Assembly (NCBI RefSeq): GCF_022662105.1 | Contig: NZ_JAKMCP010000003.1 | Coordinates: 682,001 to 746,000 of the forward strand | Length of the DNA stretch: 64,000 nucleotides | From: Aestuariivivens sediminis | GTDB lineage: Bacteria; Bacteroidota; Bacteroidia; Flavobacteriales; Flavobacteriaceae | Direction: 5' to 3' | In this document: positions 1-64,000 of the stretch, piece after piece | How positions within the stretch are numbered: the stretch's first letter is position 1 | Layout: each line of letters starts with the position of its first letter | Made by a program: the position numbers and the translations under genes | Notes under the pieces: model-generated | What the model was told of the DNA's origin: nothing | Database searches by the model: none | Seen by the model: the letters and a program-made list of their open reading frames with translations, nothing else

Positions 1-3000
1 CACGGTTAAAATCTCACGTAATGTACTTGAAGCTCCATAGGCCTCAAGTGCCCATACCTCCATCTCACCAAAACGCTGTCCACCAAACTGTGCTTTACCA
101 CCAAGTGGTTGCTGAGTAATTAATGAGTATGGTCCTATAGAACGGGCGTGCATTTTATCGTCAACCATGTGTCCTAACTTAAGCATATAGATCACACCCA
201 CTGTTGCTGCTTGATCAAAACGTTCACCTGTACCCCCATCGTATAAATGGGTATGGCCATAGCGTGGAATGGCAGCTTCATCAGTCAATTCATTAATTTG
301 GTCGATCGTTGCCCCATCAAAAATAGGAGTAGCAAATTTACGATCTAATTTTTGACCTGCCCACCCAAGAACAGTTTCATAAATCTGACCAATGTTCATA
401 CGTGAAGGTACTCCCAATGGATTCAAAACGATATCTACAGGAGTTCCATCTTCAAGAAAAGGCATATCCTCTTCACGAACAATTCGGGCAACAATACCCT
501 TGTTACCATGACGTCCAGCCATCTTATCACCTACTTTAAGTTTACGTTTTTTGGCAATATAAACTTTGGCAAGTTTTATAATTCCCGCAGGTAATTCATC
601 TCCTACTGAAATCGTAAATTTCTCACGACGCAATGACCCTTGTAAGTCATTTTCCTTAATCTTATAGTTATGAATTAAATCGGCAACAAGTTGATTGGTA
701 TGATCGTCTGTGGTCCATTTACCAGATACTAAATGTGCATAATCATCTACCGCATTTAACATTTTAAGCGTAAATTTCTTACCCTTTTGAAGCACTTCCT
801 CACCTAAATCGTTATATACACCTTGAGCTGTTTTACCATTAACAATTGCAAAAAGCTTTTCAATTAAAACATTTTTTAAATCTTCAAATTTAGCATCATA
901 AATGCCTTCTAACTGTAAAATATCGTCTTTGTCCTGAGCGCGTTTTCTTTTGTCTTTTACGGCTCTGGCAAATAACTTTTTATCAATTACTACACCATTT
1001 AATGAAGGGGAGGCTTTTAAAGATGCATCTTTAACATCCCCGGCTTTGTCTCCGAAAATGGCACGTAACAATTTTTCTTCAGGTGTAGGATCACTTTCAC
1101 CTTTTGGTGTTATCTTACCAATAAGTATATCTCCGGGTTTTACCTCGGCACCTATGCGAATCATTCCGTTTTCATCCAAATCTTTGGTAGCTTCTTCTGA
1201 AACGTTTGGAATATCATTCGTTAACTCCTCATTTCCAAGCTTGGTATCCCTAACTTCTAAAGAATATTCATCGATATGAATGGATGTAAAGATATCTTCA
1301 CGAACCACTTTTTCAGAAATAACAATAGCATCCTCAAAGTTATATCCTTTCCACGGCATAAAAGCCACTTTCATATTTCTACCAAGGGCCAATTCACCAT
1401 TTTGAGTAGCATATCCTTCACACAACACCTGACCTTTGGTTACTTTGTCTCCCTTAATTACAATTGGTTTTAAATTAATGGAAGTGCCTTGGTTTGTTTT
1501 TCTGAATTTCACCAATTCATAAGTTTTAATATCACTATCAAAACTTACTTTGGCTTCATCTTCGGTACGCTCATACTTAATTTTAATCTCGTTTGCATCA
1601 ACGTAAAGTACTTCGCCATTACCTTCAGCATTAATTAATACCCTTGAATCGGACGCAACTTGACGCTCCAGTCCGGTACCTACAATGGGTGATTGAGGTA
1701 ATAACAAAGGTACTGCTTGACGCATCATGTTTGATCCCATTAATGCACGGTTCGCATCATCGTGCTCTAAGAATGGAATTAATGACGCTGATATAGACGA
1801 TATCTGATTGGGAGCGACATCTGTATAATGAACATTTATAGGTTCAACCACAGGGAAATCACCTTCCATTCTGGAAATGACCTTATCATGTAAAATCTTG
1901 CCTTTGTCATCAACCTTTACTGTAGCTTGTGCGATGAGTTTTTCCTCTTCTTCCTCAGCACTTAAATAAACAGGGGCTCCCTTAATGTCTACCACACCAT
2001 TTTCAACCGGACGATAAGGGGTCTCAATGAATCCCATGGAGTTTACCTTGGCATATACCGAAAGTGATGATATTAAACCAATGTTAGGTCCTTCTGGTGT
2101 TTCAATAGGACATAATCGCCCATAATGCGTGTAATGAACGTCACGTACTTCAAACCCGGCTCTTTCTCGAGATAAACCACCTGGACCTAATGCGGATAAA
2201 CGACGCTTATGCGTAATTTCCGCTAGAGGATTGGTTTGGTCCATAAATTGAGACAACTGATTAGTCCCGAAAAACGAATTTATAACTGACGATAACGTCT
2301 TCGCATTAATCAGGTCTATTGGGGTAAACACTTCATTATCCCTTACATTCATACGCTCACGGATGGTACGTGCCATACGTGCTAAACCAACTCCGAATTG
2401 TTGTGATAATTGCTCACCTACAGTACGCACACGTCGGTTTGACAAGTGGTCAATATCATCAATCTCTGCTTTAGAGTTAATCAACTCGATTAAGTATTTG
2501 ATAATAGTTATGATATCTTCCTTGGTAAGCACCTGCTTATCCATTCCGATATCAAGACCTAACTTTTTGTTCATTCTATAACGTCCAACTTCTCCTAATG
2601 AATAACGTTGATCACTAAAAAATAATTTATCAATAATACCACGAGCGGTCTCCTCATCTGGTGGTTCAGCATTGCGCAATTGGCGATAAATATGTTCTAC
2701 AGCCTCCTTTTCTGAATTCGTAGGGTCCTTTTGTAAGGTGTTGTGAATAATGGCATAATCACCTTGCTCCGAAGTTTCCTTATGTAAAAGAATAGTTTTT
2801 ACTTCCGCTTCTAGAATTTCTTCTATATTGTCCTTATCAAGAACGGTATCACGGTCCAAAACAATTTCGTTTCGTTCAATAGAAACAACTTCACCAGTAT
2901 CTTCATCGACAAAATCTTCATGCCAAGTATTGAGGACACGAGCGGCTAACTTTCTGCCTAAATATTTTTTTAAGCCGGATTTAGAAACTTTAACCTCTTC

Positions 3001-3666
3001 TGCCAAGTCAAATATTTCCAATATATCCTTATCACGCTCAAATCCAATGGCACGGAAAAGTGTGGTAACAGGTAATTTCTTCTTTCTATCTATATAGGCA
3101 TACATCACCTGATTAATATCTGTAGCAAATTCAATCCAAGATCCTTTAAATGGGATAACTCTCGCCGAATATAATTTAGTTCCATTAGCATGAAACGACT
3201 GACCAAAGAATACGCCGGGTGATCGGTGTAATTGTGATACAACAACACGTTCTGCACCATTTATAACGAAAGTACCGCTTGGAGTCATGTATGGTATGGT
3301 CCCTAAATACACATCTTGAACGATCGTTTCAAAATCCTCATGTTCAGGATCTGTACAATACAGTTTTAACCTTGCTTTAAGAGGTACACTGTAGGTAAGC
3401 CCTCTTTCAATACACTCTTCAATAGCATATCTGGGTGGATCTACAAAATAATCTAGAAATTCTAATACGAATTGATTACGTGAATCTGTTATTGGAAAAT
3501 TTTCCATGAAGGTATTATATAACCCTTCGTCTCCTCGTTCTTCAGATTTAGTCTCCAATTGGAAAAAATCCTGGAATGACTTAATTTGTATATCCAAGAA
3601 ATCTGGATATTCGGTTCTGTTTACAATGGAGGAGAAATTTAATCTTTCAGCTTGTGTTGACAACAT
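1..3666 (-). CDS. rpoB: DNA-directed RNA polymerase subunit beta (3' end off window)
   Basis: Catalytic beta subunit of RNA polymerase. The frame is open from an ATG at 3666 ([11 protein letters not shown]) to base 1, giving 1222 codons, so about 50 C-terminal residues lie outside the window. The rifampicin-pocket stretch is recognisable (QLSQFMDQ, then [13 protein letters not shown], with the Ser equivalent to E. coli S531 at residue 491), followed by RPIETPEG-type and GRHGNKG motifs near the C-terminus. The pocket has the sensitive-type residues at the usual D516, H526 and S531 equivalents. It follows rplL after a 192-base gap containing inverted repeats, as in the standard rplKAJL-rpoBC arrangement. 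Identification is certain from family knowledge. Confidence 0.98.
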
Positions 3667-3698
3667 CAATGGACGAAATTTTGATTAAAAAATAGTGA

Positions 3699-3716
3699 TA
3701 GTGTTTGTAAACACTA
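3699..3716. repeat. 8-bp inverted repeat upstream of rpoB
   Basis: A perfect 8-base inverted repeat (TAGTGTTT, 2-base centre, AAACACTA) lies 32 bases upstream of the rpoB ATG. In RNA it would give only a strained hairpin, so it could equally be a DNA-level protein site. Function is not known. Confidence 0.5.
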
Positions 3717-3794
3717 CTTAAATGGGCCAAATAACATGATTAAAATAACAATGCCATCTAGTCATTTTTACGGTATATATTATATACGCAAAAT

Positions 3795-3835
3795 GGTTTA
3801 GGTCTTATCCCGAGTTATCGAGACAAACCTAAACC
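3795..3835 (-). promoter_or_regulatory. rplL-rpoB intergenic hairpin, possible attenuator
   Basis: GGTTTAGGT and ACCTAAACC form a 9-bp stem around a 23-base loop, 23 bases after the rplL stop on the minus strand. The following minus-strand bases (ATTTTG) are only weakly U-rich. By analogy with the partial terminator between rplL and rpoB in enterobacteria, it may reduce rpoBC transcription relative to the ribosomal protein genes. That role is inference. Confidence 0.45.
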
Positions 3836-3858
3836 TTTGTATTGATTGAGCGTTAAGC

Positions 3859-4236
3859 TTATTTAAGCTCAACTTCAGCTCCTGCTTCTTCTAACTGTGA
3901 TTTTAAAGCCTCTGCTTCATCTTTGGAAACCCCTTCTTTAATTGCGTTAGGTGCACCATCAACTAATTCTTTAGCTTCTTTTAATCCTAAACCAGTCAAT
4001 TCTTTAACTAATTTTACAACTGCTAACTTAGAAGCTCCAGCTGCTTTTAATACTACATCAAACTCAGTTTGAGCCTCACCAGCATCGTCTCCACCTCCAG
4101 CGGCAGGACCAGCCACTGCAACTGCAGCAGCTGCAGGCTCGATACCATACTCTTCCTTTAATATAGTAGCTAACTCATTTACTTCTTTAACTGTCAAGTT
4201 AACTAATTGTTCTGCGAAATCTTTTAAATCTGCCAT
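3859..4236 (-). CDS. rplL: Ribosomal protein bL12 (L7/L12)
   Basis: Stalk protein of the large ribosomal subunit that recruits translational GTPases. It has 125 residues, the usual size. An N-terminal dimerisation helix ([19 protein letters not shown]) is followed by an Ala/Gly-rich hinge at about residues 36-55 and the conserved C-terminal domain ([22 protein letters not shown]) that contacts EF-Tu and EF-G. It follows rplJ by 65 bases and precedes rpoB. The two stalk proteins L10 and L12 are normally made from one message, and the order here supports that. Confidence 0.98.
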
Positions 4237-4301
4237 TTTTCTATCGTTTTAATAAATTTTTAATTTTAATATGTGTAATAAAGTGCGAACTTATTTTAGT
4301 A

Positions 4302-4823
4302 CTATCCTTCTTTTTCTGATAGTGTTTTAATAATACCTGCTAATTTTCCTCCACCCGATTGAAGCGCGGAAATCACATTCTTAGCTGGAGACTGTAATAA
4401 CATGACAATATCTCCTATCAATTCTTCTCTAGATTTGATATCCACTAAGGTGTCTAATTGATTGTCCCCTATATAAATAGCTTCTTCAATAAAAGCTCCT
4501 TTCAATAAAGGTTTTTCAGATTTCTTTCTGAAGTTTTTTATTACCTTAGCCGGTGCATTTCCGGTTTCAGAATACATTACTGAGGTATTACCTTTTAAAA
4601 CTGTAGGAAGTTCCCCAAACTGCTTGTCTGACGCTTCCATTGCCTTTGCAAGTAAAGTGTTCTTAACTACCGCTAATTTTACGTTTGCTTTAAAACAGGC
4701 ACGTCGTAAATCAGAAGTTGCTCCTGCATTTAACCCTGATATATCCGCTAAATAAATATTTGCGCTACTGGCTAATTGTGCAGTTAAGTCTTCAATTACT
4801 TGTGATTTTTCTTCTCTTGTCAT
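4302..4823 (-). CDS. rplJ: Ribosomal protein uL10
   Basis: Stalk base protein that binds 23S rRNA and carries bL12 dimers. It has 173 residues with the N-terminal RNA-binding domain (DLRRACFKANVKLAVVKNTLLAKA at about 38-61) and a C-terminal helix for bL12 docking. Only 12 bases separate it from rplA, so there is no room for a separate L10 leader directly in front of it. It is probably co-transcribed with rplK and rplA upstream, and any autogenous control would have to act on the longer message. Confidence 0.97.
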   Translation of the reverse strand: MTREEKSQVIEDLTAQLASSANIYLADISGLNAGATSDLRRACFKANVKLAVVKNTLLAKAMEASDKQFGELPTVLKGNTSVMYSETGNAPAKVIKNFRKKSEKPLLKGAFIEEAIYIGDNQLDTLVDIKSREELIGDIVMLLQSPAKNVISALQSGGGKLAGIIKTLSEKEG

Positions 4824-4835
4824 AATAAAAGTTTA

Positions 4836-5525
4836 TTAACCAACTTTTGGGTCAACTGAAACACTGGGGCTCATAGTACTCGATAAGTAAATACTTTTTA
4901 CGTATGTCCCTTTTGCAGCAGTTGGTTTTAATTTTATTAATGTTTGTATTAATTCGTTTGCATTACCCGCAATTTTATCTGCACTAAATGATGCTTTACC
5001 AATTGCAGCATGAACAATACCAGTTTTATCAACTTTGAAATCAATTTTCCCGGCTTTTACTTCACTAACAGCTTTAGCGATGTCCATGGTAACCGTACCT
5101 GTTTTGGGATTTGGCATCAAACCACGAGGACCTAATATACGTCCCAGGGGACCTAATTTTCCCATTACACTTGGCATGGTAATTATCACGTCAACATCGG
5201 TCCAGCCATTTTTAATTTTATCAAGGTATTCATCCAATCCGACATAATCAGCTCCAGCTTCCTGAGCTTCTGCTTCTTTATCCGGAGTAACCAAAGCTAA
5301 AACTTTCATGTCTTTACCAGTACCATGAGGAAGTGAAACCACACCTCTTACCATCTGATTAGCTTTTCTGGGATCAACCCCTAAACGAACCGCGATATCA
5401 ACTGATGCGTCAAACTTTGTATTGGTGATTTCTTTTACCAAGGCAGATGCTTCAACTAATGAATATAATCTCCCCTTTTCTATCTTAGCCAAAGCTTCCT
5501 TTTGCTTTTTTGTTAATCTTGCCAT
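4836..5525 (-). CDS. rplA: Ribosomal protein uL1
   Basis: Mobile L1-stalk protein of the 50S subunit, 229 residues as expected. The signature region ([10 protein letters not shown], preceded by [11 protein letters not shown]) lies at about residues 128-147. It follows rplK after 19 bases and is followed by rplJ after 12 bases. In other bacteria L1 represses the rplK-rplA message. I did not find an obvious copy of the rRNA-mimic site, though the 75-base nusG-rplK gap is where it would be expected. Confidence 0.98.
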
Positions 5526-5544
5526 TTTTAATGTCTTTAATAGA

Positions 5545-5982
5545 TTAAGAAGGGAATTTTCCCGTTACAGTTATTCCCATGGATCTTGCGGTACCAGCAA
5601 CCATCTTCATAGCAGATTCCACTGTAAATGCATTTAAATCTTGCATTTTGTCCTCTGCTATGGATTTGATTTGATCCCACGAAACTTTAGCTACTTTCCT
5701 TCGGTTTGGTTCTCCTGAACCCTTCTTTAATTTGGCCGCTTCTAATAATTGTACTGCAGCTGGAGGCGTTTTAATAACAAAATCAAACGACTTGTCTTTA
5801 TAAACTGAGATAACAACAGGTAATATTTTACCTGCCTTGTCTTGGGTTCTCGCATTAAATTGCTTACAGAACTCCATAATGTTAACTCCAGCAGCACCTA
5901 AAGCGGGTCCAACCGGTGGCGATGGATTCGCAGCACCTCCCCGAACTTGTAACTTAACTACTTTACCTAATTCTTTTGCCAT
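5545..5982 (-). CDS. rplK: Ribosomal protein uL11
   Basis: Binds the GTPase-associated centre of 23S rRNA. I chose the ATG at 5982 ([16 protein letters not shown], 145 residues) over an in-frame ATG eight codons upstream, because family members start MAKE/MAKK and the extra residues MYQLKLLK are not conserved in type. Conserved features include the Pro-rich N-terminal segment ([11 protein letters not shown]) and the C-terminal rRNA-binding domain ([10 protein letters not shown]). It lies between nusG (75-base gap) and rplA. Confidence 0.97.
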
Positions 5983-6057
5983 TTTTAATAATTTAAGTTG
6001 GTACAATCTTTAATATTGGAAGCGAAAATTATACCTTTATATATAGTGTAACAATTA

Positions 6058-6612
6058 TTATACTTTTTCAACCTGCATATAACTGAGCTCCAATGGTGTT
6101 TTTCTTCCAAAAATCTTCACCATGACTTCTAGTTTACGCTTTTCTTCATTTATCTTTTCGATAGTACCATCAAAACCATTAAATGGCCCATCTATTACTT
6201 TTACAGTTTCACCCTTTGTGAAAGGTATGGCGACATTCGTTGATTCTTCAACAGAAAGTTCATCGACCTTACCTAGCATACGGTTAACTTCGGATGGTCT
6301 TAATGGTACCGGATCTCCTCCTTTGGTTTCTCCTAAAAATCCAATAACATTAGTGACCGACCTAATGATGTGTGGTACTTCACCAGAAAGGTTAGCTTGA
6401 ATCATAATGTAACCTGGGAAGAAAACTTTTTCTTTACTTATTTTTTTCCCATTTCTAATTTGAATTACTTTTTCCGTAGGGACCAATACTTGATCTACAT
6501 AATCCTGAAGGCCTAAACGAGCTATTTCGTTCTCGATGTAGGTCTTGATTTTATTTTCCTGACCACTTACAGCCCTAACGACATACCATTTTTTTTCACT
6601 TACTTCTGACAT
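6058..6612 (-). CDS. nusG: Transcription termination/antitermination protein NusG
   Basis: General elongation factor that links RNA polymerase to Rho or to the ribosome. It has 184 residues. An NGN domain spans about 8-120 (KKWYVVRAVSGQENKIK, FFPGYI) and a C-terminal KOW domain about 130-184 (VKVIDGPFNGFDGTIEKI). Family length and both domains are intact. The gene sits 9 bases downstream of secE, the usual secE-nusG-rplK order, so the three are probably one transcript. Confidence 0.98.
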   Translation of the reverse strand: MSEVSEKKWYVVRAVSGQENKIKTYIENEIARLGLQDYVDQVLVPTEKVIQIRNGKKISKEKVFFPGYIMIQANLSGEVPHIIRSVTNVIGFLGETKGGDPVPLRPSEVNRMLGKVDELSVEESTNVAIPFTKGETVKVIDGPFNGFDGTIEKINEEKRKLEVMVKIFGRKTPLELSYMQVEKV

Positions 6613-6621
6613 AATTTCTTT

Positions 6622-6819
6622 TTAACCATTAATCCAATCAAAGTAAAGTGTAATAACTTTGCTGAAAACTGTATCTACACCCCAAATTGCTAAGGAGAAG
6701 ATAATTGAAAAAACAGCCACCAGAACAGTTAATTTTTGAGCTTCTGCCCAAGGTGTCCAAGTAACATTATTCTTTAATTCTTCGAATGATTCCTTAATAT
6801 AATTTACAATTCCAGACAT
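6622..6819 (-). CDS. secE: Preprotein translocase subunit SecE
   Basis: Small clamp subunit of the SecYEG translocon in the inner membrane. It has 65 residues: a short amphipathic N-terminal helix (IVNYIKESFEELKNNVTWTP), with the conserved V-T-W-P motif, and one transmembrane segment at about residues 29-58. This is the short single-span form found in most bacteria. It lies between tRNA-Trp and nusG, the standard context. Confidence 0.95.
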   Translation of the reverse strand: MSGIVNYIKESFEELKNNVTWTPWAEAQKLTVLVAVFSIIFSLAIWGVDTVFSKVITLYFDWING

Positions 6820-6976
6820 TTAATTATTTTTTTTACACATATAAAGCGTAATTATTGAGAATTATTTTCTCTTTCCAGGGTTCTATAATTTTTTTGTTAG
6901 CTATTTTAAATACGTCATCCCAAATCATAATCCCTAATCCAGATAATCGTATTCGTTGCTCTCAACTTTTCGTTTG

Positions 6977-7049
6977 CACGGGTTGAGAGACTCGAACTCC
7001 CGACACCTGGTTTTGGAGACCAGTGCTCTACCAACTGAGCTAAACCCGT
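6977..7049 (-). tRNA. tRNA-Trp (anticodon CCA)
   Basis: A 73-base cloverleaf. The acceptor stem ACGGGTT/AACCCGT, the D arm TAGCTCAGTTGGTAGAGC, an anticodon stem CTGGT/ACCAG enclosing CTCCAAA (anticodon CCA), and a T loop with TTCGAGT are all present. CCA is not encoded. It sits between tuf and secE, a placement shared by many bacteria. Confidence 0.97.
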
Positions 7050-7064
7050 AAATATAAGTCAAAA

Positions 7065-7089
7065 GGCATCACGCTTTTAGCGTGATACC
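7065..7089 (-). terminator. Hairpin between tuf and tRNA-Trp
   Basis: On the minus strand GGTATCACGC and GCGTGATGCC pair (10 bp with one G-U) around a TAAAA loop, followed by TTTT. It lies 26 bases after the tuf stop and just before tRNA-Trp. It could be a partial terminator for tuf or a processing signal for the tRNA. The U-tract is short. Confidence 0.6.
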
Positions 7090-7115
7090 TTAAAGAATTT
7101 ATATTAATCTATCGT

Positions 7116-8303
7116 TTAATCTAAAATTTCAGTTACCTGACCAGCACCTACAGTTCTACCTCCTTCACGTATCGCAAAACGCAAACCAACGTTCATAGCA
7201 ATGGATTGAATTAGATCTACTGTAATTGTCAAGTTGTCACCAGGCATAACCATTTCAACACCACTTGGTAGAGTAATATTACCGGTTACATCAGTTGTAC
7301 GAACATAAAACTGTGGACGGTAATTATTGTGGAATGGTGTGTGACGACCACCTTCTTCTTTTTTCAAGATGTAAACCTCAGCTTTAAATTGTTTGTGAGG
7401 GGTTACAGAACCAGGCTTAGTAATTACCATACCTCTAGAGATTTGTGTTTTCTCAATACCTCTTAACAAGATACCAGCGTTATCACCTGCTTCACCTCTA
7501 TCCAAAATTTGGCGGAACATTTCGATACCTGTTATTGTAGAAGTCAATTTTTCTGCTCCCATACCAATAATCTCAACAGGATCACCAGTTTTAGCAATAC
7601 CAGTTTCTATTCTACCGGTGGCAACCGTTCCTCGCCCAGTGATAGAGAATACATCTTCGATCGGCATTAAGAAAGGTTTATCCATATCACGAACAGGTTC
7701 TTCAATCCATGTATCACAAGCTTCCATTAATTCCATAACAGAATCCACCCATTTTTGCTCACCGTTAAGTGCACCTAAGGCAGAACCAGAGATAACAGGA
7801 CCATTATCGCCATCATATTCGTAGAAATTTAATAAATCCCTAACTTCCATGTCAACCAGCTCTAAAAGCTCTTCATCATCCACCATATCAACTTTATTTA
7901 GGAATACAACGATACGTGGAATACCTACTTGACGTCCTAATAAGATGTGCTCACGAGTTTGTGGCATTGGGCCATCAGTAGCAGCAACTACTAAAATAGC
8001 ACCATCCATTTGAGCCGCACCGGTAACCATGTTTTTTACATAATCCGCGTGACCTGGACAGTCAACGTGCGCATAGTGACGATTAGCTGTTTGATACTCA
8101 ACGTGAGAAGTATTAATTGTAATACCTCTTTCCTTTTCTTCCGGAGCATTGTCAATCTGATCAAAAGATTTTGCTTCTGATAGACCTGCATCAGCCAATA
8201 CTTTAGTAATAGCAGCAGTTAAAGTTGTTTTTCCGTGATCTACGTGTCCAATTGTACCTATATTTAAATGTGGTTTTGAACGATCGAAAGTTCCTTTTGC
8301 CAT
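7116..8303 (-). CDS. tuf: Elongation factor Tu
   Basis: GTPase that brings aminoacyl-tRNA to the ribosome. It has 395 residues. G1 GHVDHGKT at 19-26, the switch region [13 protein letters not shown]3 DCPGHADY and G4 NKVD are all intact, followed by the two beta-barrel domains ([11 protein letters not shown], then the C-terminal [19 protein letters not shown]). It lies directly downstream of a cluster of four tRNA genes on the same strand and is probably expressed from that cluster's promoter, an arrangement common in Bacteroidota and in many other phyla. Confidence 0.98.
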
Positions 8304-8368
8304 GTTAAAAAATTTTAATCTTAGTTATATAATAATATTAGTGTCTTTAATTTATGTACTTTTAATTG

Positions 8369-8440
8369 AGCCAATGACGGGATTTGAACCCGTGACCTCT
8401 TCCTTACCAAGGAAACGCTCTACCCCTGAGCTACACCGGC
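8369..8440 (-). tRNA. tRNA-Thr (anticodon GGT)
   Basis: A 72-base cloverleaf with acceptor GCCGGTG pairing with CATTGGC (two G-U pairs), an anticodon stem TTTCC/GGAAG around TTGGTAA (anticodon GGT), and a T loop with TTCAAAT. CCA is not encoded. It is the tRNA nearest tuf in a four-gene array. Confidence 0.96.
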
Positions 8441-8467
8441 AGTTCATTTACGATTACCGATTTTTAG

Positions 8468-8506
8468 ATTTACGATTTTTAATCTCGCACTTCGTAGCTC
8501 GTAAAT
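8468..8506. repeat. ACGATT-rich spacer with inverted repeat
   Basis: The spacer between tRNA-Thr(GGT) and tRNA-Gly holds two copies of TTACGATT (8448-8455 and 8470-8477). It also has an 8-bp inverted repeat, ATTTACGA (8468-8475) with TCGTAAAT (8499-8506). A similar TTACGATT/ATTTACGA stretch occurs at 63284-63298, before purK. This suggests a dispersed intergenic sequence rather than a gene. Confidence 0.4.
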
Positions 8507-8511
8507 TTTAG

Positions 8512-8584
8512 AGCGGGAGACCGGGTTCGAACCGGCGACATTCAGCTTGGAAGGCTGACGCTCTACCAACTGAGCTACTCCCGC
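8512..8584 (-). tRNA. tRNA-Gly (anticodon TCC)
   Basis: A 73-base cloverleaf with acceptor GCGGGAG/CTCCCGC, an anticodon stem TCAGC/GCTGA around CTTCCAA (anticodon TCC), and a T arm GCCGGTTCGAACCCGGT-type sequence. Discriminator base T, CCA not encoded. Confidence 0.97.
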
Positions 8585-8614
8585 ATTTGTGATTTCAGAT
8601 TGATTACTTATAAT

Positions 8615-8634
8615 TTTGATTTGATCAAATCAAA
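8615..8634. repeat. Perfect 20-bp palindrome between tRNA genes
   Basis: TTTGATTTGATCAAATCAAA is a perfect palindrome centred on a GATC, lying in the spacer between tRNA-Gly and tRNA-Tyr. It could be a processing hairpin in the tRNA precursor or a DNA-binding site. No T-run follows, so it is not a typical terminator. Confidence 0.6.
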
Positions 8635-8662
8635 CATTATTGATATACAACCTTAAATCAAC

Positions 8663-8747
8663 TGGTGGGGAGAGCAGGATTCGAACCTGCGAAGACATAG
8701 TCAACAGATTTACAGTCTGTCCTCGTTGGCCGCTTGAGTATCTCCCC
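8663..8747 (-). tRNA. tRNA-Tyr (anticodon GTA)
   Basis: A class II tRNA with a long variable arm, as expected for tyrosine. The acceptor stem is GGGGAGA/TCTCCCC, the anticodon stem ACAGA/TCTGT encloses CTGTAAA (anticodon GTA), and the T loop is TTCGAAT. The mature body is 8666-8747 (82 bases). The next three bases on the minus strand are CCA, so the 3' end may be encoded here, unlike in its neighbours, or this may be chance. Confidence 0.96.
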
Positions 8748-8828
8748 GGTAATTTTATTTCAGCTTTTTATAAGAACTTATATTAAAAAATTATATTCGT
8801 TTTTACAAAAAAAAATCTAAGTTTTACG

Positions 8829-8902
8829 AGCCTCCAGAGGGACTCGAACCCACGACCTGCTGATTACAAATCAGCTGCTCTAGCCAGCTGAGCTATGGAG
8901 GC
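8829..8902 (-). tRNA. tRNA-Thr (anticodon TGT)
   Basis: A 74-base cloverleaf with acceptor GCCTCCA/TGGAGGC and an anticodon stem GCTGA/TCAGC around TTTGTAA (anticodon TGT). The T stem GTGGG/CCCTC has one T-T mismatch. It is the first tRNA of the array, directly downstream of the hpf terminator and the cluster's likely promoter. With tRNA-Thr(GGT) it supplies two threonine isoacceptors from one transcript. Confidence 0.95.
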
Positions 8903-8929
8903 ATTTCACTACTTTTTTTTCATAAAAAA

Positions 8930-8951
8930 AGTCCGCTATTTCTAACGGACT
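8930..8951 (-). terminator. Intrinsic terminator of xerC-hpf
   Basis: On the minus strand AGTCCG pairs with CGGACT around a 10-base loop, and seven T's follow. It lies 51 bases after the hpf stop. It overlaps the probable start site of the tRNA-tuf transcription unit (see the promoter at 8953-8981). Confidence 0.75.
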
Positions 8952-8952
8952 G

Positions 8953-8981
8953 CAAATGTATATATTTATTTTCTTATTCAA
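8953..8981 (-). promoter_or_regulatory. Promoter of the tRNA-tuf unit
   Basis: On the minus strand TTG (8981-8979), 18 bases, then TACATTTG (8960-8953) matches the Bacteroidota primary promoter (TTG near -33, TAnnTTTG near -7). Initiation would fall at or within the 5' arm of the hpf terminator hairpin, so new transcripts may lack a complete hairpin and escape termination. The element is seen. The start site is inferred. Confidence 0.6.
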
Positions 8982-9002
8982 AACATTTTTTGAAAAATTT
9001 TG

Positions 9003-9305
9003 TTATGAATGTGCTCGTAGTTTTTCTTTTCTCTTTATGAGTTGTCTTTCTAAGGATGATACGGCTATATCTGCTCCTTCTTCAAAAGATTTACATTGCT
9101 TCTTTACTACTAAACTATCTCCTGGAACACTTACTCTGGCTTCAAAAATCTTATTCTCCTTGTCACTGGTATTTTCTACCTTCAAATAAACATCCGATTT
9201 AATGACTTTGTCATAAAATAATTCCAATTTATCCATTCGCTTTTGGATAAAATCCAACAATTTTTTGTCTGCACTAAAATTTACCGATTGCGTGTTTACT
9301 TTCAT
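9003..9305 (-). CDS. hpf: Ribosome hibernation promoting factor (short HPF type)
   Basis: Ribosome-associated inhibitor that binds the decoding region of the 30S subunit in slow-growing cells. I prefer the ATG at 9305 (MKVNTQSVNFSADKKL, 100 residues), which matches how family members begin. In-frame ATGs upstream would add MSNQNMRS. It has the YfiA/HPF fold pattern (LDFIQKRMDKLELFYD, IFEARVSVPGDSLVVKK) without the long C-terminal dimerisation domain. It follows xerC after about 30 bases and probably shares its transcript, ending at the 8930-8951 terminator. Confidence 0.93.
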   Translation of the reverse strand: MKVNTQSVNFSADKKLLDFIQKRMDKLELFYDKVIKSDVYLKVENTSDKENKIFEARVSVPGDSLVVKKQCKSFEEGADIAVSSLERQLIKRKEKLRAHS

Positions 9306-9336
9306 ACTTCTCATGTTTTGGTTAGACAATAATAAT

Positions 9337-10236
9337 TTAATGTTGTTCTTTACTTCTTGGGTGTGCCTTTAAATGTACTTTCTTTAACTCTGCAATGCTA
9401 TTATGGGTATACACCTGAGTTGCGGCCAAACTGGAATGTCCAAGAAGTTCTTTAACAGCATTTAAATCGGCACCTTGGTTTAATAAATGAGTTGCAAAAG
9501 AGTGCCTTAAAATATGCGGACTCTTTTTTACTTTTGAAGATGCTTTACTAAAATAATTATTTATTATTCTGTAAACAAGTGTTTCATAAATTTTTGCACC
9601 TTTTTTTGTCAAAAACAAACTATCCGAATCCTGGATATTTTCCAAACGACTTCTCTTTACTAAATACATCTCTAAAGTCTTTAATATAGAATCTAATAAC
9701 GGAACAATACGCTCTTTATTCCTCTTGCCTAATACCTTTAATGTTTTACTTTGAAAATTTAAACTGTTGAGCTTTAAATTGACCAATTCAATTCTTCGGA
9801 TGCCTGTTGAATAAAAGAGCTCTACAATCACTCTATCCCTGATACCTTCAAAACTATCGTCAAAAATTATATCGTCAAGGACCTTATCTATTTCTGCCTT
9901 CGAAAATGGTAATTGTACCTTTTTTATTGTCTTTAAGGCTTTGTGTATGGTTAAAGGATTGGTTTTTATTTCTCCAATTTTAAGTTGAAACCTATAGAAC
10001 GTATTCAATGCAGATATTTTTCTATTGATACTGCGATTGGAAATATTTTGTTCTACTAAACTAATAATCCAACTTCTTATTTGAGCATAGTTTACACTAA
10101 CAATATCCATCGAACTGAATTCATCCTTTATAAATCCTGAAAAACTTTCAATATCATTGGTATAAGCCTTTACCGTTAAGGATGAATACTTTTTTTCTAG
10201 TAACAAATAATCTGTAAAAGGTTTTAGAGTATTCAA
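9337..10236 (-). CDS. xerC: Tyrosine recombinase XerC-like
   Basis: Site-specific recombinase, most likely acting with a XerD partner at dif to resolve chromosome dimers. It has 299 residues: an N-terminal SAM-like domain (about 1-85) and a catalytic domain carrying the expected residues (Arg in STGIRRIEL, the HILRHSFATHLL motif, LLGHSSL, and the Tyr in TQVYTH). The frame opens with TTG at 10236. No in-frame ATG lies between it and the upstream stop. It is chromosomal context rather than mobile context: it precedes hpf, as in other flavobacteria. A phage-type integrase is unlikely. Confidence 0.92.
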   Translation of the reverse strand: MNTLKPFTDYLLLEKKYSSLTVKAYTNDIESFSGFIKDEFSSMDIVSVNYAQIRSWIISLVEQNISNRSINRKISALNTFYRFQLKIGEIKTNPLTIHKALKTIKKVQLPFSKAEIDKVLDDIIFDDSFEGIRDRVIVELFYSTGIRRIELVNLKLNSLNFQSKTLKVLGKRNKERIVPLLDSILKTLEMYLVKRSRLENIQDSDSLFLTKKGAKIYETLVYRIINNYFSKASSKVKKSPHILRHSFATHLLNQGADLNAVKELLGHSSLAATQVYTHNSIAELKKVHLKAHPRSKEQH

Positions 10237-10320
10237 TAGTTCTGTGTCATAGATTTGAATTTAAAGTTAGAAAAAACTAAGCTTAAAAACTAATCCTAAA
10301 AATATCCTTCAGTTTAAGGC

Positions 10321-10348
10321 AAAAAAAATCCTGCCATAAGGCAGGATT
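10321..10348 (-). terminator. Intrinsic terminator of rpsU
   Basis: On the minus strand AATCCTGCC and GGCAGGATT form a perfect 9-bp stem with a 4-base loop, followed by eight T's. It lies 20 bases after the rpsU stop, so rpsU is likely a single-gene transcript. Confidence 0.9.
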
Positions 10349-10367
10349 GAATTTTATTAGGAACCCT

Positions 10368-10562
10368 TTAAATTTCTTCGGCGTCCCTTAACTTTTGTAT
10401 ATGTTGCGCTTTTTGAATCTGCGCCCTGCGTTCAACTGAAGGTTTTGTAAATTGTTTACGTTGCTGTAATTGACGTTTCACTCCTGTTCTGTCAAACTTG
10501 CGCTTAAAGCGTTTTAACGCTCTATCTATATTCTCACCTTCTTTAATGGGTATAATTAACAT
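10368..10562 (-). CDS. rpsU: Ribosomal protein bS21
   Basis: Small, very basic 30S protein of 64 residues (MLIIPIKEGENIDRALKRFKRKFDRTG). It is bracketed by its own consensus promoter (10600-10629) and terminator (10321-10348). Unlike its neighbours it has an AGGAGG sequence upstream (10573-10578). In Bacteroidota, published structural and genetic work on Flavobacterium ribosomes shows bS21 helps sequester the 16S anti-Shine-Dalgarno, and rpsU is known there as an SD-bearing exception. The sequence here fits that model of bS21 autoregulation. Confidence 0.97.
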   Translation of the reverse strand: MLIIPIKEGENIDRALKRFKRKFDRTGVKRQLQQRKQFTKPSVERRAQIQKAQHIQKLRDAEEI

Positions 10563-10572
10563 AGTGTCTTAA

Positions 10573-10578
10573 CCTCCT
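10573..10578 (-). promoter_or_regulatory. Strong Shine-Dalgarno of rpsU
   Basis: AGGAGG (extended to AGAGGAGGTT) ends 10 bases before the rpsU ATG and is complementary to the CCUCCU core of the 16S 3' end. Almost no other gene in this window has one. It probably senses ribosomes lacking bS21. Confidence 0.85.
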
Positions 10579-10599
10579 CTCTTTTAGATTTTGTGGGTG

Positions 10600-10629
10600 C
10601 AAATATAATTAATAATTAAAAATGAACAA
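10600..10629 (-). promoter_or_regulatory. Consensus promoter of rpsU
   Basis: On the minus strand TTG (10629-10627), exactly 19 bases, then TATATTTG (10607-10600). This is a full match to the Bacteroidota sigma-ABfr promoter and one of the best in the window. The leader to the ATG would be about 35 bases. Confidence 0.85.
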
Positions 10630-10761
10630 TTAAAATTTTAACAAATATTTTAATTGCCCCATGACGGATTCAAAATAAACGATATTCCCATAAATTTTAT
10701 GCTGCGTAGTCCAGGTCCAATTGAACAAGTTAATAAAATATAACTCTACACCATTGGCCAT
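10630..10761 (-). CDS. Possible 43-residue ORF or gene fragment
   Basis: A minus-strand frame reads MANGVELYFINLFNWTW and on to ...GQLKYLLKF, stop at 10630. The same frame stays open 13 codons further upstream before a TAA. The aromatic-rich, codon-like composition looks more protein-like than the usual spacer, but I recognise no family. It fills the gap between the acyl-CoA dehydrogenase stop (10849) and the rpsU promoter and its end abuts the -33 element. It may be the remnant of a longer gene, a small protein, or chance. The rest of 10762-10848 shows nothing I can identify. Confidence 0.25.
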   Translation of the reverse strand: MANGVELYFINLFNWTWTTQHKIYGNIVYFESVMGQLKYLLKF

Positions 10762-10848
10762 GAAATTAAACGTAATAAGCTCATTGATAGCAGCAAAGCT
10801 TTAAAACAAAAGGTCATTTTAAATCAATAAGTAGGCAACTCATTAAAA

Positions 10849-12015
10849 CTAAGTTGCTGGTTTATATTCCTTCTTGTCTATGACAATCTTGGCTAAAATT
10901 TCCCTCAAAATCTCTGAGGTACCACCTCCAATAGGTCCTAACCTGCTATCTCTCAATAATCGCGCTAATGGGTAATCCTCCATATAACCATAGCCGCCCA
11001 AAAACTGCAGGCATTGATAGATTACTTCATCAGCCATTTTAGTAGATTTTAGCTTTGATATGGTCGCTTCTTTTACTACATATTCGCCTTGATTTAATCG
11101 AGCGGCAACCGAATAATTGTATGTTTTGCATAATTCTATGTCTGCATATAACTCTACCGCCGAATGACGTAAGGCCTGAAACTGATCTATTGTTTTACCA
11201 AACGCCTTCCTCTCAGACATAAATTGCAGGGCATATTCTAAAGCAAATTCTGCTCGGGCATGTGCATTGATTCCCATAACCAAACGCTCCAATGAAAAGT
11301 GTTGTACGATATAACCAAACCCTCTATTTTCCTCTCCTAAAAGATGTGTTGCGGGAATCTTAACATTATCGAATGCAATTTCTCCTGTATCGGAAGCCCG
11401 CCACCCCAGTTTATTTAGTTTAGTGGCCGATAACCCTTTGGTCTCACGGTCGATTATAAACAGACTCATTCCTTTATTTCCTAATTCCGGATTTGTTTTA
11501 GCTGCTACAACAAGATAATCGCTGTAATATCCATTTGTAATAAAGGTCTTAGAACCATTAATAATGTAGTAATCTCCATCCTTAACAGCAGTAGTACGCA
11601 TTCCCGCGACATCGCTTCCACCAAATGGCTCAGTAAGACAAAGACTTCCTATTTTATCACCATTAATACTCGGTACTAAATATTTTTGTTTTAAAGCTTC
11701 ATTTCCCTCTGCATTAAGATGCGTCATAGCCAAATACACGTGCGCCCAGATCGCTGCAGCAAAACCACCGGAATTAATTTTTTGAAGTTCTTCTAAAAGA
11801 ATAACAGTGTAGAACAAATCTAGATTTAGACCTCCATAGGCTTCCGGATAATTAATTCCAAAATAACCCATTTGGCCAAATTTCTTCCATATGAATCGTT
11901 CTATAGTTCCGGTCTTTTCCCACTTTTCAATATGGGGTACAACTTCTTTTTTTAAGAAATCCTGAAGGCTTTTTCTAAAAAGATTATGCTCTTCAGTAAA
12001 GTATATACTATTCAT
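10849..12015 (-). CDS. Acyl-CoA dehydrogenase
   Basis: FAD-dependent enzyme that introduces the first double bond in acyl-CoA oxidation. Its 388 residues have the family layout: an N-terminal helical domain, a central beta domain with the CLTEPFGGSD flavin/substrate motif and FITNG, and a C-terminal helical domain with ERLVM, AFGKTIDQFQALRH and the LGGYGYMEDYPLARLLRD stretch. GTSEILREI is near the end. Its ATG overlaps the stop of the helix-hairpin-helix gene by 4 bases, so the two are translationally coupled. Chain-length specificity (fatty acid or branched-chain) cannot be decided from sequence alone. Confidence 0.93.
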   Translation of the reverse strand: MNSIYFTEEHNLFRKSLQDFLKKEVVPHIEKWEKTGTIERFIWKKFGQMGYFGINYPEAYGGLNLDLFYTVILLEELQKINSGGFAAAIWAHVYLAMTHLNAEGNEALKQKYLVPSINGDKIGSLCLTEPFGGSDVAGMRTTAVKDGDYYIINGSKTFITNGYYSDYLVVAAKTNPELGNKGMSLFIIDRETKGLSATKLNKLGWRASDTGEIAFDNVKIPATHLLGEENRGFGYIVQHFSLERLVMGINAHARAEFALEYALQFMSERKAFGKTIDQFQALRHSAVELYADIELCKTYNYSVAARLNQGEYVVKEATISKLKSTKMADEVIYQCLQFLGGYGYMEDYPLARLLRDSRLGPIGGGTSEILREILAKIVIDKKEYKPAT

Positions 12016-12890
12016 CTATTTTCTTTTTCGAGCGACAAATATAATTTAATTATCTCTAATTTATTTATTGGAAAGCCCTTAACTTTTTTCAATTCCTCTA
12101 GGTCTGTAAATCCGTCTCGTAACGTCCGTTCCTCTATAATTGATGAGGCTACATCATAGTCGATATGTTGAATGGTAACCAATTCTTCTATGGTTGCTGT
12201 ATTTAAATCTATTTTTTGAACAGGTCTCGGCGTTTTAACCGCAAAATCATTTGTAATCCTTTTAATAACTTCTGGAGACAGACCATAAATGTCCCTTAAC
12301 TGGACATCTGCTATAAATCCTCCAACAAATTTATTCCTGTATTTGATAATGCGTTGTGAAAGTACTTCTCCCACTCCGATTACCTTCTGTAATTGTTGAG
12401 CTGTTGCCGTATTTAAATCCAGCTTTTGTGATACCGTTTTGGGTTTGGCATTAAGATCATAACGATGAGCTGACAACCGCGGGCTTTTCACCCCATCTGG
12501 AAATTTAAAATAAGGTGAAATAAGCGCAAGCAAGGAATCTGATACTTTGGTGACTTCTTGAAATTGTTTGGCAGAATTAATCCATTGATTTTGCTCTCTA
12601 TAGGCCAACAGACGATCAATTTCCTCATTACTCATTCCTAAAACAGAGCCTTTATAATCAGAGATAAAATTAGGGTTGAATGGAAATATTTTAGTTTTTT
12701 GAAACGCAATTTCAATTTGTCGTAATGAATCAATTTCCTTTGAATACAGCGTATAGGCCTCCTGATTATAAGGCACTTTTTCTGAAGAAAAATCAAAAAG
12801 TAAATAACTTATTTGAAGGACCACAATAATGAAAACCAATAAAAAAATCCCATGTCGCTGTTGTTTGGTAAACAGAAAATGGGATTTCAT
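12012..12890 (-). CDS. Helix-hairpin-helix domain protein, membrane anchored
   Basis: The 292-residue protein has one N-terminal transmembrane segment (about residues 13-31, GIFLLVFIIVVLQISYLL) and three helix-hairpin-helix units at about 80-130, 155-215 and 225-290. Two of them begin with the ComEA-like DLNTAT motif. ComEA proteins bind DNA in natural transformation, but no other competence gene is adjacent, so a DNA-binding role in the periplasm is inference. It lies 23 bases downstream of the symporter gene and overlaps the acyl-CoA dehydrogenase by 4 bases. Confidence 0.85.
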   Translation of the reverse strand: MKSHFLFTKQQRHGIFLLVFIIVVLQISYLLFDFSSEKVPYNQEAYTLYSKEIDSLRQIEIAFQKTKIFPFNPNFISDYKGSVLGMSNEEIDRLLAYREQNQWINSAKQFQEVTKVSDSLLALISPYFKFPDGVKSPRLSAHRYDLNAKPKTVSQKLDLNTATAQQLQKVIGVGEVLSQRIIKYRNKFVGGFIADVQLRDIYGLSPEVIKRITNDFAVKTPRPVQKIDLNTATIEELVTIQHIDYDVASSIIEERTLRDGFTDLEELKKVKGFPINKLEIIKLYLSLEKENR

Positions 12891-12913
12891 ATTTATAATG
12901 TTTTACAAATTAA

Positions 12914-14653
12914 TTAACCATTCAAAGCCTCTCTCTTCATTTTAATGGCATCGACATAGCGCTTAAGTTGTTTTTTCACCACGGGCATTAACAAATATAA
13001 TCCTACCATATTAGGGAACACCATAGCAAAAATCATGGCATCTGAAAAATCCCAAATGGATTTCATACTTGCAGCGGCCCCTATAACTACGAAGGTTAAA
13101 AATAAAATCTTATAGGTTAGGTCAGCTTTTTTACCTCTTCCAAAAAGAAATTTCCATGATTGAAGTCCGTAATACGACCAAGAAATCATCGTTGAAATGG
13201 CAAACAGGAACACCGCTATGGTTAAGAAAATTTTTGAGTAGGGTATATATTCATGAAATGCAATGGATGTAATTCCTGCACCTTCGTAGGCCACACCGTC
13301 AATAAAGACAGAACCAGAGCCATCTCCACCATATTCAAAAAAGCCCCCAAAGTTAAAAATAACAATTACTAAAGCGGTCATCGTGCAAATAACAACGGTA
13401 TCGATAAATGGCTCTAATAAGGCAACCAACCCTTCACTAGCTGAGTATTTAGTTTTTACTGCGGAGTGAGCTATTGAAGCTGAACCAGCACCTGCTTCGT
13501 TAGAAAAAGCCGCACGTTTAAATCCTACCAAAAGAACTCCTATAACACCACCCACTCCAATAGCTTTGGGATTGAATGCTTCATTTACAATTAAGGCAAT
13601 AGCATCGTCAAGTAATGAGAAATTACTAAAAATGATATACAGACAACATATAATATACAGGACTGCCATGAAAGGCACTATTTTTTCAGTTACTGAAGCA
13701 ATCCTTTTGATTCCACCAATAATTATTATACCCACTAAAAACGCAATAACCAAACCTATTACAGTACCAGCCATAGTACTTTCAAGACCTAAAAGCTCCT
13801 TAACAACAATTGTTGCCTGATTGGATTGCGCCGCATTACCACCACCAAAAGAACCTCCAATACAAAAAATGGCAAACAGCACTGCTGCAATTTTACCCAA
13901 TGTTTTAAATCCTTTTTCCTTAAGTCCTTTGGTTAAATAATACATGGGTCCACCATAAACAGTACCATCTTCACCAACGTCTCTGTAATGAACCCCTAAG
14001 GTACACTCGACAAATTTAGTTGACATTCCAAGGAGTCCACAAATTATCATCCAAAAGGTAGCTCCAGGTCCTCCCAAGGCGATAGCCAAGGCCACACCCG
14101 CAATATTTCCATTCCCTACGGTTCCAGATACAGCGGTTGCCAATGCCTGAAAGTGAGAAACCTCACCATGGGAACTTTCATCCCTAATAGTCTCCTTAAT
14201 ATCACCATCTATCTCGAGATCACTGTGCAGGCTCTCTATATTCTCTATATGTTCCTCAATATCATCTACCTTGTTAATATCCTGACCTTGAGCAATACCG
14301 TCCTCACCATACAGAATTTTTGCTCCATGCTTCTCTATATCCTCATATTTTCCTCTTACTACATTTATGGCAGTCCAAAAATGTCTAAAATTGGGGAATT
14401 TAAAATAGAGTGTAAAAAACGCCGCACTAAAAACCAACAGCAGTAAAACAAATGGTATATAAATCTGGATCTTCTGTCCGTCAACAATTAATTCGTGTTG
14501 GTAAATAGGGAAAAAAATAACATTTGAAAAAAAATCTGAAATTGGTTTAAAAGCTTCATCTATTCGTTGATCTATACCTTTGTTGACTGTTTCCTGGGCA
14601 AATGTAAGTATCGGCAAAATGATTGCTATAATAGGCAGAAGAAATTTTTTCAT
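12914..14653 (-). CDS. Alanine/glycine:cation symporter (AGCS family)
   Basis: Inner-membrane Na+-coupled amino acid transporter. Its 579 residues exceed the roughly 450-500 of the family. The N-terminus has a signal-like segment (LLPIIAIILPILTFA) and a hydrophilic insertion at about residues 105-165 (EKHGAKILYGEDGIAQGQDINKVDD and on), rich in acidic residues and placed inside an otherwise membranous region. Family motifs follow, such as ATAVSGTVGNGNIAGVALA, GGPMYYL and RAAFSNEAGAGSA. The acidic insert is the odd feature; long AGCS members are common in Bacteroidota. The substrate is probably alanine or glycine. Confidence 0.93.
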   Translation of the reverse strand: MKKFLLPIIAIILPILTFAQETVNKGIDQRIDEAFKPISDFFSNVIFFPIYQHELIVDGQKIQIYIPFVLLLLVFSAAFFTLYFKFPNFRHFWTAINVVRGKYEDIEKHGAKILYGEDGIAQGQDINKVDDIEEHIENIESLHSDLEIDGDIKETIRDESSHGEVSHFQALATAVSGTVGNGNIAGVALAIALGGPGATFWMIICGLLGMSTKFVECTLGVHYRDVGEDGTVYGGPMYYLTKGLKEKGFKTLGKIAAVLFAIFCIGGSFGGGNAAQSNQATIVVKELLGLESTMAGTVIGLVIAFLVGIIIIGGIKRIASVTEKIVPFMAVLYIICCLYIIFSNFSLLDDAIALIVNEAFNPKAIGVGGVIGVLLVGFKRAAFSNEAGAGSASIAHSAVKTKYSASEGLVALLEPFIDTVVICTMTALVIVIFNFGGFFEYGGDGSGSVFIDGVAYEGAGITSIAFHEYIPYSKIFLTIAVFLFAISTMISWSYYGLQSWKFLFGRGKKADLTYKILFLTFVVIGAAASMKSIWDFSDAMIFAMVFPNMVGLYLLMPVVKKQLKRYVDAIKMKREALNG

Positions 14654-14750
14654 GTAGAATTAAAATTAGTTAGCTGATAATTTTTTAAAAGCCAGCAAGA
14701 TGCTAAAAATTATTGATTATATAAAACATAAGCTGTTAAAATAAAAAATG

Positions 14751-15773
14751 CTAATCTATATCATAAGTAGAATTTAAGGCTTCTATTTGCTCTGGACGAC
14801 CTAAAACAATAATTTTAGAATTTATCGCTAACTCTAATTCTGCTTCAGGATTAACAATATATTCCCCATTTTCATCCTTGTACCCTATAACGGTACAACC
14901 GGTTTTTTTCCTCAAATCCAAATCCTTAATGGTTTTAACGGATTTACCAGAGTATAATTTTTCCACTGCCACTTCTTCTATATTGATATTATTTTTACCC
15001 ACTATAGAAAGGTTGTCTATAAACTCCATCAAACCGGGAACCACCACCAGGGAGGCCATATGACTACCTCCTATGTTATCGGGCAGTATCACATTATTGG
15101 CTCCGGCAAACTTAAGTTTATCATAAGACGATTCATTTGAAGCACGACTTATTATATTAATAGTCTTATTTATTTGTCTTGTGGATAACACAACAAATAA
15201 ATTATCTGCATCATTAGGGAGGGCCGAAATAAAATTTGAAGCCCGATCAATACCAGCACGAATCAATACCTCATCTTCATTGGCATTTCCAATAATATAG
15301 GGTACATTATCCATCTGTAATCGCTCTTCCATATCTCTATTTTTCTCGATAACCACAAATGCCTTTTTATGTGCCATTAATTTTTTAACCGCCTGTTTAC
15401 CATTTCGCCCATAACCGCAAACCACAACATGGTTTTTAAAGCCATCTATTTTTTTTTGCATCTTCTTAAGTTTTAATTCTTCAATATCATTTTTACTTAA
15501 AATATATTCTGTGATCACTGATAAAGCATACCCGACAATAACCACACTTGCCAATATTAAAAATATTGTAAATATTTTAGATTCCTGATCCAGTGGGACC
15601 ACTTCACCAAATCCAACTGTGGTCATGGTAATTACCGTCATATAAAGGGCATCGATCCAAGAGTAGTTAGATATCATCATAAATCCTATGATGCCAATTA
15701 ACATAATCAATACCAATAAAAATAAAGCTGTATATATTTTGGTCCTAAAAAAACGTATTAATGGATTTGTCAT
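14751..15773 (-). CDS. Two-TM potassium channel with RCK (TrkA-N/TrkA-C) domain
   Basis: The 340-residue protein has two transmembrane helices (about 14-35 and 66-90) flanking a pore loop with the filter TVGFGE at 52-57. A cytoplasmic RCK domain with a nucleotide-binding motif (VVVCGYGRNGKQ, about 116-127) and a TrkA-C domain follow. This is the MthK-like/VIC prokaryotic channel layout, gating K+ flux in response to a ligand such as Ca2+ or nucleotide. It ends 5 bases from the PspC gene upstream on the same strand, suggesting an operon. Confidence 0.93.
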   Translation of the reverse strand: MTNPLIRFFRTKIYTALFLLVLIMLIGIIGFMMISNYSWIDALYMTVITMTTVGFGEVVPLDQESKIFTIFLILASVVIVGYALSVITEYILSKNDIEELKLKKMQKKIDGFKNHVVVCGYGRNGKQAVKKLMAHKKAFVVIEKNRDMEERLQMDNVPYIIGNANEDEVLIRAGIDRASNFISALPNDADNLFVVLSTRQINKTINIISRASNESSYDKLKFAGANNVILPDNIGGSHMASLVVVPGLMEFIDNLSIVGKNNINIEEVAVEKLYSGKSVKTIKDLDLRKKTGCTVIGYKDENGEYIVNPEAELELAINSKIIVLGRPEQIEALNSTYDID

Positions 15774-15777
15774 AGAA

Positions 15778-16002
15778 TTATAAATCGAATACTGATGAAC
15801 GCTTGGTATAAATTAAATCTTTGATTCGTATCCAAAAAGCCAAAAATAAATATAATGCAAACCCAAAACCCAGCGTAACAAATGTTAGATACATAAATGA
15901 GGTTCTTACTACTTTAGCCCTGATACCCAAGCGATCTGCAATACGCTGGCATACATAATATCCGTGTTTTTGAAAAAACAATACTGGTCGGTAAATATTC
16001 AT
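15778..16002 (-). CDS. PspC domain protein
   Basis: A 74-residue protein with one hydrophobic segment (about 38-60, SFMYLTFVTLGFGFALYLFLAFWI) after a PspC-type N-terminus with RIADRLGIRAKVVR. PspC proteins act in envelope-stress signalling, but here it stands only with a K+ channel, so its role is uncertain. It lies 4 bases upstream of the channel gene and is probably co-expressed with it. Confidence 0.85.
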   Translation of the reverse strand: MNIYRPVLFFQKHGYYVCQRIADRLGIRAKVVRTSFMYLTFVTLGFGFALYLFLAFWIRIKDLIYTKRSSVFDL

Positions 16003-16115
16003 GCTGCAATTTAATACTTCCTTTTCTAGTTTAAAAGTTTCTTAACGAAGAAGTTATTAGTTTAAATTTAAGGACTACCTTAAACTAATCCAATAATTCT
16101 TTTTGTCTATTTCGA

Positions 16116-17387
16116 TCAACGGCATAATAGCTTACTTCCAATTGCACATTGCAAACATTTATGTTTATCACAATATTCCGTTTTTAACTGAATTAAGGCT
16201 TGGGAATGTAACGCCGATTTTGACAAAGGTTTTAAATTATTAAAAGCATTAACAATACCATTGGTTTCAGATTCTATGTTTGAGATAATATATAAAACTT
16301 CATGTTCAACCGGTTCTCCTTTATGTTTTGCATAACAAAATTTTAAAGGTAAGATGGTATTTATTAAAAGTAAATGGATGAATGCCTTCGAAACAAATTT
16401 GACAGATGCCTTAGATTCCTTAAAAAAGGTATAATGGTTTTCCCAAAATGAGGTTGTAGAAACTTTAAACAACTCATAATAAGCCTCAAGGGTCTGAGCG
16501 TCCATAATCTTAGAAAACAAATTTTGATGCTTATGGTATAAACTAGACAATTGCGAAAGCCTGATAGTCGGGAAATTTATGGGTCGCAACCTAAAAAACT
16601 GTACTGGCATTATATTGATATTATCTAATGCAAATTTTTGTTTAAGAAATTGATAATCCAAAACTAAGTTTTTATAGTATCCATTTTCATGAGTATCCTC
16701 CAATAATCCAGATTGTCCAAAAAATAGGGCCTCCAGCATTTGTAAATTAGATTGTGTTTTTCTTACTATCGAAAAAGGAGTGGCATTTGCCATACTTAAA
16801 AATGCCTCACCGTTGATATTCAAACCAAAATTCTTTGTCAACATCTTAAATAAGACCTCTTCCCAGTCATTCTTTAAATCTCTCAATAAAAACCGAATAG
16901 CTTCAGACTTTCTCTCCAGGCGTTCCAAATACAGACGCTCTAACCAATTATCAATCAATAAATCACTTATATCCGAAAAATTACTTTCACAATTAATCCA
17001 ATGATTCCTTTTTGAATACAGTTCCTCGTAATTAGTCAAAATATTTTTTGGAATATAATCTTTTAGAACTATTGTAGGCAGAACCGAATTATCACTTCTA
17101 AAAACATCGGTATCATGTTCCCAAACCACATGTAAAATTACATTATCATAACTTTTGTCCTTTTCATGACTATGAAAATACCAGTCGGATGACTTAAGAT
17201 GGATTTCAACATTGCCAATCCAAAGTTGCTCCCCAATCTGCAGTTGGGCATTAAAAAAATCAGGACCAGCATTATGGTTAGTTTGACCGGCAGATCGTAT
17301 TATAATAGACTCCCCTTCAGCAGTTTTTAAAGTGGAAGATCCGAATTTTTTATACTTCCATAAGTAATGTAAAAAATCTTCTTTCAT
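16116..17387 (-). CDS. DUF2851 family protein
   Basis: A 423-residue soluble protein of a family conserved in Bacteroidota and of unknown function. Visible hallmarks are the N-terminal FLHYLWKY, DFFNAQLQIGEQLWIGNVEIHLKSSDW, the HxHEKDKSYDNVILHVVW stretch (acidic and His residues that resemble a nuclease-like core), and a C-terminal cysteine cluster CDKHKCLQCAIG...C. The Cys cluster suggests metal binding. I infer nothing more specific. It stands alone, divergent from the DUF2721 gene. Confidence 0.85.
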   Translation of the reverse strand: MKEDFLHYLWKYKKFGSSTLKTAEGESIIIRSAGQTNHNAGPDFFNAQLQIGEQLWIGNVEIHLKSSDWYFHSHEKDKSYDNVILHVVWEHDTDVFRSDNSVLPTIVLKDYIPKNILTNYEELYSKRNHWINCESNFSDISDLLIDNWLERLYLERLERKSEAIRFLLRDLKNDWEEVLFKMLTKNFGLNINGEAFLSMANATPFSIVRKTQSNLQMLEALFFGQSGLLEDTHENGYYKNLVLDYQFLKQKFALDNINIMPVQFFRLRPINFPTIRLSQLSSLYHKHQNLFSKIMDAQTLEAYYELFKVSTTSFWENHYTFFKESKASVKFVSKAFIHLLLINTILPLKFCYAKHKGEPVEHEVLYIISNIESETNGIVNAFNNLKPLSKSALHSQALIQLKTEYCDKHKCLQCAIGSKLLCR

Positions 17388-17453
17388 GATGGAAAGATAA
17401 AACCTACAAATAAAAGTACCAAATCTAAAACGCCCTTTATTTTATAATATCAA

Positions 17454-17461
17454 TACATTTG
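17454..17461 (+). promoter_or_regulatory. Probable -7 element for the DUF2721 gene
   Basis: TACATTTG matches TAnnTTTG 15 bases before the ATG at 17477. No TTG is seen at the expected upstream distance, so only the -7 box is supported. Confidence 0.45.
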
Positions 17462-17476
17462 TAAAAATTTATTTTC

Positions 17477-17872
17477 ATGGAACAGCTCACCTTAACCACC
17501 CCAGCATTACTTTTTTCAGCAATATCATTAATTATGTTAGCCTATACAAACAGGTTTTTAGCTTATGCCAATGTAATTAGAAATTTACATGACAAGTATA
17601 TTCAAAAAAAGGATTCTGTATTGATTGCCCAGATTCAAAACATTAAACGTCGTCTATACTTAACCCGCTCAATGCAGATTTTTGGCATAACCAGTCTATT
17701 GTTTTGTGTGCTAACCATGTTTTTAATTTACATACAGCAACACACTATTGCCATTTGGGTATTTGGTTTTGCCTTACTCCTGTTAATTCTTTCCCTTACC
17801 CTTTTAATTATTGAAATACAAATTTCTGTAAAAGCATTAGAACATCATATAAGCGATATTGAAAACAACTAG
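17477..17872 (+). CDS. DUF2721 family membrane protein
   Basis: A 131-residue membrane protein with three hydrophobic segments (about 8-25, 68-88 and 92-113). The central RNLHDKYIQKKD and IKRRLYLTRS stretches lie in a soluble loop. The family is widespread and has no known function. It is divergent from the DUF2851 gene and its last four bases overlap the convergent valS gene. Confidence 0.85.
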   Translation: MEQLTLTTPALLFSAISLIMLAYTNRFLAYANVIRNLHDKYIQKKDSVLIAQIQNIKRRLYLTRSMQIFGITSLLFCVLTMFLIYIQQHTIAIWVFGFALLLLILSLTLLIIEIQISVKALEHHISDIENN

Positions 17873-20496
17873 CTTAAACTGGCTAAACTAGCCTTAAGGG
17901 TTTCTATTTTTGCCAGGGCATCGGCTTCTTTCTTCTTTTCATTTGCAACAACTTGTTCTGGTGCATTATTTATAAATCGTTCATTGGAGAGTTTCTTTTG
18001 AACAGATTGAAGGAAGCCTTTGGTATAATTCAATTCTTCTGTTAGCTTTTGAATTTCTAAATCGATGTCTATAGATCCTGGTGTGGGAATAAAATATTCG
18101 TTAGACTTCACCCTAAATGTTAAAGATCCTTCAACCGCCTGAGTCACATAATCAATAGAATCCAGATTACCTAACTTGATAAGTATTGGGTCTAGCAATA
18201 TACTAGTGTTTTCATTATTAATCACAGCAAACGCAATAGCGTCTTTAAACGCAATATTTTTCTGTTTTCTTATTGTACGTATGCCGGAAATAACTTCGGA
18301 AGCAAAATCAAATGCTTGAATTATATCCTCATTTACTGGCTTACTTTTTGGCCATTGTGCTATAATTAATGCTTCTTTTGGAGAACGCTTCGTTATGCAC
18401 TGCCAAATTTCTTCTGTGAGGAAAGGCATAAAAGGATGCAATATTTTTAAGTTATTCTCTAAGATGGTTATGATTGCATTATATGTCGTTTGGTCTATAG
18501 GTTCTCCAAATTCAGGTTTTATCATTTCTAGTAACCATGAACAGAAGTCGTTCCAAATTAATTTATAAGTCTCCATTAAGGCATCGCTTAACCTATATTT
18601 ATTAAAGTGATCTTCAATGGTCGTTAACGTCTTGTGGAATTTATTATCAAACCATTGCAATGCAATTTTGGCATGTTCTGGTTGTTCCATATCCTTTATT
18701 TCCCATCCATTTATCAACCTGAAGGCATTCCAGATTTTATTGGAAAATGCTTTTCCTTGTTGGCATAACGACTCATCAAATGGTAAATCATTACCGGCCG
18801 GAGAACACATTAACATTCCAACGCGCACCCCATCAGCTCCATACTGATCCATTAATTCAATGGGATCTGGGGAATTACCCAATGATTTACTCATTTTGCG
18901 TCCTTTTTTATCGCGAACTATTCCTGTAAAATACACATTTTTGAAAGGGAATTCACCACGATACTCATAACCGGCAATAATCATACGAGCAACCCAAAAA
19001 AACATAATTTCCGGAGCTGTTACTAAATCATTTGTTGGGTAGTAGTATTTTATTTCCTCATTTTCCGGGTGTCTAATGCCATCAAAAACACTAATTGGCC
19101 ATAACCAGGAGGAAAACCATGTATCCACGACATCAGATTCCTGTTTGAGATCGGAGTGGGATAAATCAGAATTGCCAGTAGCTAACTTTGCTAACTGTAA
19201 AGCTTCATCCATGGATTTGGCCACAACAAAATCGTTTACTCCATCACCAAAATAATATGCCGGAATTTGATGTCCCCAATATAACTGACGTGATATGTTC
19301 CAATCCCGAACATTTTCCATCCAATTTCTATAGGCATTTTTAAATTTCTTGGGATGAAATTCTATGGTATCATCCATGACGTTTTCTAATGCTGGTTTGG
19401 ACAGGTCCTTCATCTTTAAAAACCACTGTATAGAAATTTTTGGTTCGATAATGGCATTTGTTCGTTCGCTGGTTCCGACTTTATGGGTATAATCTTCGGT
19501 TTTTACCATAACACCTAAATCTTCCAGTTCCATGGCTATTTTCCTTCTTGCTAATTCCCTATCCATTCCCTCATAATGCAGTCCATAATGATTTAAGGTA
19601 GCATCATCGTTTAAAATGTCAATTACTTCTAAATTATGGCGTTCTCCTATGTCCTTATCATTGACATCATGTGCAGGTGTAATCTTTAAGCATCCCGTAC
19701 CAAATTCCATATCCACGTAATCGTCTTGAATTATGGGTACCACACGATTACAAATTGGCACTACAACTTTTTTACCCTTTAATTTTTTAAAACGCTCATC
19801 CGAGGGATTAACACAAACTGCAGTATCGCCCAAAATAGTTTCTGGTCTTGTCGTAGCTATGGTGAGATATTGATCTTCTCCTTCAATTTTATATTTGACG
19901 AAGTAAAGTTTATCGGTTCTTTCAATATAAATAACCTCTTCATCAGAAAGTGTTGTTTTTGCTTTGGGGTCCCAATTCACCATTCGATATCCACGATAAA
20001 TTAATCCTTTCCTGTACAAATCAATAAAAACGTCAATAACGGATTCGGACAAATCATCGTCCATAGTAAACTTTGTACGCTCCCAATCACACGAACAACC
20101 CAATTTTTTAAGTTGTTCTAAAATAATACCACCATGTTTATGAGTCCAATCCCAAGCATGCTTTAAAAAGGTCTCTCTTGAAATATTTGCTTTGTCTATT
20201 CCCTCACTTTTAAGTTTATCAACTACTTTAGCCTCGGTAGCAATAGATGCATGGTCTGTACCGGGAACCCAACACGCGTTAAAACCCTTTAACCTAGCAC
20301 GTCTAATTAAAACATCCTGTAAAGTATTATTAAGCATATGCCCCATATGCAAGACTCCGGTAACATTTGGTGGTGGAATCACTATAGTATATGGCTCTCT
20401 ATCATCTGGTGTAGAATGGAAATAATGGTGTTTCATCCAGTAATCATACCATTTACCTTCTATCTTACTTGCATCATATTTTGACGGAATTTGCAT
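17869..20496 (-). CDS. valS: Valyl-tRNA synthetase
   Basis: Charges tRNA-Val. I chose the ATG at 20496 (MQIPSKYDASKIEGKWYDYW, 875 residues). An earlier in-frame ATG adds only MQINCQKLFQS, with a less likely start. Class I signatures HMGH (50-53) and KMSKS (534-538) are intact, as are the CP1 editing domain (ATTRPETILGDTAVCVNP), the anticodon-binding domain and the C-terminal coiled coil (from about 815) typical of ValRS. It overlaps the DUF2721 gene by 4 bases at the 3' ends. Confidence 0.97.
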   Translation of the reverse strand: MQIPSKYDASKIEGKWYDYWMKHHYFHSTPDDREPYTIVIPPPNVTGVLHMGHMLNNTLQDVLIRRARLKGFNACWVPGTDHASIATEAKVVDKLKSEGIDKANISRETFLKHAWDWTHKHGGIILEQLKKLGCSCDWERTKFTMDDDLSESVIDVFIDLYRKGLIYRGYRMVNWDPKAKTTLSDEEVIYIERTDKLYFVKYKIEGEDQYLTIATTRPETILGDTAVCVNPSDERFKKLKGKKVVVPICNRVVPIIQDDYVDMEFGTGCLKITPAHDVNDKDIGERHNLEVIDILNDDATLNHYGLHYEGMDRELARRKIAMELEDLGVMVKTEDYTHKVGTSERTNAIIEPKISIQWFLKMKDLSKPALENVMDDTIEFHPKKFKNAYRNWMENVRDWNISRQLYWGHQIPAYYFGDGVNDFVVAKSMDEALQLAKLATGNSDLSHSDLKQESDVVDTWFSSWLWPISVFDGIRHPENEEIKYYYPTNDLVTAPEIMFFWVARMIIAGYEYRGEFPFKNVYFTGIVRDKKGRKMSKSLGNSPDPIELMDQYGADGVRVGMLMCSPAGNDLPFDESLCQQGKAFSNKIWNAFRLINGWEIKDMEQPEHAKIALQWFDNKFHKTLTTIEDHFNKYRLSDALMETYKLIWNDFCSWLLEMIKPEFGEPIDQTTYNAIITILENNLKILHPFMPFLTEEIWQCITKRSPKEALIIAQWPKSKPVNEDIIQAFDFASEVISGIRTIRKQKNIAFKDAIAFAVINNENTSILLDPILIKLGNLDSIDYVTQAVEGSLTFRVKSNEYFIPTPGSIDIDLEIQKLTEELNYTKGFLQSVQKKLSNERFINNAPEQVVANEKKKEADALAKIETLKASLASLS

Positions 20497-20529
20497 ACTT
20501 TGGAATAGTTTTTGACAATTGATTTGCAA

Positions 20530-20870
20530 AAGTACTCATATTTCTTAAGTTGTGAAATCGGCATAAATAAAATATTTCATGTTGTTTTGATGACTTTTGC
20601 GATTTGACAACTAACACATAAACAAAAAAAGTTAGGATATGAATCAAGTTATGGGGCTCAACAAGCTTGTAGATTAGATTGAATTTCTGGTAAATTTGGT
20701 TTAAGCACTACGTACTTTTAAGTGAGTTGAATATGTTAATACTTGTGCATTATGTCTAATATTTTTGTTGATTGATGAAAAAGTAAGTATGTTTGACTTA
20801 GCGTTAGAAACGAAAAGCTATACAATTGGCTTTAGAAAATTGAATTATTTAACTGTAAAATAAATTAAAG
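20530..20870. other. Divergent intergenic region, valS / DUF1573 gene
   Basis: No ORF of note, RNA gene or hairpin stands out in this AT-rich spacer. TAAATTTG near 20700 is a possible plus-strand -7 element, but there is no well-placed TTG. A T-box-like valS leader is not visible. Confidence 0.4.
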
Positions 20871-21287
20871 ATGAAACAATTAATTACACTGTTATGTATT
20901 GGGTTTTTGAGTCTATCATTAACTGCTCAGGCTAAAATAGAGTTCAAATCCGATGTCATTGATTACGGTACGATCGATAAAGGTTCTAATGGAGTTCGTG
21001 TTTTTGAATTTACAAATACAGGAGATGAGCCTCTTATCATATCCCAGGTAAAGTCAAGTTGTGGCTGCACTATTCCAAAAAAGCCCAAAGATCCAATTTT
21101 ACCTGGTCAAACTGGTGAAATTGAAGTAAAGTATGATACCAATAGAGTTAATCCTATTAGAAAAACAATAACCGTCATTTCTAATGCAGAAACTCCAACT
21201 GTAGCTTTAAAAATTAAAGGATTGGTGGTAGATCCCAGTAAAGAAAGTGTATTAGAAAAGAAAGATAAGAGTATTGTGCAACAGTAA
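20871..21287 (+). CDS. DUF1573 domain secreted protein
   Basis: A 138-residue exported protein. It has a signal peptide (about 1-21, LITLLCIGFLSLSLTAQA) and one DUF1573 Ig-like beta domain, recognisable by the KSSCGCTIPKKPKDPILPGQTGEI stretch. Members are common in Bacteroidota, some carried in larger surface proteins, and function is unknown. It is followed by a strong bidirectional terminator, so it is probably a single-gene transcript. Confidence 0.88.
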   Translation: MKQLITLLCIGFLSLSLTAQAKIEFKSDVIDYGTIDKGSNGVRVFEFTNTGDEPLIISQVKSSCGCTIPKKPKDPILPGQTGEIEVKYDTNRVNPIRKTITVISNAETPTVALKIKGLVVDPSKESVLEKKDKSIVQQ

Positions 21288-21310
21288 TACTTTTTAAGAT
21301 ATAAATTGTA

Positions 21311-21345
21311 AAAACCCGAATAGGAAACTATTTGGGTTTTTTTTT
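21311..21345. terminator. Bidirectional intrinsic terminator
   Basis: AAACCCGAATAG and CTATTTGGGTTT form a 12-bp stem (one G-U) closed by a GAAA tetraloop and followed by a run of nine T's. A's on the other side allow it to serve the convergent aspartyl protease gene too. Confidence 0.92.
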
Positions 21346-21396
21346 AACTTTTAGCTGATAGAGCCAATGACACCCATGAGGTATGCTTTTAAGTCT

Positions 21397-22740
21397 TCAA
21401 ATTTCAGCAAACACATCTTCTAAAACAAATGAAAAGTGATGTGTCTCGCCATCTCTTTCTATGTTTAACTTAATCCGCTTTCCAGTATCATCGTAAAACA
21501 TTTGGATAATTTCCTGAAGCGAAAATTGATAGGCCTGTTTTCCGTTTATAGATAAAATCATGTCCCCTATTTTAAGTCCTGCTTTTTCGGCAGGAGAATC
21601 TTGCCTCAGTTCCACAATGCTATAGGCTGGTTTAAGAGACAATTTATATCGAGTATCCAATACAATACGAGTTCCATTTCTATCTTCAGCTCTTGACATA
21701 ATATCTCTTAATTGAACGGCCTCATCCTTTTCCTTGACCAACCTTACGCCGTCATGGGCCAATTCTATACCGCTTTTATTGTAGGTAAACTTTGATTTAA
21801 AATAACCATTCCTTTTGAGAGTAATAATAGCACGAGAATAATCAATTATGAGATTAAATCTTTTTAAAATATTACCAGAGATACTTCCATTTCTGTCTTT
21901 AACTCGTCTTGCGTGTGAAATGGACATGGAATCAGGATAGGCAACATTAACATTTTTTAGGGTATAGCCCTTTAGAGAAAATGATTTAATTCTAGACCGT
22001 TTGCCGTAAACACTTCCACTTAATCCATGCCCCAAAAAATCATAGAAAAATTTATTTCCGGATGTAATACCTAAATTGTCATCTTCAAAAAGCCATAAGG
22101 CATCACTTCCTCCAGAATCAATTAACAGCTTTATTGGAATATCCTTATTGTTAATATTGACTGTAGCGTTTAAATATGGCTTATTATTATAAAACTCTAA
22201 ATTCAATCGTTCACACTTTCTGCAGTCCTTATAACTGTATTGCCGTGGCTCTGTTAGTCGAATATATTTATGCGAGTAATTAATTTCAACTACCAAATCC
22301 TTTAGCAAATCGTATCCCAAAATACCATGGACTGGAATTCCCAATCTTGGCGCAAAATTTAAATTTGAATCATAAACAGCATAAAGGTCCTGGTTTAAAT
22401 TAATGGCATCACCTATTCTAAAAACATTGTTCGTTGATTTTAATGCTTCAACCGATTCACCTTCACCTAATCCTCGCAAATAAATGCTTTCTGTATTCCT
22501 GATTTTTAAAGAATCTGAAACATTTAAAATATTAAAAATTATGGGTTTACTAACACCTGTATCCAATAAAAAGGAAAGTTCCACACCATTAATTTCAACA
22601 GGAATAACGATCAAATTATTAATAAACTTAAACTTAATTTTATCGGTGTTTCGCTTATTTTGAATAGTAAATTTACCCTGTGAAAAAACATATTGGGTTA
22701 TCAGGAAAACAATAAAAATGAAACTTAAGACTCTTTTCAT
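21397..22740 (-). CDS. Retropepsin-like aspartyl protease with PDZ domain
   Basis: A 447-residue exported protein with a signal peptide (about 1-21) and two retropepsin-like units. The first has LLDTG at about 58-62 and the second LLIDSGGS at about 206-212. A C-terminal PDZ domain (about 365-440) includes SPAEKAGLKIGDMILSING. With two Asp motifs in one chain it could form a pepsin-like pair within the monomer. Homologues in Bacteroidota are annotated as aspartyl protease family proteins. Substrates are unknown. It is followed by a strong convergent terminator. Confidence 0.85.
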   Translation of the reverse strand: MKRVLSFIFIVFLITQYVFSQGKFTIQNKRNTDKIKFKFINNLIVIPVEINGVELSFLLDTGVSKPIIFNILNVSDSLKIRNTESIYLRGLGEGESVEALKSTNNVFRIGDAINLNQDLYAVYDSNLNFAPRLGIPVHGILGYDLLKDLVVEINYSHKYIRLTEPRQYSYKDCRKCERLNLEFYNNKPYLNATVNINNKDIPIKLLIDSGGSDALWLFEDDNLGITSGNKFFYDFLGHGLSGSVYGKRSRIKSFSLKGYTLKNVNVAYPDSMSISHARRVKDRNGSISGNILKRFNLIIDYSRAIITLKRNGYFKSKFTYNKSGIELAHDGVRLVKEKDEAVQLRDIMSRAEDRNGTRIVLDTRYKLSLKPAYSIVELRQDSPAEKAGLKIGDMILSINGKQAYQFSLQEIIQMFYDDTGKRIKLNIERDGETHHFSFVLEDVFAEI

Positions 22741-22750
22741 AAATTATGAA

Positions 22751-22758
22751 CAAACTTA
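22751..22758 (-). promoter_or_regulatory. Probable -7 element for the aspartyl protease gene
   Basis: On the minus strand TAAGTTTG (TAnnTTTG type) lies 10 bases upstream of the ATG at 22740. The -33 TTG is not at the expected distance. Confidence 0.4.
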
Positions 22759-22865
22759 CTTCAACAATTTACGAATCTTTAAAATAGAGTCATGATTTAA
22801 CCCTGTTTTTTAAAAAAACTTTAAGATAATTTTCTCAAATTTGCATTTTAATTAAAATTACAACA

Positions 22866-24056
22866 ATGCCAAGCATATCAAACAAAGGAGCCTTAATGCC
22901 AGAATCACCAATAAGAAAATTGGTGCCTTTTGCGGAAAAGGCAATAAAAAAAGGCAAAACCATATTTCATTTAAACATTGGACAACCCGACATAAAAACG
23001 CCTGAAATTGCTCTTAATGCAGTAAAAATGCATTCCCTAGAGATATTGGCCTATACACGCTCTGAAGGCTCTGAAGCCTATCGGGTTAAAATTGCAAACT
23101 ATTACAAAAAGAATAATATTGATGTAAATCATGAAGATATTATTGTAACAACCGGTGGTAGTGAAGCACTACTTTTTGCCTTTGGTTCCATTATGGATTC
23201 GGATGACGAAGTTATCATACCTGAGCCTTTTTATGCAAATTATAATGGTTTTTCTACGTCATCAGGGGTTAAGATTGTACCCGTAATTTCTAAAATCGAA
23301 GACAACTTTGCCCTCCCTCCGATTGAAGAATTTGAAAAGCTCATCACAGCAAAGACCAAAGCAATACTTATCTGTAACCCGGGAAATCCTACAGGTTATC
23401 TTTACTCAAAGGATGAAATTAAAAAATTAGCCAAATTGGTTAAAAAACACGATTTATTTTTAATTGCCGATGAAGTTTATCGTGAGTTTACCTATGATGG
23501 CCGCAAACATTACTCGGTGATGCAAGAAGAAGATATTGAAGTTCATGCCATAATGATTGATTCAGTATCAAAACGCTACAGCATGTGTGGAGCCAGAGTG
23601 GGTTGTTTAGTATCGAAAAATAAAGAAGTCATTCGAACAGCTTTAAAATTTGCACAGGCCAGATTAAGTCCTCCTACCTTTGCCCAAATTGCCAGTGAGG
23701 CTGCCTTAGATACACCTCAACAATATTTTGATGAAGTTATTGAAGAATATGTAGATCGGCGCAATACCTTAGTTAAAGAATTAAAAAAAATCGAAGGTAT
23801 TAAAGTTGCCAAACCTAATGGTGCATTTTATTGTGTAGCCGAACTTCCCATCAAAAATGCTGACCATTTTGCACAATGGCTTCTGGAGCATTTTGATGTT
23901 AATAATGAAACTGTTATGGTTGCCCCTGCCGCAGGCTTTTATTCAACACCCAATGTAGGCTTAAACCAAATTAGAATTGCATACGTACTTAAAAAGGAAA
24001 GTTTAATAAAAGCGGTGAATATTTTAAAGGAAGCCTTAAAAATTTATAAATACTAG
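22866..24056 (+). CDS. Pyridoxal phosphate-dependent aminotransferase (class I/II)
   Basis: A 396-residue fold-type I aminotransferase. NIGQPDIKTPE, NPGNPTGYLYSKDEI and ADEVYREFTYDG are intact, and the PLP lysine is K236 in DSVSKRYSMCGARVG. It resembles aspartate/alanine-type enzymes, but the exact donor cannot be read from sequence. Its TAG stop overlaps the GTG start of murB by one base (TAGTG), which suggests translational coupling. Confidence 0.93.
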   Translation: MPSISNKGALMPESPIRKLVPFAEKAIKKGKTIFHLNIGQPDIKTPEIALNAVKMHSLEILAYTRSEGSEAYRVKIANYYKKNNIDVNHEDIIVTTGGSEALLFAFGSIMDSDDEVIIPEPFYANYNGFSTSSGVKIVPVISKIEDNFALPPIEEFEKLITAKTKAILICNPGNPTGYLYSKDEIKKLAKLVKKHDLFLIADEVYREFTYDGRKHYSVMQEEDIEVHAIMIDSVSKRYSMCGARVGCLVSKNKEVIRTALKFAQARLSPPTFAQIASEAALDTPQQYFDEVIEEYVDRRNTLVKELKKIEGIKVAKPNGAFYCVAELPIKNADHFAQWLLEHFDVNNETVMVAPAAGFYSTPNVGLNQIRIAYVLKKESLIKAVNILKEALKIYKY

Positions 24057-25069
24057 TGCAAATACAGGAAAACATATCACTGAAACCGTATAACACCTTT
24101 GGTATTGACGTAATTACAAAATATTTTGTTTCCGTATCCAATATTAATGAGTTAAAAGCTGTTTTAAACCTTAAAGGCTATCCAGAAAAACTCATCCTTG
24201 GGGGTGGTAGCAATATGCTTCTCACCAAAGATTTAGAAGCCTTAGTGATTCATGTTAATATAAAAGGCATAGAAATCGTGTCAATAGATAGAGATTATGT
24301 AACTGTCAAAGCGAATGCAGGTGAAAATTGGCACGAATTTGTACTGTGGTGTCTTGATAAAGGGTTTGGCGGAATTGAAAATTTAGCCTTAATCCCAGGA
24401 AATGTAGGTAGTGCTCCCATACAAAATATTGGTGCTTATGGTGTAGAACTAAAAGATGTTTTTGTGTCCTGCGAGGCCTTATCTATACAAACCAATGCAA
24501 TAGAATCGTTTTCGAAAGCAGATTGTGATTTTGGGTATAGAGATTCTATTTTCAAACAACAATCCAAAGGAAAATACGTTATTACAAGCGTTACCCTAAA
24601 ATTGAGCAATAATAACCATAAACTTAATATTAAGTATGGAGCCATAGCATCGCAACTCGATTTTATGAAGATTACTCAACCTAGCATTGTTGATGTCTCA
24701 AAAGCGGTAATTGCCATTAGGAGTAGTAAATTACCTAATCCTAAAGATATTGGTAATAGTGGAAGTTTTTTTAAAAACCCAGTGATACCAAAGGCTCAAT
24801 ATGATGACCTATTAAATAGTTTTAATGACATGCCACATTATCCCATTTCGAATGATGAAGTAAAAATTCCAGCGGGCTGGCTTATAGAAAAAGCTGGTTT
24901 TAAAGGTAAACGATTTGGTGATTATGGAGTACATAAAAATCAGGCTTTGGTTTTGGTGAATTATGGTAATGCTAAGGGAAAAGATATTTTAAGACTTTCC
25001 ATTTTAATTCAAAAAACCGTTAAAAGGTTGTTCGACATTTCTATTGACGCCGAAGTAAATATTCTATAA
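24056..25069 (+). CDS. murB: UDP-N-acetylenolpyruvoylglucosamine reductase MurB
   Basis: FAD-dependent reductase of the cytoplasmic stage of peptidoglycan synthesis, converting UDP-GlcNAc-enolpyruvate to UDP-MurNAc. It has 337 residues. The FAD motif LGGGSNMLLT, the substrate loop LALIPGNVGSAPIQNIGAYG and the NSGSFFKNP segment carrying the catalytic Ser are all present. It starts with GTG overlapping the aminotransferase stop by one base, and the C-terminal part (IPAGWLIEKAGFKGKRFGDYGVHKNQALVLVN) is typical of the type I enzyme. Sure. Confidence 0.97.
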   Translation: MQIQENISLKPYNTFGIDVITKYFVSVSNINELKAVLNLKGYPEKLILGGGSNMLLTKDLEALVIHVNIKGIEIVSIDRDYVTVKANAGENWHEFVLWCLDKGFGGIENLALIPGNVGSAPIQNIGAYGVELKDVFVSCEALSIQTNAIESFSKADCDFGYRDSIFKQQSKGKYVITSVTLKLSNNNHKLNIKYGAIASQLDFMKITQPSIVDVSKAVIAIRSSKLPNPKDIGNSGSFFKNPVIPKAQYDDLLNSFNDMPHYPISNDEVKIPAGWLIEKAGFKGKRFGDYGVHKNQALVLVNYGNAKGKDILRLSILIQKTVKRLFDISIDAEVNIL

Positions 25070-25087
25070 AGTGTAAAAAGAAATTTC

Positions 25088-25095
25088 TACTTTTG
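25088..25095 (+). promoter_or_regulatory. Probable -7 element for the ECF sigma operon
   Basis: TACTTTTG matches TAnnTTTG about 45 bases before the sigma gene at 25141. No clear -33 TTG is seen. A self-directed ECF-type promoter is equally possible. Confidence 0.4.
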
Positions 25096-25140
25096 GAACA
25101 ATCTACCCAATATTAAAACAAAACTTTAAATCATCAAATA

Positions 25141-25674
25141 TTGATTTCAGCAATAGAAAAAGAAATAGTTACATTACTTAAAAAAGGTGATAAACGTGCG
25201 ATAACTTTGCTGTTTGATAACTATTCTGATGCCCTCTATGGTGTGGTAAAAAAAATAATATCGGACGACGATGTTGCGCAAGATGTTCTTCAAGAAAGTT
25301 TTGTAAAAATATGGCGATATTCCAAAAAATATGATGCTTCAAAAGCGAAACTGTTTACCTGGCTCTATAGAATCGCCTACAACACCGCTATAGATAAAAT
25401 TAGATCCCTTAAAAATAAAAACGAAAAAGAAGTCCAAATTGACGTTTCATCCGTATATAGAATTACATCAAACACGTTAAATCAAGACGTTTTAGATATT
25501 AAAAAACATTTAAGAACAATAGACGAAAAATATCAAATCGTAATTAATGCACTCTTTTTTGAGGGCATGACGCAACAAGAAGCTAGTGATGAATTAAATA
25601 TTCCACTAGGTACCATAAAATCAAGATTAAAAATCGGATTACGTGAATTGAAAAAAATTTACGATCCTCAATAA
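25141..25674 (+). CDS. ECF-type RNA polymerase sigma factor
   Basis: A 177-residue sigma factor with region 2 (LFDNYSDALYGVVKKII, the DDDVAQDVLQESFVKIW box) and region 4 helix-turn-helix (MTQQEASDELNIPLGTIKSRLKIGLRELKK). TTG at 25141 is the first usable start in the frame. The following gene is an RskA-like membrane anti-sigma, 8 bases away. The pair probably responds to an envelope signal. What it regulates cannot be read from here. Confidence 0.9.
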   Translation: MISAIEKEIVTLLKKGDKRAITLLFDNYSDALYGVVKKIISDDDVAQDVLQESFVKIWRYSKKYDASKAKLFTWLYRIAYNTAIDKIRSLKNKNEKEVQIDVSSVYRITSNTLNQDVLDIKKHLRTIDEKYQIVINALFFEGMTQQEASDELNIPLGTIKSRLKIGLRELKKIYDPQ

Positions 25675-25682
25675 AACAAGTC

Positions 25683-26489
25683 ATGGATGAGAAAATAAAT
25701 ACTTTTTTAGAATCTGGACTATTAGAAAAATACTTAATAGGTGCAACTAACACATTAGAATCAGAACAAGTTGAGGCCTACATCTCAAAATATCCAGAAG
25801 TACAGAATGCATACAATACTTTGCAGTTCAACTTAGAGGTTGTTGCTAAGAGCAATGCCGTTGAAGCCCCAAAAAAACTCCTAAGCGACATATTGGAGGA
25901 ACTGGATAAGCCGGTTATAAGTTTAAGTGCCTTTCAAAAATACAAGTCTTGGTATAAAATTGGTGTTGCGGCATGTGTGGCATCGATTATTTTTGCGGGA
26001 TCAACATTTTTATTCTATAAACAAAACCAAAAGCTTATTGACTATAACCATCGTTTAAATGATGAAAACCAGGTTGTGGTTGATGAAATTTTTGATTTAA
26101 GGAGCGATATTGAAAAGAATAACGAGAAATTAGATGCCGTAATGCAACAGTTCATTAAACTCAACGACCCTGAAACTTACAAATACATTATTCAAGGCAA
26201 CAGTCGGGCAAGTGAGTTAAAAACTGTAGCCTACATTAATCCAAGAGAAAAAACCTCTATGATTGATGTAGTTTCCCTTCCTGAACTGCCTCAAGAGCAA
26301 TGTTACCAAATCTGGGCAGAACTGCAAGGCAAAATGGTAAGTCTTGGCATTTTATCAGAAGAAGACAGACAGTTACGGGCAATTCCTTATACCGAAGATG
26401 CATTGGCACTAAATATAACTATTGAACCTAAAGGAGGAAACTCCATAGCCTCTTTGGAAAACTCCGTAGCACATATAAGCCTTCAATAA
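25683..26489 (+). CDS. Anti-sigma factor, RskA family
   Basis: A 268-residue protein with a cytoplasmic anti-sigma helical domain (about 10-85), one transmembrane segment (about 97-115, GVAACVASIIFAGSTFLF), a short coiled coil (about 118-160) and a C-terminal RskA-like domain (LPQEQCYQIWAELQGKMVSLGIL). Such proteins hold the cognate ECF sigma at the membrane until proteolysis. It follows the sigma gene by 8 bases in the same operon. Confidence 0.9.
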   Translation: MDEKINTFLESGLLEKYLIGATNTLESEQVEAYISKYPEVQNAYNTLQFNLEVVAKSNAVEAPKKLLSDILEELDKPVISLSAFQKYKSWYKIGVAACVASIIFAGSTFLFYKQNQKLIDYNHRLNDENQVVVDEIFDLRSDIEKNNEKLDAVMQQFIKLNDPETYKYIIQGNSRASELKTVAYINPREKTSMIDVVSLPELPQEQCYQIWAELQGKMVSLGILSEEDRQLRAIPYTEDALALNITIEPKGGNSIASLENSVAHISLQ

Positions 26490-26517
26490 TTTTTTTAGAA
26501 CCAAATTAAATTTTATC

Positions 26518-26550
26518 AAAGTCCCAATGCTTCAATGCAATGGGACTTTT
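26518..26550 (+). terminator. Intrinsic terminator of the sigma/anti-sigma operon
   Basis: AAAGTCCCA and TGGGACTTTT pair, with an extension TGC/GCA interrupted by one A-A mismatch. The loop includes TTCAA, and a short T-run follows. It lies about 28 bases after the anti-sigma stop. Confidence 0.8.
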
Positions 26551-26631
26551 CTGTTAATATCATAAAAAATGGAACACTGCCTTGTTGTCAATAAAGTGTT
26601 CTAATAAATTTAAAATATCTTTTTAAACTGC

Positions 26632-26639
26632 TATCTTTG
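26632..26639 (+). promoter_or_regulatory. Probable -7 element for the small Cys-rich protein
   Basis: TATCTTTG (TAnnTTTG) lies 17 bases before the ATG at 26656. The -33 region has no TTG at the usual distance. Confidence 0.5.
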
Positions 26640-26655
26640 CACAAATAATTAATAT

Positions 26656-26859
26656 ATGAAACTTCTATTAATTACACTTGTTTTATTAGGTTTGGGCATT
26701 GCAGGTATTGCTATTAAAATCTGGGCAAAAAAAGATGGGAAATTTTCGGGTACTTGTGCAAGCCAAAATCCCATGCTCAACGAAAATGGCGAAACCTGTG
26801 GATTTTGTGGAAGAACTCCGGACCAGTATAGTGAATGTAATGAACCTCTACATTCCTAA
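26656..26859 (+). CDS. Small membrane-anchored Cys-rich protein
   Basis: A 67-residue protein with one N-terminal transmembrane or signal segment (about 2-22) and a short outer part with four Cys residues, in C...C and CGFCGRTPDQYSEC. It is of a type common in flavobacteria and of unknown function. The CxxC pattern suggests a disulfide or metal site. It ends 6 bases before the glycosyltransferase gene and could form a small operon with it. Confidence 0.75.
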   Translation: MKLLLITLVLLGLGIAGIAIKIWAKKDGKFSGTCASQNPMLNENGETCGFCGRTPDQYSECNEPLHS

Positions 26860-26865
26860 AATTTT

Positions 26866-27978
26866 ATGCCAATTCTTGATTTCCTATTCTACATCTTTTT
26901 AGTTGTAGTATTTTTTCAAGTTATTATTTATCTATTAGTTTACGGAAAATTTTCATTTTTAAAACCCGTTAAAATTTCTCGTAAAAAAGCTCCTGTTTCG
27001 GTACTAGTTTGTGCTAAGAACGAAGGGGGTAATTTAGAACAGTTCTTACCTTACATACTCCATCAAAACTACCCTGAATTTGAGGTTGTTTTAATAAATG
27101 ATTCGTCAAGCGACACAACGCTAGAAATCATGCAAAAGTTTGCGAAACGCCATTCAAACATTAAAATTGTAGATGTTAAAGCCATTGAAACATTTTGGGG
27201 TAATAAAAAATATGCATTGACTTTGGGCATTAAAGCGTCCAAATACGATTTGCTATTATTCACTGATGCTGATTGCAAACCTGTTTCTAAATTTTGGATC
27301 TCCGAAATGGTGGGGCATTTTAATGAAAAAACATCTATTGTCTTGGGATTTGGTGCACATACCAAAATTAAGAATTCATTTTTAAATAAGCTTATACGAT
27401 TTGAGACCTTAATAACAGGTCTTCGCTATTTTTCATTTGCCAATATGGGTTTACCCTATATGGGTGTTGGCAGGAATTTAGCCTATAAAAAAGAACTCTT
27501 TTTTAAATCTAATGGTTTTATAAATCATATTAGAGTAAAATCTGGTGATGATGATTTATTTATTAATCAAGTGGCATCAGCAAATAATACGGCTATTTCA
27601 GTCTGCAAAGATAGTTTTACGACATCCCCTGCCAAAACCGGTTTTAAAGATTGGATAAATCAAAAAAGGCGTCACATTACTACAGCTAAATATTATAAAT
27701 TAGAACATAAGGTTTTGCTCACCACAATTTATTGTTTGCAAGTCCTGTTTTGGCTTCTCACCATAATTTTACTTATAGGTTCATCCCTATGGATCACAGT
27801 GAGTGCTTTAGTCATGTTTAGGCTTTTGCTTCAATATGTTATTTTTGGAATGGCAGCTAAAAAACTAGATAGTAAAGATATCATCCATTTAATTCCCGTT
27901 CTTGAAATTTTCTTAATTAGCATTCAATTATTTATATTTATAACTAATCTTGTTTCAAAACCTAATCATTGGAAATAG
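26866..27978 (+). CDS. Glycosyltransferase family 2 membrane protein
   Basis: A 370-residue GT2 enzyme. It has one N-terminal membrane segment (about 1-26), a cytoplasmic catalytic domain with VSVLVCAKNEGG, LLLFTDADCKP (the DxD metal-binding motif) and SGDDDLFINQ, a Q-x-x-RRH motif, and three C-terminal membrane segments. That architecture matches processive GT2 enzymes. The acceptor and sugar cannot be inferred. Its 3' end overlaps the following sigma factor by 10 bases. Confidence 0.9.
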   Translation: MPILDFLFYIFLVVVFFQVIIYLLVYGKFSFLKPVKISRKKAPVSVLVCAKNEGGNLEQFLPYILHQNYPEFEVVLINDSSSDTTLEIMQKFAKRHSNIKIVDVKAIETFWGNKKYALTLGIKASKYDLLLFTDADCKPVSKFWISEMVGHFNEKTSIVLGFGAHTKIKNSFLNKLIRFETLITGLRYFSFANMGLPYMGVGRNLAYKKELFFKSNGFINHIRVKSGDDDLFINQVASANNTAISVCKDSFTTSPAKTGFKDWINQKRRHITTAKYYKLEHKVLLTTIYCLQVLFWLLTIILLIGSSLWITVSALVMFRLLLQYVIFGMAAKKLDSKDIIHLIPVLEIFLISIQLFIFITNLVSKPNHWK

Positions 27979-28517
27979 AGGAAGCTATTAAAAGGGCCAA
28001 AAAAAACGATCAAAAAGCATTTAATTTTTTGCTGGATTTATATTGGGATGATGTTTATGGCTTTCAATTAAAACGTATACAAAATGAAAATGACGCGGAA
28101 GATGTCACCATTCAAACATTTTCCAAAGCTTTTGACCGAATTGAAACATTTGATGAATCTTATAAATTCAAAACCTGGCTCATAGCTATTTCAAAGAACA
28201 TCCATATTGATTTATTGAGAAAAGAGGAAAAATCCATTTCTAAGGTTATTTCCCATAATGATGATAAAGCCTACAAAATTTTAGATGAATCACCATCCCC
28301 AGAAGATAAAATAATAACCGAGCAACATCTGGCCAAATTGTTGTTGGACATAAAAAAGTTAAAACCACATTATCAAAAAGTTATTCATTTAAGGTATTTC
28401 CAAGAATTAAGTTACAGGGAAATATCTAATGAACTGAAGGAACCTATTAATAACATAAAAGTGAAGCTATTAAGAGCTAAAAAACTACTTGCCGATGTTA
28501 TTAAAAAAACGAAATAG
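27969..28517 (+). CDS. RNA polymerase sigma factor (ECF type), no anti-sigma adjacent
   Basis: A 182-residue sigma factor with region 2 (LLDLYWDDVYGFQLKRI, NENDAEDVTIQTFSKAFDRI) and region 4 (LRYFQELSYREISNELKEPINNIKVKLLRAKKLL). TTG at 27969 starts it inside the end of the glycosyltransferase gene (10-base overlap). Unlike the pair at 25141 it has no anti-sigma neighbour. Several Bacteroidota sigma factors of this type are placed after unrelated genes. Its targets are unknown. Confidence 0.85.
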   Translation: MEIEEAIKRAKKNDQKAFNFLLDLYWDDVYGFQLKRIQNENDAEDVTIQTFSKAFDRIETFDESYKFKTWLIAISKNIHIDLLRKEEKSISKVISHNDDKAYKILDESPSPEDKIITEQHLAKLLLDIKKLKPHYQKVIHLRYFQELSYREISNELKEPINNIKVKLLRAKKLLADVIKKTK

Positions 28518-28557
28518 CAATACAACTTAAAAGCCCTGCTTTTAAATCAATACTTTG

Positions 28558-28565
28558 TATATTTG
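28558..28565 (+). promoter_or_regulatory. Probable -7 element for lipA
   Basis: TATATTTG lies 18 bases before the lipA ATG. It is a full TAnnTTTG match, without a well-placed upstream TTG. Confidence 0.5.
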
Positions 28566-28583
28566 TAGCCTTATTTATAACCT

Positions 28584-29465
28584 ATGGACGCTGAAACGGC
28601 TTCAAATATTTTACCGAAAGAGAGAGTTCCAAAACCTAATTGGTTACGTGTAAAACTGCCAACAGGCAAGAAATATACTGAACTTAGGGGCCTGGTGGAC
28701 AAATACAAATTAAATACCATTTGTACTTCGGGTAGCTGCCCGAATATGGGTGAATGCTGGGGTGAGGGAACAGCTACATTCATGATATTAGGGAACATTT
28801 GTACCCGTTCGTGTGGTTTTTGTGGGGTTAAAACAGGTCGACCTGAAATGGTGGATTGGGATGAACCTGAAAAAGTAGCCCGTTCCATTAAACTAATGAA
28901 AATTAAGCATGCTGTACTTACAAGTGTAGACCGTGATGACCTTAAAGATATGGGAAGTATTATGTGGGCAGAAACGGTTAAAGCAGTTCGTAGAATGAAT
29001 CCAGAAATCACTTTAGAGGCCCTAATTCCAGATTTCCAAGGTATTGAACAACATATTAATAGAATTATTGAGGTAGCTCCCGAAGTGGTATCACATAATA
29101 TTGAAACCGTTCGCCGCTTAACCCGAGAAGTGCGTATACAAGCAAAATACGATAGAAGCTTAGGTGTTTTAAAATACTTAAAAACGCAAGGCCAACGCAG
29201 GACCAAATCTGGTATTATGCTCGGACTTGGTGAAACTAAACAGGAAGTAATAGAAACCTTGCATGATTTAAAAAATAATGATGTTGATGTAGTTACTATT
29301 GGGCAATACTTGCAACCTAGTAAAAAACATTTGCCCGTAAAACAATTTATAAGTCCCGAACAATTTAAAGAATATAAACAAATAGGACTTGAGCTAGGCT
29401 TTAGACATGTAGAAAGCAGCGCATTGGTGCGTTCATCCTATCATGCTCAAAAACATATTCATTAA
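28584..29465 (+). CDS. lipA: Lipoyl synthase
   Basis: Radical SAM enzyme that inserts two sulfurs into protein-bound octanoyl chains to form lipoate for the 2-oxoacid dehydrogenases and glycine cleavage. It has 293 residues. The auxiliary-cluster cysteines (C47, C52, C58) and the radical SAM CxxxCxxC (C73, C77, C80, CTRSCGFC) are in place. C-terminal motifs [11 protein letters not shown] are present. It is followed by gap after 5 bases, so the two are probably co-transcribed. Sure. Confidence 0.97.
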
Positions 29466-29470
29466 AAATC

Positions 29471-30487
29471 ATGATTCATGTTGCTCTGAATGGCTTTGGC
29501 AGGATAGGTAGGCGTATATTTCGGTTACTTCAGAACCATACAGATATTGAAGTCGTTGTTATTAATGATTTATCAGATAGTCATACCTTGAGCCATTTAT
29601 TAAAGTATGATAGTGTTCATGGTATTTTTGAAGCTGAAACTTCTTTCAATAGTAATTCCATTATAGTAAATAAGAAAGCGATACCTCTAATTAATCAAAA
29701 TCATCCAAAGCAAATAAACTGGAATACCTATGATGTTGATTTTGTAGTGGAATGTACTGGAAAATTTAAAACAACGGTAGATTTAGAACATCACTTAAAA
29801 AATGGTGCTAAATGCGTAATTTTAAGTGTCCCTCCAACCGACAATACCATAAAAACGATTGTAATGGGAGTTAACAATGGTATTTTAGACGGAACGGAAA
29901 CCATCATATCCAATGCCTCATGTACCACCAACAATGCCGCTCCAATGATCGATATCATAAATCAACTTTGTGGCATTAATCAAGCCTATATCACCACCGT
30001 ACATTCTTATACTACCGATCAAAGTTTACATGATCAACCCCATCTTGATTTAAGACGTGCACGAGCTGCGGGTCAATCAATTGTTCCAACGACCACCGGG
30101 GCAGCCAAAGCACTGACAAAAATCTTTCCAGAACTAGCAGCGGTTATTGGTGGGTGTGGTATTAGAGTGCCTGTAATTAATGGGTCTTTAACCGATATTA
30201 CATTTAATGTGAAAGAATCTGTTTCAATTGAAGCTATTAACAATGCCTTTTGGGACGCATCAAAAGACCATTATAAAAATATCATCCAATACACAGATGA
30301 CCCAATTGTTTCTATAGATATTGTAGGTAATCCGCATTCCTGTATTTTCGATTCCCAGATGACTTCTGTTATAGGAAATATGGTTAAAATAATAGGTTGG
30401 TACGACAATGAAACGGGATATTCACAAAGAATAATTGATTTAATATGCAATTTATCGGAAAAAAAGTGTGTTTTGTCGATAAAATAA
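29471..30487 (+). CDS. gap: Glyceraldehyde-3-phosphate dehydrogenase (type I)
   Basis: NAD(P)-dependent glycolytic enzyme. It has 338 residues with the N-terminal GFGRIGRRIFR dinucleotide-binding motif, the catalytic Cys at residue 151 in NASCTTNNAAPM, and the STGAAKA-type region TTGAAKALTKIFPE. The final WYDNETGYSQRIIDL is a family signature. It directly follows lipA. Flavobacteria often have two gap genes, so the second copy may lie elsewhere. Confidence 0.96.
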   Translation: MIHVALNGFGRIGRRIFRLLQNHTDIEVVVINDLSDSHTLSHLLKYDSVHGIFEAETSFNSNSIIVNKKAIPLINQNHPKQINWNTYDVDFVVECTGKFKTTVDLEHHLKNGAKCVILSVPPTDNTIKTIVMGVNNGILDGTETIISNASCTTNNAAPMIDIINQLCGINQAYITTVHSYTTDQSLHDQPHLDLRRARAAGQSIVPTTTGAAKALTKIFPELAAVIGGCGIRVPVINGSLTDITFNVKESVSIEAINNAFWDASKDHYKNIIQYTDDPIVSIDIVGNPHSCIFDSQMTSVIGNMVKIIGWYDNETGYSQRIIDLICNLSEKKCVLSIK

Positions 30488-30488
30488 T

Positions 30489-30496
30489 TATATTTG
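30489..30496 (+). promoter_or_regulatory. Probable -7 element for the hybrid kinase gene
   Basis: TATATTTG lies 19 bases before the kinase ATG and directly after the gap stop. No TTG is at the expected distance, so the element is only partly supported. Confidence 0.4.
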
Positions 30497-30515
30497 TCGG
30501 TAAGATTGATTTATA

Positions 30516-32747
30516 ATGCCCCAAATAAAACATTACATAACTGCAATTATTTTGTGTATAGGCTTAGTTTGCTTTACTCAAAATTCAATAGACGAGGATC
30601 CCGAAATAATCCAAAATCGTATTGATTTTCATATTCTAAAGTCCAAAAAGGACATTGAGAATTTCGATTATCCAGAAGCGCAAAAAGAATTGGATAAGGC
30701 GTTAGATCTTGCCATAAAAGTGGATAATAAAGAGCGATTAGGTATAATTTACACGGCCAAAGGAAAACTACAATTAATCGTTGAGGAGGAAGACGAAGCC
30801 ATAAAATCCTTAGTTAAAGCTGTTGATGTACAGCGCTTAATTAATGATAATCATAATATAGGAAGTTCATATAAAACTTTTGGAGACATTTATTTTAAAA
30901 AACAGGATTACAGTCTTGCACTTGATCAATATAGAGCAGCAAAATCAAAATTTGAAGAAGAAGGCTTAGAGGAAAAGCTGGCTGAGGTTTTAATTTGCGA
31001 AGGCATAACTTATATCAAATTAGAGGACTATAATAATGCAAGAATACATCTTGATCAATCCATTAATTTATCCAAAAAATTAAACCTATATCTTACACAA
31101 AGTAATGGTCTCGTTAATCTGAGTAAAGTTTATCTTGAACTTGAAAATATTGAAAGAGCGTCGACCTTGGCCAATGAAGGTTTAAACATTGCCAAACGAC
31201 ATAATTACATTGACATTTTAAATGATTGTTATTTGGTTTTAAGCGATATACACCACAAATTTAACGATTATAAAAACTCATATTATTACCTCAATCTTCA
31301 TTTAAAATTATCCGATTCACTCAGGGCGTTAAAACACGAGAATCTTTCTCCAGAAAAAAAAGTGCAATTTTTAATGAGTGAGGAATTAGAAAAGACCAAA
31401 AAACAAAAAGCCGAACTGGATGAAGCCAATAGTAAAAATGATTTGGGCACTCTTATATCCATTTTAAGTGTAGCTTTAATTACAATTTTATCCCTATTAA
31501 CCTTGTCGTTATACAAAAACAATAATATAAGATTAAAAACCAATAATATGCTTCACAAAAAAAATAGTGAACTCATTATTGCCAAAGAAAAAGCCGAATT
31601 GGCCTCCAAAACAAAAGCGAATTTCCTATCTACTGTTACTCATGAATTGCGAACACCATTATATGCTGTTACAGGTTTAAGCAACATGTTATTGGATGAG
31701 GATCCAAAACCTGAACAAATACAGCACTTAAAATCGTTGAAATTTTCTGGAGATTACCTGCTAACTTTCATAAATGACATCTTACAATTAAACAAAATTG
31801 AAGCCAATAAAGTAAATATAGAACCAGAACCTTTTAACCTAAAAAATAAAATAAACAATATTGTTATGGCCTTAAATAATTCGGCCTTAGATAACAATAT
31901 TAAAATCCATTTTGATTATCCTGAGACTTTACCTGAAAGTTTTATCGCCGATCAATTAAAAATCTCCCAAATCTTAATAAACTTGATTGGTAATTCCATT
32001 AAGTTTACTAAGGATGGCGACATATGGATAAGAGTTTATAAAATTAATCAAGAAAACAATACTTATACCCTGCGTTTTGAAGTAGAAGATAATGGTATTG
32101 GAATTAGTAAGGAGAAACAAGATAATATGTTTGAGAGTTTCTCTCAAGGTTCCATACAAATTAATAGAAAGTATGGTGGTACTGGCCTTGGTCTTTCCAT
32201 TGTAAAAGGATTAATAGACATACTTAAAGGAAAAGTTTATCTTAAAAGTGAATTGGGTAAGGGAACCACTTTTTATTTTGAAATTCCATTAGAATATACA
32301 GATCAGGGTAAAATTGATAAAAATAAAAACTCTTATTTTTCAGATGAAACCAATGAAATTGATTTAAGTAAGGTCAAGATACTAGTGGTCGAAGACAATA
32401 AAATTAACCAAATGATCACTAAGAAGATTTTGACCAAAATGAATCTTAAATGCGATATCGTGGATAACGGGGAGGATGCCGTAGATAAAATAAAAACCAA
32501 TAGTTACGACATTGTTTTAATGGATATTCATATGCCGGGCATTAGTGGAATAGAAGCTACGAAAATCGTTAGGACATTTGATAAGGAATTAACCATTTTT
32601 GCATTAACTGCTGTAACGATCGAAGACAAAATGCATGAATTTGAAGAGGCCGGATTTACTGATATTATCCCAAAACCTTTTAAACAGGAAGAATTCGAGA
32701 AAAAACTGTTCAACGCTTTAAATTCAAAGAAAACCAAATCTGCCTAG
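30516..32747 (+). CDS. TPR hybrid sensor histidine kinase with receiver domain
   Basis: A 743-residue hybrid two-component protein. It has a signal-like N-terminus, several TPR repeats (about 40-290), one transmembrane segment (about 309-330), then HisKA with the phosphorylated His at 376 (VTHELRTPLYAV), HATPase_c (DNGIGISKEK, TGLGLSIVKG) and a C-terminal receiver with the phosphoacceptor Asp at 670 (VLMDIHMPG). The receiver is on the same chain, so output needs phosphotransfer to a partner not seen nearby. The periplasmic TPR section is the probable sensing part. It convergently overlaps lpxK by 4 bases. Confidence 0.93.
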   Translation: MPQIKHYITAIILCIGLVCFTQNSIDEDPEIIQNRIDFHILKSKKDIENFDYPEAQKELDKALDLAIKVDNKERLGIIYTAKGKLQLIVEEEDEAIKSLVKAVDVQRLINDNHNIGSSYKTFGDIYFKKQDYSLALDQYRAAKSKFEEEGLEEKLAEVLICEGITYIKLEDYNNARIHLDQSINLSKKLNLYLTQSNGLVNLSKVYLELENIERASTLANEGLNIAKRHNYIDILNDCYLVLSDIHHKFNDYKNSYYYLNLHLKLSDSLRALKHENLSPEKKVQFLMSEELEKTKKQKAELDEANSKNDLGTLISILSVALITILSLLTLSLYKNNNIRLKTNNMLHKKNSELIIAKEKAELASKTKANFLSTVTHELRTPLYAVTGLSNMLLDEDPKPEQIQHLKSLKFSGDYLLTFINDILQLNKIEANKVNIEPEPFNLKNKINNIVMALNNSALDNNIKIHFDYPETLPESFIADQLKISQILINLIGNSIKFTKDGDIWIRVYKINQENNTYTLRFEVEDNGIGISKEKQDNMFESFSQGSIQINRKYGGTGLGLSIVKGLIDILKGKVYLKSELGKGTTFYFEIPLEYTDQGKIDKNKNSYFSDETNEIDLSKVKILVVEDNKINQMITKKILTKMNLKCDIVDNGEDAVDKIKTNSYDIVLMDIHMPGISGIEATKIVRTFDKELTIFALTAVTIEDKMHEFEEAGFTDIIPKPFKQEEFEKKLFNALNSKKTKSA

Positions 32748-33754
32748 TTATTTTTAATATAATCCAATACCATTCTGTTAAAAACTTCAGTTTTATCTAT
32801 ACCAATTTCAATTGGTAAGTAATATAACTTATCTGCAATTGTTGAATACTTTTTTAATCTCATATAATCCTTTTCGGTAGTTATTATAGGGGAGGATAAG
32901 GCTTCAAATCGTTTAACATCTTGGGATGAAAACTCATAATGGTCCTTAAAATTGAGATGTTCAAAATCAAGGCCCATTTCCTTTAAATGCTTGACCAAAG
33001 GATGCGCATTTGCAATACCCGTCACTAAAGTAAAGGGCTTCAAACCTTCTAATTTAATATACGAGTTCGAAGATTGAGCTTGCTGGGCGTATTTGATGTA
33101 GCTAAAAAACAGCCGTTGATTATCTTTTATATTAATCTGTTCCATAACAGATATCTTTTTATCCTTATCCAAATGTTTTGGACATTTTGTTACAACAATA
33201 ATCTCTGCTCTATTCGCACCCCTCCGCGATTCCCTTAAATTCCCCACAGGAAGTACATAATCATTAACATACAAATTGTCATAAGAAGTAAGTAGAATAT
33301 TCAAACCAGCCTTTACGCGTCTATGCTGATAAGCGTCGTCCAATAAAAAAACTTCAGGCCTAGGATTTAACACCATTAATTGGTTAATACCGTGAATCCG
33401 ATTACCATCTACCGCAACATGAATGTTTCCTTTAAATTTATTATAAAATTGAAAAGGTTCGTCGCCAAGTTCCTCCGCACTAACATGATCGTTAGCTAAC
33501 AAGAATCCTTTGGTTTTACGCTTGTAACCCCGACTAAGCGTTGCTATCTTATAATCATCTTTTAACAACCTAATTAAATACTCAATCATGGGTGTTTTAC
33601 CCGTACCACCAACACTTAAATTCCCAACACAAATCACCGGAAAATTAAAAAATGTCGATTTTTTTAATCCCCAATCATACAAACAATTTCGAAAACTGGT
33701 AACCAAATAGTAAAATGGCATGATAGGAATTGCTATGGCCCGTAAAAATTTCAT
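32744..33754 (-). CDS. lpxK: Tetraacyldisaccharide 4'-kinase LpxK
   Basis: Inner-membrane kinase that phosphorylates the lipid A disaccharide. It has 336 residues with an N-terminal membrane segment (about 8-24) and the P-loop GNLSVGGTGKTP at about 44-55, plus the LDDAYQHRRV motif. This matches a lipid A-producing Gram-negative envelope. It stands opposite the hybrid kinase, overlapping it by 4 bases. Confidence 0.96.
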   Translation of the reverse strand: MKFLRAIAIPIMPFYYLVTSFRNCLYDWGLKKSTFFNFPVICVGNLSVGGTGKTPMIEYLIRLLKDDYKIATLSRGYKRKTKGFLLANDHVSAEELGDEPFQFYNKFKGNIHVAVDGNRIHGINQLMVLNPRPEVFLLDDAYQHRRVKAGLNILLTSYDNLYVNDYVLPVGNLRESRRGANRAEIIVVTKCPKHLDKDKKISVMEQINIKDNQRLFFSYIKYAQQAQSSNSYIKLEGLKPFTLVTGIANAHPLVKHLKEMGLDFEHLNFKDHYEFSSQDVKRFEALSSPIITTEKDYMRLKKYSTIADKLYYLPIEIGIDKTEVFNRMVLDYIKNN

Positions 33755-33773
33755 GTTAGCAAAGTAAATATTT

Positions 33774-33781
33774 TATATTTG
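33774..33781 (+). promoter_or_regulatory. Probable -7 element for the Nif3 gene
   Basis: TATATTTG lies 26 bases before the ATG at 33808 and is a full TAnnTTTG match. A -33 TTG is not evident. Confidence 0.45.
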
Positions 33782-33807
33782 TTTAATAATCAATAAATGA
33801 AAATAAT

Positions 33808-34902
33808 ATGATTATTCAAGATGTCATAGACCATTTGGAAACACTGGCTCCCCTAAATTATGCTGAAGATTTTGACAATGTCGGTCTACTGGTTGGCCAA
33901 AAAACCACCAAGCTTAAAGGTATCTTGGTCACGTTAGACACCACAGAACCTGTTATTGACGAAGCTATTGAAAAAAAATGCAATTTAGTAGTCAGCTTTC
34001 ATCCAATTATTTTCAAAGGATTAAAAAAACTAAACGGAAGCACATATGTTGAGCGTGTCGTCATTAAAGCCATTAAGCACGATATCGCTATTTACAGCAT
34101 GCATACTGCCCTGGATAACGCTTTTCATGGTGTAAACGATATGATTTTTAAGCAATTGGGGCTAACAAATAAGCGCATACTCATTCCTCAAAACGATACC
34201 ATTAAAAAATTATCGACTTATGTCCCAATTGAAGAAGTCAGTCATGTGCGTGAAGCACTGTTTCTGGCCGGGGCGGGTCATATTGGTAATTATAAAAATT
34301 GCAGTTTTAATGTTGAAGGGTATGGCACTTTTTGTGGTAATGAAGAATCGAACCCAACAAAGGGGAATAAAGGAGAGACCCATACAGAAAGAGAAACCAA
34401 ACTAACAGTAATTTTCCCCAAACATTTAGAATCAAAAATTCTGAATACCCTTTTTGAAACCCATTCTTATGAGGAAGTGGCGTACGAAATTATTACCCTT
34501 GATAATAATAACCAGCAAATAGGTATGGGAATAGTTGGTGAATTGCATTCACCCTTGGATGAGATGGATTTTTTAAATTATTTAAAAAAGACCATGAAAT
34601 CAGATTGCATCAAACACTCAATGCTTTTGGGTAAACCTATAAACAAAGTGGCTATTTTAGGAGGCTCCGGAAGTTTTGCAATCCAAGCGGCAAAACAGGC
34701 TGGTGCAGACGTATTTATTACCTCCGATTTAAAATATCATGACTTTTTCACCGCAGAGAATCAAATCCTATTAGCAGATATCGGACATTATGAAAGTGAA
34801 CAGTTCACAAAAAATCTTTTAGTAGCACATCTTACAAAAAAAATTACTAATTTTGCAGTCGTTTTATCGAACACAAATACCAACCCTGTTAAGTATTTTT
34901 AA
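33808..34902 (+). CDS. Nif3-like dinuclear metal center family protein
   Basis: A 364-residue member of the NIF3/YbgI family (often labelled GTP cyclohydrolase I type 2, a function that is not well established). The metal-binding motifs are visible: VVSFHPIIF, MHTALD and LADIGHYESEQF near the C-terminus. A central insert (about 127-235) is the PII-like domain seen in the longer members. The gene stops 3 bases before the coiled-coil/zinc-ribbon-family gene, with which it is paired in many Bacteroidota. Confidence 0.92.
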   Translation: MIIQDVIDHLETLAPLNYAEDFDNVGLLVGQKTTKLKGILVTLDTTEPVIDEAIEKKCNLVVSFHPIIFKGLKKLNGSTYVERVVIKAIKHDIAIYSMHTALDNAFHGVNDMIFKQLGLTNKRILIPQNDTIKKLSTYVPIEEVSHVREALFLAGAGHIGNYKNCSFNVEGYGTFCGNEESNPTKGNKGETHTERETKLTVIFPKHLESKILNTLFETHSYEEVAYEIITLDNNNQQIGMGIVGELHSPLDEMDFLNYLKKTMKSDCIKHSMLLGKPINKVAILGGSGSFAIQAAKQAGADVFITSDLKYHDFFTAENQILLADIGHYESEQFTKNLLVAHLTKKITNFAVVLSNTNTNPVKYF

Positions 34903-34905
34903 AAT

Positions 34906-35685
34906 ATGGTTAAAAAGAAAGAAGCAACCGTAGAAGAGCGTTTAAGAGCCTTATACGATTTACAATTAATCGATTCCAGAATTGATGAAATAAGAAATGT
35001 TCGTGGTGAATTGCCTTTGGAAGTTCGTGATCTAGAAGATGAGGTAGCTGGATTAAACATCAGACTTGAAAAATTGGTCTCGAGTTTGGAGTTAATTGAC
35101 AATGATATCGCTTCAAAAAAGAACCTTATTGAAGAAGCCAAAGCGCTCATAAAAAAATACAATGAGCAACAAAAAAATGTTAGAAATAACAGAGAATACA
35201 ATTCCCTTACCAAGGAGGTTGAATTTCAGGAATTAGAAATTGAACTGGCCGAAAAGCATATAAAAGAGTTTAAGGCACAAATTGAACAGAAAAAAGAAGT
35301 TATTGCAGAAACCAAAGAACGTTTAAAAGAGCGCGAAACTCATTTAAAGCATAAAAAAGGGGAGCTTGAAGCCATTTTAGCAGAAACAGAAAAAGAAGAG
35401 CAAGCTTTAATGAAAAAATCTGAAGAATATAAAAATCAGATAGAAGAACGTTTAGTATCAGCGTATAATAGAATCCGTAAAAGTGTCAAAAATGGTCTGG
35501 CAGTAGTGCCTATTGAAAGAGGTGCTTCCGGAGGATCATTCTTTACAATACCCCCACAAATACAAGTTGAAATTGCTTCACGAAAAAAAGTAATTACCGA
35601 TGAGCACAGTGGACGTATTTTAGTTGATGCTGCCCTGGCTGAAGAGCAAAAGGTTAAAATGGATAAGCTATTTGAAAAACTCTAG
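34906..35685 (+). CDS. Coiled-coil protein of the C4-zinc-ribbon family, cysteine-less
   Basis: A 259-residue protein, mostly two long coiled coils (about 35-190), then the end domain of the zinc-ribbon family paired with Nif3. Here the cysteines are gone. GASGGS (206-211) takes the place of the family's CxxC, and DEHS (232-235) replaces the second CxxC. The protein has no Cys at all. The rest of the domain (PPQIQVEIASRKK, GRILVD) is kept. Either zinc is not used or the fold is held by other means. It follows the Nif3 gene by 3 bases. Confidence 0.88.
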   Translation: MVKKKEATVEERLRALYDLQLIDSRIDEIRNVRGELPLEVRDLEDEVAGLNIRLEKLVSSLELIDNDIASKKNLIEEAKALIKKYNEQQKNVRNNREYNSLTKEVEFQELEIELAEKHIKEFKAQIEQKKEVIAETKERLKERETHLKHKKGELEAILAETEKEEQALMKKSEEYKNQIEERLVSAYNRIRKSVKNGLAVVPIERGASGGSFFTIPPQIQVEIASRKKVITDEHSGRILVDAALAEEQKVKMDKLFEKL

Positions 35686-35707
35686 TCCTTTTTAACTTAT
35701 AAATTGC

Positions 35708-35740
35708 AAAGCCTTCAACTATACTTAGTGGAGGCTTTTT
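35708..35740 (+). terminator. Intrinsic terminator after the Nif3 operon
   Basis: AAAGCCT and AGGCTTT(TT) pair around an interior loop, followed by a run of T's. It lies about 25 bases after the stop of the coiled-coil gene. Confidence 0.75.
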
Positions 35741-35827
35741 TTTTAACTCTAGAATATACTTCAATTTGAATTCTGATGGTTATTGAGGACTATTAAAAAG
35801 ACCAGCCATTTTGTTGGACCGCCTCAT

Positions 35828-37645
35828 TCATTTAATACTAATTTTTTTGGTAGCTTGAGAACTATCAGACATTATTGTAATAAAATACATTCCAGATTGG
35901 ATATACGACAAATCAATTGTTTTACTCCTTTCAAAGTCCCGTAATGGTAACGTCATCACTTCCCTGCCAATCATATTAAAAATGCTTAGTTTTTTTAAAC
36001 TTAAATTTCCATCATATTTAAGGGAAAACCTTCCTCTATTTGGGTTGGGAACAATTGTTATCAAGTCTTTTGTCAGTGCATGATCCTTAACATTCAGAGA
36101 ATTGGAAATGAATACTGAAAAGTCTTCAACTTGACCATATTGAGGGGAAAAATCTGGTCCGGTGATAGTATTTGTTGGTGTAGAAGCAAAATCACTAATT
36201 ACTCGCACCCATAGCGGGGTATTGGCAATGACATTAGGAGAAATCGCTGGTATAGTAAAATTCCCTGAATGGATTTCTAAATTATTGGTACTGCTAAAAA
36301 TTTCCTCACCTGAATCATTAAAATCTCCATTATTATTATAGTCAATATAAACTTTAACATGTTCATTATTAATTGATCCTGTCCTAACAGAAATAGTATA
36401 CATCGTATTACTTCCTAAATTAAATCTGCTGCAAGAATTATCCCGGTATCCACCATCATCCTCTGCATCTCCGGAACTGTATGTTGTGGAATCCAAGGAC
36501 AAACCATATACACCTATGCCAGAATTGACAGCAATACTTTGGGTAGTTGGCGTTGAAGATAATGCCGCCGAGGGTGGATTTTCAGGAGGTAATCCACCAG
36601 AAGAATTTATTAAAGACCAGCGTACTCCCTCTAAAACAGTCCTTATCCTATCCCTTTGGTTAACCGAAAATTTCACTTGGCAGACATCACTGGAATACGC
36701 CATAAAATTAGTTACCACGTCAGCTAAATCCGTACCGATCCCTGCACAGGTCTCGCCACTGTCACCACAATTGCCATCATCTCTTCTATGGGGACTGGTA
36801 TCGGCACATGCATCACCATCACTGGTTGGATCCGTATTTATCGGACATTGGTCTGCAACATCGTCGTCATCTGAATCATCGCCTTCAAACGTATGAAACA
36901 AATTAAACGCATGGCCCAATTCGTGAATGGCAGTAACATTTCTATTTGTGTATGATTTTAACTCAAAACCTAGTACACCTGAAGGATCATACCCGAAAGC
37001 ATTGTAAACAATTACAGCACCATCAATATCGGGCGATGCCCCTGGAAAATACGCGTATCCTTGTGTACCTGAACCTGCTCCATTATCATTTATCTCGCTT
37101 ACAATCCAAATATTATAGAATTCATCACCAGGGTATTTGCTAAGACTTTTTACGGCCTCTTCATTATCACTTCCAAATCCATTATACGTTAGTCCTTGAG
37201 TTGCATAATCTGATGTACTAGATCCATCAACCCTGATAATACCGGTTGAAGCATTGCACTCTCCATCTCTTTGAGCCAATACGAAATCGACATTTATATC
37301 TGTCAAATAACTGCCTGAACCGGAAAAAGCCACATTCAAATTATCAATAGCACTTTGAACTTGTGCATCACTTATATTTGTTCCAGTACCAACAGACTCT
37401 CCCAAATGAATAACATGTACAATGATTGGAATTGTATACTGTGTTGTACTCATTTTTCCAGCGGCTATTTTAGCCTGCATAGCATCATTAATTTTTTCCT
37501 GACTTTGCAAAAATTTTGACTTGTAAGAAGGATCTGTTTTCATTAATTTCTTGTGTACGGCATCCGTTCCGCATAAGGCTAGATCTTGAGCAAAAAAAGA
37601 TATATTAAAAAACACAGCTGCTAATAATGGTAAGATCGTTTTCAT
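35828..37645 (-). CDS. Secreted M43 (pappalysin-type) metalloprotease with T9SS sorting tail
   Basis: I chose the ATG at 37645 (MKTILPLLAAVFFNISFFAQ, a clean signal peptide, 605 residues), not the one 13 codons earlier. The zinc motif HELGHAFNLFH begins at H241 and the catalytic Glu is E242. The protein also has an aspartate-rich insert right after the motif, a GEVT-type beta region at about 400-510, and a C-terminal type IX secretion sorting domain (IVPNPNRGRFSLKY ... SGMYFITI). Metalloprotease of the cytophagalysin group, exported to the surface or medium. Substrate unknown. Confidence 0.93.
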   Translation of the reverse strand: MKTILPLLAAVFFNISFFAQDLALCGTDAVHKKLMKTDPSYKSKFLQSQEKINDAMQAKIAAGKMSTTQYTIPIIVHVIHLGESVGTGTNISDAQVQSAIDNLNVAFSGSGSYLTDINVDFVLAQRDGECNASTGIIRVDGSSTSDYATQGLTYNGFGSDNEEAVKSLSKYPGDEFYNIWIVSEINDNGAGSGTQGYAYFPGASPDIDGAVIVYNAFGYDPSGVLGFELKSYTNRNVTAIHELGHAFNLFHTFEGDDSDDDDVADQCPINTDPTSDGDACADTSPHRRDDGNCGDSGETCAGIGTDLADVVTNFMAYSSDVCQVKFSVNQRDRIRTVLEGVRWSLINSSGGLPPENPPSAALSSTPTTQSIAVNSGIGVYGLSLDSTTYSSGDAEDDGGYRDNSCSRFNLGSNTMYTISVRTGSINNEHVKVYIDYNNNGDFNDSGEEIFSSTNNLEIHSGNFTIPAISPNVIANTPLWVRVISDFASTPTNTITGPDFSPQYGQVEDFSVFISNSLNVKDHALTKDLITIVPNPNRGRFSLKYDGNLSLKKLSIFNMIGREVMTLPLRDFERSKTIDLSYIQSGMYFITIMSDSSQATKKISIK

Positions 37646-37842
37646 GATTTGTATAAGTAGTTTATGAATACGGTTTGCTATCAATAATGTTTGATCGAAA
37701 AGCCTATTTATTTCTAAATTTACATCCTAAAATTAATGTATCAGGAACTAAAATACAAATACTCATGACTTACCATATGTTAAATTATGTCATTTTAATA
37801 AGGTTCTGTTTTTTAATTCGTCTAACGAAAAAACATATGCTT

Positions 37843-38490
37843 ATGAATCGTTTAATAATAATAACATTAGTTTCTTTACTTCTTAACTGTAAAAACAATG
37901 CCCAAGACAATGCAAATCAAGACAAAAGTATCCATGCTGAACCCGTTGAAGTCCCTTTAAAAAATGGAAAGGCAAGAGCTTATTTTGCCAGTGGTTGCTT
38001 TTGGTGTGTAGAAGCCATCTATGAAAGTGTAAAAGGAGTTGATGAAGCTATTAGCGGATATTCGGGTGGTCATACCAAAAATCCAACGTATGAGGCCAGC
38101 AATACGGGAAGAACAGGTCACGCGGAATCGGTAGAAGTCATTTACGATCCTGAAATAGTGAGTTTTGCAACCTTAGTTGACGTGTATTTCGCTTCACAGG
38201 ATCCTACACAAGTCAATGGGCAATATCCAGATTTTGGATCGCAATACCGTTCCATTATTTTTTATCAAAATGAAGACCAAAAACAACTTATACTTAAGAA
38301 AAAAGAAGCACTGGCCAAAATGCTGCATGCCAAAATTGCAGCCGAAGTTTTGCCTTTCCAAAAGTTCTGGAAGGCTGAAGATTATCATCAAAACTACGAA
38401 CGCCTTCACCCAAACAATAGCTACATTAGAAATGTCTCCATTCCCAGATTAAAACGATTTCAAGAGAAAATGCCTGAGGTTTTAAAATAA
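37843..38490 (+). CDS. msrA: Peptide methionine sulfoxide reductase MsrA, lipoprotein
   Basis: Reduces S-methionine sulfoxide in proteins. I chose the ATG at 37843 (MNRLIIITLVSLLLNC, 215 residues), since upstream in-frame starts give an unrelated 50-residue lead. A lipobox LLNC at Cys16 predicts a membrane-anchored envelope enzyme. The catalytic motif GCFWCVEA has Cys52, and GYSGGHTKNPTYEA follows. It has no MsrB domain. Repair of oxidised envelope proteins is the likely role. Confidence 0.94.
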   Translation: MNRLIIITLVSLLLNCKNNAQDNANQDKSIHAEPVEVPLKNGKARAYFASGCFWCVEAIYESVKGVDEAISGYSGGHTKNPTYEASNTGRTGHAESVEVIYDPEIVSFATLVDVYFASQDPTQVNGQYPDFGSQYRSIIFYQNEDQKQLILKKKEALAKMLHAKIAAEVLPFQKFWKAEDYHQNYERLHPNNSYIRNVSIPRLKRFQEKMPEVLK

Positions 38491-38540
38491 TTGTCATTTA
38501 CATTCATCGTGAACCCTTATATTTACAAAAATCTTAATGT

Positions 38541-39191
38541 ATGCACAACTTCCTTTATACTTTAACTCTAATTTTTCTTTTTTTTTCCTGCAAAGACCTA
38601 AAAAACACAAAAAGAGAAATTGTACTTACAACTGCACAAAAAATAGCCAATGCTCATGGTTTTAAAACATGGAAAAAAGTTAAGGAAATATCATTTAATT
38701 TTAACAATGACCGACAGTGGACATGGCATCCCAAAACCAATGCAGTTACCTATACCAGGGATACCGTTACGATAGAATATAACCGATCTAAGTTAGATTC
38801 TGCGATTATTCCGATTGACCGGGCCTTTATTAATGATAAATTTTGGCTTCTTGTTCCTTTTCAACTAATATGGGATAAGGGCATTACCATTTCTAACCCG
38901 ATAAAAACGGAAGCTCCTATTAGTAAACTTAAAATGAATATGATCACGGTCACTTACCCCCTTAAAGGAGGTTATACTCCGGGAGATGCATATGATTTAT
39001 TTTATAACGACCACTTTATTATTCAAGAATGGATTTTTAGAAAAGGGAACAGTAAAGAGCCCTCATTAATAAATACATTCGAAAACTACCATGATTTTAA
39101 TGGTATTAAAATCGCTTTGGATCATAAGAATATAGAAAATAATTGGAATTTAACCTTTACGAATGTTAGAATCACAACGACTGATCTCTAA
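38541..39191 (+). CDS. Lipoprotein of unknown function
   Basis: A 216-residue predicted lipoprotein (LFFSC lipobox at about Cys17). I recognise no domain. The sequence has a GFKTWKKVKEISFNFN stretch and a mixed beta pattern with repeated aromatic residues, WTWHPKTNAVTYTRDT and IIQEWIFRKG, which suggests a small beta-barrel-like or calycin-like fold in the envelope. That is inference. It is separated from the next convergent gene by a strong bidirectional terminator. Confidence 0.7.
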   Translation: MHNFLYTLTLIFLFFSCKDLKNTKREIVLTTAQKIANAHGFKTWKKVKEISFNFNNDRQWTWHPKTNAVTYTRDTVTIEYNRSKLDSAIIPIDRAFINDKFWLLVPFQLIWDKGITISNPIKTEAPISKLKMNMITVTYPLKGGYTPGDAYDLFYNDHFIIQEWIFRKGNSKEPSLINTFENYHDFNGIKIALDHKNIENNWNLTFTNVRITTTDL

Positions 39192-39218
39192 TCTGAGCAT
39201 AAAGTTTAAACTACAAAA

Positions 39219-39254
39219 AAAGCACTCAAGTTAATATATTAACTTGAGTGCTTT
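39219..39254. terminator. Perfect 36-base bidirectional terminator
   Basis: The 36 bases are a perfect palindrome, with arms beginning AAAGCACTCAAGTTAATA and the exact reverse complement. It serves the lipoprotein gene on the plus strand and the coiled-coil gene on the minus strand, with A's and T's flanking. Confidence 0.9.
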
Positions 39255-39273
39255 ATATTTTAATTGAAAATTA

Positions 39274-39561
39274 TTAATGCGCCTTTTGAGATTTCATTCT
39301 ATTGGCCTTCATCAATTCCAAGCGTTTAAGCTCCTGTTTGATTTCTTCGCTCCTATCTCTTAGCTTTTTGAACTTTTCCTCTCTAATTTGATTTTTTCTT
39401 TCCTTTTCTTGTTCAAGCAACTCAAGATTATGCAGTTCTTCCTTTTTTCTTTTCTTTTCTCTAATTCTTTCTAAAAAAACGAAAATATTGGCATAAATAT
39501 ACATGCCTATAAAAAGTAAAGCAACAATGGACAGAATTACCCAACCGTTCATCATATTCAT
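39274..39561 (-). CDS. Small membrane-anchored coiled-coil protein
   Basis: A 95-residue protein with one N-terminal transmembrane segment (about 6-30, GWVILSIVALLFIGMYIYANIFVFL) and a basic/acidic coiled coil (about 31-90, EKKRKKEELHNLEL, EELKQELKRLELM). Function unknown. The charge pattern is that of a helical membrane-proximal rod. Confidence 0.7.
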   Translation of the reverse strand: MNMMNGWVILSIVALLFIGMYIYANIFVFLERIREKKRKKEELHNLELLEQEKERKNQIREEKFKKLRDRSEEIKQELKRLELMKANRMKSQKAH

Positions 39562-39714
39562 AACTCAGCGTTTTAAGTTCTTTACAAATTTACACATAAG
39601 TAAATAACTTTAAAAATATTTAAGCTAAACAGCTCAAAAACAAGATAAAACAAAAACTATATTCAAAATTATCGATAAAGTGTTTTTAATAGGATCATCT
39701 GTTTTTTTCAGCTG

Positions 39715-40488
39715 TTAATTGCCACTCATATAAGCATTATAAGACCAAATTTCATCCCAAGTATTTGAAAATATACTATTAGACATATCAATAAAGTTCT
39801 GCCATTTGTCCTCTCCAATAGTTGAATTAAATGTTTCCTTAAAGCTCACAGAATCATCATCCAACTCGGCCCAATTTTTCAAAAAGCTAACAGATGCCAC
39901 ATGCCTTCCCAAATTTCCTTGTCTAAATTCATTGTAATACAAGCCCCATGGATTTTCACCTTCCATAGCTTTAACAGTCTCACTTATCATTTCAAAAAAC
40001 GTATTCATAGAATAACCATGGTCATCTTCAACTTCACCATACCTAACGAAAACTATTGGGTATTTGGAATTATCCCCATCCAGCATTGCAGTGTTGGATA
40101 ATTTGCCATCCATTTTCCAATATTCTGTAGTATGGATTTTTTTAATATATGGCATAACATTATCTCTCCAGTCTTCATCATGCCCATTATTAGAAGGACG
40201 AGAATCGAGATGAGTATATGTTGTAGGTCCCATCATCCACACCATACTGCCTGAATTTGGCCCGGTAGATATAGTATAAACCGCCGCCTTGAAAGGGCCA
40301 TCTTTGTGATATGTCTCATTATGTGACCGCATGTGGTCTCCTAGAGTCTTTAACTTGGTATAATCTGGTGTTAGCATCATGCTTTCTAACATGACATAAC
40401 TCTTTGAATCATCTTGTGCATTCAAAGTAAAGTTGGCACCTAATATTAAAAGGAACACCAAAAATTGAGAAATCGATTTTTTAATCAT
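39715..40488 (-). CDS. Secreted protein of unknown function, possible tandem alpha/beta-barrel-like fold
   Basis: I chose the ATG at 40488 (MIKKSISQFLVFLLILGANFTLNAQ, a good signal peptide), giving 257 residues. The mature part has two similar halves. The first has YVMLESMMLTPDYTKLKTL and KAAVYTIS, the second has PIVFVRYGEVEDDHGYSM and GRHVASVSFLKNWAEL. Each resembles a ferredoxin-like repeat of the dimeric alpha-beta barrel type. I name no function. It is a single gene between terminators. Confidence 0.6.
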   Translation of the reverse strand: MIKKSISQFLVFLLILGANFTLNAQDDSKSYVMLESMMLTPDYTKLKTLGDHMRSHNETYHKDGPFKAAVYTISTGPNSGSMVWMMGPTTYTHLDSRPSNNGHDEDWRDNVMPYIKKIHTTEYWKMDGKLSNTAMLDGDNSKYPIVFVRYGEVEDDHGYSMNTFFEMISETVKAMEGENPWGLYYNEFRQGNLGRHVASVSFLKNWAELDDDSVSFKETFNSTIGEDKWQNFIDMSNSIFSNTWDEIWSYNAYMSGN

Positions 40489-40655
40489 AATAAAAAAATT
40501 AGATTGGTTAAAATATAGCACACTATTGTGCCATATGGTTGCTAAAAGAATAATAGGGAGTAATACCATATAATAACTGAGAACTATTTCGTTTCAGTTA
40601 AGATAAAGGTACATCTTTTGGAGAACTAAATATAACAAATATATGCAGGTTAAAA

Positions 40656-40678
40656 AAAGCTCTCATTATGAGAGCTTT
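40656..40678 (-). terminator. Intrinsic terminator of the rhodanese operon
   Basis: On the minus strand AAAGCTCTC and GAGAGCTTT pair around a short loop, followed by a run of T's, directly after the rhodanese lipoprotein stop at 40681. Confidence 0.85.
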
Positions 40679-40680
40679 TT

Positions 40681-41067
40681 TTATTTTGATTCAATTTTAA
40701 AACCTTTGAATTTCCACGTAGAAAAACCTCCTTTTAAATCATAAATTTTTTTAAATCCGGCTTCCTCTAAAATTTTAGAGCATTTAGCACTTCTTCTTCC
40801 ACTTTTACAATAAACAAGAATGGGTTGTTCTTTGTCCAGCTTTTCAATGTCCTCCACAAAGGTTGGAGAATAATAATCAATGTTAATTGCATTTTCTATA
40901 TAACCATCATTATACTCCTCCGGTGTTCTTACATCTACTAACTGCACCCTTTCATTTTGCAATAAAATTTGCATTTCTTCAGGAGTAACAATTTTAGCCT
41001 GATTATCGGTAAATTGTTCACAGCCTGCCAAAATTAACATACCAAATAAAAGGAAAATCAATCTCAT
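40681..41067 (-). CDS. Rhodanese-like lipoprotein
   Basis: A single-domain rhodanese of 128 residues anchored as a lipoprotein (lipobox LAGC at Cys16). The active-site loop CKSGRRS has Cys87. The fold motifs LVDVRTPEEY and GGFSTWK are present. Envelope rhodaneses carry or transfer sulfane sulfur. Here it is 12 bases downstream of a cytoplasmic rhodanese, so the two are probably one transcript. Confidence 0.9.
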   Translation of the reverse strand: MRLIFLLFGMLILAGCEQFTDNQAKIVTPEEMQILLQNERVQLVDVRTPEEYNDGYIENAINIDYYSPTFVEDIEKLDKEQPILVYCKSGRRSAKCSKILEEAGFKKIYDLKGGFSTWKFKGFKIESK

Positions 41068-41079
41068 TTTTACGTTATG

Positions 41080-41397
41080 TTAATCTATATCTACAATATC
41101 ACCTTGCCATTCAAGAATACCTCCTTCAAGATTATATGCATTCTTAAAACCCAATTCATCCATAATTCGACAAGCTTGTCCGCTTCTGTTGCCGGACCGA
41201 CAATATACATAGTAATTTTTACTCTTATCCAATTCTTCAAGTTCGTCAATAAAGTTTTGTCCTTTGTAAATGTCTATATGAATAGCATTTGGAATAATTC
41301 CATTAGCAACTTCATCATCTGTACGAACATCCAACACAACAGCATTATCATCGTTAGCTAATTGTTCAGACCATTCTTCATGAGTTAAATCTTCCAT
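41080..41397 (-). CDS. Rhodanese-like protein, cytoplasmic
   Basis: A 105-residue single-domain rhodanese without a signal peptide. The active-site loop is CRSGNRS (Cys66), and VVLDVRTDDEV, IPNAIHIDI and GGILEWQG are intact. It is the first gene of a two-gene unit with the rhodanese lipoprotein and is separated from the thioredoxin-like genes by a terminator (41459-41479). A minus-strand TAGTTTTG (41428-41421) may be its -7 element. Confidence 0.9.
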   Translation of the reverse strand: MEDLTHEEWSEQLANDDNAVVLDVRTDDEVANGIIPNAIHIDIYKGQNFIDELEELDKSKNYYVYCRSGNRSGQACRIMDELGFKNAYNLEGGILEWQGDIVDID

Positions 41398-41458
41398 AGA
41401 TTAGTGATTAGTATACAATACAAAACTAATATTTATTAATTAAAAATAAACAAAAAAA

Positions 41459-41479
41459 ATCCGAGTATATTACTCGGAT
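41459..41479 (-). terminator. Intrinsic terminator of the thioredoxin-like operon
   Basis: On the minus strand ATCCGAGTA and TACTCGGAT pair (9 bp, 3-base loop) and eight T's follow. It lies 25 bases after the redoxin stop, separating this unit from the rhodaneses. Confidence 0.9.
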
Positions 41480-41503
41480 ACTTTTATTATCACCAAATAA
41501 GGG

Positions 41504-42124
41504 TTAAGACTTTATAGAGCAACCGATAGCTTTTGTTTCTTTTTGTTCTATTTCTTTTCCTTCGAGCAATGCATCAACTGCATTTTCGACATATTTTGTC
41601 TTAACTGCAGAGGCATCTTTATAATTATCGTCTATGGCGCCAATGTATTGAACTACATTTCCTTTGTCTGTTTTTTGAAGAACAAAAATATGAGGAGTCC
41701 TTGTTGCTCCAAATTTTGGATAAACGGTTTGTTCCTTGTCTATCAAATAGGGAAAAGTAAATCCTTTTGACTTGGCACGCTTTTGCATCGCTTCAAAACT
41801 ATCCCCTGGCTTGGCAAGCGTATTGTTTGGCATAATTGCGATTACAGGATAACCCTTGGGAGTATATTTATTATTAAGTTCAATAATCCTATCCTCATAC
41901 ATCACAGCATAAGGGCAAGTATTGCACGTAAACGTTATGATAAAACCCTTGGCTTCTCTATAATCTGATAATGAGACCATATCACCATCTATGTTCATTA
42001 ATTCAAAATCGCTGGCCACATCACCAATTTCATAACCGTCGTTTGATTCCGTATTAACAAATGAAAAGGCGCTTAGTAGAATCACTGCGGCAACTGCAAC
42101 AATAGTATTTTTTATCTGTTTCAT
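41504..42124 (-). CDS. Thioredoxin-like/redoxin family exported protein
   Basis: A 206-residue exported protein (signal peptide about 1-25). It has an AhpC/TSA-redoxin fold and a CNTC motif (67-70) in place of the thioredoxin CGPC. The DFELMNIDGDMVSLSDYR opening and FGATRTPHIFVL cis-Pro region are family signs. The C-terminal tail IGCSIK adds a further Cys. It is 4 bases downstream of the TlpA-like lipoprotein in one operon, divergent from marR. Confidence 0.88.
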   Translation of the reverse strand: MKQIKNTIVAVAAVILLSAFSFVNTESNDGYEIGDVASDFELMNIDGDMVSLSDYREAKGFIITFTCNTCPYAVMYEDRIIELNNKYTPKGYPVIAIMPNNTLAKPGDSFEAMQKRAKSKGFTFPYLIDKEQTVYPKFGATRTPHIFVLQKTDKGNVVQYIGAIDDNYKDASAVKTKYVENAVDALLEGKEIEQKETKAIGCSIKS

Positions 42125-42128
42125 AGTT

Positions 42129-42674
42129 TTAATTTAAAAATGGTTTCAACTCGTTTTCTAATGTGTCATAAGTAAAGGACTGTTCAAAAAACTTCTTAGT
42201 ATTATTTTTATAGATCACAGTAGCTGGTATGGAACCCGACCATTTACTATCCACTTTTGGGATCCAACTATTCATATTTGGGTCATCCAAAGCCACAACC
42301 TTGGACTTTATTTTATGACTAACAATAAATGGTTTTAATTTGGATTCGTATAAATGCGGAAAATCTAAACTTACCAAAATTACCTTTACATTCTTATTTC
42401 CATACTCATTGTTTAACTTTTCAAAATGAGGGAGTTCCTTAACACAGGGAGCACACCACGTCGCCCAAAAATTAATAACATATATCGTATCGTCACGTTT
42501 GGTTAAGAACTTTTCAAATTCAGAGAAGTTGTAAACCTCCAATTCAATAGAAGAAGCCTTTTCAGAATCTATACTTTTTAAGCCCCCTATTTTTCCCGAA
42601 GCAACAGTTTCTTTTCTAACATTATTGCAATTAAATAACATTAATACCGATGCTACAACAACATAAATCCTCAT
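42129..42674 (-). CDS. TlpA-type thiol:disulfide oxidoreductase lipoprotein
   Basis: A 181-residue lipoprotein (lipobox LFNC, Cys16) with the thioredoxin motif WATWCAPC (Cys74 and Cys77) and the cis-Pro region SIPATVIY. It belongs to the TlpA/ResA-like group that reduces disulfides in the periplasm, for example for cytochrome c biogenesis. No cytochrome c genes are adjacent. It is the first gene of the operon with the redoxin at 41504 and stands divergent from the marR-like gene. Confidence 0.9.
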   Translation of the reverse strand: MRIYVVVASVLMLFNCNNVRKETVASGKIGGLKSIDSEKASSIELEVYNFSEFEKFLTKRDDTIYVINFWATWCAPCVKELPHFEKLNNEYGNKNVKVILVSLDFPHLYESKLKPFIVSHKIKSKVVALDDPNMNSWIPKVDSKWSGSIPATVIYKNNTKKFFEQSFTYDTLENELKPFLN

Positions 42675-42782
42675 CTTAATGACTATTACTGGTTATGATT
42701 ATATAGTTTTTCACTTTAAATTTAAAGAATCATTAATTAGTTCCACTGTTTTTAACAAAAGTTTAATTATCCAGGTTTTTTG

Positions 42783-42799
42783 TACATTTGTATATACAA
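42783..42799 (+). promoter_or_regulatory. marR promoter and overlapping palindrome
   Basis: TACATTTG (42783-42790) is a -7 element. It overlaps a perfect 12-bp palindrome, TTGTATATACAA (42788-42799), 11 bases before the ATG of the MarR-family gene. This is where an autorepressor would bind. The binding itself is inferred. Confidence 0.6.
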
Positions 42800-42809
42800 C
42801 AATGGGTAA

Positions 42810-43271
42810 ATGAACATAGAAAAAAGAATCCTAACTAATGCTAATTTGCCCGTTTCTAAAAAAGTCGTTGTAAATCTTTTGTTTAGTTATGGCATTATAA
42901 ATGGTAAACTAAACGACGTTCTTAAACCTCACGATATTTCAATACAGCAGTTTAACGTCCTTAGAATTTTAAGAGGACAAAAAGGAAAACCAGCTACGCT
43001 ATCATCAATCCAAGAACGGATGATAAATAAAATGAGCAACACCACAAGGTTAATTGATAAACTTATTACAAAAGGTTATGTGGAAAAGGAAATTAACAAA
43101 AACAATAAACGAAAAATTGATGTTACGATTACAAAAGAAGGGTTAAATTTTCTAAATGACATAGATATACTGATTGATAGTACTGAGCAAAACATTGTAA
43201 AAACACTCAGCAATGATGAGGCTCAAAAATTAATTCGATTGTTAGGCAAAATAAGGTTAATAGCAAACTAA
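42810..43271 (+). CDS. MarR-family transcriptional regulator
   Basis: A 153-residue winged-helix protein. The N-terminal helices and the HTH region IQERMINKMSNTTRLIDKLITKGYVEKE, with a wing KNNKRKIDVTITKEG, match the MarR family. It has no Cys in the sensor helix, so a thiol-oxidation mode like OhrR is not evident. It is divergent from the TlpA/redoxin operon and is the likely local regulator. The palindrome at 42788-42799 is a candidate operator. Confidence 0.9.
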   Translation: MNIEKRILTNANLPVSKKVVVNLLFSYGIINGKLNDVLKPHDISIQQFNVLRILRGQKGKPATLSSIQERMINKMSNTTRLIDKLITKGYVEKEINKNNKRKIDVTITKEGLNFLNDIDILIDSTEQNIVKTLSNDEAQKLIRLLGKIRLIAN

Positions 43272-43295
43272 ATTCATATGAAGCCTAATGATCTA

Positions 43296-43325
43296 AAAAC
43301 TACCATACTTGTGTGGTAGTTTTTT
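43296..43325 (+). terminator. Intrinsic terminator of the marR gene
   Basis: AAACTACCA and TGGTAGTTT pair around an 8-base loop, followed by a T-run, about 25 bases after the marR stop. It isolates marR from the trp promoter. Confidence 0.85.
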
Positions 43326-43357
43326 TATTAAAGGACATAAAAAAACGCCTTTAATTA

Positions 43358-43388
43358 TTGTGTAATTATTTTTTCATGTCTATATTTG
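43358..43388 (+). promoter_or_regulatory. trp operon promoter
   Basis: TTG (43358-43360), 20 bases, then TATATTTG (43381-43388) match the Bacteroidota promoter pattern. Transcription should begin near 43392-43396, about 15 bases before the leader peptide. Confidence 0.75.
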
Positions 43389-43409
43389 AGCCATTAAAAA
43401 CAAAAACGG

Positions 43410-43457
43410 TTGAATACTTTTTTAAATAATACTTGGTGGTGGTGTTTTCGAAACTAA
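43410..43457 (+). CDS. trpL: trp operon leader peptide
   Basis: A 15-codon ORF starting with TTG reads MNTFLNNTWWWCFRN and ends at TAA (43455-43457). It carries three consecutive Trp codons (43434-43442). It lies between a consensus promoter and an intrinsic terminator, directly before trpE. TTG starts are common in this window, which supports the start. No in-frame ATG is available. This is the expected sensor element for ribosome-mediated attenuation. Confidence 0.75.
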   Translation: MNTFLNNTWWWCFRN

Positions 43458-43528
43458 ATTTCGTGAAGTAAACCTAGTATATTTAAAACTAAAAATATAA
43501 ATAAGGCTTGTCATTCACGACAAGCCTT
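43458..43528 (+). promoter_or_regulatory. trp attenuator: antiterminator and terminator
   Basis: AAGGCTTGTC (43503-43512) and GACAAGCCTT (43519-43528) form a perfect 10-bp terminator stem with loop ATTCAC, then a T-run. TCGTGAA (43461-43467), just after the leader stop codon, is complementary to TTCACGA (43514-43520), so it can compete with the terminator. A ribosome paused at the Trp codons would leave TCGTGAA free. A ribosome at the stop codon would cover it. The pairing is seen. The mechanism is inferred by analogy with classic trp attenuation. Confidence 0.75.
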
Positions 43529-43585
43529 TTTATTTGTTTAGAACACGTTTATTAAATAAAACCCAGATACTGAAATAAATTCAGC

Positions 43586-44992
43586 ATGATGAAAACTTTT
43601 AATTTATTTACACATTACAAAAAAATACTTGCAGATACGATAACTCCTGTAAGCATCTATTTAAAAATTAGAGATAAATTCCCTAATAGTATTTTATTGG
43701 AAAGTAGCGATTACCATGCTAATGATAATAGCTTTTCCTACATTTGCTTTAATCCTATAGCTTCAATAAAGGTTGAAAACGACATTATTTCGCAAACTTT
43801 TCCAGATGGAAATCATACGAGTATTCCAATAAATGAGCAGACAAATGTTACCGAAGTAATTCATGAGTTCACACAGCAATTTCAAACAAATTCAGATGAA
43901 CAATTTAAGTTCATTAACAATGGTATATTTGGCTATTTAGCTTATGATGCCGTAAGGTATTTTGAAGATATACACATTGCTAAAAAAGAGGGCTCCTTGC
44001 AAATACCGGATGTGTATTACGCTGTTTACAAAAACATTATTGCTATTAATCATTATAAAAACGAAGCTTATATTTTTGCTCATTGTTATGACACTGAAAA
44101 CAATATTGATGAAATAGATCATTTAATAAAAGTAAAAAATTATGCCTCATACAATTTCACTTCTAAGGGCCCTATTGAATCCAACCTAACTGATGCTGAA
44201 TTTAAAAACCATGTTGAACTTGCAAAAAAACATTGTGGGCGTGGTGATGTCTTTCAATTGGTACTTTCCAAAAGTTTCAATCAACATTTTAAAGGTGACG
44301 AATTTAATGTTTATCGCGCACTGCGTAACATAAATCCTTCACCATATCTCTTTTATTTCGATTATGGTAATTTTAAGATTTTTGGTAGCTCACCAGAAGC
44401 CCAACTGATTGTTAGCAATGGGAAAGCAGAGATACATCCGATAGCTGGAACCTTTAGAAGGACCGGAAATGACATTAAGGATGCAGAGCTAGCACAGCAA
44501 TTGACCAAAGATGACAAGGAAAATGCAGAGCACGTCATGTTGGTCGATCTCGCTCGTAATGACTTGAGTAGGCATGGGAATAATGTCACTGTAGACACCT
44601 ATAGAGAGGTTCAGTTTTTCTCCCATGTGATTCATCTGGTTAGTAAAGTTACTGGCAAAAAACACATCAACACCTCAACCATGCAAGTTGTTGCAGACAC
44701 TTTCCCCGCCGGCACCTTAAGTGGTACACCAAAGCATAGAGCAATGCAACTTATTGAGCAATATGAAAAAACAAGTCGTACTTTTTACGGAGGCGCCATT
44801 GGCTTTATGGATTTTAAGGGCAATTTTAATCATGCCATTATGATTCGTACTTTTTTAAGTAAAAACCACAGACTGCATTGGCAAGCAGGAGCTGGATTAG
44901 TATCAAAATCAAAACCAGAAAATGAATTGCAAGAAGTATATAACAAATTAGGGGCTTTAACAAAAGCCATAAAACTAGCGGAGGAGATTTAA
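43586..44992 (+). CDS. trpE: Anthranilate synthase component I
   Basis: Converts chorismate to anthranilate with the TrpG glutaminase. It has 468 residues. The chorismate-binding signatures SPYLFYFDYG, SSPEAQLI, HPIAGTFRRTG, DKENAEHVMLVDLARNDLSR, DTFPAGTLSGTPKHRAM and AGAGLVSKSKPENE are all present. The first ATG (43586) is followed at once by a second, so either may start it. It opens the trpEGDCFBA operon and lies behind the attenuator. p-Aminobenzoate synthase PabB is unlikely given the complete trp context. Confidence 0.96.
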   Translation: MMKTFNLFTHYKKILADTITPVSIYLKIRDKFPNSILLESSDYHANDNSFSYICFNPIASIKVENDIISQTFPDGNHTSIPINEQTNVTEVIHEFTQQFQTNSDEQFKFINNGIFGYLAYDAVRYFEDIHIAKKEGSLQIPDVYYAVYKNIIAINHYKNEAYIFAHCYDTENNIDEIDHLIKVKNYASYNFTSKGPIESNLTDAEFKNHVELAKKHCGRGDVFQLVLSKSFNQHFKGDEFNVYRALRNINPSPYLFYFDYGNFKIFGSSPEAQLIVSNGKAEIHPIAGTFRRTGNDIKDAELAQQLTKDDKENAEHVMLVDLARNDLSRHGNNVTVDTYREVQFFSHVIHLVSKVTGKKHINTSTMQVVADTFPAGTLSGTPKHRAMQLIEQYEKTSRTFYGGAIGFMDFKGNFNHAIMIRTFLSKNHRLHWQAGAGLVSKSKPENELQEVYNKLGALTKAIKLAEEI

Positions 44993-44994
44993 AT

Positions 44995-45561
44995 ATGGCA
45001 AAAGTATTAGTTATAGACAATTACGACAGTTTTACCTATAATCTTGTACATTATTTAGAAGATTTAAACTGTGAGGTCACTGTATTAAGAAACGATAAGT
45101 TAATACTAGAGGATGTAAGACCATTTGATAAAATTGTATTATCACCTGGTCCGGGTATTCCAGATGAAGCCGGTCTGTTAAAGCCTATCATTAAAACCTA
45201 CGCTTCAACCAAAAGTATTTTAGGAGTATGTCTTGGCCAGCAGGCCATTGGAGAAGTATTTGGGGGATCACTGGTAAATTTAGAGGAGGTGTATCATGGT
45301 GTGGCAACCAAAGTTAACATTTGTGTTGAGGATGAAATTTTATTCAGAGGATTGGCGAAAAGCATAGATGTTGGTCGGTATCATTCATGGGTAGTTCATC
45401 CAGATTTACCAGATGTTTTGGAAGCCACTTCTTTTGATGAAAATGGGCAAATTATGTCTTTACGTCATAAAACTTATGATGTTAAAGGGGTGCAATATCA
45501 TCCAGAGTCGGTATTAACACCTGGAGGAAGGCAAATTTTAGAAAACTGGGTTAAACACTAA
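44995..45561 (+). CDS. trpG: Anthranilate synthase component II (glutamine amidotransferase)
   Basis: Supplies ammonia from glutamine to TrpE. It has 188 residues with the class I amidotransferase triad: Cys79 in GVCLGQQAIGE, and the His/Glu in VQYHPESVLTPGG. The typical IDNYDSFTYNLV N-terminus is present. It follows trpE after 2 bases and precedes trpD by 2 bases. In many bacteria this subunit also serves PabB. Sure. Confidence 0.96.
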   Translation: MAKVLVIDNYDSFTYNLVHYLEDLNCEVTVLRNDKLILEDVRPFDKIVLSPGPGIPDEAGLLKPIIKTYASTKSILGVCLGQQAIGEVFGGSLVNLEEVYHGVATKVNICVEDEILFRGLAKSIDVGRYHSWVVHPDLPDVLEATSFDENGQIMSLRHKTYDVKGVQYHPESVLTPGGRQILENWVKH

Positions 45562-45563
45562 TC

Positions 45564-46556
45564 ATGAAACAATTACTTAATAGGCTTATAAATCATGAAA
45601 GCATCTCCACAGAAGAAGCTAAACAGGTATTGGTAAACATTTCCAATGGTATGTATAACCAAAGTCAAATAGCCTCATTTCTTACGGTATTTATGATGCG
45701 TAGCATTACCATTGAGGAATTAAAAGGGTTCAGAGAAGCGCTATTGGAGCTTTGCATTCCAATCGATTTAAAAAACTTTAATGCTATTGATTTATGTGGT
45801 ACCGGTGGTGACGGCAAAGACACTTTTAACATTTCCACGTTGGCTTCCTTTGTAACTGCTGGTGCCGGTGTTAATGTTGCAAAGCATGGAAATTATGGTG
45901 TATCCTCAGCTTGTGGATCTTCAAATGTCATGGAATATCTTGGTATTAAATTTTCAAATAATGAAGATTTCTTAAAGCGTTCTATAGATCAAGCAGGGAT
46001 TTGTGTATTACATGCTCCATTATTTCACCCAGCTATGAAAAATGTTGCTCCAATTAGAAGGGAATTAGGTGTAAAAACCTTTTTTAACATGTTGGGGCCC
46101 ATGGTAAACCCATCATTTCCCAATAACCAATTGGTAGGTGTTTTTAATTTAGAACTGCAACGTTTGTATGGTTATTTATATCAGCAAACTGATAAAAATT
46201 ATAGTATTGTACACGCATTGGATGGTTATGATGAAATTTCCCTTACCGGTAAAGCCAAAATCATTTCAAACCAGGCAGAAACCATGTTTAATGCAGACGA
46301 TTTGGGTATCCAGGAAATCCAACAAGAAGAGATATTTGGTGGTAAAACCGTTGAAGATGCTGCTAAAATATTCATTACTGTAATTAGTGGTAAAGGAACG
46401 GAAGCACAAAACAACGTGGTGTGTGCCAATGCGGGGTTAGCCATTGCTACAACCATGCAAACTACTCACAAAGAGGGGTTTGAATTGGCTAAACAATCTT
46501 TGCTTTCCGGAAAAGCTAAAACCAGTCTAGATAAATTGATTGAATTGAGTAAGTAA
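45564..46556 (+). CDS. trpD: Anthranilate phosphoribosyltransferase
   Basis: Joins anthranilate to PRPP. It has 330 residues with the glycine-rich LCGTGGDGKDTFNIST loop, the KHGNYGVSSACGSSNVMEYLG stretch and RRELGVKTFFNMLGPMVNP. It starts 2 bases after trpG and ends 15 bases before the preferred trpC start. Length and motifs are normal for the family. Confidence 0.97.
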   Translation: MKQLLNRLINHESISTEEAKQVLVNISNGMYNQSQIASFLTVFMMRSITIEELKGFREALLELCIPIDLKNFNAIDLCGTGGDGKDTFNISTLASFVTAGAGVNVAKHGNYGVSSACGSSNVMEYLGIKFSNNEDFLKRSIDQAGICVLHAPLFHPAMKNVAPIRRELGVKTFFNMLGPMVNPSFPNNQLVGVFNLELQRLYGYLYQQTDKNYSIVHALDGYDEISLTGKAKIISNQAETMFNADDLGIQEIQQEEIFGGKTVEDAAKIFITVISGKGTEAQNNVVCANAGLAIATTMQTTHKEGFELAKQSLLSGKAKTSLDKLIELSK

Positions 46557-46571
46557 TTGACGTATTGTAAA

Positions 46572-47357
46572 GTGAATATATTAGATAAGATAACATCAGA
46601 TAAATACAAGGAAGTTGCCCTTAGAAAGCAATTAATCCCAACTCGACAATTGGAGCAATCCGTTTTATTTCAAAGAGCAACGGTTTCGTTGTCAAACAAA
46701 CTAAAAAATAGCAACACTGGTATTATTGCAGAACACAAACGACGTTCCCCATCTAAATCAATTATCAATAATAATTTAGACGTTTTTGAAGTGGCGAAAG
46801 GTTATGAAAATGCCGGAGTCTGTGGTATGTCTGTTCTTACCGATGGCAAATATTTTGGAGGGTCATTGGATGACCTGCTACATGCACGTGCCAGTATTAA
46901 TCTGCCTATACTACGTAAAGAATTTATTATAGATGAATACCAAATCCTTGAAGCAAAAGCCTACGGTGCAGATGTTATTTTACTGATTGCTGCTATTTTA
47001 AATAAGAACGAATTAAAGTCCTTTTCAGAGTTTGCAAAACGCTTAAAATTAGATGTTCTTTTAGAAGTACACAATGAAGAAGAATTGCACAAATCCCTAT
47101 TGTCCAGTGTGGATATGTTGGGTGTGAACAACAGGAACCTAAAAACATTCGATGTAAGTTTAGATACCAGTAAAGCATTAAGTAAATTGATTCCGGACGA
47201 TTTTATAAAGGTTTCTGAAAGTGGTATTAGTAACATTACTGCTATTAAAGAATTAAAAGACTATGGCTATCAAGGCTTTTTAATAGGAGAAAACTTTATG
47301 AAAACTGATGATCCGGGGTATAGTGCTAAAATATTTATACATAATTTAGAAAATTAA
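46572..47357 (+). CDS. trpC: Indole-3-glycerol phosphate synthase
   Basis: Closes the indole ring from CdRP. I chose GTG at 46572 (MNILDKITSDKYKEVALRKQ, 261 residues), matching family N-termini. A TTG at 46557 abuts the trpD stop and would add five residues, MTYCK. Active-site motifs are visible: IIAEHKRRSPSK, LRKEFIIDEYQI, LLEVHNEEEL, VNNRNLKTFDV and ESGISNITAIKEL. A stand-alone TrpC, not fused to TrpF. Confidence 0.94.
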   Translation: MNILDKITSDKYKEVALRKQLIPTRQLEQSVLFQRATVSLSNKLKNSNTGIIAEHKRRSPSKSIINNNLDVFEVAKGYENAGVCGMSVLTDGKYFGGSLDDLLHARASINLPILRKEFIIDEYQILEAKAYGADVILLIAAILNKNELKSFSEFAKRLKLDVLLEVHNEEELHKSLLSSVDMLGVNNRNLKTFDVSLDTSKALSKLIPDDFIKVSESGISNITAIKELKDYGYQGFLIGENFMKTDDPGYSAKIFIHNLEN

Positions 47358-47432
47358 AATGATGACAAATGCGATTGTGAAATCTCATCATGAGAGTTCA
47401 TTTTCCCCATCATTATACAATAAGAAAGAAGA
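47358..47432 (+). other. trpC-trpF spacer with hairpin
   Basis: The gap between trpC and trpF is 75 bases, longer than elsewhere in the operon apart from trpF-trpB. It contains a 7-bp inverted repeat (ATGATGA and TCATCAT, from about 47360 to 47392). No U-tract follows, so it may be an mRNA processing or stability hairpin. Nothing more is visible. Confidence 0.4.
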
Positions 47433-48143
47433 ATGAAACTAAAGATTTGTGGCATGAAATATGAGGTCAATATTGAAGACGTTGCTTCGTTGCAACCCGA
47501 TTATCTTGGTTTTATATTTTACGAAAAATCGGCAAGATATTTTGATCGTGAAATCCCAAAACTTCCATCTTCAATAAAAAAAGTCGGGGTTTTTGTAGAC
47601 CCTAATTTAGATTTTGTTATTGAAACTATTAACAAACATGATCTCCAGGCTGTGCAATTGCATGGTAATGAATCGCCTGCTTTTTGTGAGCAATTAAAAT
47701 TATATGGTCAATCCGAAGAAACTGCCTTTACTGCAGACAGAGATAGCCAAATCATAAAAACACATACCCAACTAAATCGAGTCCAGGATGACCACCAGAT
47801 TGAAATTATTAAGGTGTTTTCTATAAAAGATGAATTTAATTTTGAGGTTTTATATCCTTACGAAACCGTATGTGATTATTATTTATTCGACACTAAGGGT
47901 AAATTACCCGGAGGAAATGGCTATACCTTTAATTGGAATGTTTTAACCCAGTATCCTTCTCATAAACCGTTTTTTTTAAGCGGTGGTATTGGACTTAATG
48001 AAGTTCCAAGTGTCTTGTCATTTTTAAGTAAAAAAGAATCCAAATATTGCTATGCCATTGATGTGAATAGTAAATTTGAAATTGAGCCAGGATTAAAGAA
48101 TTTGGAATTCTTGAAAGAGTTTAAAAACAATATTATTAACTGA
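47433..48143 (+). CDS. trpF: Phosphoribosylanthranilate isomerase with insertion
   Basis: Isomerises PRA to CdRP in tryptophan synthesis. It has 236 residues, 20-35 longer than most. Cys6 in KICGMK and the Asp in DTKGKLPGGNG (about 153) are the catalytic pair. The extra residues lie at about 91-123 (after QLKLYGQ, up to HQIEIIKVFS), a polar, low-complexity-like stretch that replaces a short loop in the barrel. The insertion is visible. Whether it matters is unknown. Confidence 0.93.
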   Translation: MKLKICGMKYEVNIEDVASLQPDYLGFIFYEKSARYFDREIPKLPSSIKKVGVFVDPNLDFVIETINKHDLQAVQLHGNESPAFCEQLKLYGQSEETAFTADRDSQIIKTHTQLNRVQDDHQIEIIKVFSIKDEFNFEVLYPYETVCDYYLFDTKGKLPGGNGYTFNWNVLTQYPSHKPFFLSGGIGLNEVPSVLSFLSKKESKYCYAIDVNSKFEIEPGLKNLEFLKEFKNNIIN

Positions 48144-48260
48144 AGTGAAGTATGAATAGTGAAATCAATTACAGATTTTTACAATAAAAAATAAATGTCT
48201 CATTGGCACATTTCTGATTGATGATATGCCAAACAAAGTAATGATAATAATATCAAGAAT

Positions 48261-49442
48261 ATGAACTACAATGTAAACGAAAAAGGTTATTATGGTGAAT
48301 TTGGCGGGGCATATATTCCCGAAATGTTGTATCCGAATGTAGAAGAGCTTCGTCAAAACTACTTAAAGGTAATGGCAGAGCCCCAATTTCAGAAATCGTT
48401 TAACCAACTCTTAAAAGACTACGTTGGTCGCCCGTCGCCATTGTATTTTGCTAAGCGTCTTTCGAAAAAATATAATACCAAAATTTATCTTAAACGGGAA
48501 GATCTTAACCATACTGGAGCACACAAAATAAATAATACCATTGGGCAAATCTTAATGGCCAAGCGTTTAGGAAAAACACGAATTATTGCTGAAACAGGTG
48601 CAGGACAACATGGTGTTGCTACTGCTACCGTATGTGCATTAATGGGAATGGAATGTATCGTGTATATGGGAGAAATAGATATTGCCAGACAAGCACCCAA
48701 TGTAGCGAGAATGAAAATGTTAGGGGCTACTGTTATTCCTGCAACCTCAGGAAGTAAAACCTTAAAAGATGCAACCAATGAAGCCATACGGGATTGGATC
48801 AATAATCCCGTAAATACCCATTACATTATAGGGTCGGCCATTGGACCACACCCCTATCCAGATATGGTAACCCGCTTTCAAGCTGTCATTTCGGAAGAAA
48901 TAAAATGGCAACTTAAGGATCAAGAAAACCGTGAGTATCCGGATTATGTGGTGGCTTGTATTGGTGGGGGTAGCAATGCCGCAGGCCTCTATTATCATTT
49001 TTTACACGAAGCATCGGTAAAAATTATAGCCGTCGAGGCAGCTGGTTTAGGCATAGATTCCGGTGAAAGCGCCGCTACATCAGTCCTTGGAAAAGAAGGC
49101 ATTATTCATGGTTGTAAGACATTGCTGATGCAGACCAATGATGGACAAATAACAGAACCTTACTCCATTTCGGCTGGATTAGATTATCCGGGTGTAGGAC
49201 CAATGCATGCCCATCTATATAAAACAGGTCGCGCTGAATTTATGTCCATAACAGATGACGAGGCCATGAAAGCAGGTTTAGAATTATGCCAACTTGAAGG
49301 TATTATCCCAGCAATAGAAAGCTCGCACGCCCTGGCCATTTTCGAACAAAAAACGTTTAACCCCCATGATATAGTCGTAGTTAGTTTATCAGGGCGTGGT
49401 GATAAGGATTTGCAAAATTATATTGAATATTTTAAAATTTAA
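48261..49442 (+). CDS. trpB: Tryptophan synthase beta chain
   Basis: PLP enzyme that joins indole and serine. It has 393 residues. The PLP lysine is K89 in LNHTGAHKINN, and GRPSPLYFA, the AETGAGQHGVATA loop and GGGSNAAG phosphate loop are intact. It is separated from trpF by 117 bases with no identifiable gene, and from trpA by 41. It is the TrpB1 type that works with TrpA. Confidence 0.97.
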   Translation: MNYNVNEKGYYGEFGGAYIPEMLYPNVEELRQNYLKVMAEPQFQKSFNQLLKDYVGRPSPLYFAKRLSKKYNTKIYLKREDLNHTGAHKINNTIGQILMAKRLGKTRIIAETGAGQHGVATATVCALMGMECIVYMGEIDIARQAPNVARMKMLGATVIPATSGSKTLKDATNEAIRDWINNPVNTHYIIGSAIGPHPYPDMVTRFQAVISEEIKWQLKDQENREYPDYVVACIGGGSNAAGLYYHFLHEASVKIIAVEAAGLGIDSGESAATSVLGKEGIIHGCKTLLMQTNDGQITEPYSISAGLDYPGVGPMHAHLYKTGRAEFMSITDDEAMKAGLELCQLEGIIPAIESSHALAIFEQKTFNPHDIVVVSLSGRGDKDLQNYIEYFKI

Positions 49443-49483
49443 GGTCATTTCAAACATTAATAGAAATCATATTTTGCAGCGCT

Positions 49484-50248
49484 ATGAATCGTATTCAAAC
49501 TAAATTAAAAGAAGACAAAAAGTTACTATCCATATACTTTACAGCGGGTTTTCCCAAGCTTAACGACACCGTTTCCATCATTCAAAGCTTAGAACACAAT
49601 GGTGTTGACCTAATCGAAATTGGCCTACCATTTAGTGACCCTCTTGCTGATGGTCCGATCATACAAGACAGCTCTACCCAAGCTTTGAAAAATGGCATGT
49701 CCACCGAAATTCTTTTCAATCAGCTAAGCGGTATTAGAAAATCGGTTTCCATACCTTTAATCATAATGGGCTATTTTAATCCCATGTTACAATTTGGCGT
49801 AGAGGCATTCTGTAAAAAATGTCAAGAAATTGGAATAGATGGATTAATTATCCCCGACCTGCCCATTGATGTATATGACGAGGAATATCGATCTACATTT
49901 GAAAAATATGGGTTAATCAATGTGTTTTTAATTACCCCTCAAACTAGTGACCAACGTATAAAATACATAGATTCCATTTCAAATGGTTTTATTTATATGG
50001 TAAGTAGTGCAAGTACCACTGGGGCCAAGTCAGGATTTGGCAAGGAACAAACCGATTACTTTGGGCGTATTGCAGAATTAAACTTAAAAAATCCTCAAAT
50101 TGTAGGCTTTGGCATTAGCAACAATCCAACGTTTACACAAGCTACTCAATTTGCTAAGGGCGCCATAATTGGTAGTGCCTTCGTGAAACATTTAACAGAT
50201 CATGGAACAAGTGCCATTTCAGAATTTATTAAGGAAATTACAGGCTAA
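49484..50248 (+). CDS. trpA: Tryptophan synthase alpha chain
   Basis: Cleaves indole-3-glycerol phosphate. It has 254 residues, with catalytic Glu45 in LIEIGLPFSDP and Asp56 in PLADGP. The loop GFIYMVSSASTTGAK and GFGISN are typical. It is the last gene of the trp operon. A weak 7-bp inverted repeat (TAAACTT 50246-50252, AAGTTTA 50278-50284) lies in the 42-base convergent gap to the FtsX-like gene. Confidence 0.97.
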   Translation: MNRIQTKLKEDKKLLSIYFTAGFPKLNDTVSIIQSLEHNGVDLIEIGLPFSDPLADGPIIQDSSTQALKNGMSTEILFNQLSGIRKSVSIPLIIMGYFNPMLQFGVEAFCKKCQEIGIDGLIIPDLPIDVYDEEYRSTFEKYGLINVFLITPQTSDQRIKYIDSISNGFIYMVSSASTTGAKSGFGKEQTDYFGRIAELNLKNPQIVGFGISNNPTFTQATQFAKGAIIGSAFVKHLTDHGTSAISEFIKEITG

Positions 50249-50290
50249 ACTTTACTTTTTCTAGGACCTGCCAGATGAAGTTTATTTTAT

Positions 50291-51526
50291 CTACTCAAAC
50301 CGAATGGCCTTAACGGGAGATATCTTTGTAATGACATATGACGGCACCAATAGCATCAACAAACACATAATCATGGTTCCAAAATTCAATGCCATGATGT
50401 ACCCTAAATTTATATAAACGGGAGCTTCCGTGACATAATATACACTGGGGTCCAAAGGAAACAGTTTAAAATATTTTTGTGTAAAAAGTAATCCCAAACC
50501 AAAAAGATTTCCCCAAATTAAGCCTAAAATTATCAAATAGGATGCATTGTATATAAATACTTTTCGAATACTCCAGTTGCTACTTCCTAAAGCTTTTAAA
50601 ATACCTATCATTTGAGTACGTTCCAAAATCAAAACCAAAAGAGCTGTGATCATATTGATCCCTGCAATTAAAATCATAATGCCTATAATGCCATAGATAT
50701 TCGTATCAAAAATTTTAATCCATTCGAAAATGGAAAAATATTTATCGGAAACCGTTTGTGTATTTAGATCAGAAGGTGTGTTTTTATAGATCTCAATGCC
50801 CATTTGTTCCAAATCATCAAAATCCTCAATAAAAACCTCAAAACTTCCTATTTGATCCTCATCCCACCTATTAATACGCTGAATATGCCGTATATCTCCA
50901 ATTATATAAGTTGCGTCAAAATCTCGAAAACCAGAATTATAAATCCCAACAATCCTGTACGTTATGATACTTGGTGGCTTGTTAAGATCTTTTTTTGCAA
51001 AGACCATCTGAAAACGATCTCCTAATATAAAGCCTAAGCGATTTGCCAAATATTGGGAAATTAATACGTCTTCATTGCGCTCCTTAGTATAATCCGGTAT
51101 TCGTCCCTCAATTAAAAACGCTTTAAAATAATCCCAATTATAATCTACTCCTACACCTTTTAAAATAGCACCTTCAAAATCATCTTCGGTCCTGATAACC
51201 CCTAATTTAGTGGCTATGGCTTGAATATGACTAATTCCTTCAACCGATGTGAATTTGGGATAAAAATCCTGCTTTTTTGAAATTGGCACCATACTTTCCT
51301 GCGAATTATTACTGTCATAATTGGCAATGGTCACGTGCCCGTTAAATGCTATTACCTTTTCACGTATTTTTTGTTGCAGGCCTATACCGGTGGCTATAGC
51401 AATCATCATAACCACAATTCCAATGGTAATGGCAGCAATACCAATTTTTATTATTGGAGCCGAAACACTACTTTTATATACTTTACCAGCAACAATGCGT
51501 TTAGCTATGAAATATTCGTAATTCAA
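50291..51526 (-). CDS. FtsX-like ABC transporter permease (LolC/E type)
   Basis: A 411-residue inner-membrane permease with four transmembrane segments (about 24-46, 277-300, 321-345 and 370-395) and a large periplasmic part between the first two. The N-terminus MNYEYFIAKRIV and the MacB/FtsX-type core are those of the LolC/E group, which releases lipoproteins from the inner membrane. No LolD ATPase gene is adjacent. The start is a TTG at 51526, 8 bases from the divergent lipoprotein gene. The role in lipoprotein export is inferred from the family only. Confidence 0.85.
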   Translation of the reverse strand: MNYEYFIAKRIVAGKVYKSSVSAPIIKIGIAAITIGIVVMMIAIATGIGLQQKIREKVIAFNGHVTIANYDSNNSQESMVPISKKQDFYPKFTSVEGISHIQAIATKLGVIRTEDDFEGAILKGVGVDYNWDYFKAFLIEGRIPDYTKERNEDVLISQYLANRLGFILGDRFQMVFAKKDLNKPPSIITYRIVGIYNSGFRDFDATYIIGDIRHIQRINRWDEDQIGSFEVFIEDFDDLEQMGIEIYKNTPSDLNTQTVSDKYFSIFEWIKIFDTNIYGIIGIMILIAGINMITALLVLILERTQMIGILKALGSSNWSIRKVFIYNASYLIILGLIWGNLFGLGLLFTQKYFKLFPLDPSVYYVTEAPVYINLGYIMALNFGTMIMCLLMLLVPSYVITKISPVKAIRFE

Positions 51527-51546
51527 AATTTAGTATGACTATTAAT

Positions 51547-52779
51547 ATGTTCAAAAATACAGTTTTATTATTTGTTTTAGTAATGATTTCATGTGGTTCT
51601 AAAATGAAGAAAAAAAACATAGACTTTACTCAGGAAAAACACAACCCGACTGAAAGTCCAATTATTGTGGGTGCAAATCAAACTGAGAGCTATTTGCCTC
51701 TATTAAAATCCAAAAGGGTGGGAATTGTGGCCAATCCAACCTCAGTTATTTTTACCCAGGAACCAACTCCGGGATTAAAAACGTATGTCCATATTGTTGA
51801 TTCCTTATTAGCATTAAATATCAACATTATTAAAGTATTTTCTCCTGAACACGGTTTTCGAGGAACTGCAGATGCTGGTGAGGTCGTAAAAGATGGAGTG
51901 GATGTTAAAACCAATATACCCATTGTTTCCCTTTATGGCAACAATAAAAAGCCGAGTCCAGAACAGTTAGAAGGATTAGATATTGTGATTTTTGATATTC
52001 AAGATGTTGGTGTGCGCTTTTACACCTACATTTCGACAATGCACTATATCATGGAAGCTTGTGCTGAAGCTAATATTCCTGTATTAATTTTAGATAGACC
52101 CAACCCCAACGGACATTATATAGATGGGCCCACTCTAGACCCAAAAAACAAAAGCTTTTTGGGAATGCACCCCATACCCTTAGTTCACGGCATGACCATA
52201 GGTGAATATGCCCAGATGATTAATGGTGAAAAATGGTTGAAAAACGAAATCCAATGTAGAATTACCATTATTCCGGTAAAAAACTATAACCACCAAACAC
52301 CTTATAGTTTGCCCGTTAGACCTTCACCTAATTTGCCTAACGATCAAGCTATAAAACTATACCCTAGTTTAGGTCTTTTTGAAGGGACTAACATTAATGC
52401 TGGACGAGGAACAGCATATCAATTTCAATGCTATGGTGCACCATTTTTAAACAAGGAAACTTTCACATTTAACTATACCCCAACTGAGAATTTTGGTGCA
52501 AAAAACCCAAAACACAAGAATGAATTATGTTATGGGGAAGACCTCAGAAACGAAAAAATAAGCGGCAAAATGTCTCTAAAATGGATTATGAAATCTTACT
52601 GGAATGCCAATGACAAATCTTTGGTGTTTAATACCGCAAATTTTACAAAACATGCTGGCACGGATAAGCTTCAGCAGCAAATTGAAGCTGGATTAGCGGA
52701 AGAAGATATTAGGGCGACCTGGCGAGAGGATATTGAAGCTTTTACAAAAGTGAGAAAGCAATATTTATTATATCCATAA
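51547..52779 (+). CDS. namZ: NamZ-type exo-N-acetylmuramidase (DUF1343) lipoprotein
   Basis: Family members remove terminal MurNAc from peptidoglycan fragments. I prefer the ATG at 51547 (MFKNTVLLFVLVMISCG, a lipobox at ISC) to one four codons earlier at 51535. The mature part carries VGIVANPTSV, VFSPEHGFRG, DIQDVGVRFYTY, LDRPNPNG, PLVHGMTIGEY and EGTNINAGRGT, the hallmarks of DUF1343. Length 410 residues is standard. It is divergent from the FtsX-like gene with almost no spacer. A role in cell-wall recycling is the best guess. Confidence 0.88.
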   Translation: MFKNTVLLFVLVMISCGSKMKKKNIDFTQEKHNPTESPIIVGANQTESYLPLLKSKRVGIVANPTSVIFTQEPTPGLKTYVHIVDSLLALNINIIKVFSPEHGFRGTADAGEVVKDGVDVKTNIPIVSLYGNNKKPSPEQLEGLDIVIFDIQDVGVRFYTYISTMHYIMEACAEANIPVLILDRPNPNGHYIDGPTLDPKNKSFLGMHPIPLVHGMTIGEYAQMINGEKWLKNEIQCRITIIPVKNYNHQTPYSLPVRPSPNLPNDQAIKLYPSLGLFEGTNINAGRGTAYQFQCYGAPFLNKETFTFNYTPTENFGAKNPKHKNELCYGEDLRNEKISGKMSLKWIMKSYWNANDKSLVFNTANFTKHAGTDKLQQQIEAGLAEEDIRATWREDIEAFTKVRKQYLLYP

Positions 52780-52785
52780 TGGATA

Positions 52786-53625
52786 TTAACTCTTTTTGGG
52801 ATGGTATGTCGGTTTTTGATATTTTTGAAAAGGTTGTATGAGTAAATCCTTAATGTTACTATTTTGTTTTTCATTGGGAAACACATCCACACCATATATA
52901 ATATCTCGAGGATCCAATTTCATATAAGTCCCTAGCAGTCTATCCCATATAGAAAAGATATTTCCATAATTCGAATCCGTATAAGGTAATCTATAATGAT
53001 GATGAACCTTGTGCATGTCTGGTGAAACCAAAACATAGCTCAATATATTGTCTATCCTTTTTGACAATTTTATGTTGGCATGGGTGAATTGGGTGGCCAC
53101 TACCGACAGCGATTGATAAAACATGACCAATCCTATTGGTGTTCCAACAATAAAGGCACCTAGAAGGGTGAAAAAAAATCGGATTACACTTTCTATTGGG
53201 TGATGTCTATTAGCTGTTGTGGTATCAACTTTATGATCGGTATGATGCACCAGGTGTACCATCCAAAGTGGTCTCACCTTATGTTCTATCAAATGGGGTA
53301 AATAGGCTCCAAAAAAATCCAAAAAAACCAGTCCTAAAATAACATATAACCATAAGGGTATGTCCGGAAGCCAATTTAAAATTCCAAAATTATTCATAAC
53401 AACCCAATCGGCCGTTTTTAACAACATAAAAGCCAGAGGTAAATTGATCAACAATAAGGTAAGATTAAAAAACAAATTCGGCATGGCATGACGCCATTTA
53501 TTGTACTTAAACCGGAATAAGGGTATAAGCCCTTCAATAATCCAAAACAAGGATAATCCACCAACAATAAAAACAACACGATGATGTCTTGGGATGGTTT
53601 CGAAGTAATGTAAAAGTGTTTCCAT
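52786..53625 (-). CDS. Sterol desaturase/fatty acid hydroxylase family membrane protein
   Basis: A 279-residue integral membrane di-iron oxygenase with about four hydrophobic segments. The His motifs are visible: HLIEH, HLVHHTDH and HKVHHHY near residue 200. Family members hydroxylate or desaturate lipids; the substrate here is unknown. It is 32 bases downstream of the cysteine-cluster gene, so the two may be co-transcribed, though they are not obviously related. Confidence 0.88.
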   Translation of the reverse strand: METLLHYFETIPRHHRVVFIVGGLSLFWIIEGLIPLFRFKYNKWRHAMPNLFFNLTLLLINLPLAFMLLKTADWVVMNNFGILNWLPDIPLWLYVILGLVFLDFFGAYLPHLIEHKVRPLWMVHLVHHTDHKVDTTTANRHHPIESVIRFFFTLLGAFIVGTPIGLVMFYQSLSVVATQFTHANIKLSKRIDNILSYVLVSPDMHKVHHHYRLPYTDSNYGNIFSIWDRLLGTYMKLDPRDIIYGVDVFPNEKQNSNIKDLLIQPFQKYQKPTYHPKKS

Positions 53626-53657
53626 AAAAAAATTCCAAATTAAAAGTGAAATAGTTA

Positions 53658-54146
53658 TTACAAGCTTTTCTTCAAGGCTTCGACAATGTTAAAAGCTGCA
53701 GGACAAATAGCCACATTCTTTAAGGTTAAATTTGAAATTTGTTGAAACTTTTTTCTATCGGTATGAGGAAACTCGCGACAGGCCTTAGGCCTAACGTCAT
53801 AAATGGAACAATAATTATCTGCGTCCAAAAAGGTACAGGGCACTTCCTGCAATACGTAATCTTTATCCTCATCAATTCTTAAATACTGCTCTATAAATTG
53901 CTGGGGGCGGAGTTTAAAATATTTCGCAATTCGTCCTATGTCCTTATCAGTAAATAAAGGTCCGGTAGTTTTACAACAATTGGCACAATCCAAACAATTG
54001 GTTTGTTTAAATTCAGCCTCATGCAGTTTCTGCATAACATAATCCAAATTCCTGGGGGGTTTCTTTTTAAGCTTAGTGAAATACTTTTTGTTCTCGTTAT
54101 GCTTATCTTTGGCGAGCTTTGGAAGGTTTTTAATGATTTCTTGCAT
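53658..54146 (-). CDS. YkgJ family cysteine cluster protein
   Basis: A 162-residue protein with the CxxCxNCC-type motif (CLDCANCC) and further Cys (CTFLDADNYCSIYDVRPKACREFPH and CPAAFN). I chose the ATG at 54146 (MQEIIKNLPKLAKDKH), giving the typical length; an upstream ATG adds 12 residues. Members bind zinc or an iron-sulfur group. Their function is unknown. It is divergent from the methyltransferase and probably leads the sterol desaturase-family gene. Confidence 0.88.
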   Translation of the reverse strand: MQEIIKNLPKLAKDKHNENKKYFTKLKKKPPRNLDYVMQKLHEAEFKQTNCLDCANCCKTTGPLFTDKDIGRIAKYFKLRPQQFIEQYLRIDEDKDYVLQEVPCTFLDADNYCSIYDVRPKACREFPHTDRKKFQQISNLTLKNVAICPAAFNIVEALKKSL

Positions 54147-54260
54147 GATGTAAAAATACTTAATCTCTTTCATTTTGAGCAACGCGAAGAATCTAAACTA
54201 TTAAAAGAAATGTGGTCCGTCCTTAAGATGGGCTAAGTTACATGACCTAAACCATTAATT

Positions 54261-54956
54261 TTGAAAGACCTATTCGGAAAGGCCTTATTGGATTATCACA
54301 ATGGAAATTATACGGCGGATATCGTTACCTCCACCAGTATTTCCGATGACGAAATATTACCCCTTCCCTATTTATTTCGGGATTTCAACGGCATGCCGCA
54401 ACTTGAAAAAAAGGCCTTGCAAATCACCCGAGGTAAGGTATTGGATGTAGGTTGCGGTGCGGGAAGTCATAGTTTATATTTACAGAAAAAAGGATTCGTT
54501 GTAAAAGCCATTGATATTTCCAAAGGAGCAATTCAAGTGGCTAAACAACGTGGTGTTAAATTAGTTGAAGAAAAGCACCTCCTGGAGGAAACTGAATTGT
54601 TTGACACCATTTTACTGCTAATGAATGGCACGGGAATCTTTCAGGAAATAGCTCAGGTCTCTCAATATTTAAGCCATTTAAGAACTCTTTTAAATCCGAA
54701 AGGACAAATTTTAATTGACTCTTCCGATATTAAATATATGTACGAAGATGACGATGGAGGATTTTGGCTGAATACCAACGGGGGGTATTATGGTGAGCTC
54801 GAATATTATCTGTCTTATAAGGGTGAAAATGAACAGGAAATGAAATGGTTATTTCTCGATTTCGATACATTACAGATAGCTTGTAACACCGTTAACCTGA
54901 ACTGTGAATTGGTGATGAAGGGAGAACATTTTGACTATTTAGCAAGGATACAATAA
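54261..54956 (+). CDS. Class I SAM-dependent methyltransferase
   Basis: A 231-residue Rossmann methyltransferase. Motif I is LDVGCGAGSHSLYL, followed by KAIDISKGAIQVAKQRG and a LLMNGTGIFQE motif that replaces the usual acidic post-I region. It starts with TTG at 54261, the first usable codon in frame. The substrate cannot be inferred. It is divergent from the YkgJ gene. Confidence 0.85.
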   Translation: MKDLFGKALLDYHNGNYTADIVTSTSISDDEILPLPYLFRDFNGMPQLEKKALQITRGKVLDVGCGAGSHSLYLQKKGFVVKAIDISKGAIQVAKQRGVKLVEEKHLLEETELFDTILLLMNGTGIFQEIAQVSQYLSHLRTLLNPKGQILIDSSDIKYMYEDDDGGFWLNTNGGYYGELEYYLSYKGENEQEMKWLFLDFDTLQIACNTVNLNCELVMKGEHFDYLARIQ

Positions 54957-55032
54957 GATGATCTGCCTGATTTGTTAGGAAATCTTTTTCTTTTATTATG
55001 GATTTTCAATGACCCCAAACTCGGAAATGAGT

Positions 55033-56766
55033 TTAGAAGTCAAATTTAAAAGTTGCCCCTGCCAAAAACTGGATTCCTTGAACGGGATAAAACATCCAGC
55101 GTTGGTAAGTGTTATTTACCAAATTATTAGCTTTTGCAAATACTGCCATTTTATCGTTTATATTATACCCCAAATGCACATTAGCATCAAAATAACTGTC
55201 TAAATTAACCATCATTGAATTAGGCCCTTCAATAGGGTCGATCAAACTTAGCAAACCTTTGCGTTCCCCTATGTAAAACAAATTAGCTCCCGCAAACCAG
55301 GATTGATTAATTTGGTAATCGAAAAACAGCGATCCCTTAATATCGGGTAAATTCCAAGCTTCTGCCTGATTACCTGTTGAATAATTAAAATATTCTGCCT
55401 TAAGACCTAAGGTAAAATTTCTGTTTACATCCACATTTAATTCTCCTGCAATACTAAAAGTATCTACATTATCATAAACCACACCAAAAGAATTACTATA
55501 TTGATAATCTTCCGCATCAGTAAAATCAAAAAAGGTGGTATTATGCCTGTATAAAGCCTTATTACGATCGGCAAAATAATGCCCACTAATATTATAGCTC
55601 ATATGACTTGACAATTTTCCCTTTAATCCAACATAGGCATCATATTGCTGATCTGTTGGCATAATGAATAACGTTGGAGATACAAAAGGGTTTTCTGTTG
55701 CAAAATTGTAATACGAATTTTGTATTAGTCCTCCTTCAATACCACCATATGCAATTAACACATCATTTACCAAACGATAGGTAGCGGTAATTTTAGGATA
55801 AATGTAAAACTTGCTATCCCCATTTTCTTTATCACTTAAATAAAATAGAGATGCTCCAAAATTAACAGTAAGGTCATCCTGTTTCAATTCGTACTGTGAC
55901 CCTACCCCTATTTGATAGTTGCCATAGCTCAATTCTTCATCTACATCATAACTTCTATCAAAAGTCCCTCCTATATAATCAAAAATTAAATCCGTCGAAA
56001 GTTCTTCTCCATTAATGGGAATGTCAACAGTGGTTTTAAACTTAAACCGATTTTCACCTGACCCTCTATTATCACCAAAACGTCTGAAAAAGAAACTCCC
56101 CGAATTGATGTAGGTGTCTTCAAAAGAGATATCACCACCAAAATGGGCGCTGTAGTAAGAATGATCTACTTGAATATTACTTGATTGGGCAACATTTACC
56201 AATGCCTCTTCAACACCATACCAATTGTAAGTTTGTCTTTGAAAGCCACCTTCAACATTCCAAGACAAATCACGTAATTGAGACGAGTAATTGGCATTAA
56301 TTTTAGAATTAGAAAAATCATCTTCAAATTGTACTCCTTCAATACCTCCTTGAGACGAATGATGACTTAAATATCCCCCTACACTTTCCGTCCTGCTTAT
56401 AGCATGGTTTAAATATAACTCTCCTAAAAAGGTTGTGTAGGTTCCAACACCAAAGGTCGCATAATTATCATATAACTTAGCGGGCTGTACCTTTTCAACA
56501 ACTGCAGCCTTTCCTTTAGCAGGAGTAAAGGTTGATGCCACAGGTATAGAGAAAATATTGTACTTAATTTCTTTTTTAGCTTCGGTCACCTCATCTTTCA
56601 GAGTTGGTGTCTCCTTAACCTTAAATGCATCGGAAATTGATGGTTGATAGGGTTTTACAACATCTATTACACCTGTGTTTAAAGTGTCGCTTTTCGTCCT
56701 TTGAGCAAATGCCGATGACATCCCTATTAAAATGATTACAACTGTGTATTTCATGTGCTTACGCAT
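55033..56766 (-). CDS. Outer-membrane beta-barrel protein (TonB-dependent receptor-like, plug not evident)
   Basis: A 577-residue outer-membrane barrel. The signal peptide is about residues 5-22 (an inner ATG at 56754 is an alternative start), and the C-terminus ends in a strand with terminal Phe (GATFKFDF), the usual export mark. Repeated amphipathic strands with aromatic girdles run from about residue 90 on, and a short N-terminal linker (DVVKPYQPSISDAFKVK) takes the place of the plug. It lies 84 bases downstream of the large TPR gene, with which it probably forms a unit. Confidence 0.8.
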   Translation of the reverse strand: MRKHMKYTVVIILIGMSSAFAQRTKSDTLNTGVIDVVKPYQPSISDAFKVKETPTLKDEVTEAKKEIKYNIFSIPVASTFTPAKGKAAVVEKVQPAKLYDNYATFGVGTYTTFLGELYLNHAISRTESVGGYLSHHSSQGGIEGVQFEDDFSNSKINANYSSQLRDLSWNVEGGFQRQTYNWYGVEEALVNVAQSSNIQVDHSYYSAHFGGDISFEDTYINSGSFFFRRFGDNRGSGENRFKFKTTVDIPINGEELSTDLIFDYIGGTFDRSYDVDEELSYGNYQIGVGSQYELKQDDLTVNFGASLFYLSDKENGDSKFYIYPKITATYRLVNDVLIAYGGIEGGLIQNSYYNFATENPFVSPTLFIMPTDQQYDAYVGLKGKLSSHMSYNISGHYFADRNKALYRHNTTFFDFTDAEDYQYSNSFGVVYDNVDTFSIAGELNVDVNRNFTLGLKAEYFNYSTGNQAEAWNLPDIKGSLFFDYQINQSWFAGANLFYIGERKGLLSLIDPIEGPNSMMVNLDSYFDANVHLGYNINDKMAVFAKANNLVNNTYQRWMFYPVQGIQFLAGATFKFDF

Positions 56767-56850
56767 AATTATAATTTTGATTTTGACTTATTGATTGATG
56801 CAATGCTGCAACTAACCTTAGCATGACATGTATTGTTATTTTGATTATGC

Positions 56851-59800
56851 CTAATTATCAGATAGAATGGACGAATTAGTTTTGGCTTCCTCTTGCTTTA
56901 TTCTCGTTAATTCTTTTTTAGCTTCCTCAACGACATCCTTAAACTCTTCGAAGTTGTTAATAACACTTTCCAGAATATAAGTGGCTTGAAATGCATCGTT
57001 TAAAGCATAAAAATTCTTTGCCATTAGTACAAGTCCTTTTGCACTATAATATTTATATCCCGAATAGTCCTTAGCTAATTTTTGTATCGATTTGTTAGAG
57101 GCCTCAAATTGCTCTTCTTTATGTTTGAAGTAAGCCTTATAATATAGTGCCTCGGCTGCAGTTTCTCCACTTGCTACACCCTCAACCTTGGTATATGCTG
57201 CTTTCGCCTTAGGTTCATCGCCCGTTTTTATAGCAGACCTCGCAATGATGATAAAGGCATCACTTTTAATTTTGTTATCTATTTTTGAATGACCCAAAAC
57301 CGTCTCGGCATAGGTAGCTGCCTGATTATAATTTTGCATCTGGTAGTAGGCTTTCATTAAATTAGACTGTGCAAATACAATGTTTTGCGGAAAGTTGGCC
57401 TCCTGCTCCAAGCGCAACAACAAAGGTACGGCTTCATTCCAGTTTTTATTTTCTAAATGATATTGTGATAACCGGGATAAAGCCTCTTCAGTAAACTCAC
57501 TTTGGGAGGCATCCAACACATACTGATAGTGTGGTGCGGCATTTCCTTTTAAGTCTTTTTTAAAGTATAATTGCGCTAAATAAAAATGTGATGGTAAGGC
57601 ATGTAAACCATTTGGAAATTCATTCAGATACCCATTAAATTGTTTAATAGCTCTGTCAACATTGTTATCTAAATACTGCTTTTCTGCGGCTTCATAGGTT
57701 GCAAGATCCAAATCGGAATCAGTGACTTCAATATAATCCAAAGTCTTTACCCAGGCAGCATAATCATTAACAAGACCCAAGTCTATATAGATGAGCCTTG
57801 CGGTTGATACGGCTTGTTGAGCTTCAGGTGTGTTTGGAAAGTCATTGGCTACTTTTCTAAATTTAACCAACGCCTGTTCATTTTGCCCCGCATTATAATA
57901 TACCAATCCCTGACGCAACAATGCTTTAGGTACAAATGAACTCATTCGGTATTCACTACTTAAACGGTTGTAAAGGATCATGGCTTTATCGGTTTGACCC
58001 TCTTTTACATAAGAATTACCAAGTTCATACATAGCATCATCTCTTAGTTTAGATTTCGGGTACGTATCAATAAAAGCTTCCAATTCATTTATTTTTTTTG
58101 AGGACTTACCCAAATAACCGGCACTTAATGCTTTTTGAAAAAATGGGTAGTCTGATTCTATTTCATTTAAACGGATTGCTTGCTCATAAGCGTCCATAGC
58201 ATCTTTATAATTACTGGACACAAAGTACCCGTCACCCAATCTCAGATAGGCATCATTCAACCTTACTTTATCCTCTTTTTTATTTCGAATAAAAGTATCG
58301 AAATGTGCGACAGCCTTTTCATAATTCTTTTGTTTGAAATAGGTGTAAGCTATGTTATAATCTATATTTTCCATTTCTGGTAAGGCAGATTGTCCTTGCT
58401 GTTGAAACTGTTTGAAACCGACTAAAGCATCTTCATAATTAGTTAAATTAAAATCGGTCTCAGCTTTCCAAAAGGTGGCTCTTGCAGTATATGTTTGGTC
58501 CCTTTGTTCTTTTAAGGAGGCATTAAATAAATTAATAGCTTCAAGATAATGCCCATCATTATAAAGTTCAATACCCCTGTAAAAGGCCACTTTTTGATAG
58601 GCCAACTTATTTTCAAAACTCCGTTTGCCCTCCAAAAGTTTCAACGCTTCCTTGTAGTTCTTTGATGTGATATATGAGTCTATCAAAAGGGTTTCTATCT
58701 CCTCTTTGTAATTCGTATTGGGGTATTTATCCAAATATGCTGCCAATACCTGCGGTGCAGGTTGGTAAGGATTTCCTATGTCATAACTAATTTTGGCATA
58801 GTTCAACCAGGCATCCTCTTGGATTTTTAAATCGAAATCCATTTCAGAGGCATTTTTAAAGGCATTTAATGCCTCTTGTTTTTTATTTAGATTTATATAA
58901 CTCTCCCCTAAATGATAGTACGCATTTTGGGCAATGGAATTATTACCGCCTATAATTTTATTAAACTCGGACACTGCACTTTCAAAATCGCCCTGCTTAT
59001 AATAGGCATAACCCAATTGATAAAAATCGGTATTACTCCATTTCCCCTGTTTGCCCTTATAGGATTTTAAGAAAGGAATAGCTTCCTCATATTGCTTCAA
59101 GTTAAAGTAACTTTCCCCAATTATTTTCGATAATTCCGAAACTTCTGTTTCATCACTGGTCTCCAAACGTTCTTTTGCCAATTCAATAGCTTTTTCAAAT
59201 TTTCCCAATTTGAAATTTAAATCAGCTTGGTAATATGATAATTTTTCCTGATAACGTTCCTGGTCACTTACCTGATCAAAATATTCGTTCGCCTGATCGT
59301 AATCGTCACTTTCATAGGCCATAAATCCAATATAATACTTAGCTTGAGAGCCATATTTTTGGGAATTCTCAACATGGCTTAGATAGGTTTTGGCCTCCTT
59401 ATAACGCTTTGTTGAAAATGCAGTGTACCCCTTATTAAAATAGAATTTGTCTTTTTCATTTCTACTTAAGGCCCCTTCGTCCACTTTGTCATACCACTTC
59501 TTGGCATAAGCGAATTTAGAGTTTTCAAAATAGTAGTCCCCAACATCGACAAAGGCTGTATTCCGCTTCGTACTTGTTGGATAATCAGCCACAAAGTCTT
59601 CCACCAGGCCATCGGCATTTTGCTGATTTAAACGTACAGCACAATTGGCAATGTAATAGGTACAATCTGATTGTACATTGTCTTCATCCGCAGTCTTTTT
59701 AATATCCCTGAACAGGGATTGAGCGGCTAAATACTGTCTGTTATTATATAAGGAAAGGGCTTTTTGATAATCTACTAAATTACTGGTATAGGCTGCAGAT

Positions 59801-59868
59801 TGCTGGGCAAAAACCTGTATACTAAGAGGTAGGACCAACACGAGGGTTGCAATGTTTTTGATAGTCAT
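56851..59868 (-). CDS. Large TPR-repeat envelope protein
   Basis: A 1005-residue exported protein (signal peptide about 1-22) made almost entirely of TPR/YbgF-type repeats (for example FNKGYTAFSTKRYKEAKTYL, AYYHLGESYINLNKKQEALN). No other domain is visible. It is found just upstream of an outer-membrane barrel in flavobacteria and is probably periplasmic or surface scaffold for it. The specific function is unknown. Confidence 0.85.
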   Translation of the reverse strand: MTIKNIATLVLVLPLSIQVFAQQSAAYTSNLVDYQKALSLYNNRQYLAAQSLFRDIKKTADEDNVQSDCTYYIANCAVRLNQQNADGLVEDFVADYPTSTKRNTAFVDVGDYYFENSKFAYAKKWYDKVDEGALSRNEKDKFYFNKGYTAFSTKRYKEAKTYLSHVENSQKYGSQAKYYIGFMAYESDDYDQANEYFDQVSDQERYQEKLSYYQADLNFKLGKFEKAIELAKERLETSDETEVSELSKIIGESYFNLKQYEEAIPFLKSYKGKQGKWSNTDFYQLGYAYYKQGDFESAVSEFNKIIGGNNSIAQNAYYHLGESYINLNKKQEALNAFKNASEMDFDLKIQEDAWLNYAKISYDIGNPYQPAPQVLAAYLDKYPNTNYKEEIETLLIDSYITSKNYKEALKLLEGKRSFENKLAYQKVAFYRGIELYNDGHYLEAINLFNASLKEQRDQTYTARATFWKAETDFNLTNYEDALVGFKQFQQQGQSALPEMENIDYNIAYTYFKQKNYEKAVAHFDTFIRNKKEDKVRLNDAYLRLGDGYFVSSNYKDAMDAYEQAIRLNEIESDYPFFQKALSAGYLGKSSKKINELEAFIDTYPKSKLRDDAMYELGNSYVKEGQTDKAMILYNRLSSEYRMSSFVPKALLRQGLVYYNAGQNEQALVKFRKVANDFPNTPEAQQAVSTARLIYIDLGLVNDYAAWVKTLDYIEVTDSDLDLATYEAAEKQYLDNNVDRAIKQFNGYLNEFPNGLHALPSHFYLAQLYFKKDLKGNAAPHYQYVLDASQSEFTEEALSRLSQYHLENKNWNEAVPLLLRLEQEANFPQNIVFAQSNLMKAYYQMQNYNQAATYAETVLGHSKIDNKIKSDAFIIIARSAIKTGDEPKAKAAYTKVEGVASGETAAEALYYKAYFKHKEEQFEASNKSIQKLAKDYSGYKYYSAKGLVLMAKNFYALNDAFQATYILESVINNFEEFKDVVEEAKKELTRIKQEEAKTNSSILSDN

Positions 59869-59894
59869 TAACGATTGGGTTTAAATTCAAAAAT

Positions 59895-59902
59895 CAAAGA
59901 TA
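59895..59902 (-). promoter_or_regulatory. Probable -7 element for the TPR gene
   Basis: On the minus strand TATCTTTG (TAnnTTTG type) lies 26 bases upstream of the ATG at 59868. A TTG 22 bases further upstream is slightly far. Confidence 0.45.
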
Positions 59903-60030
59903 ATTTAATCTAAACCTTATAACGCAACAATCGTGCTATAATTATAAACGGAGTTATTAAATACATTTTTTTGACAATACATAATACGATTTATAATGCG
60001 CAGATGTTATACTATTTGTCTGAAAAAAAT

Positions 60031-60038
60031 TAACTTTG
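60031..60038 (+). promoter_or_regulatory. Probable -7 element for ftsE
   Basis: TAACTTTG (TAnnTTTG type) lies 28 bases before the ATG. A TTTG lies only 13 bases upstream of it, so the -33 match is poor. Confidence 0.35.
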
Positions 60039-60066
60039 GACAATTAACAATTAACGTCTGCAAAAC

Positions 60067-60750
60067 ATGTCCAACCCAATTCTACAGTTAAAAAATGCCT
60101 CCATTTATCAGGGCGAAAGTCTGGTACTTTCTAATGTCAACGTGGAGATCAATAAAGGTGATTTTGTCTATTTAATTGGAAAAACGGGAACAGGAAAAAG
60201 TAGTTTTATGAAAACCCTTTATGGTGATTTACCCTTGACTGAAGGCGAAGGACATATTGTTGACTACGATTTAAAAACCTTAAAAGAAAAAGATATCCCA
60301 TTTCTAAGACGAAAGCTCGGGGTGATTTTCCAAGATTTCAAATTGTTAACTGACAGAACGATTAATGATAATTTATTGTTTGTCTTAAAGGCAACTGGAT
60401 GGAAAGACAAAAATGAAATGAATCAACGTGTTGAGGAGGTTTTAGCTAAAGTAGATATGAAAACAAAAGAATTTAAATTTCCCCATGAGTTATCTGGTGG
60501 TGAACAACAGCGTATTGCCATCGCCAGAGCTTTATTAAATAACCCGGAACTTATATTAGCCGATGAACCCACAGGTAATTTAGATCCTCAAACCAGTATT
60601 GAAGTCATGGAAGTTCTTCAGGATATCAACAAAAATGGCAATACCATTCTAATGGCAACTCACGACTATGCTTTATTGCTAAAATACCCGAGTAAAACCT
60701 TAAAGTGCGATGATAATGAAGTGTATGAGGTCGTACAAAGAAAAGCTTAA
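60067..60750 (+). CDS. ftsE: Cell division ATP-binding protein FtsE
   Basis: ABC ATPase that works with FtsX to regulate peptidoglycan hydrolases at the septum. It has 227 residues: Walker A GKTGTGKS (38-45), [16 protein letters not shown] signature, and Walker [13 protein letters not shown]. No ftsX is adjacent in this window; the FtsX-like permease at 50291 is 9 kb away and may not be its partner. It overlaps obgE at the 3' end by 4 bases. Confidence 0.92.
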
Positions 60751-61745
60751 TCATTCAAGACCTTCCATAGCTTGTCTTTTAGTTCTTGAATGCCTTGTTG
60801 GGCCACTGAGGAAATGAACACATAAGGAATGGGCAGTTTGATATCCAACTCCTTTTTTAATTCGGCCTTTAGCTCATCATCTAACATATCACATTTCGAA
60901 ATAGCAATAAGTCGCTCCTTATCTAACATTTCCGGATTATACCGTCTAAGTTCATCTAGCAGAACATCATATTGCTTTTTAATATCATCGGCATCTGCAG
61001 GTATTAAAAATAACAACACCGAATTGCGTTCAATATGTCTTAAAAAATAATAGCCTAATCCTTTGCCCTCCGCAGCACCTTCTATTATTCCTGGAATATC
61101 GGCCATTACAAAACTTTGAAAATCGCGATACTCCACAATACCTAAATTAGGTTTAAGTGTAGTAAACTCATAATCTGCAATTTTTGGTTTGGCAGAGGTC
61201 ATAACAGACAATAAAGTGGACTTACCAGCATTAGGAAAGCCTACTAATCCAACATCGGCTAACACCTTTAATTCTAGAGTAATATATTTTTCTTCGAGTG
61301 GTAATCCGGGCTGTGCATAACGTGGTGTTTGGTTGGTGGATGATTTAAAATTCCAGTTTCCAAGTCCGCCCTTTCCTCCTGTTGCAATTATTTCTTCATC
61401 CCCATGTTCGGTAATTTCAAAAATTATGGCATTGGTATCAGAATCTCGCACGACAGTTCCCAGGGGAACATCAATATAGACATCTTCACCATCGGCTCCG
61501 GTACTTCTACTGCTGCCACCGTGTTCGCCATGACCTGCGCGAACGTGTTTTTTAAACTTTAAATGAAACAGGGTCCAAAGGTTTGCATTGCCTCTAATTA
61601 TAACATGACCACCACGGCCGCCGTCACCCCCATCAGGTCCACCTTTGGCAACATATTTTTCCCGATGTAAATGTGCCGAGCCTTTACCTCCATTTCCAGA
61701 AGCGACATACATTTTAACATAATCTACAAAATTGCCTTCAGTCAT
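60747..61745 (-). CDS. obgE: GTPase Obg
   Basis: Ribosome-associated GTPase in 50S assembly and stress response. It has 332 residues with the glycine-rich Obg domain ([25 protein letters not shown]) and the GTPase domain (G1 GFPNAGKST at 169-177, then DIPGIIEGA and NKCDM-like ISKCDM). It ends without the OCT domain, as is common in this phylum. It overlaps ftsE by 4 bases at the 3' end. Confidence 0.96.
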
Positions 61746-62114
61746 TTTTTTTTAGTTTGTTGTAATAGATAGATTGAGGTTGTAATAGATTGATAAAGAC
61801 TGAATTATTGGGTCGATTGTTTGATCTTTTGCCAATATTTAACACGCTTTTTGTCAAACTGGAAAATACTCCAAACAACTCCATACTCTTCTTATGTAAT
61901 TCTTTTACTTTAACTCCTGTAATAATATTCGAAGCAATAACGACCTTAACTTTTATAGATTTTGGAATAATTTCGGTCAAATCAAAAATTTGCAAAGTAT
62001 ATGAACGAATTCAATCCTGCAGACTTAAATTGTATGCCGACCAACTTACGTTTTCAACTTTAATTTGCTAAGGATTGAAAATCAATCTTCCTTCACTTCA
62101 TCAATCACTTTTAT
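61746..62114. other. Intergenic region between obgE and the HPRT-Adk gene
   Basis: About 370 bases. It contains a 20-base-period direct repeat of TTGTAATAGAT (61760-61770 and 61780-61790) and an 85-codon minus-strand frame (61738-61995) that overlaps the obgE start and whose last codons are made of that repeat. The ORF has no recognised domain and I do not call it a gene. No RNA or strong terminator is visible. Confidence 0.4.
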
Positions 62115-63224
62115 CTACAACGCATCAATAACTGCACTCAATCGCTGTGTAATTTCTTCAATACTTCCTACACCATCAACGCCGAAATATTTATTTTGAG
62201 TGGAATAGTAGTCTCTTAAAATGGCCGTTTTGTTGTAGTATTCAGTAATCCTATTTCTAATAATGGACTTATCGGCATCATCAGGCCTTCCACTGGTTTT
62301 ACCTCTTTTCAGTAAACGTTCAACTAATATTTCATCTTCTACTTCTAAGGCAATCATTGCATTAATTTGTGAATCTTTACTGTCCATCAAACGATCCAAC
62401 GCTTGGGCCTGAGCATTGGTACGTGGGAAACCATCAAAAATAAATCCATTGGCATCAGCATTTTTTTCAACTTCCGCATTTAACATATCTATAGTAACCT
62501 TATCTGGAACTAAATCTCCTTTATCCATATAGGATTTGGCTAACATACCCAAAGCGGTTTCGTTTTTAATATTATAGCGAAACACATCCCCTGTTGAGAT
62601 GTGTACTAAATTATATTTTTGCTTTAAAAATTCTGCCTGGGTTCCTTTTCCAGCACCTGGAGGGCCAAAAAGTACAAAGTTTGTCATATGCTGTGTTTCT
62701 TTTATTTGATATACTTCAGGGATGTTCCTCCCCAATCCATTATAATCTAAACCAAAGCCAACAATAAACTTATTTGGAATTTCAATACCGATATAATGGA
62801 GTTTGAAATCCTTTTTATAAGCCTCAGGCTTGTAAAATAGGGTTGCTATTTTAAGCGTTTTTACCTTTTCATTTTTAAAAATGCGGTGGACCTCGGCCAG
62901 GGTATTCCCAGAATCAATAATATCTTCTAAAACAATAACCGTACGTCCCGTTAAATCTTGTGTCAACCCAATTAAACGTTGGATATCTTCAGTAGACTTT
63001 ACCCCTTCATAAGACGCTAATTTTATGAAGGTGACCTCACAGGGTTTTGGAAATTTCTTAACAAAATCACTTACTACCATAAACGATCCATTCAAAATTC
63101 CTATGAATACAGGTATTTCGTCACCAACATCTTGAGCAATATCATTCGCCATCCGCCCTAGGGCATCGTTAATTTGCTGAGCTGAAATAAATGGTTTAAA
63201 ATATTTATCGTGAAGCTTTATCAC
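62115..63224 (-). CDS. adk: Hypoxanthine phosphoribosyltransferase-adenylate kinase fusion
   Basis: A 369-residue two-domain protein. Residues 1-177 are a hypoxanthine/guanine phosphoribosyltransferase with PRPP loop VLEDIIDSGNTL (98-109). Residues 180-369 are a full-length short-lid adenylate kinase, with P-loop GPPGAGKGTQ (187-196), FPRTNAQAQALD and GRPDD. The Met at the start of the Adk half (residue 180) could be a former start codon, but the frame is open through both. The fusion joins purine salvage with AMP phosphorylation. Similar fused forms appear to be common in Flavobacteriaceae. Confidence 0.93.
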   Translation of the reverse strand: MIKLHDKYFKPFISAQQINDALGRMANDIAQDVGDEIPVFIGILNGSFMVVSDFVKKFPKPCEVTFIKLASYEGVKSTEDIQRLIGLTQDLTGRTVIVLEDIIDSGNTLAEVHRIFKNEKVKTLKIATLFYKPEAYKKDFKLHYIGIEIPNKFIVGFGLDYNGLGRNIPEVYQIKETQHMTNFVLFGPPGAGKGTQAEFLKQKYNLVHISTGDVFRYNIKNETALGMLAKSYMDKGDLVPDKVTIDMLNAEVEKNADANGFIFDGFPRTNAQAQALDRLMDSKDSQINAMIALEVEDEILVERLLKRGKTSGRPDDADKSIIRNRITEYYNKTAILRDYYSTQNKYFGVDGVGSIEEITQRLSAVIDAL

Positions 63225-63245
63225 TATAACTTATTGTTAAAGTTG

Positions 63246-63253
63246 CAAAGATA
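63246..63253 (-). promoter_or_regulatory. Probable -7 element for the HPRT-Adk gene
   Basis: On the minus strand TATCTTTG (TAnnTTTG type) lies 21 bases upstream of the ATG at 63224. No TTG at the usual distance. Confidence 0.45.
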
Positions 63254-63316
63254 ATAAATGATTTATGATTTGCGATTTTTGAATTACGATTTACGAAGTA
63301 ATTACATATTAAAATG

Positions 63317-63324
63317 TATTTTTG
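63317..63324 (+). promoter_or_regulatory. Probable -7 element for purK
   Basis: TATTTTTG (TAnnTTTG type) lies 36 bases before the purK ATG. The upstream ACGATT-rich stretch has no TTG at the expected distance. Confidence 0.45.
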
Positions 63325-63360
63325 CCTAATCTTAATATCGTCCTAGGAAATTTATTTAAA

Positions 63361-64000
63361 ATGAATTATTTCTCTTCAAATTTCAAACTGGGTATTTTAG
63401 GCGGCGGTCAGTTGGGTAAAATGCTACTATACAATACCAGAAAATTTGATATTTGCACATGTGTTTTAGAGGCTAGCGAAGATGCCCCCTGTAAAATTGC
63501 CTGTGATGAGTTCCATCTGGGGGATTTAATGGATTATGACGCTGTATATAATTTTGGAAAACAGGTGGATGTGTTGACCTTTGAAATTGAAAACGTTAAT
63601 GTTGATGCTCTGGAAACCCTTGAAAAGCAAGGCGTAAAAGTGTATCCATCTTCAAAAACATTACGCATCATTCAAAACAAGGCTCAACAAAAATTATTTT
63701 ATGTTGATAACGAGTTACCAACAGCATCTTTTTCTCGTTTTGCATTTACTTCGGAAATAAAGAAAGTGATAAAACATGATGGATTGTCCTTCCCATTTGT
63801 TTGGAAAGCTGCCCAATTTGGATATGATGGACAAGGTGTCAAAATTGTGAAATCTATTGACGACTTGGAGGGTTTGCCCAATGTTGAATGCATTGCCGAA
63901 GCCCTCGTTCCTTTTAAAAATGAACTTTCCGTTATTGTTGCCCGTAATGCTTCCGGTGAAACAAAAAGTTATCCTGTTGTCGAAATGGAGTTTCATCCTG
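63361..64000 (+). CDS. purK: 5-(carboxyamino)imidazole ribonucleotide synthase (3' end off window)
   Basis: ATP-grasp enzyme of purine synthesis that carboxylates AIR. Only the first 213 codons are in the window. The N-terminal GILGGGQLGKML nucleotide-binding loop, the FEIENV motif and the ATP-grasp FPFVWKAAQFGYDGQGV segment, with EALVPFKNELSVIVAR, are intact. It is divergent from the HPRT-Adk gene, so both divergent genes act in purine metabolism. Confidence 0.95.
   Translation, partial: MNYFSSNFKLGILGGGQLGKMLLYNTRKFDICTCVLEASEDAPCKIACDEFHLGDLMDYDAVYNFGKQVDVLTFEIENVNVDALETLEKQGVKVYPSSKTLRIIQNKAQQKLFYVDNELPTASFSRFAFTSEIKKVIKHDGLSFPFVWKAAQFGYDGQGVKIVKSIDDLEGLPNVECIAEALVPFKNELSVIVARNASGETKSYPVVEMEFHP

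Follow-up and report, generated by a model that had tools for sequence, protein, structure and literature searches.

In Escherichia coli, the trp attenuator combines tandem Trp codons, a leader stop codon and alternative antiterminator and terminator structures into a sensor of ribosome position. Closer to the locus described here is the Bacteroid-trp element (RF01692), a family published by Weinberg et al. 2010 (PMC2864571); a paper from 2019 (PMC6414381) mentions this element upstream of trp in Flavobacterium psychrophilum and likens it to the leader of E. coli.

We analysed a window of 64,000 nucleotides from Aestuariivivens sediminis. Positions 43358-43528 of the window contain a Bacteroidota-type promoter, a 15-codon leader ORF and a terminator directly before trpEGDCFBA (Table 1); the trpE record nearest to that of the window is from Aestuariivivens (88% identity), followed by records from other flavobacteria. 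RF01692 matches positions 43390-43512 with 60.4 bits, and trpE, G, D, C, F, B and A lie downstream of the match. Because this score is above the cut-off (gathering score) of 49, the locus is of a known kind and not a new one. The Phe_leader model RF01859 resembles the locus in its leader-type terminator and overlaps it weakly, with 24.7 bits against a cut-off of 55, and the locus is not a member of that family; all other weak Rfam matches at the locus were likewise below their cut-offs. In total, the RF01692 match, the trp genes recognised by Pfam downstream and a folding switch in the nascent RNA make a complete ribosome-mediated transcription attenuator of the trp operon, as claimed in an initial annotation of this DNA, the best reading of the locus, and we consider this prediction very probably correct. 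The positions given in that annotation for the region, including those of the antiterminator element (E) and its apical partner, all proved right when the sequence was reread.

Table 1. Coordinates of the predicted features of the trp leader region and operon in the window.
Feature	Coordinates	Strand	Sequence or composition	Basis or position
Promoter	43358..43388	+	-33 TTG (43358-43360), 20-nt spacer, -7 TATATTTG (43381-43388)	Motif in close leaders
Leader peptide ORF, TTG start	43410..43457	+	LNTFLNNTWWWCFRN followed by stop; 15 codons plus stop	Sequence; similar peptide in relatives
Stem A, 5' strand	43420..43437	+	TTTTAAATAATACTTGGT	Minimum-energy fold; RF01692 structure line; swap test
Three tandem Trp codons (TGG)	43434..43442	+	TGGTGGTGG	Sequence and alignment
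Antiterminator element E	43461..43467	+	TCGTGAA	18 nt past last Trp codon, 3 nt past stop
Stem A, 3' strand	43472..43488	+	ACCTAGTATATTTAAAA	Minimum-energy fold; RF01692 structure line; swap test
Intrinsic terminator	43503..43534	+	AAGGCTTGTC-attcac-GACAAGCCTT and T-rich tail	Terminator scan and covariation
Apical partner of E	43514..43520	+	TTCACGA	Terminator loop and first two bases of 3' arm
Regulated operon trpE, G, D, C, F, B, A	43586..50248	+		ORFs and Pfam matches

The region 43380-43535 had a folding z of -3.44, with 1 of 200 shuffles equally stable. Moreover, the 3.93-Mb genome contains the pattern TGGx3-N{12,40}-TCGTGA-N{30,60}-TCACGA a single time and the reversed control pattern 0 times. 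The locus has a short tandem-Trp ORF that is kept in relatives, as well as a terminator between this ORF and the first gene. Comparison and folding further indicate an antiterminator that is conserved and gated by the ribosome, with the stalled and the stop-codon states differing in the expected way and the no-ribosome state standing apart less clearly. Altogether, the predicted promoter, tandem-Trp leader ORF, stem A, E and the terminator with an E-complementary apex are established by comparison.

The locus shares with RF01692 the leader region, stem A, an inner helix and the start of the terminator, and the two are homologous as judged by the covariance model. Unlike the locus, the model stops in the 5' arm of the terminator, and its structure line contains no pairing between E and the apex. 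The likeness to E. coli is one of plan: in E. coli the antiterminator is longer and takes the 5' arm of the terminator, whereas in the window it engages the loop of the terminator and the adjoining end of the 3' arm, in at most 7 bp. The relatives search covered 60 genomes; RF01692 was detected at E<=1e-3 in 31 of them, including that of the window, and in 29 of 36 relatives of the same genus or the same family; the seven of these 36 relatives in which there was no match at this threshold are G006, G007, G015, G023, G025, G026 and G028. Among 395 genomes drawn from the phylum, 42 contain a match at E<=1e-3, and 35 of these 42 belong to the family of the window (Flavobacteriaceae). What the analysis adds is evidence in favour of the antiterminator, of its constant spacing from the Trp codons and of its indifference to frame, as well as evidence of the spread of the system through the class.

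For the comparison of leaders, 250 loci (L002-L251) and the window were collected, and 235 of them passed the leader-plus-terminator rule. The 16 that failed are L020, L031, L046, L050, L061, L154, L155, L163, L170, L184, L188, L203, L213, L214, L225 and L238, of which L046, L050 (on a cut contig) and L061 are without TGGTGG. The close set consists of 139 leaders including the window, 134 of them distinct, and 77 of the 139 are from named trpE records whose family was not confirmed singly. In a MAFFT alignment of 42 leaders, E is shifted in L021, L029 and L150, and the 3' strand of stem A is gapped.

E was placed in leaders by searching the stretch after the Trp codons for complementarity to the terminator apex. 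In all 134 distinct close leaders it begins 17-22 nt beyond the last Trp codon, and it forms at least six contiguous pairs with the apex in 124 of them and five in the remaining 10. The initial annotation had placed E just past the leader stop codon; this is true of the window, while the distance that is conserved is the one from the Trp codons and not the one from the stop codon, relative to which E starts at -9 to +12 among the close leaders. In these 134 leaders, the stop codon comes ahead of E in 18, shares bases with it in 82 and is found beyond it in 34. Because the same bases are read in varied frames or are untranslated, E is constrained as RNA and not as peptide. From the comparison of leaders we conclude that E is conserved as RNA and that its position follows the Trp codons, not the stop codon. 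This is the geometry one would expect of a leader in which E has to be just exposed by a ribosome stalled on the Trp codons and covered by one that completes the ORF. Outside the family, 85% of leaders have a best E-apex helix that begins +9 to +21 nt past the last Trp codon, compared with 26% of shuffles.

The RF01692 consensus puts E in the inner helix and ends in the 5' arm of the terminator, and attenuation might be read from this structure only, with stem A and the inner helix competing indirectly with the terminator and E being kept for the inner helix and not for pairing with the terminator. We regard this explanation as improbable, since E and the apex change together across families and since, in the 42 aligned sequences, the seven E-apex pairs are standard in 91.0% compared with 16.7-51.8% for slid versions. 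The inner-helix and E-apex pairings may nevertheless both be real, as alternative states. The initial annotation had advised a search for compensatory changes. These were found in the terminator (at five of ten pairs) and, for E and the apex, outside the family, whereas among close relatives the E-apex signal is thin: changes on both sides were present in two cells of the 42-sequence alignment, and the covariation score of this alignment was not above that of shuffles, 194 of 500 of which reached it. The signal is thin there because E and the apex are nearly invariant among close relatives.

Outside the family, the E-apex helix reached p<=0.05 in 39 of 88 leaders and p<=0.01 in nine of 88, as judged against dinucleotide shuffles of each leader's own segment. 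Because the other 49 of the 88 individually fall short of p<=0.05, the plan is supported for the group and not for each member. With a single leader drawn from each family, p<=0.05 was reached by a mean of 14 of the 28 families, and by 10 in the poorest of 1000 draws. When apices were swapped across families in a set of 85 of 93 leaders, from which same-family copies with equal apices had been removed, the leader's own E-apex pair was in the top 5% for 28 of the 85. A permutation based on energy, in which base composition is uncontrolled, agrees with the swaps: the mean for own pairs was -17.9 compared with -13.6 kcal/mol, and 0 of 5000 permutations were as low. Examples of E and apex in single leaders are GAACAGC with GCTGTTC (L228), CGGGGTTCT with AGAACCCCG (L223), GGGATGA with TCATCCC (L196), TTGAATCGG with CCGATTCAA (L195) and, with one G-U pair, AGCAGTAGGC with GCCTACTGTT (L247). 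That E and apex differ this widely outside the family and still match is strong evidence for the predicted pairing, and the pairing of TCGTGAA with TTCACGA that had been proposed for the window is thus well supported both by its conserved position and by the cross-family changes. In the 36 best cases, the apical partner of E consists of the 5' arm and loop (19), the loop and 3' arm (8), the 5' arm alone (5) or an arm-to-arm stretch across the loop (4). In leaders using the 5' arm, E pairing and the terminator exclude each other more plainly than they do in the window.

The close leader L020 has AAGTGAG in place of TCGTGAG, and its terminator region contains TTCACTG, which looks like a compensatory change; as L020 fails the terminator rule, the counts do not include it.

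Because the MAFFT alignment gaps its 3' strand, stem A was assessed by swaps rather than by pair counts. Among close relatives, the mean for own strands was 13.04 compared with 11.67 for swapped strands, with 8 of 42 leaders in the top 5% and p = 0.12 for the window; outside the family, the corresponding means were 14.43 and 11.64, with 18 of 88 leaders in the top 5%. Examples are GTAAATAAT with ATTATTTAC in L228 and GCATGTACATA with TGTGTATATGC in L215. Support for the predicted stem A is, therefore, modest among close relatives and better outside the family.

The leader of the window reads TTG-AAT-ACT-TTT-TTA-AAT-AAT-ACT-TGG-TGG-TGG-TGT-TTT-CGA-AAC-TAA. An in-frame TAA at 43395-43397 makes the TTG at 43410-43412 the sole ATG, GTG or TTG start of this ORF, which ends with the TAA at 43455-43457, and the peptide in Table 1 is the reading with the first codon as start. 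Thus, the TTG-started leader with three tandem Trp codons proposed for the window is present. In the alignment of trpE leaders that the initial annotation had suggested, the first two Trp codons are invariant across the 42 sequences and the third is kept in at least 90%; moreover, TGGTGG is present upstream of trpE in 77 of 80 named close records. As a feature of the system the TTG start did not hold up: the RF01692 consensus has AUG where the window has UUG, and an in-frame ATG at most 12 codons before the Trp codons is present in 130 of the 134 distinct close leaders, the four TTG-only leaders being those of the window, L027, L049 and L072. L032 has TTG at the position of the TTG of the window, with ATG as the next codon. 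These sequences mark TTG as a local change that is scattered among the leaders and does not characterise the system. TTG usually initiates less well than ATG. With an in-frame ATG missing in just these four leaders, the leader of the window might be degenerate, i.e. ATG has become TTG, translation is poor and the operon responds poorly to tryptophan. We consider this very unlikely, since L027, L049 and L072 retain the Trp codons, E and the terminator, as does the window, and since TTG is a normal bacterial start.

A scan of the locus for sigma-70 promoters was uninformative and was set aside because Bacteroidota promoters have a consensus other than that of sigma-70. The -33 TTG and -7 TAnnTTTG, which we take to be the promoter consensus of Bacteroidota, are found where a promoter had been proposed upstream of the leader, and TAnnTTTG is present 20-110 nt 5' of the Trp codons in all 138 distinct close upstream segments, compared with 8% of mononucleotide-shuffled segments; in 119 of the 138, a further TTG lies ~16-26 nt 5' of it. 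The terminator stem, annotated beforehand as 10 bp with a T-run, is formed by 43503-43512 and 43519-43528 with a 6-nt loop and a T-rich tail, and it covaries in the 42 sequences: every cell is paired, both sides have changed at the five pairs mentioned above, and 0 of 500 shuffles scored as high. That the hairpin is a plain, tryptophan-unresponsive terminator between the upstream gene and trpE, as the terminator-like site predicted on both strands here might suggest, is scarcely credible given the promoter-like site 5' of the leader in all 138 segments, the conserved Trp-codon leader and the concerted change of E and apex.

The attenuator reading predicts a fold that depends on the ribosome. 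Nascent RNA was folded from an assumed start at 43394 to successive 3' ends while assumed ribosome footprints were masked. With the Trp codons masked, the six inner E-apex pairs had probabilities of 0.96-1.0 at ends 43520-43524, and the outermost pair had 0.71-0.86. With the stop-codon region masked, the E-apex pairs had a probability of 0 and the terminator had begun by 43522, which supports the earlier proposal that a ribosome at the stop codon masks the antiterminator directly. In the RNA without a ribosome, the E-apex helix also formed at 43520-43522 (most pairs 0.90-0.99) and yielded at 43524, and there was a clear difference from the stalled state only at 43518 and 43524. Because the helix forms without a ribosome too, folding does not clearly predict termination for the untranslated state, which it separates only weakly from the stalled one. 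By end 43526 the terminator has taken the lead, and by 43530 it prevails whatever the ribosome state.

As isolated helices, the antiterminator has -7.4 and the terminator -15.0 kcal/mol; because the isolated duplex is weaker than the finished terminator, the antiterminator would have to act kinetically. RNA polymerase hides about the last 14 bases of the RNA, and therefore the RNA outside the enzyme at the T-tract would end near 43520-43524, just where folding tells the stalled state from the stop-codon state. The apical partner of E consists of the final 5 nt of the terminator loop and the initial 2 nt of the 3' arm, and therefore pairing with E would directly remove just the top two pairs of the stem. 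The initial annotation had advised folding the leader to look for mutually exclusive structures. The ribosome states switch the predicted nascent fold, while antiterminator and terminator share just two stem pairs and the loop, and the terminator wins in the finished RNA; as E covers two of the ten terminator pairs, a basal stem of ~8 bp might coexist with E pairing.

We propose that, when charged tRNA-Trp is scarce, the ribosome would stall on the Trp codons, hold stem A open and leave E free; E would then capture the terminator loop and the beginning of its 3' arm before the hairpin zips, and the polymerase would read through into trpE. When Trp is plentiful, the ribosome would reach the stop codon and cover E, and the terminator would form at once.

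trpE was recognised at E<=1e-60 in 127 of the 395 genomes, the other 268 being left out, and 100 of the 128 trpE places were sampled; 99 of these regions are from other Bacteroidia families and one (L219) is from the window's own family. A leader-type arrangement, in which a short ORF containing clustered Trp codons precedes a terminator, was found within the last 640 nt before trpE in 86 of the 100 regions, compared with two of 100 on the opposite strand and 0 of 500 dinucleotide shuffles, and leader and terminator were found in 89 of 100 when the whole fetched stretches were considered. Of 40 regions hand-picked for spread from the 100 and scanned with Rfam, one (L222) reached the cut-off of a leader family. 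With 86 of 100 regions having leaders but one of 40 exceeding an Rfam cut-off, the attenuator seems to be much commoner than RF01692 shows. These observations suggest that trp attenuation by leader peptides is usual in Bacteroidia with a recognisable trpE. We lean towards the wider view that most Bacteroidia trp operons follow a common attenuator plan, largely outside the present Rfam models, in which the antiterminator would be a ~6-10 bp capture of the terminator apex by an element ~9-21 nt (a ribosome length) past the Trp codons, whatever the reading frame, and would act only while the terminator is being made. In the open-licence literature, with subscription journals mostly uncovered, we found no account of trp attenuators being this common in the class; Lopatovskaya et al. 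2010 reportedly deal with attenuation across bacteria and may already treat Bacteroidota.

These observations provide a testable mechanism for RF01692, for which no description of the antiterminator was found in the accessible parts of PMC2864571 and PMC6414381. Attenuation needs the ribosome and the polymerase to move together, and therefore these leaders are natural tests of coupling. Such tests are of interest in a phylum that is mostly without Shine-Dalgarno sequences.

In L222, L224 and L237, the leader lies ~1.4 kb 5' of trpE, and another gene therefore appears to be first in the operon. L140 and L141 (G418:C22 and G434:C6) have an RF01692-type leader, MKAQILNNNWWWLNENS followed by a stop, with 46.5 and 48 bits, just below the cut-off. 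These leaders precede a trpD gene with 70% identity to trpD of the window, and in both genomes trpE lies elsewhere with its own Trp leader (L199 and L198, respectively), giving two trp attenuators per genome.

Elsewhere in the window, an inverted repeat followed by a T-run (AAAAACTACCA...TGGTAGTTTTT, 43298-43327) was noticed by eye 3' of the ORF at 42810-43271, of which it may be the terminator; it is absent from the output of the terminator scan, and the protein encoded by this ORF has no Pfam match at 1e-10. Finally, three further TGGTGGTGG runs are present in the window, at 13839-13847 (-), 15041-15049 (-) and 20368-20376 (+), giving four runs in all compared with 0.28 expected from shuffles.
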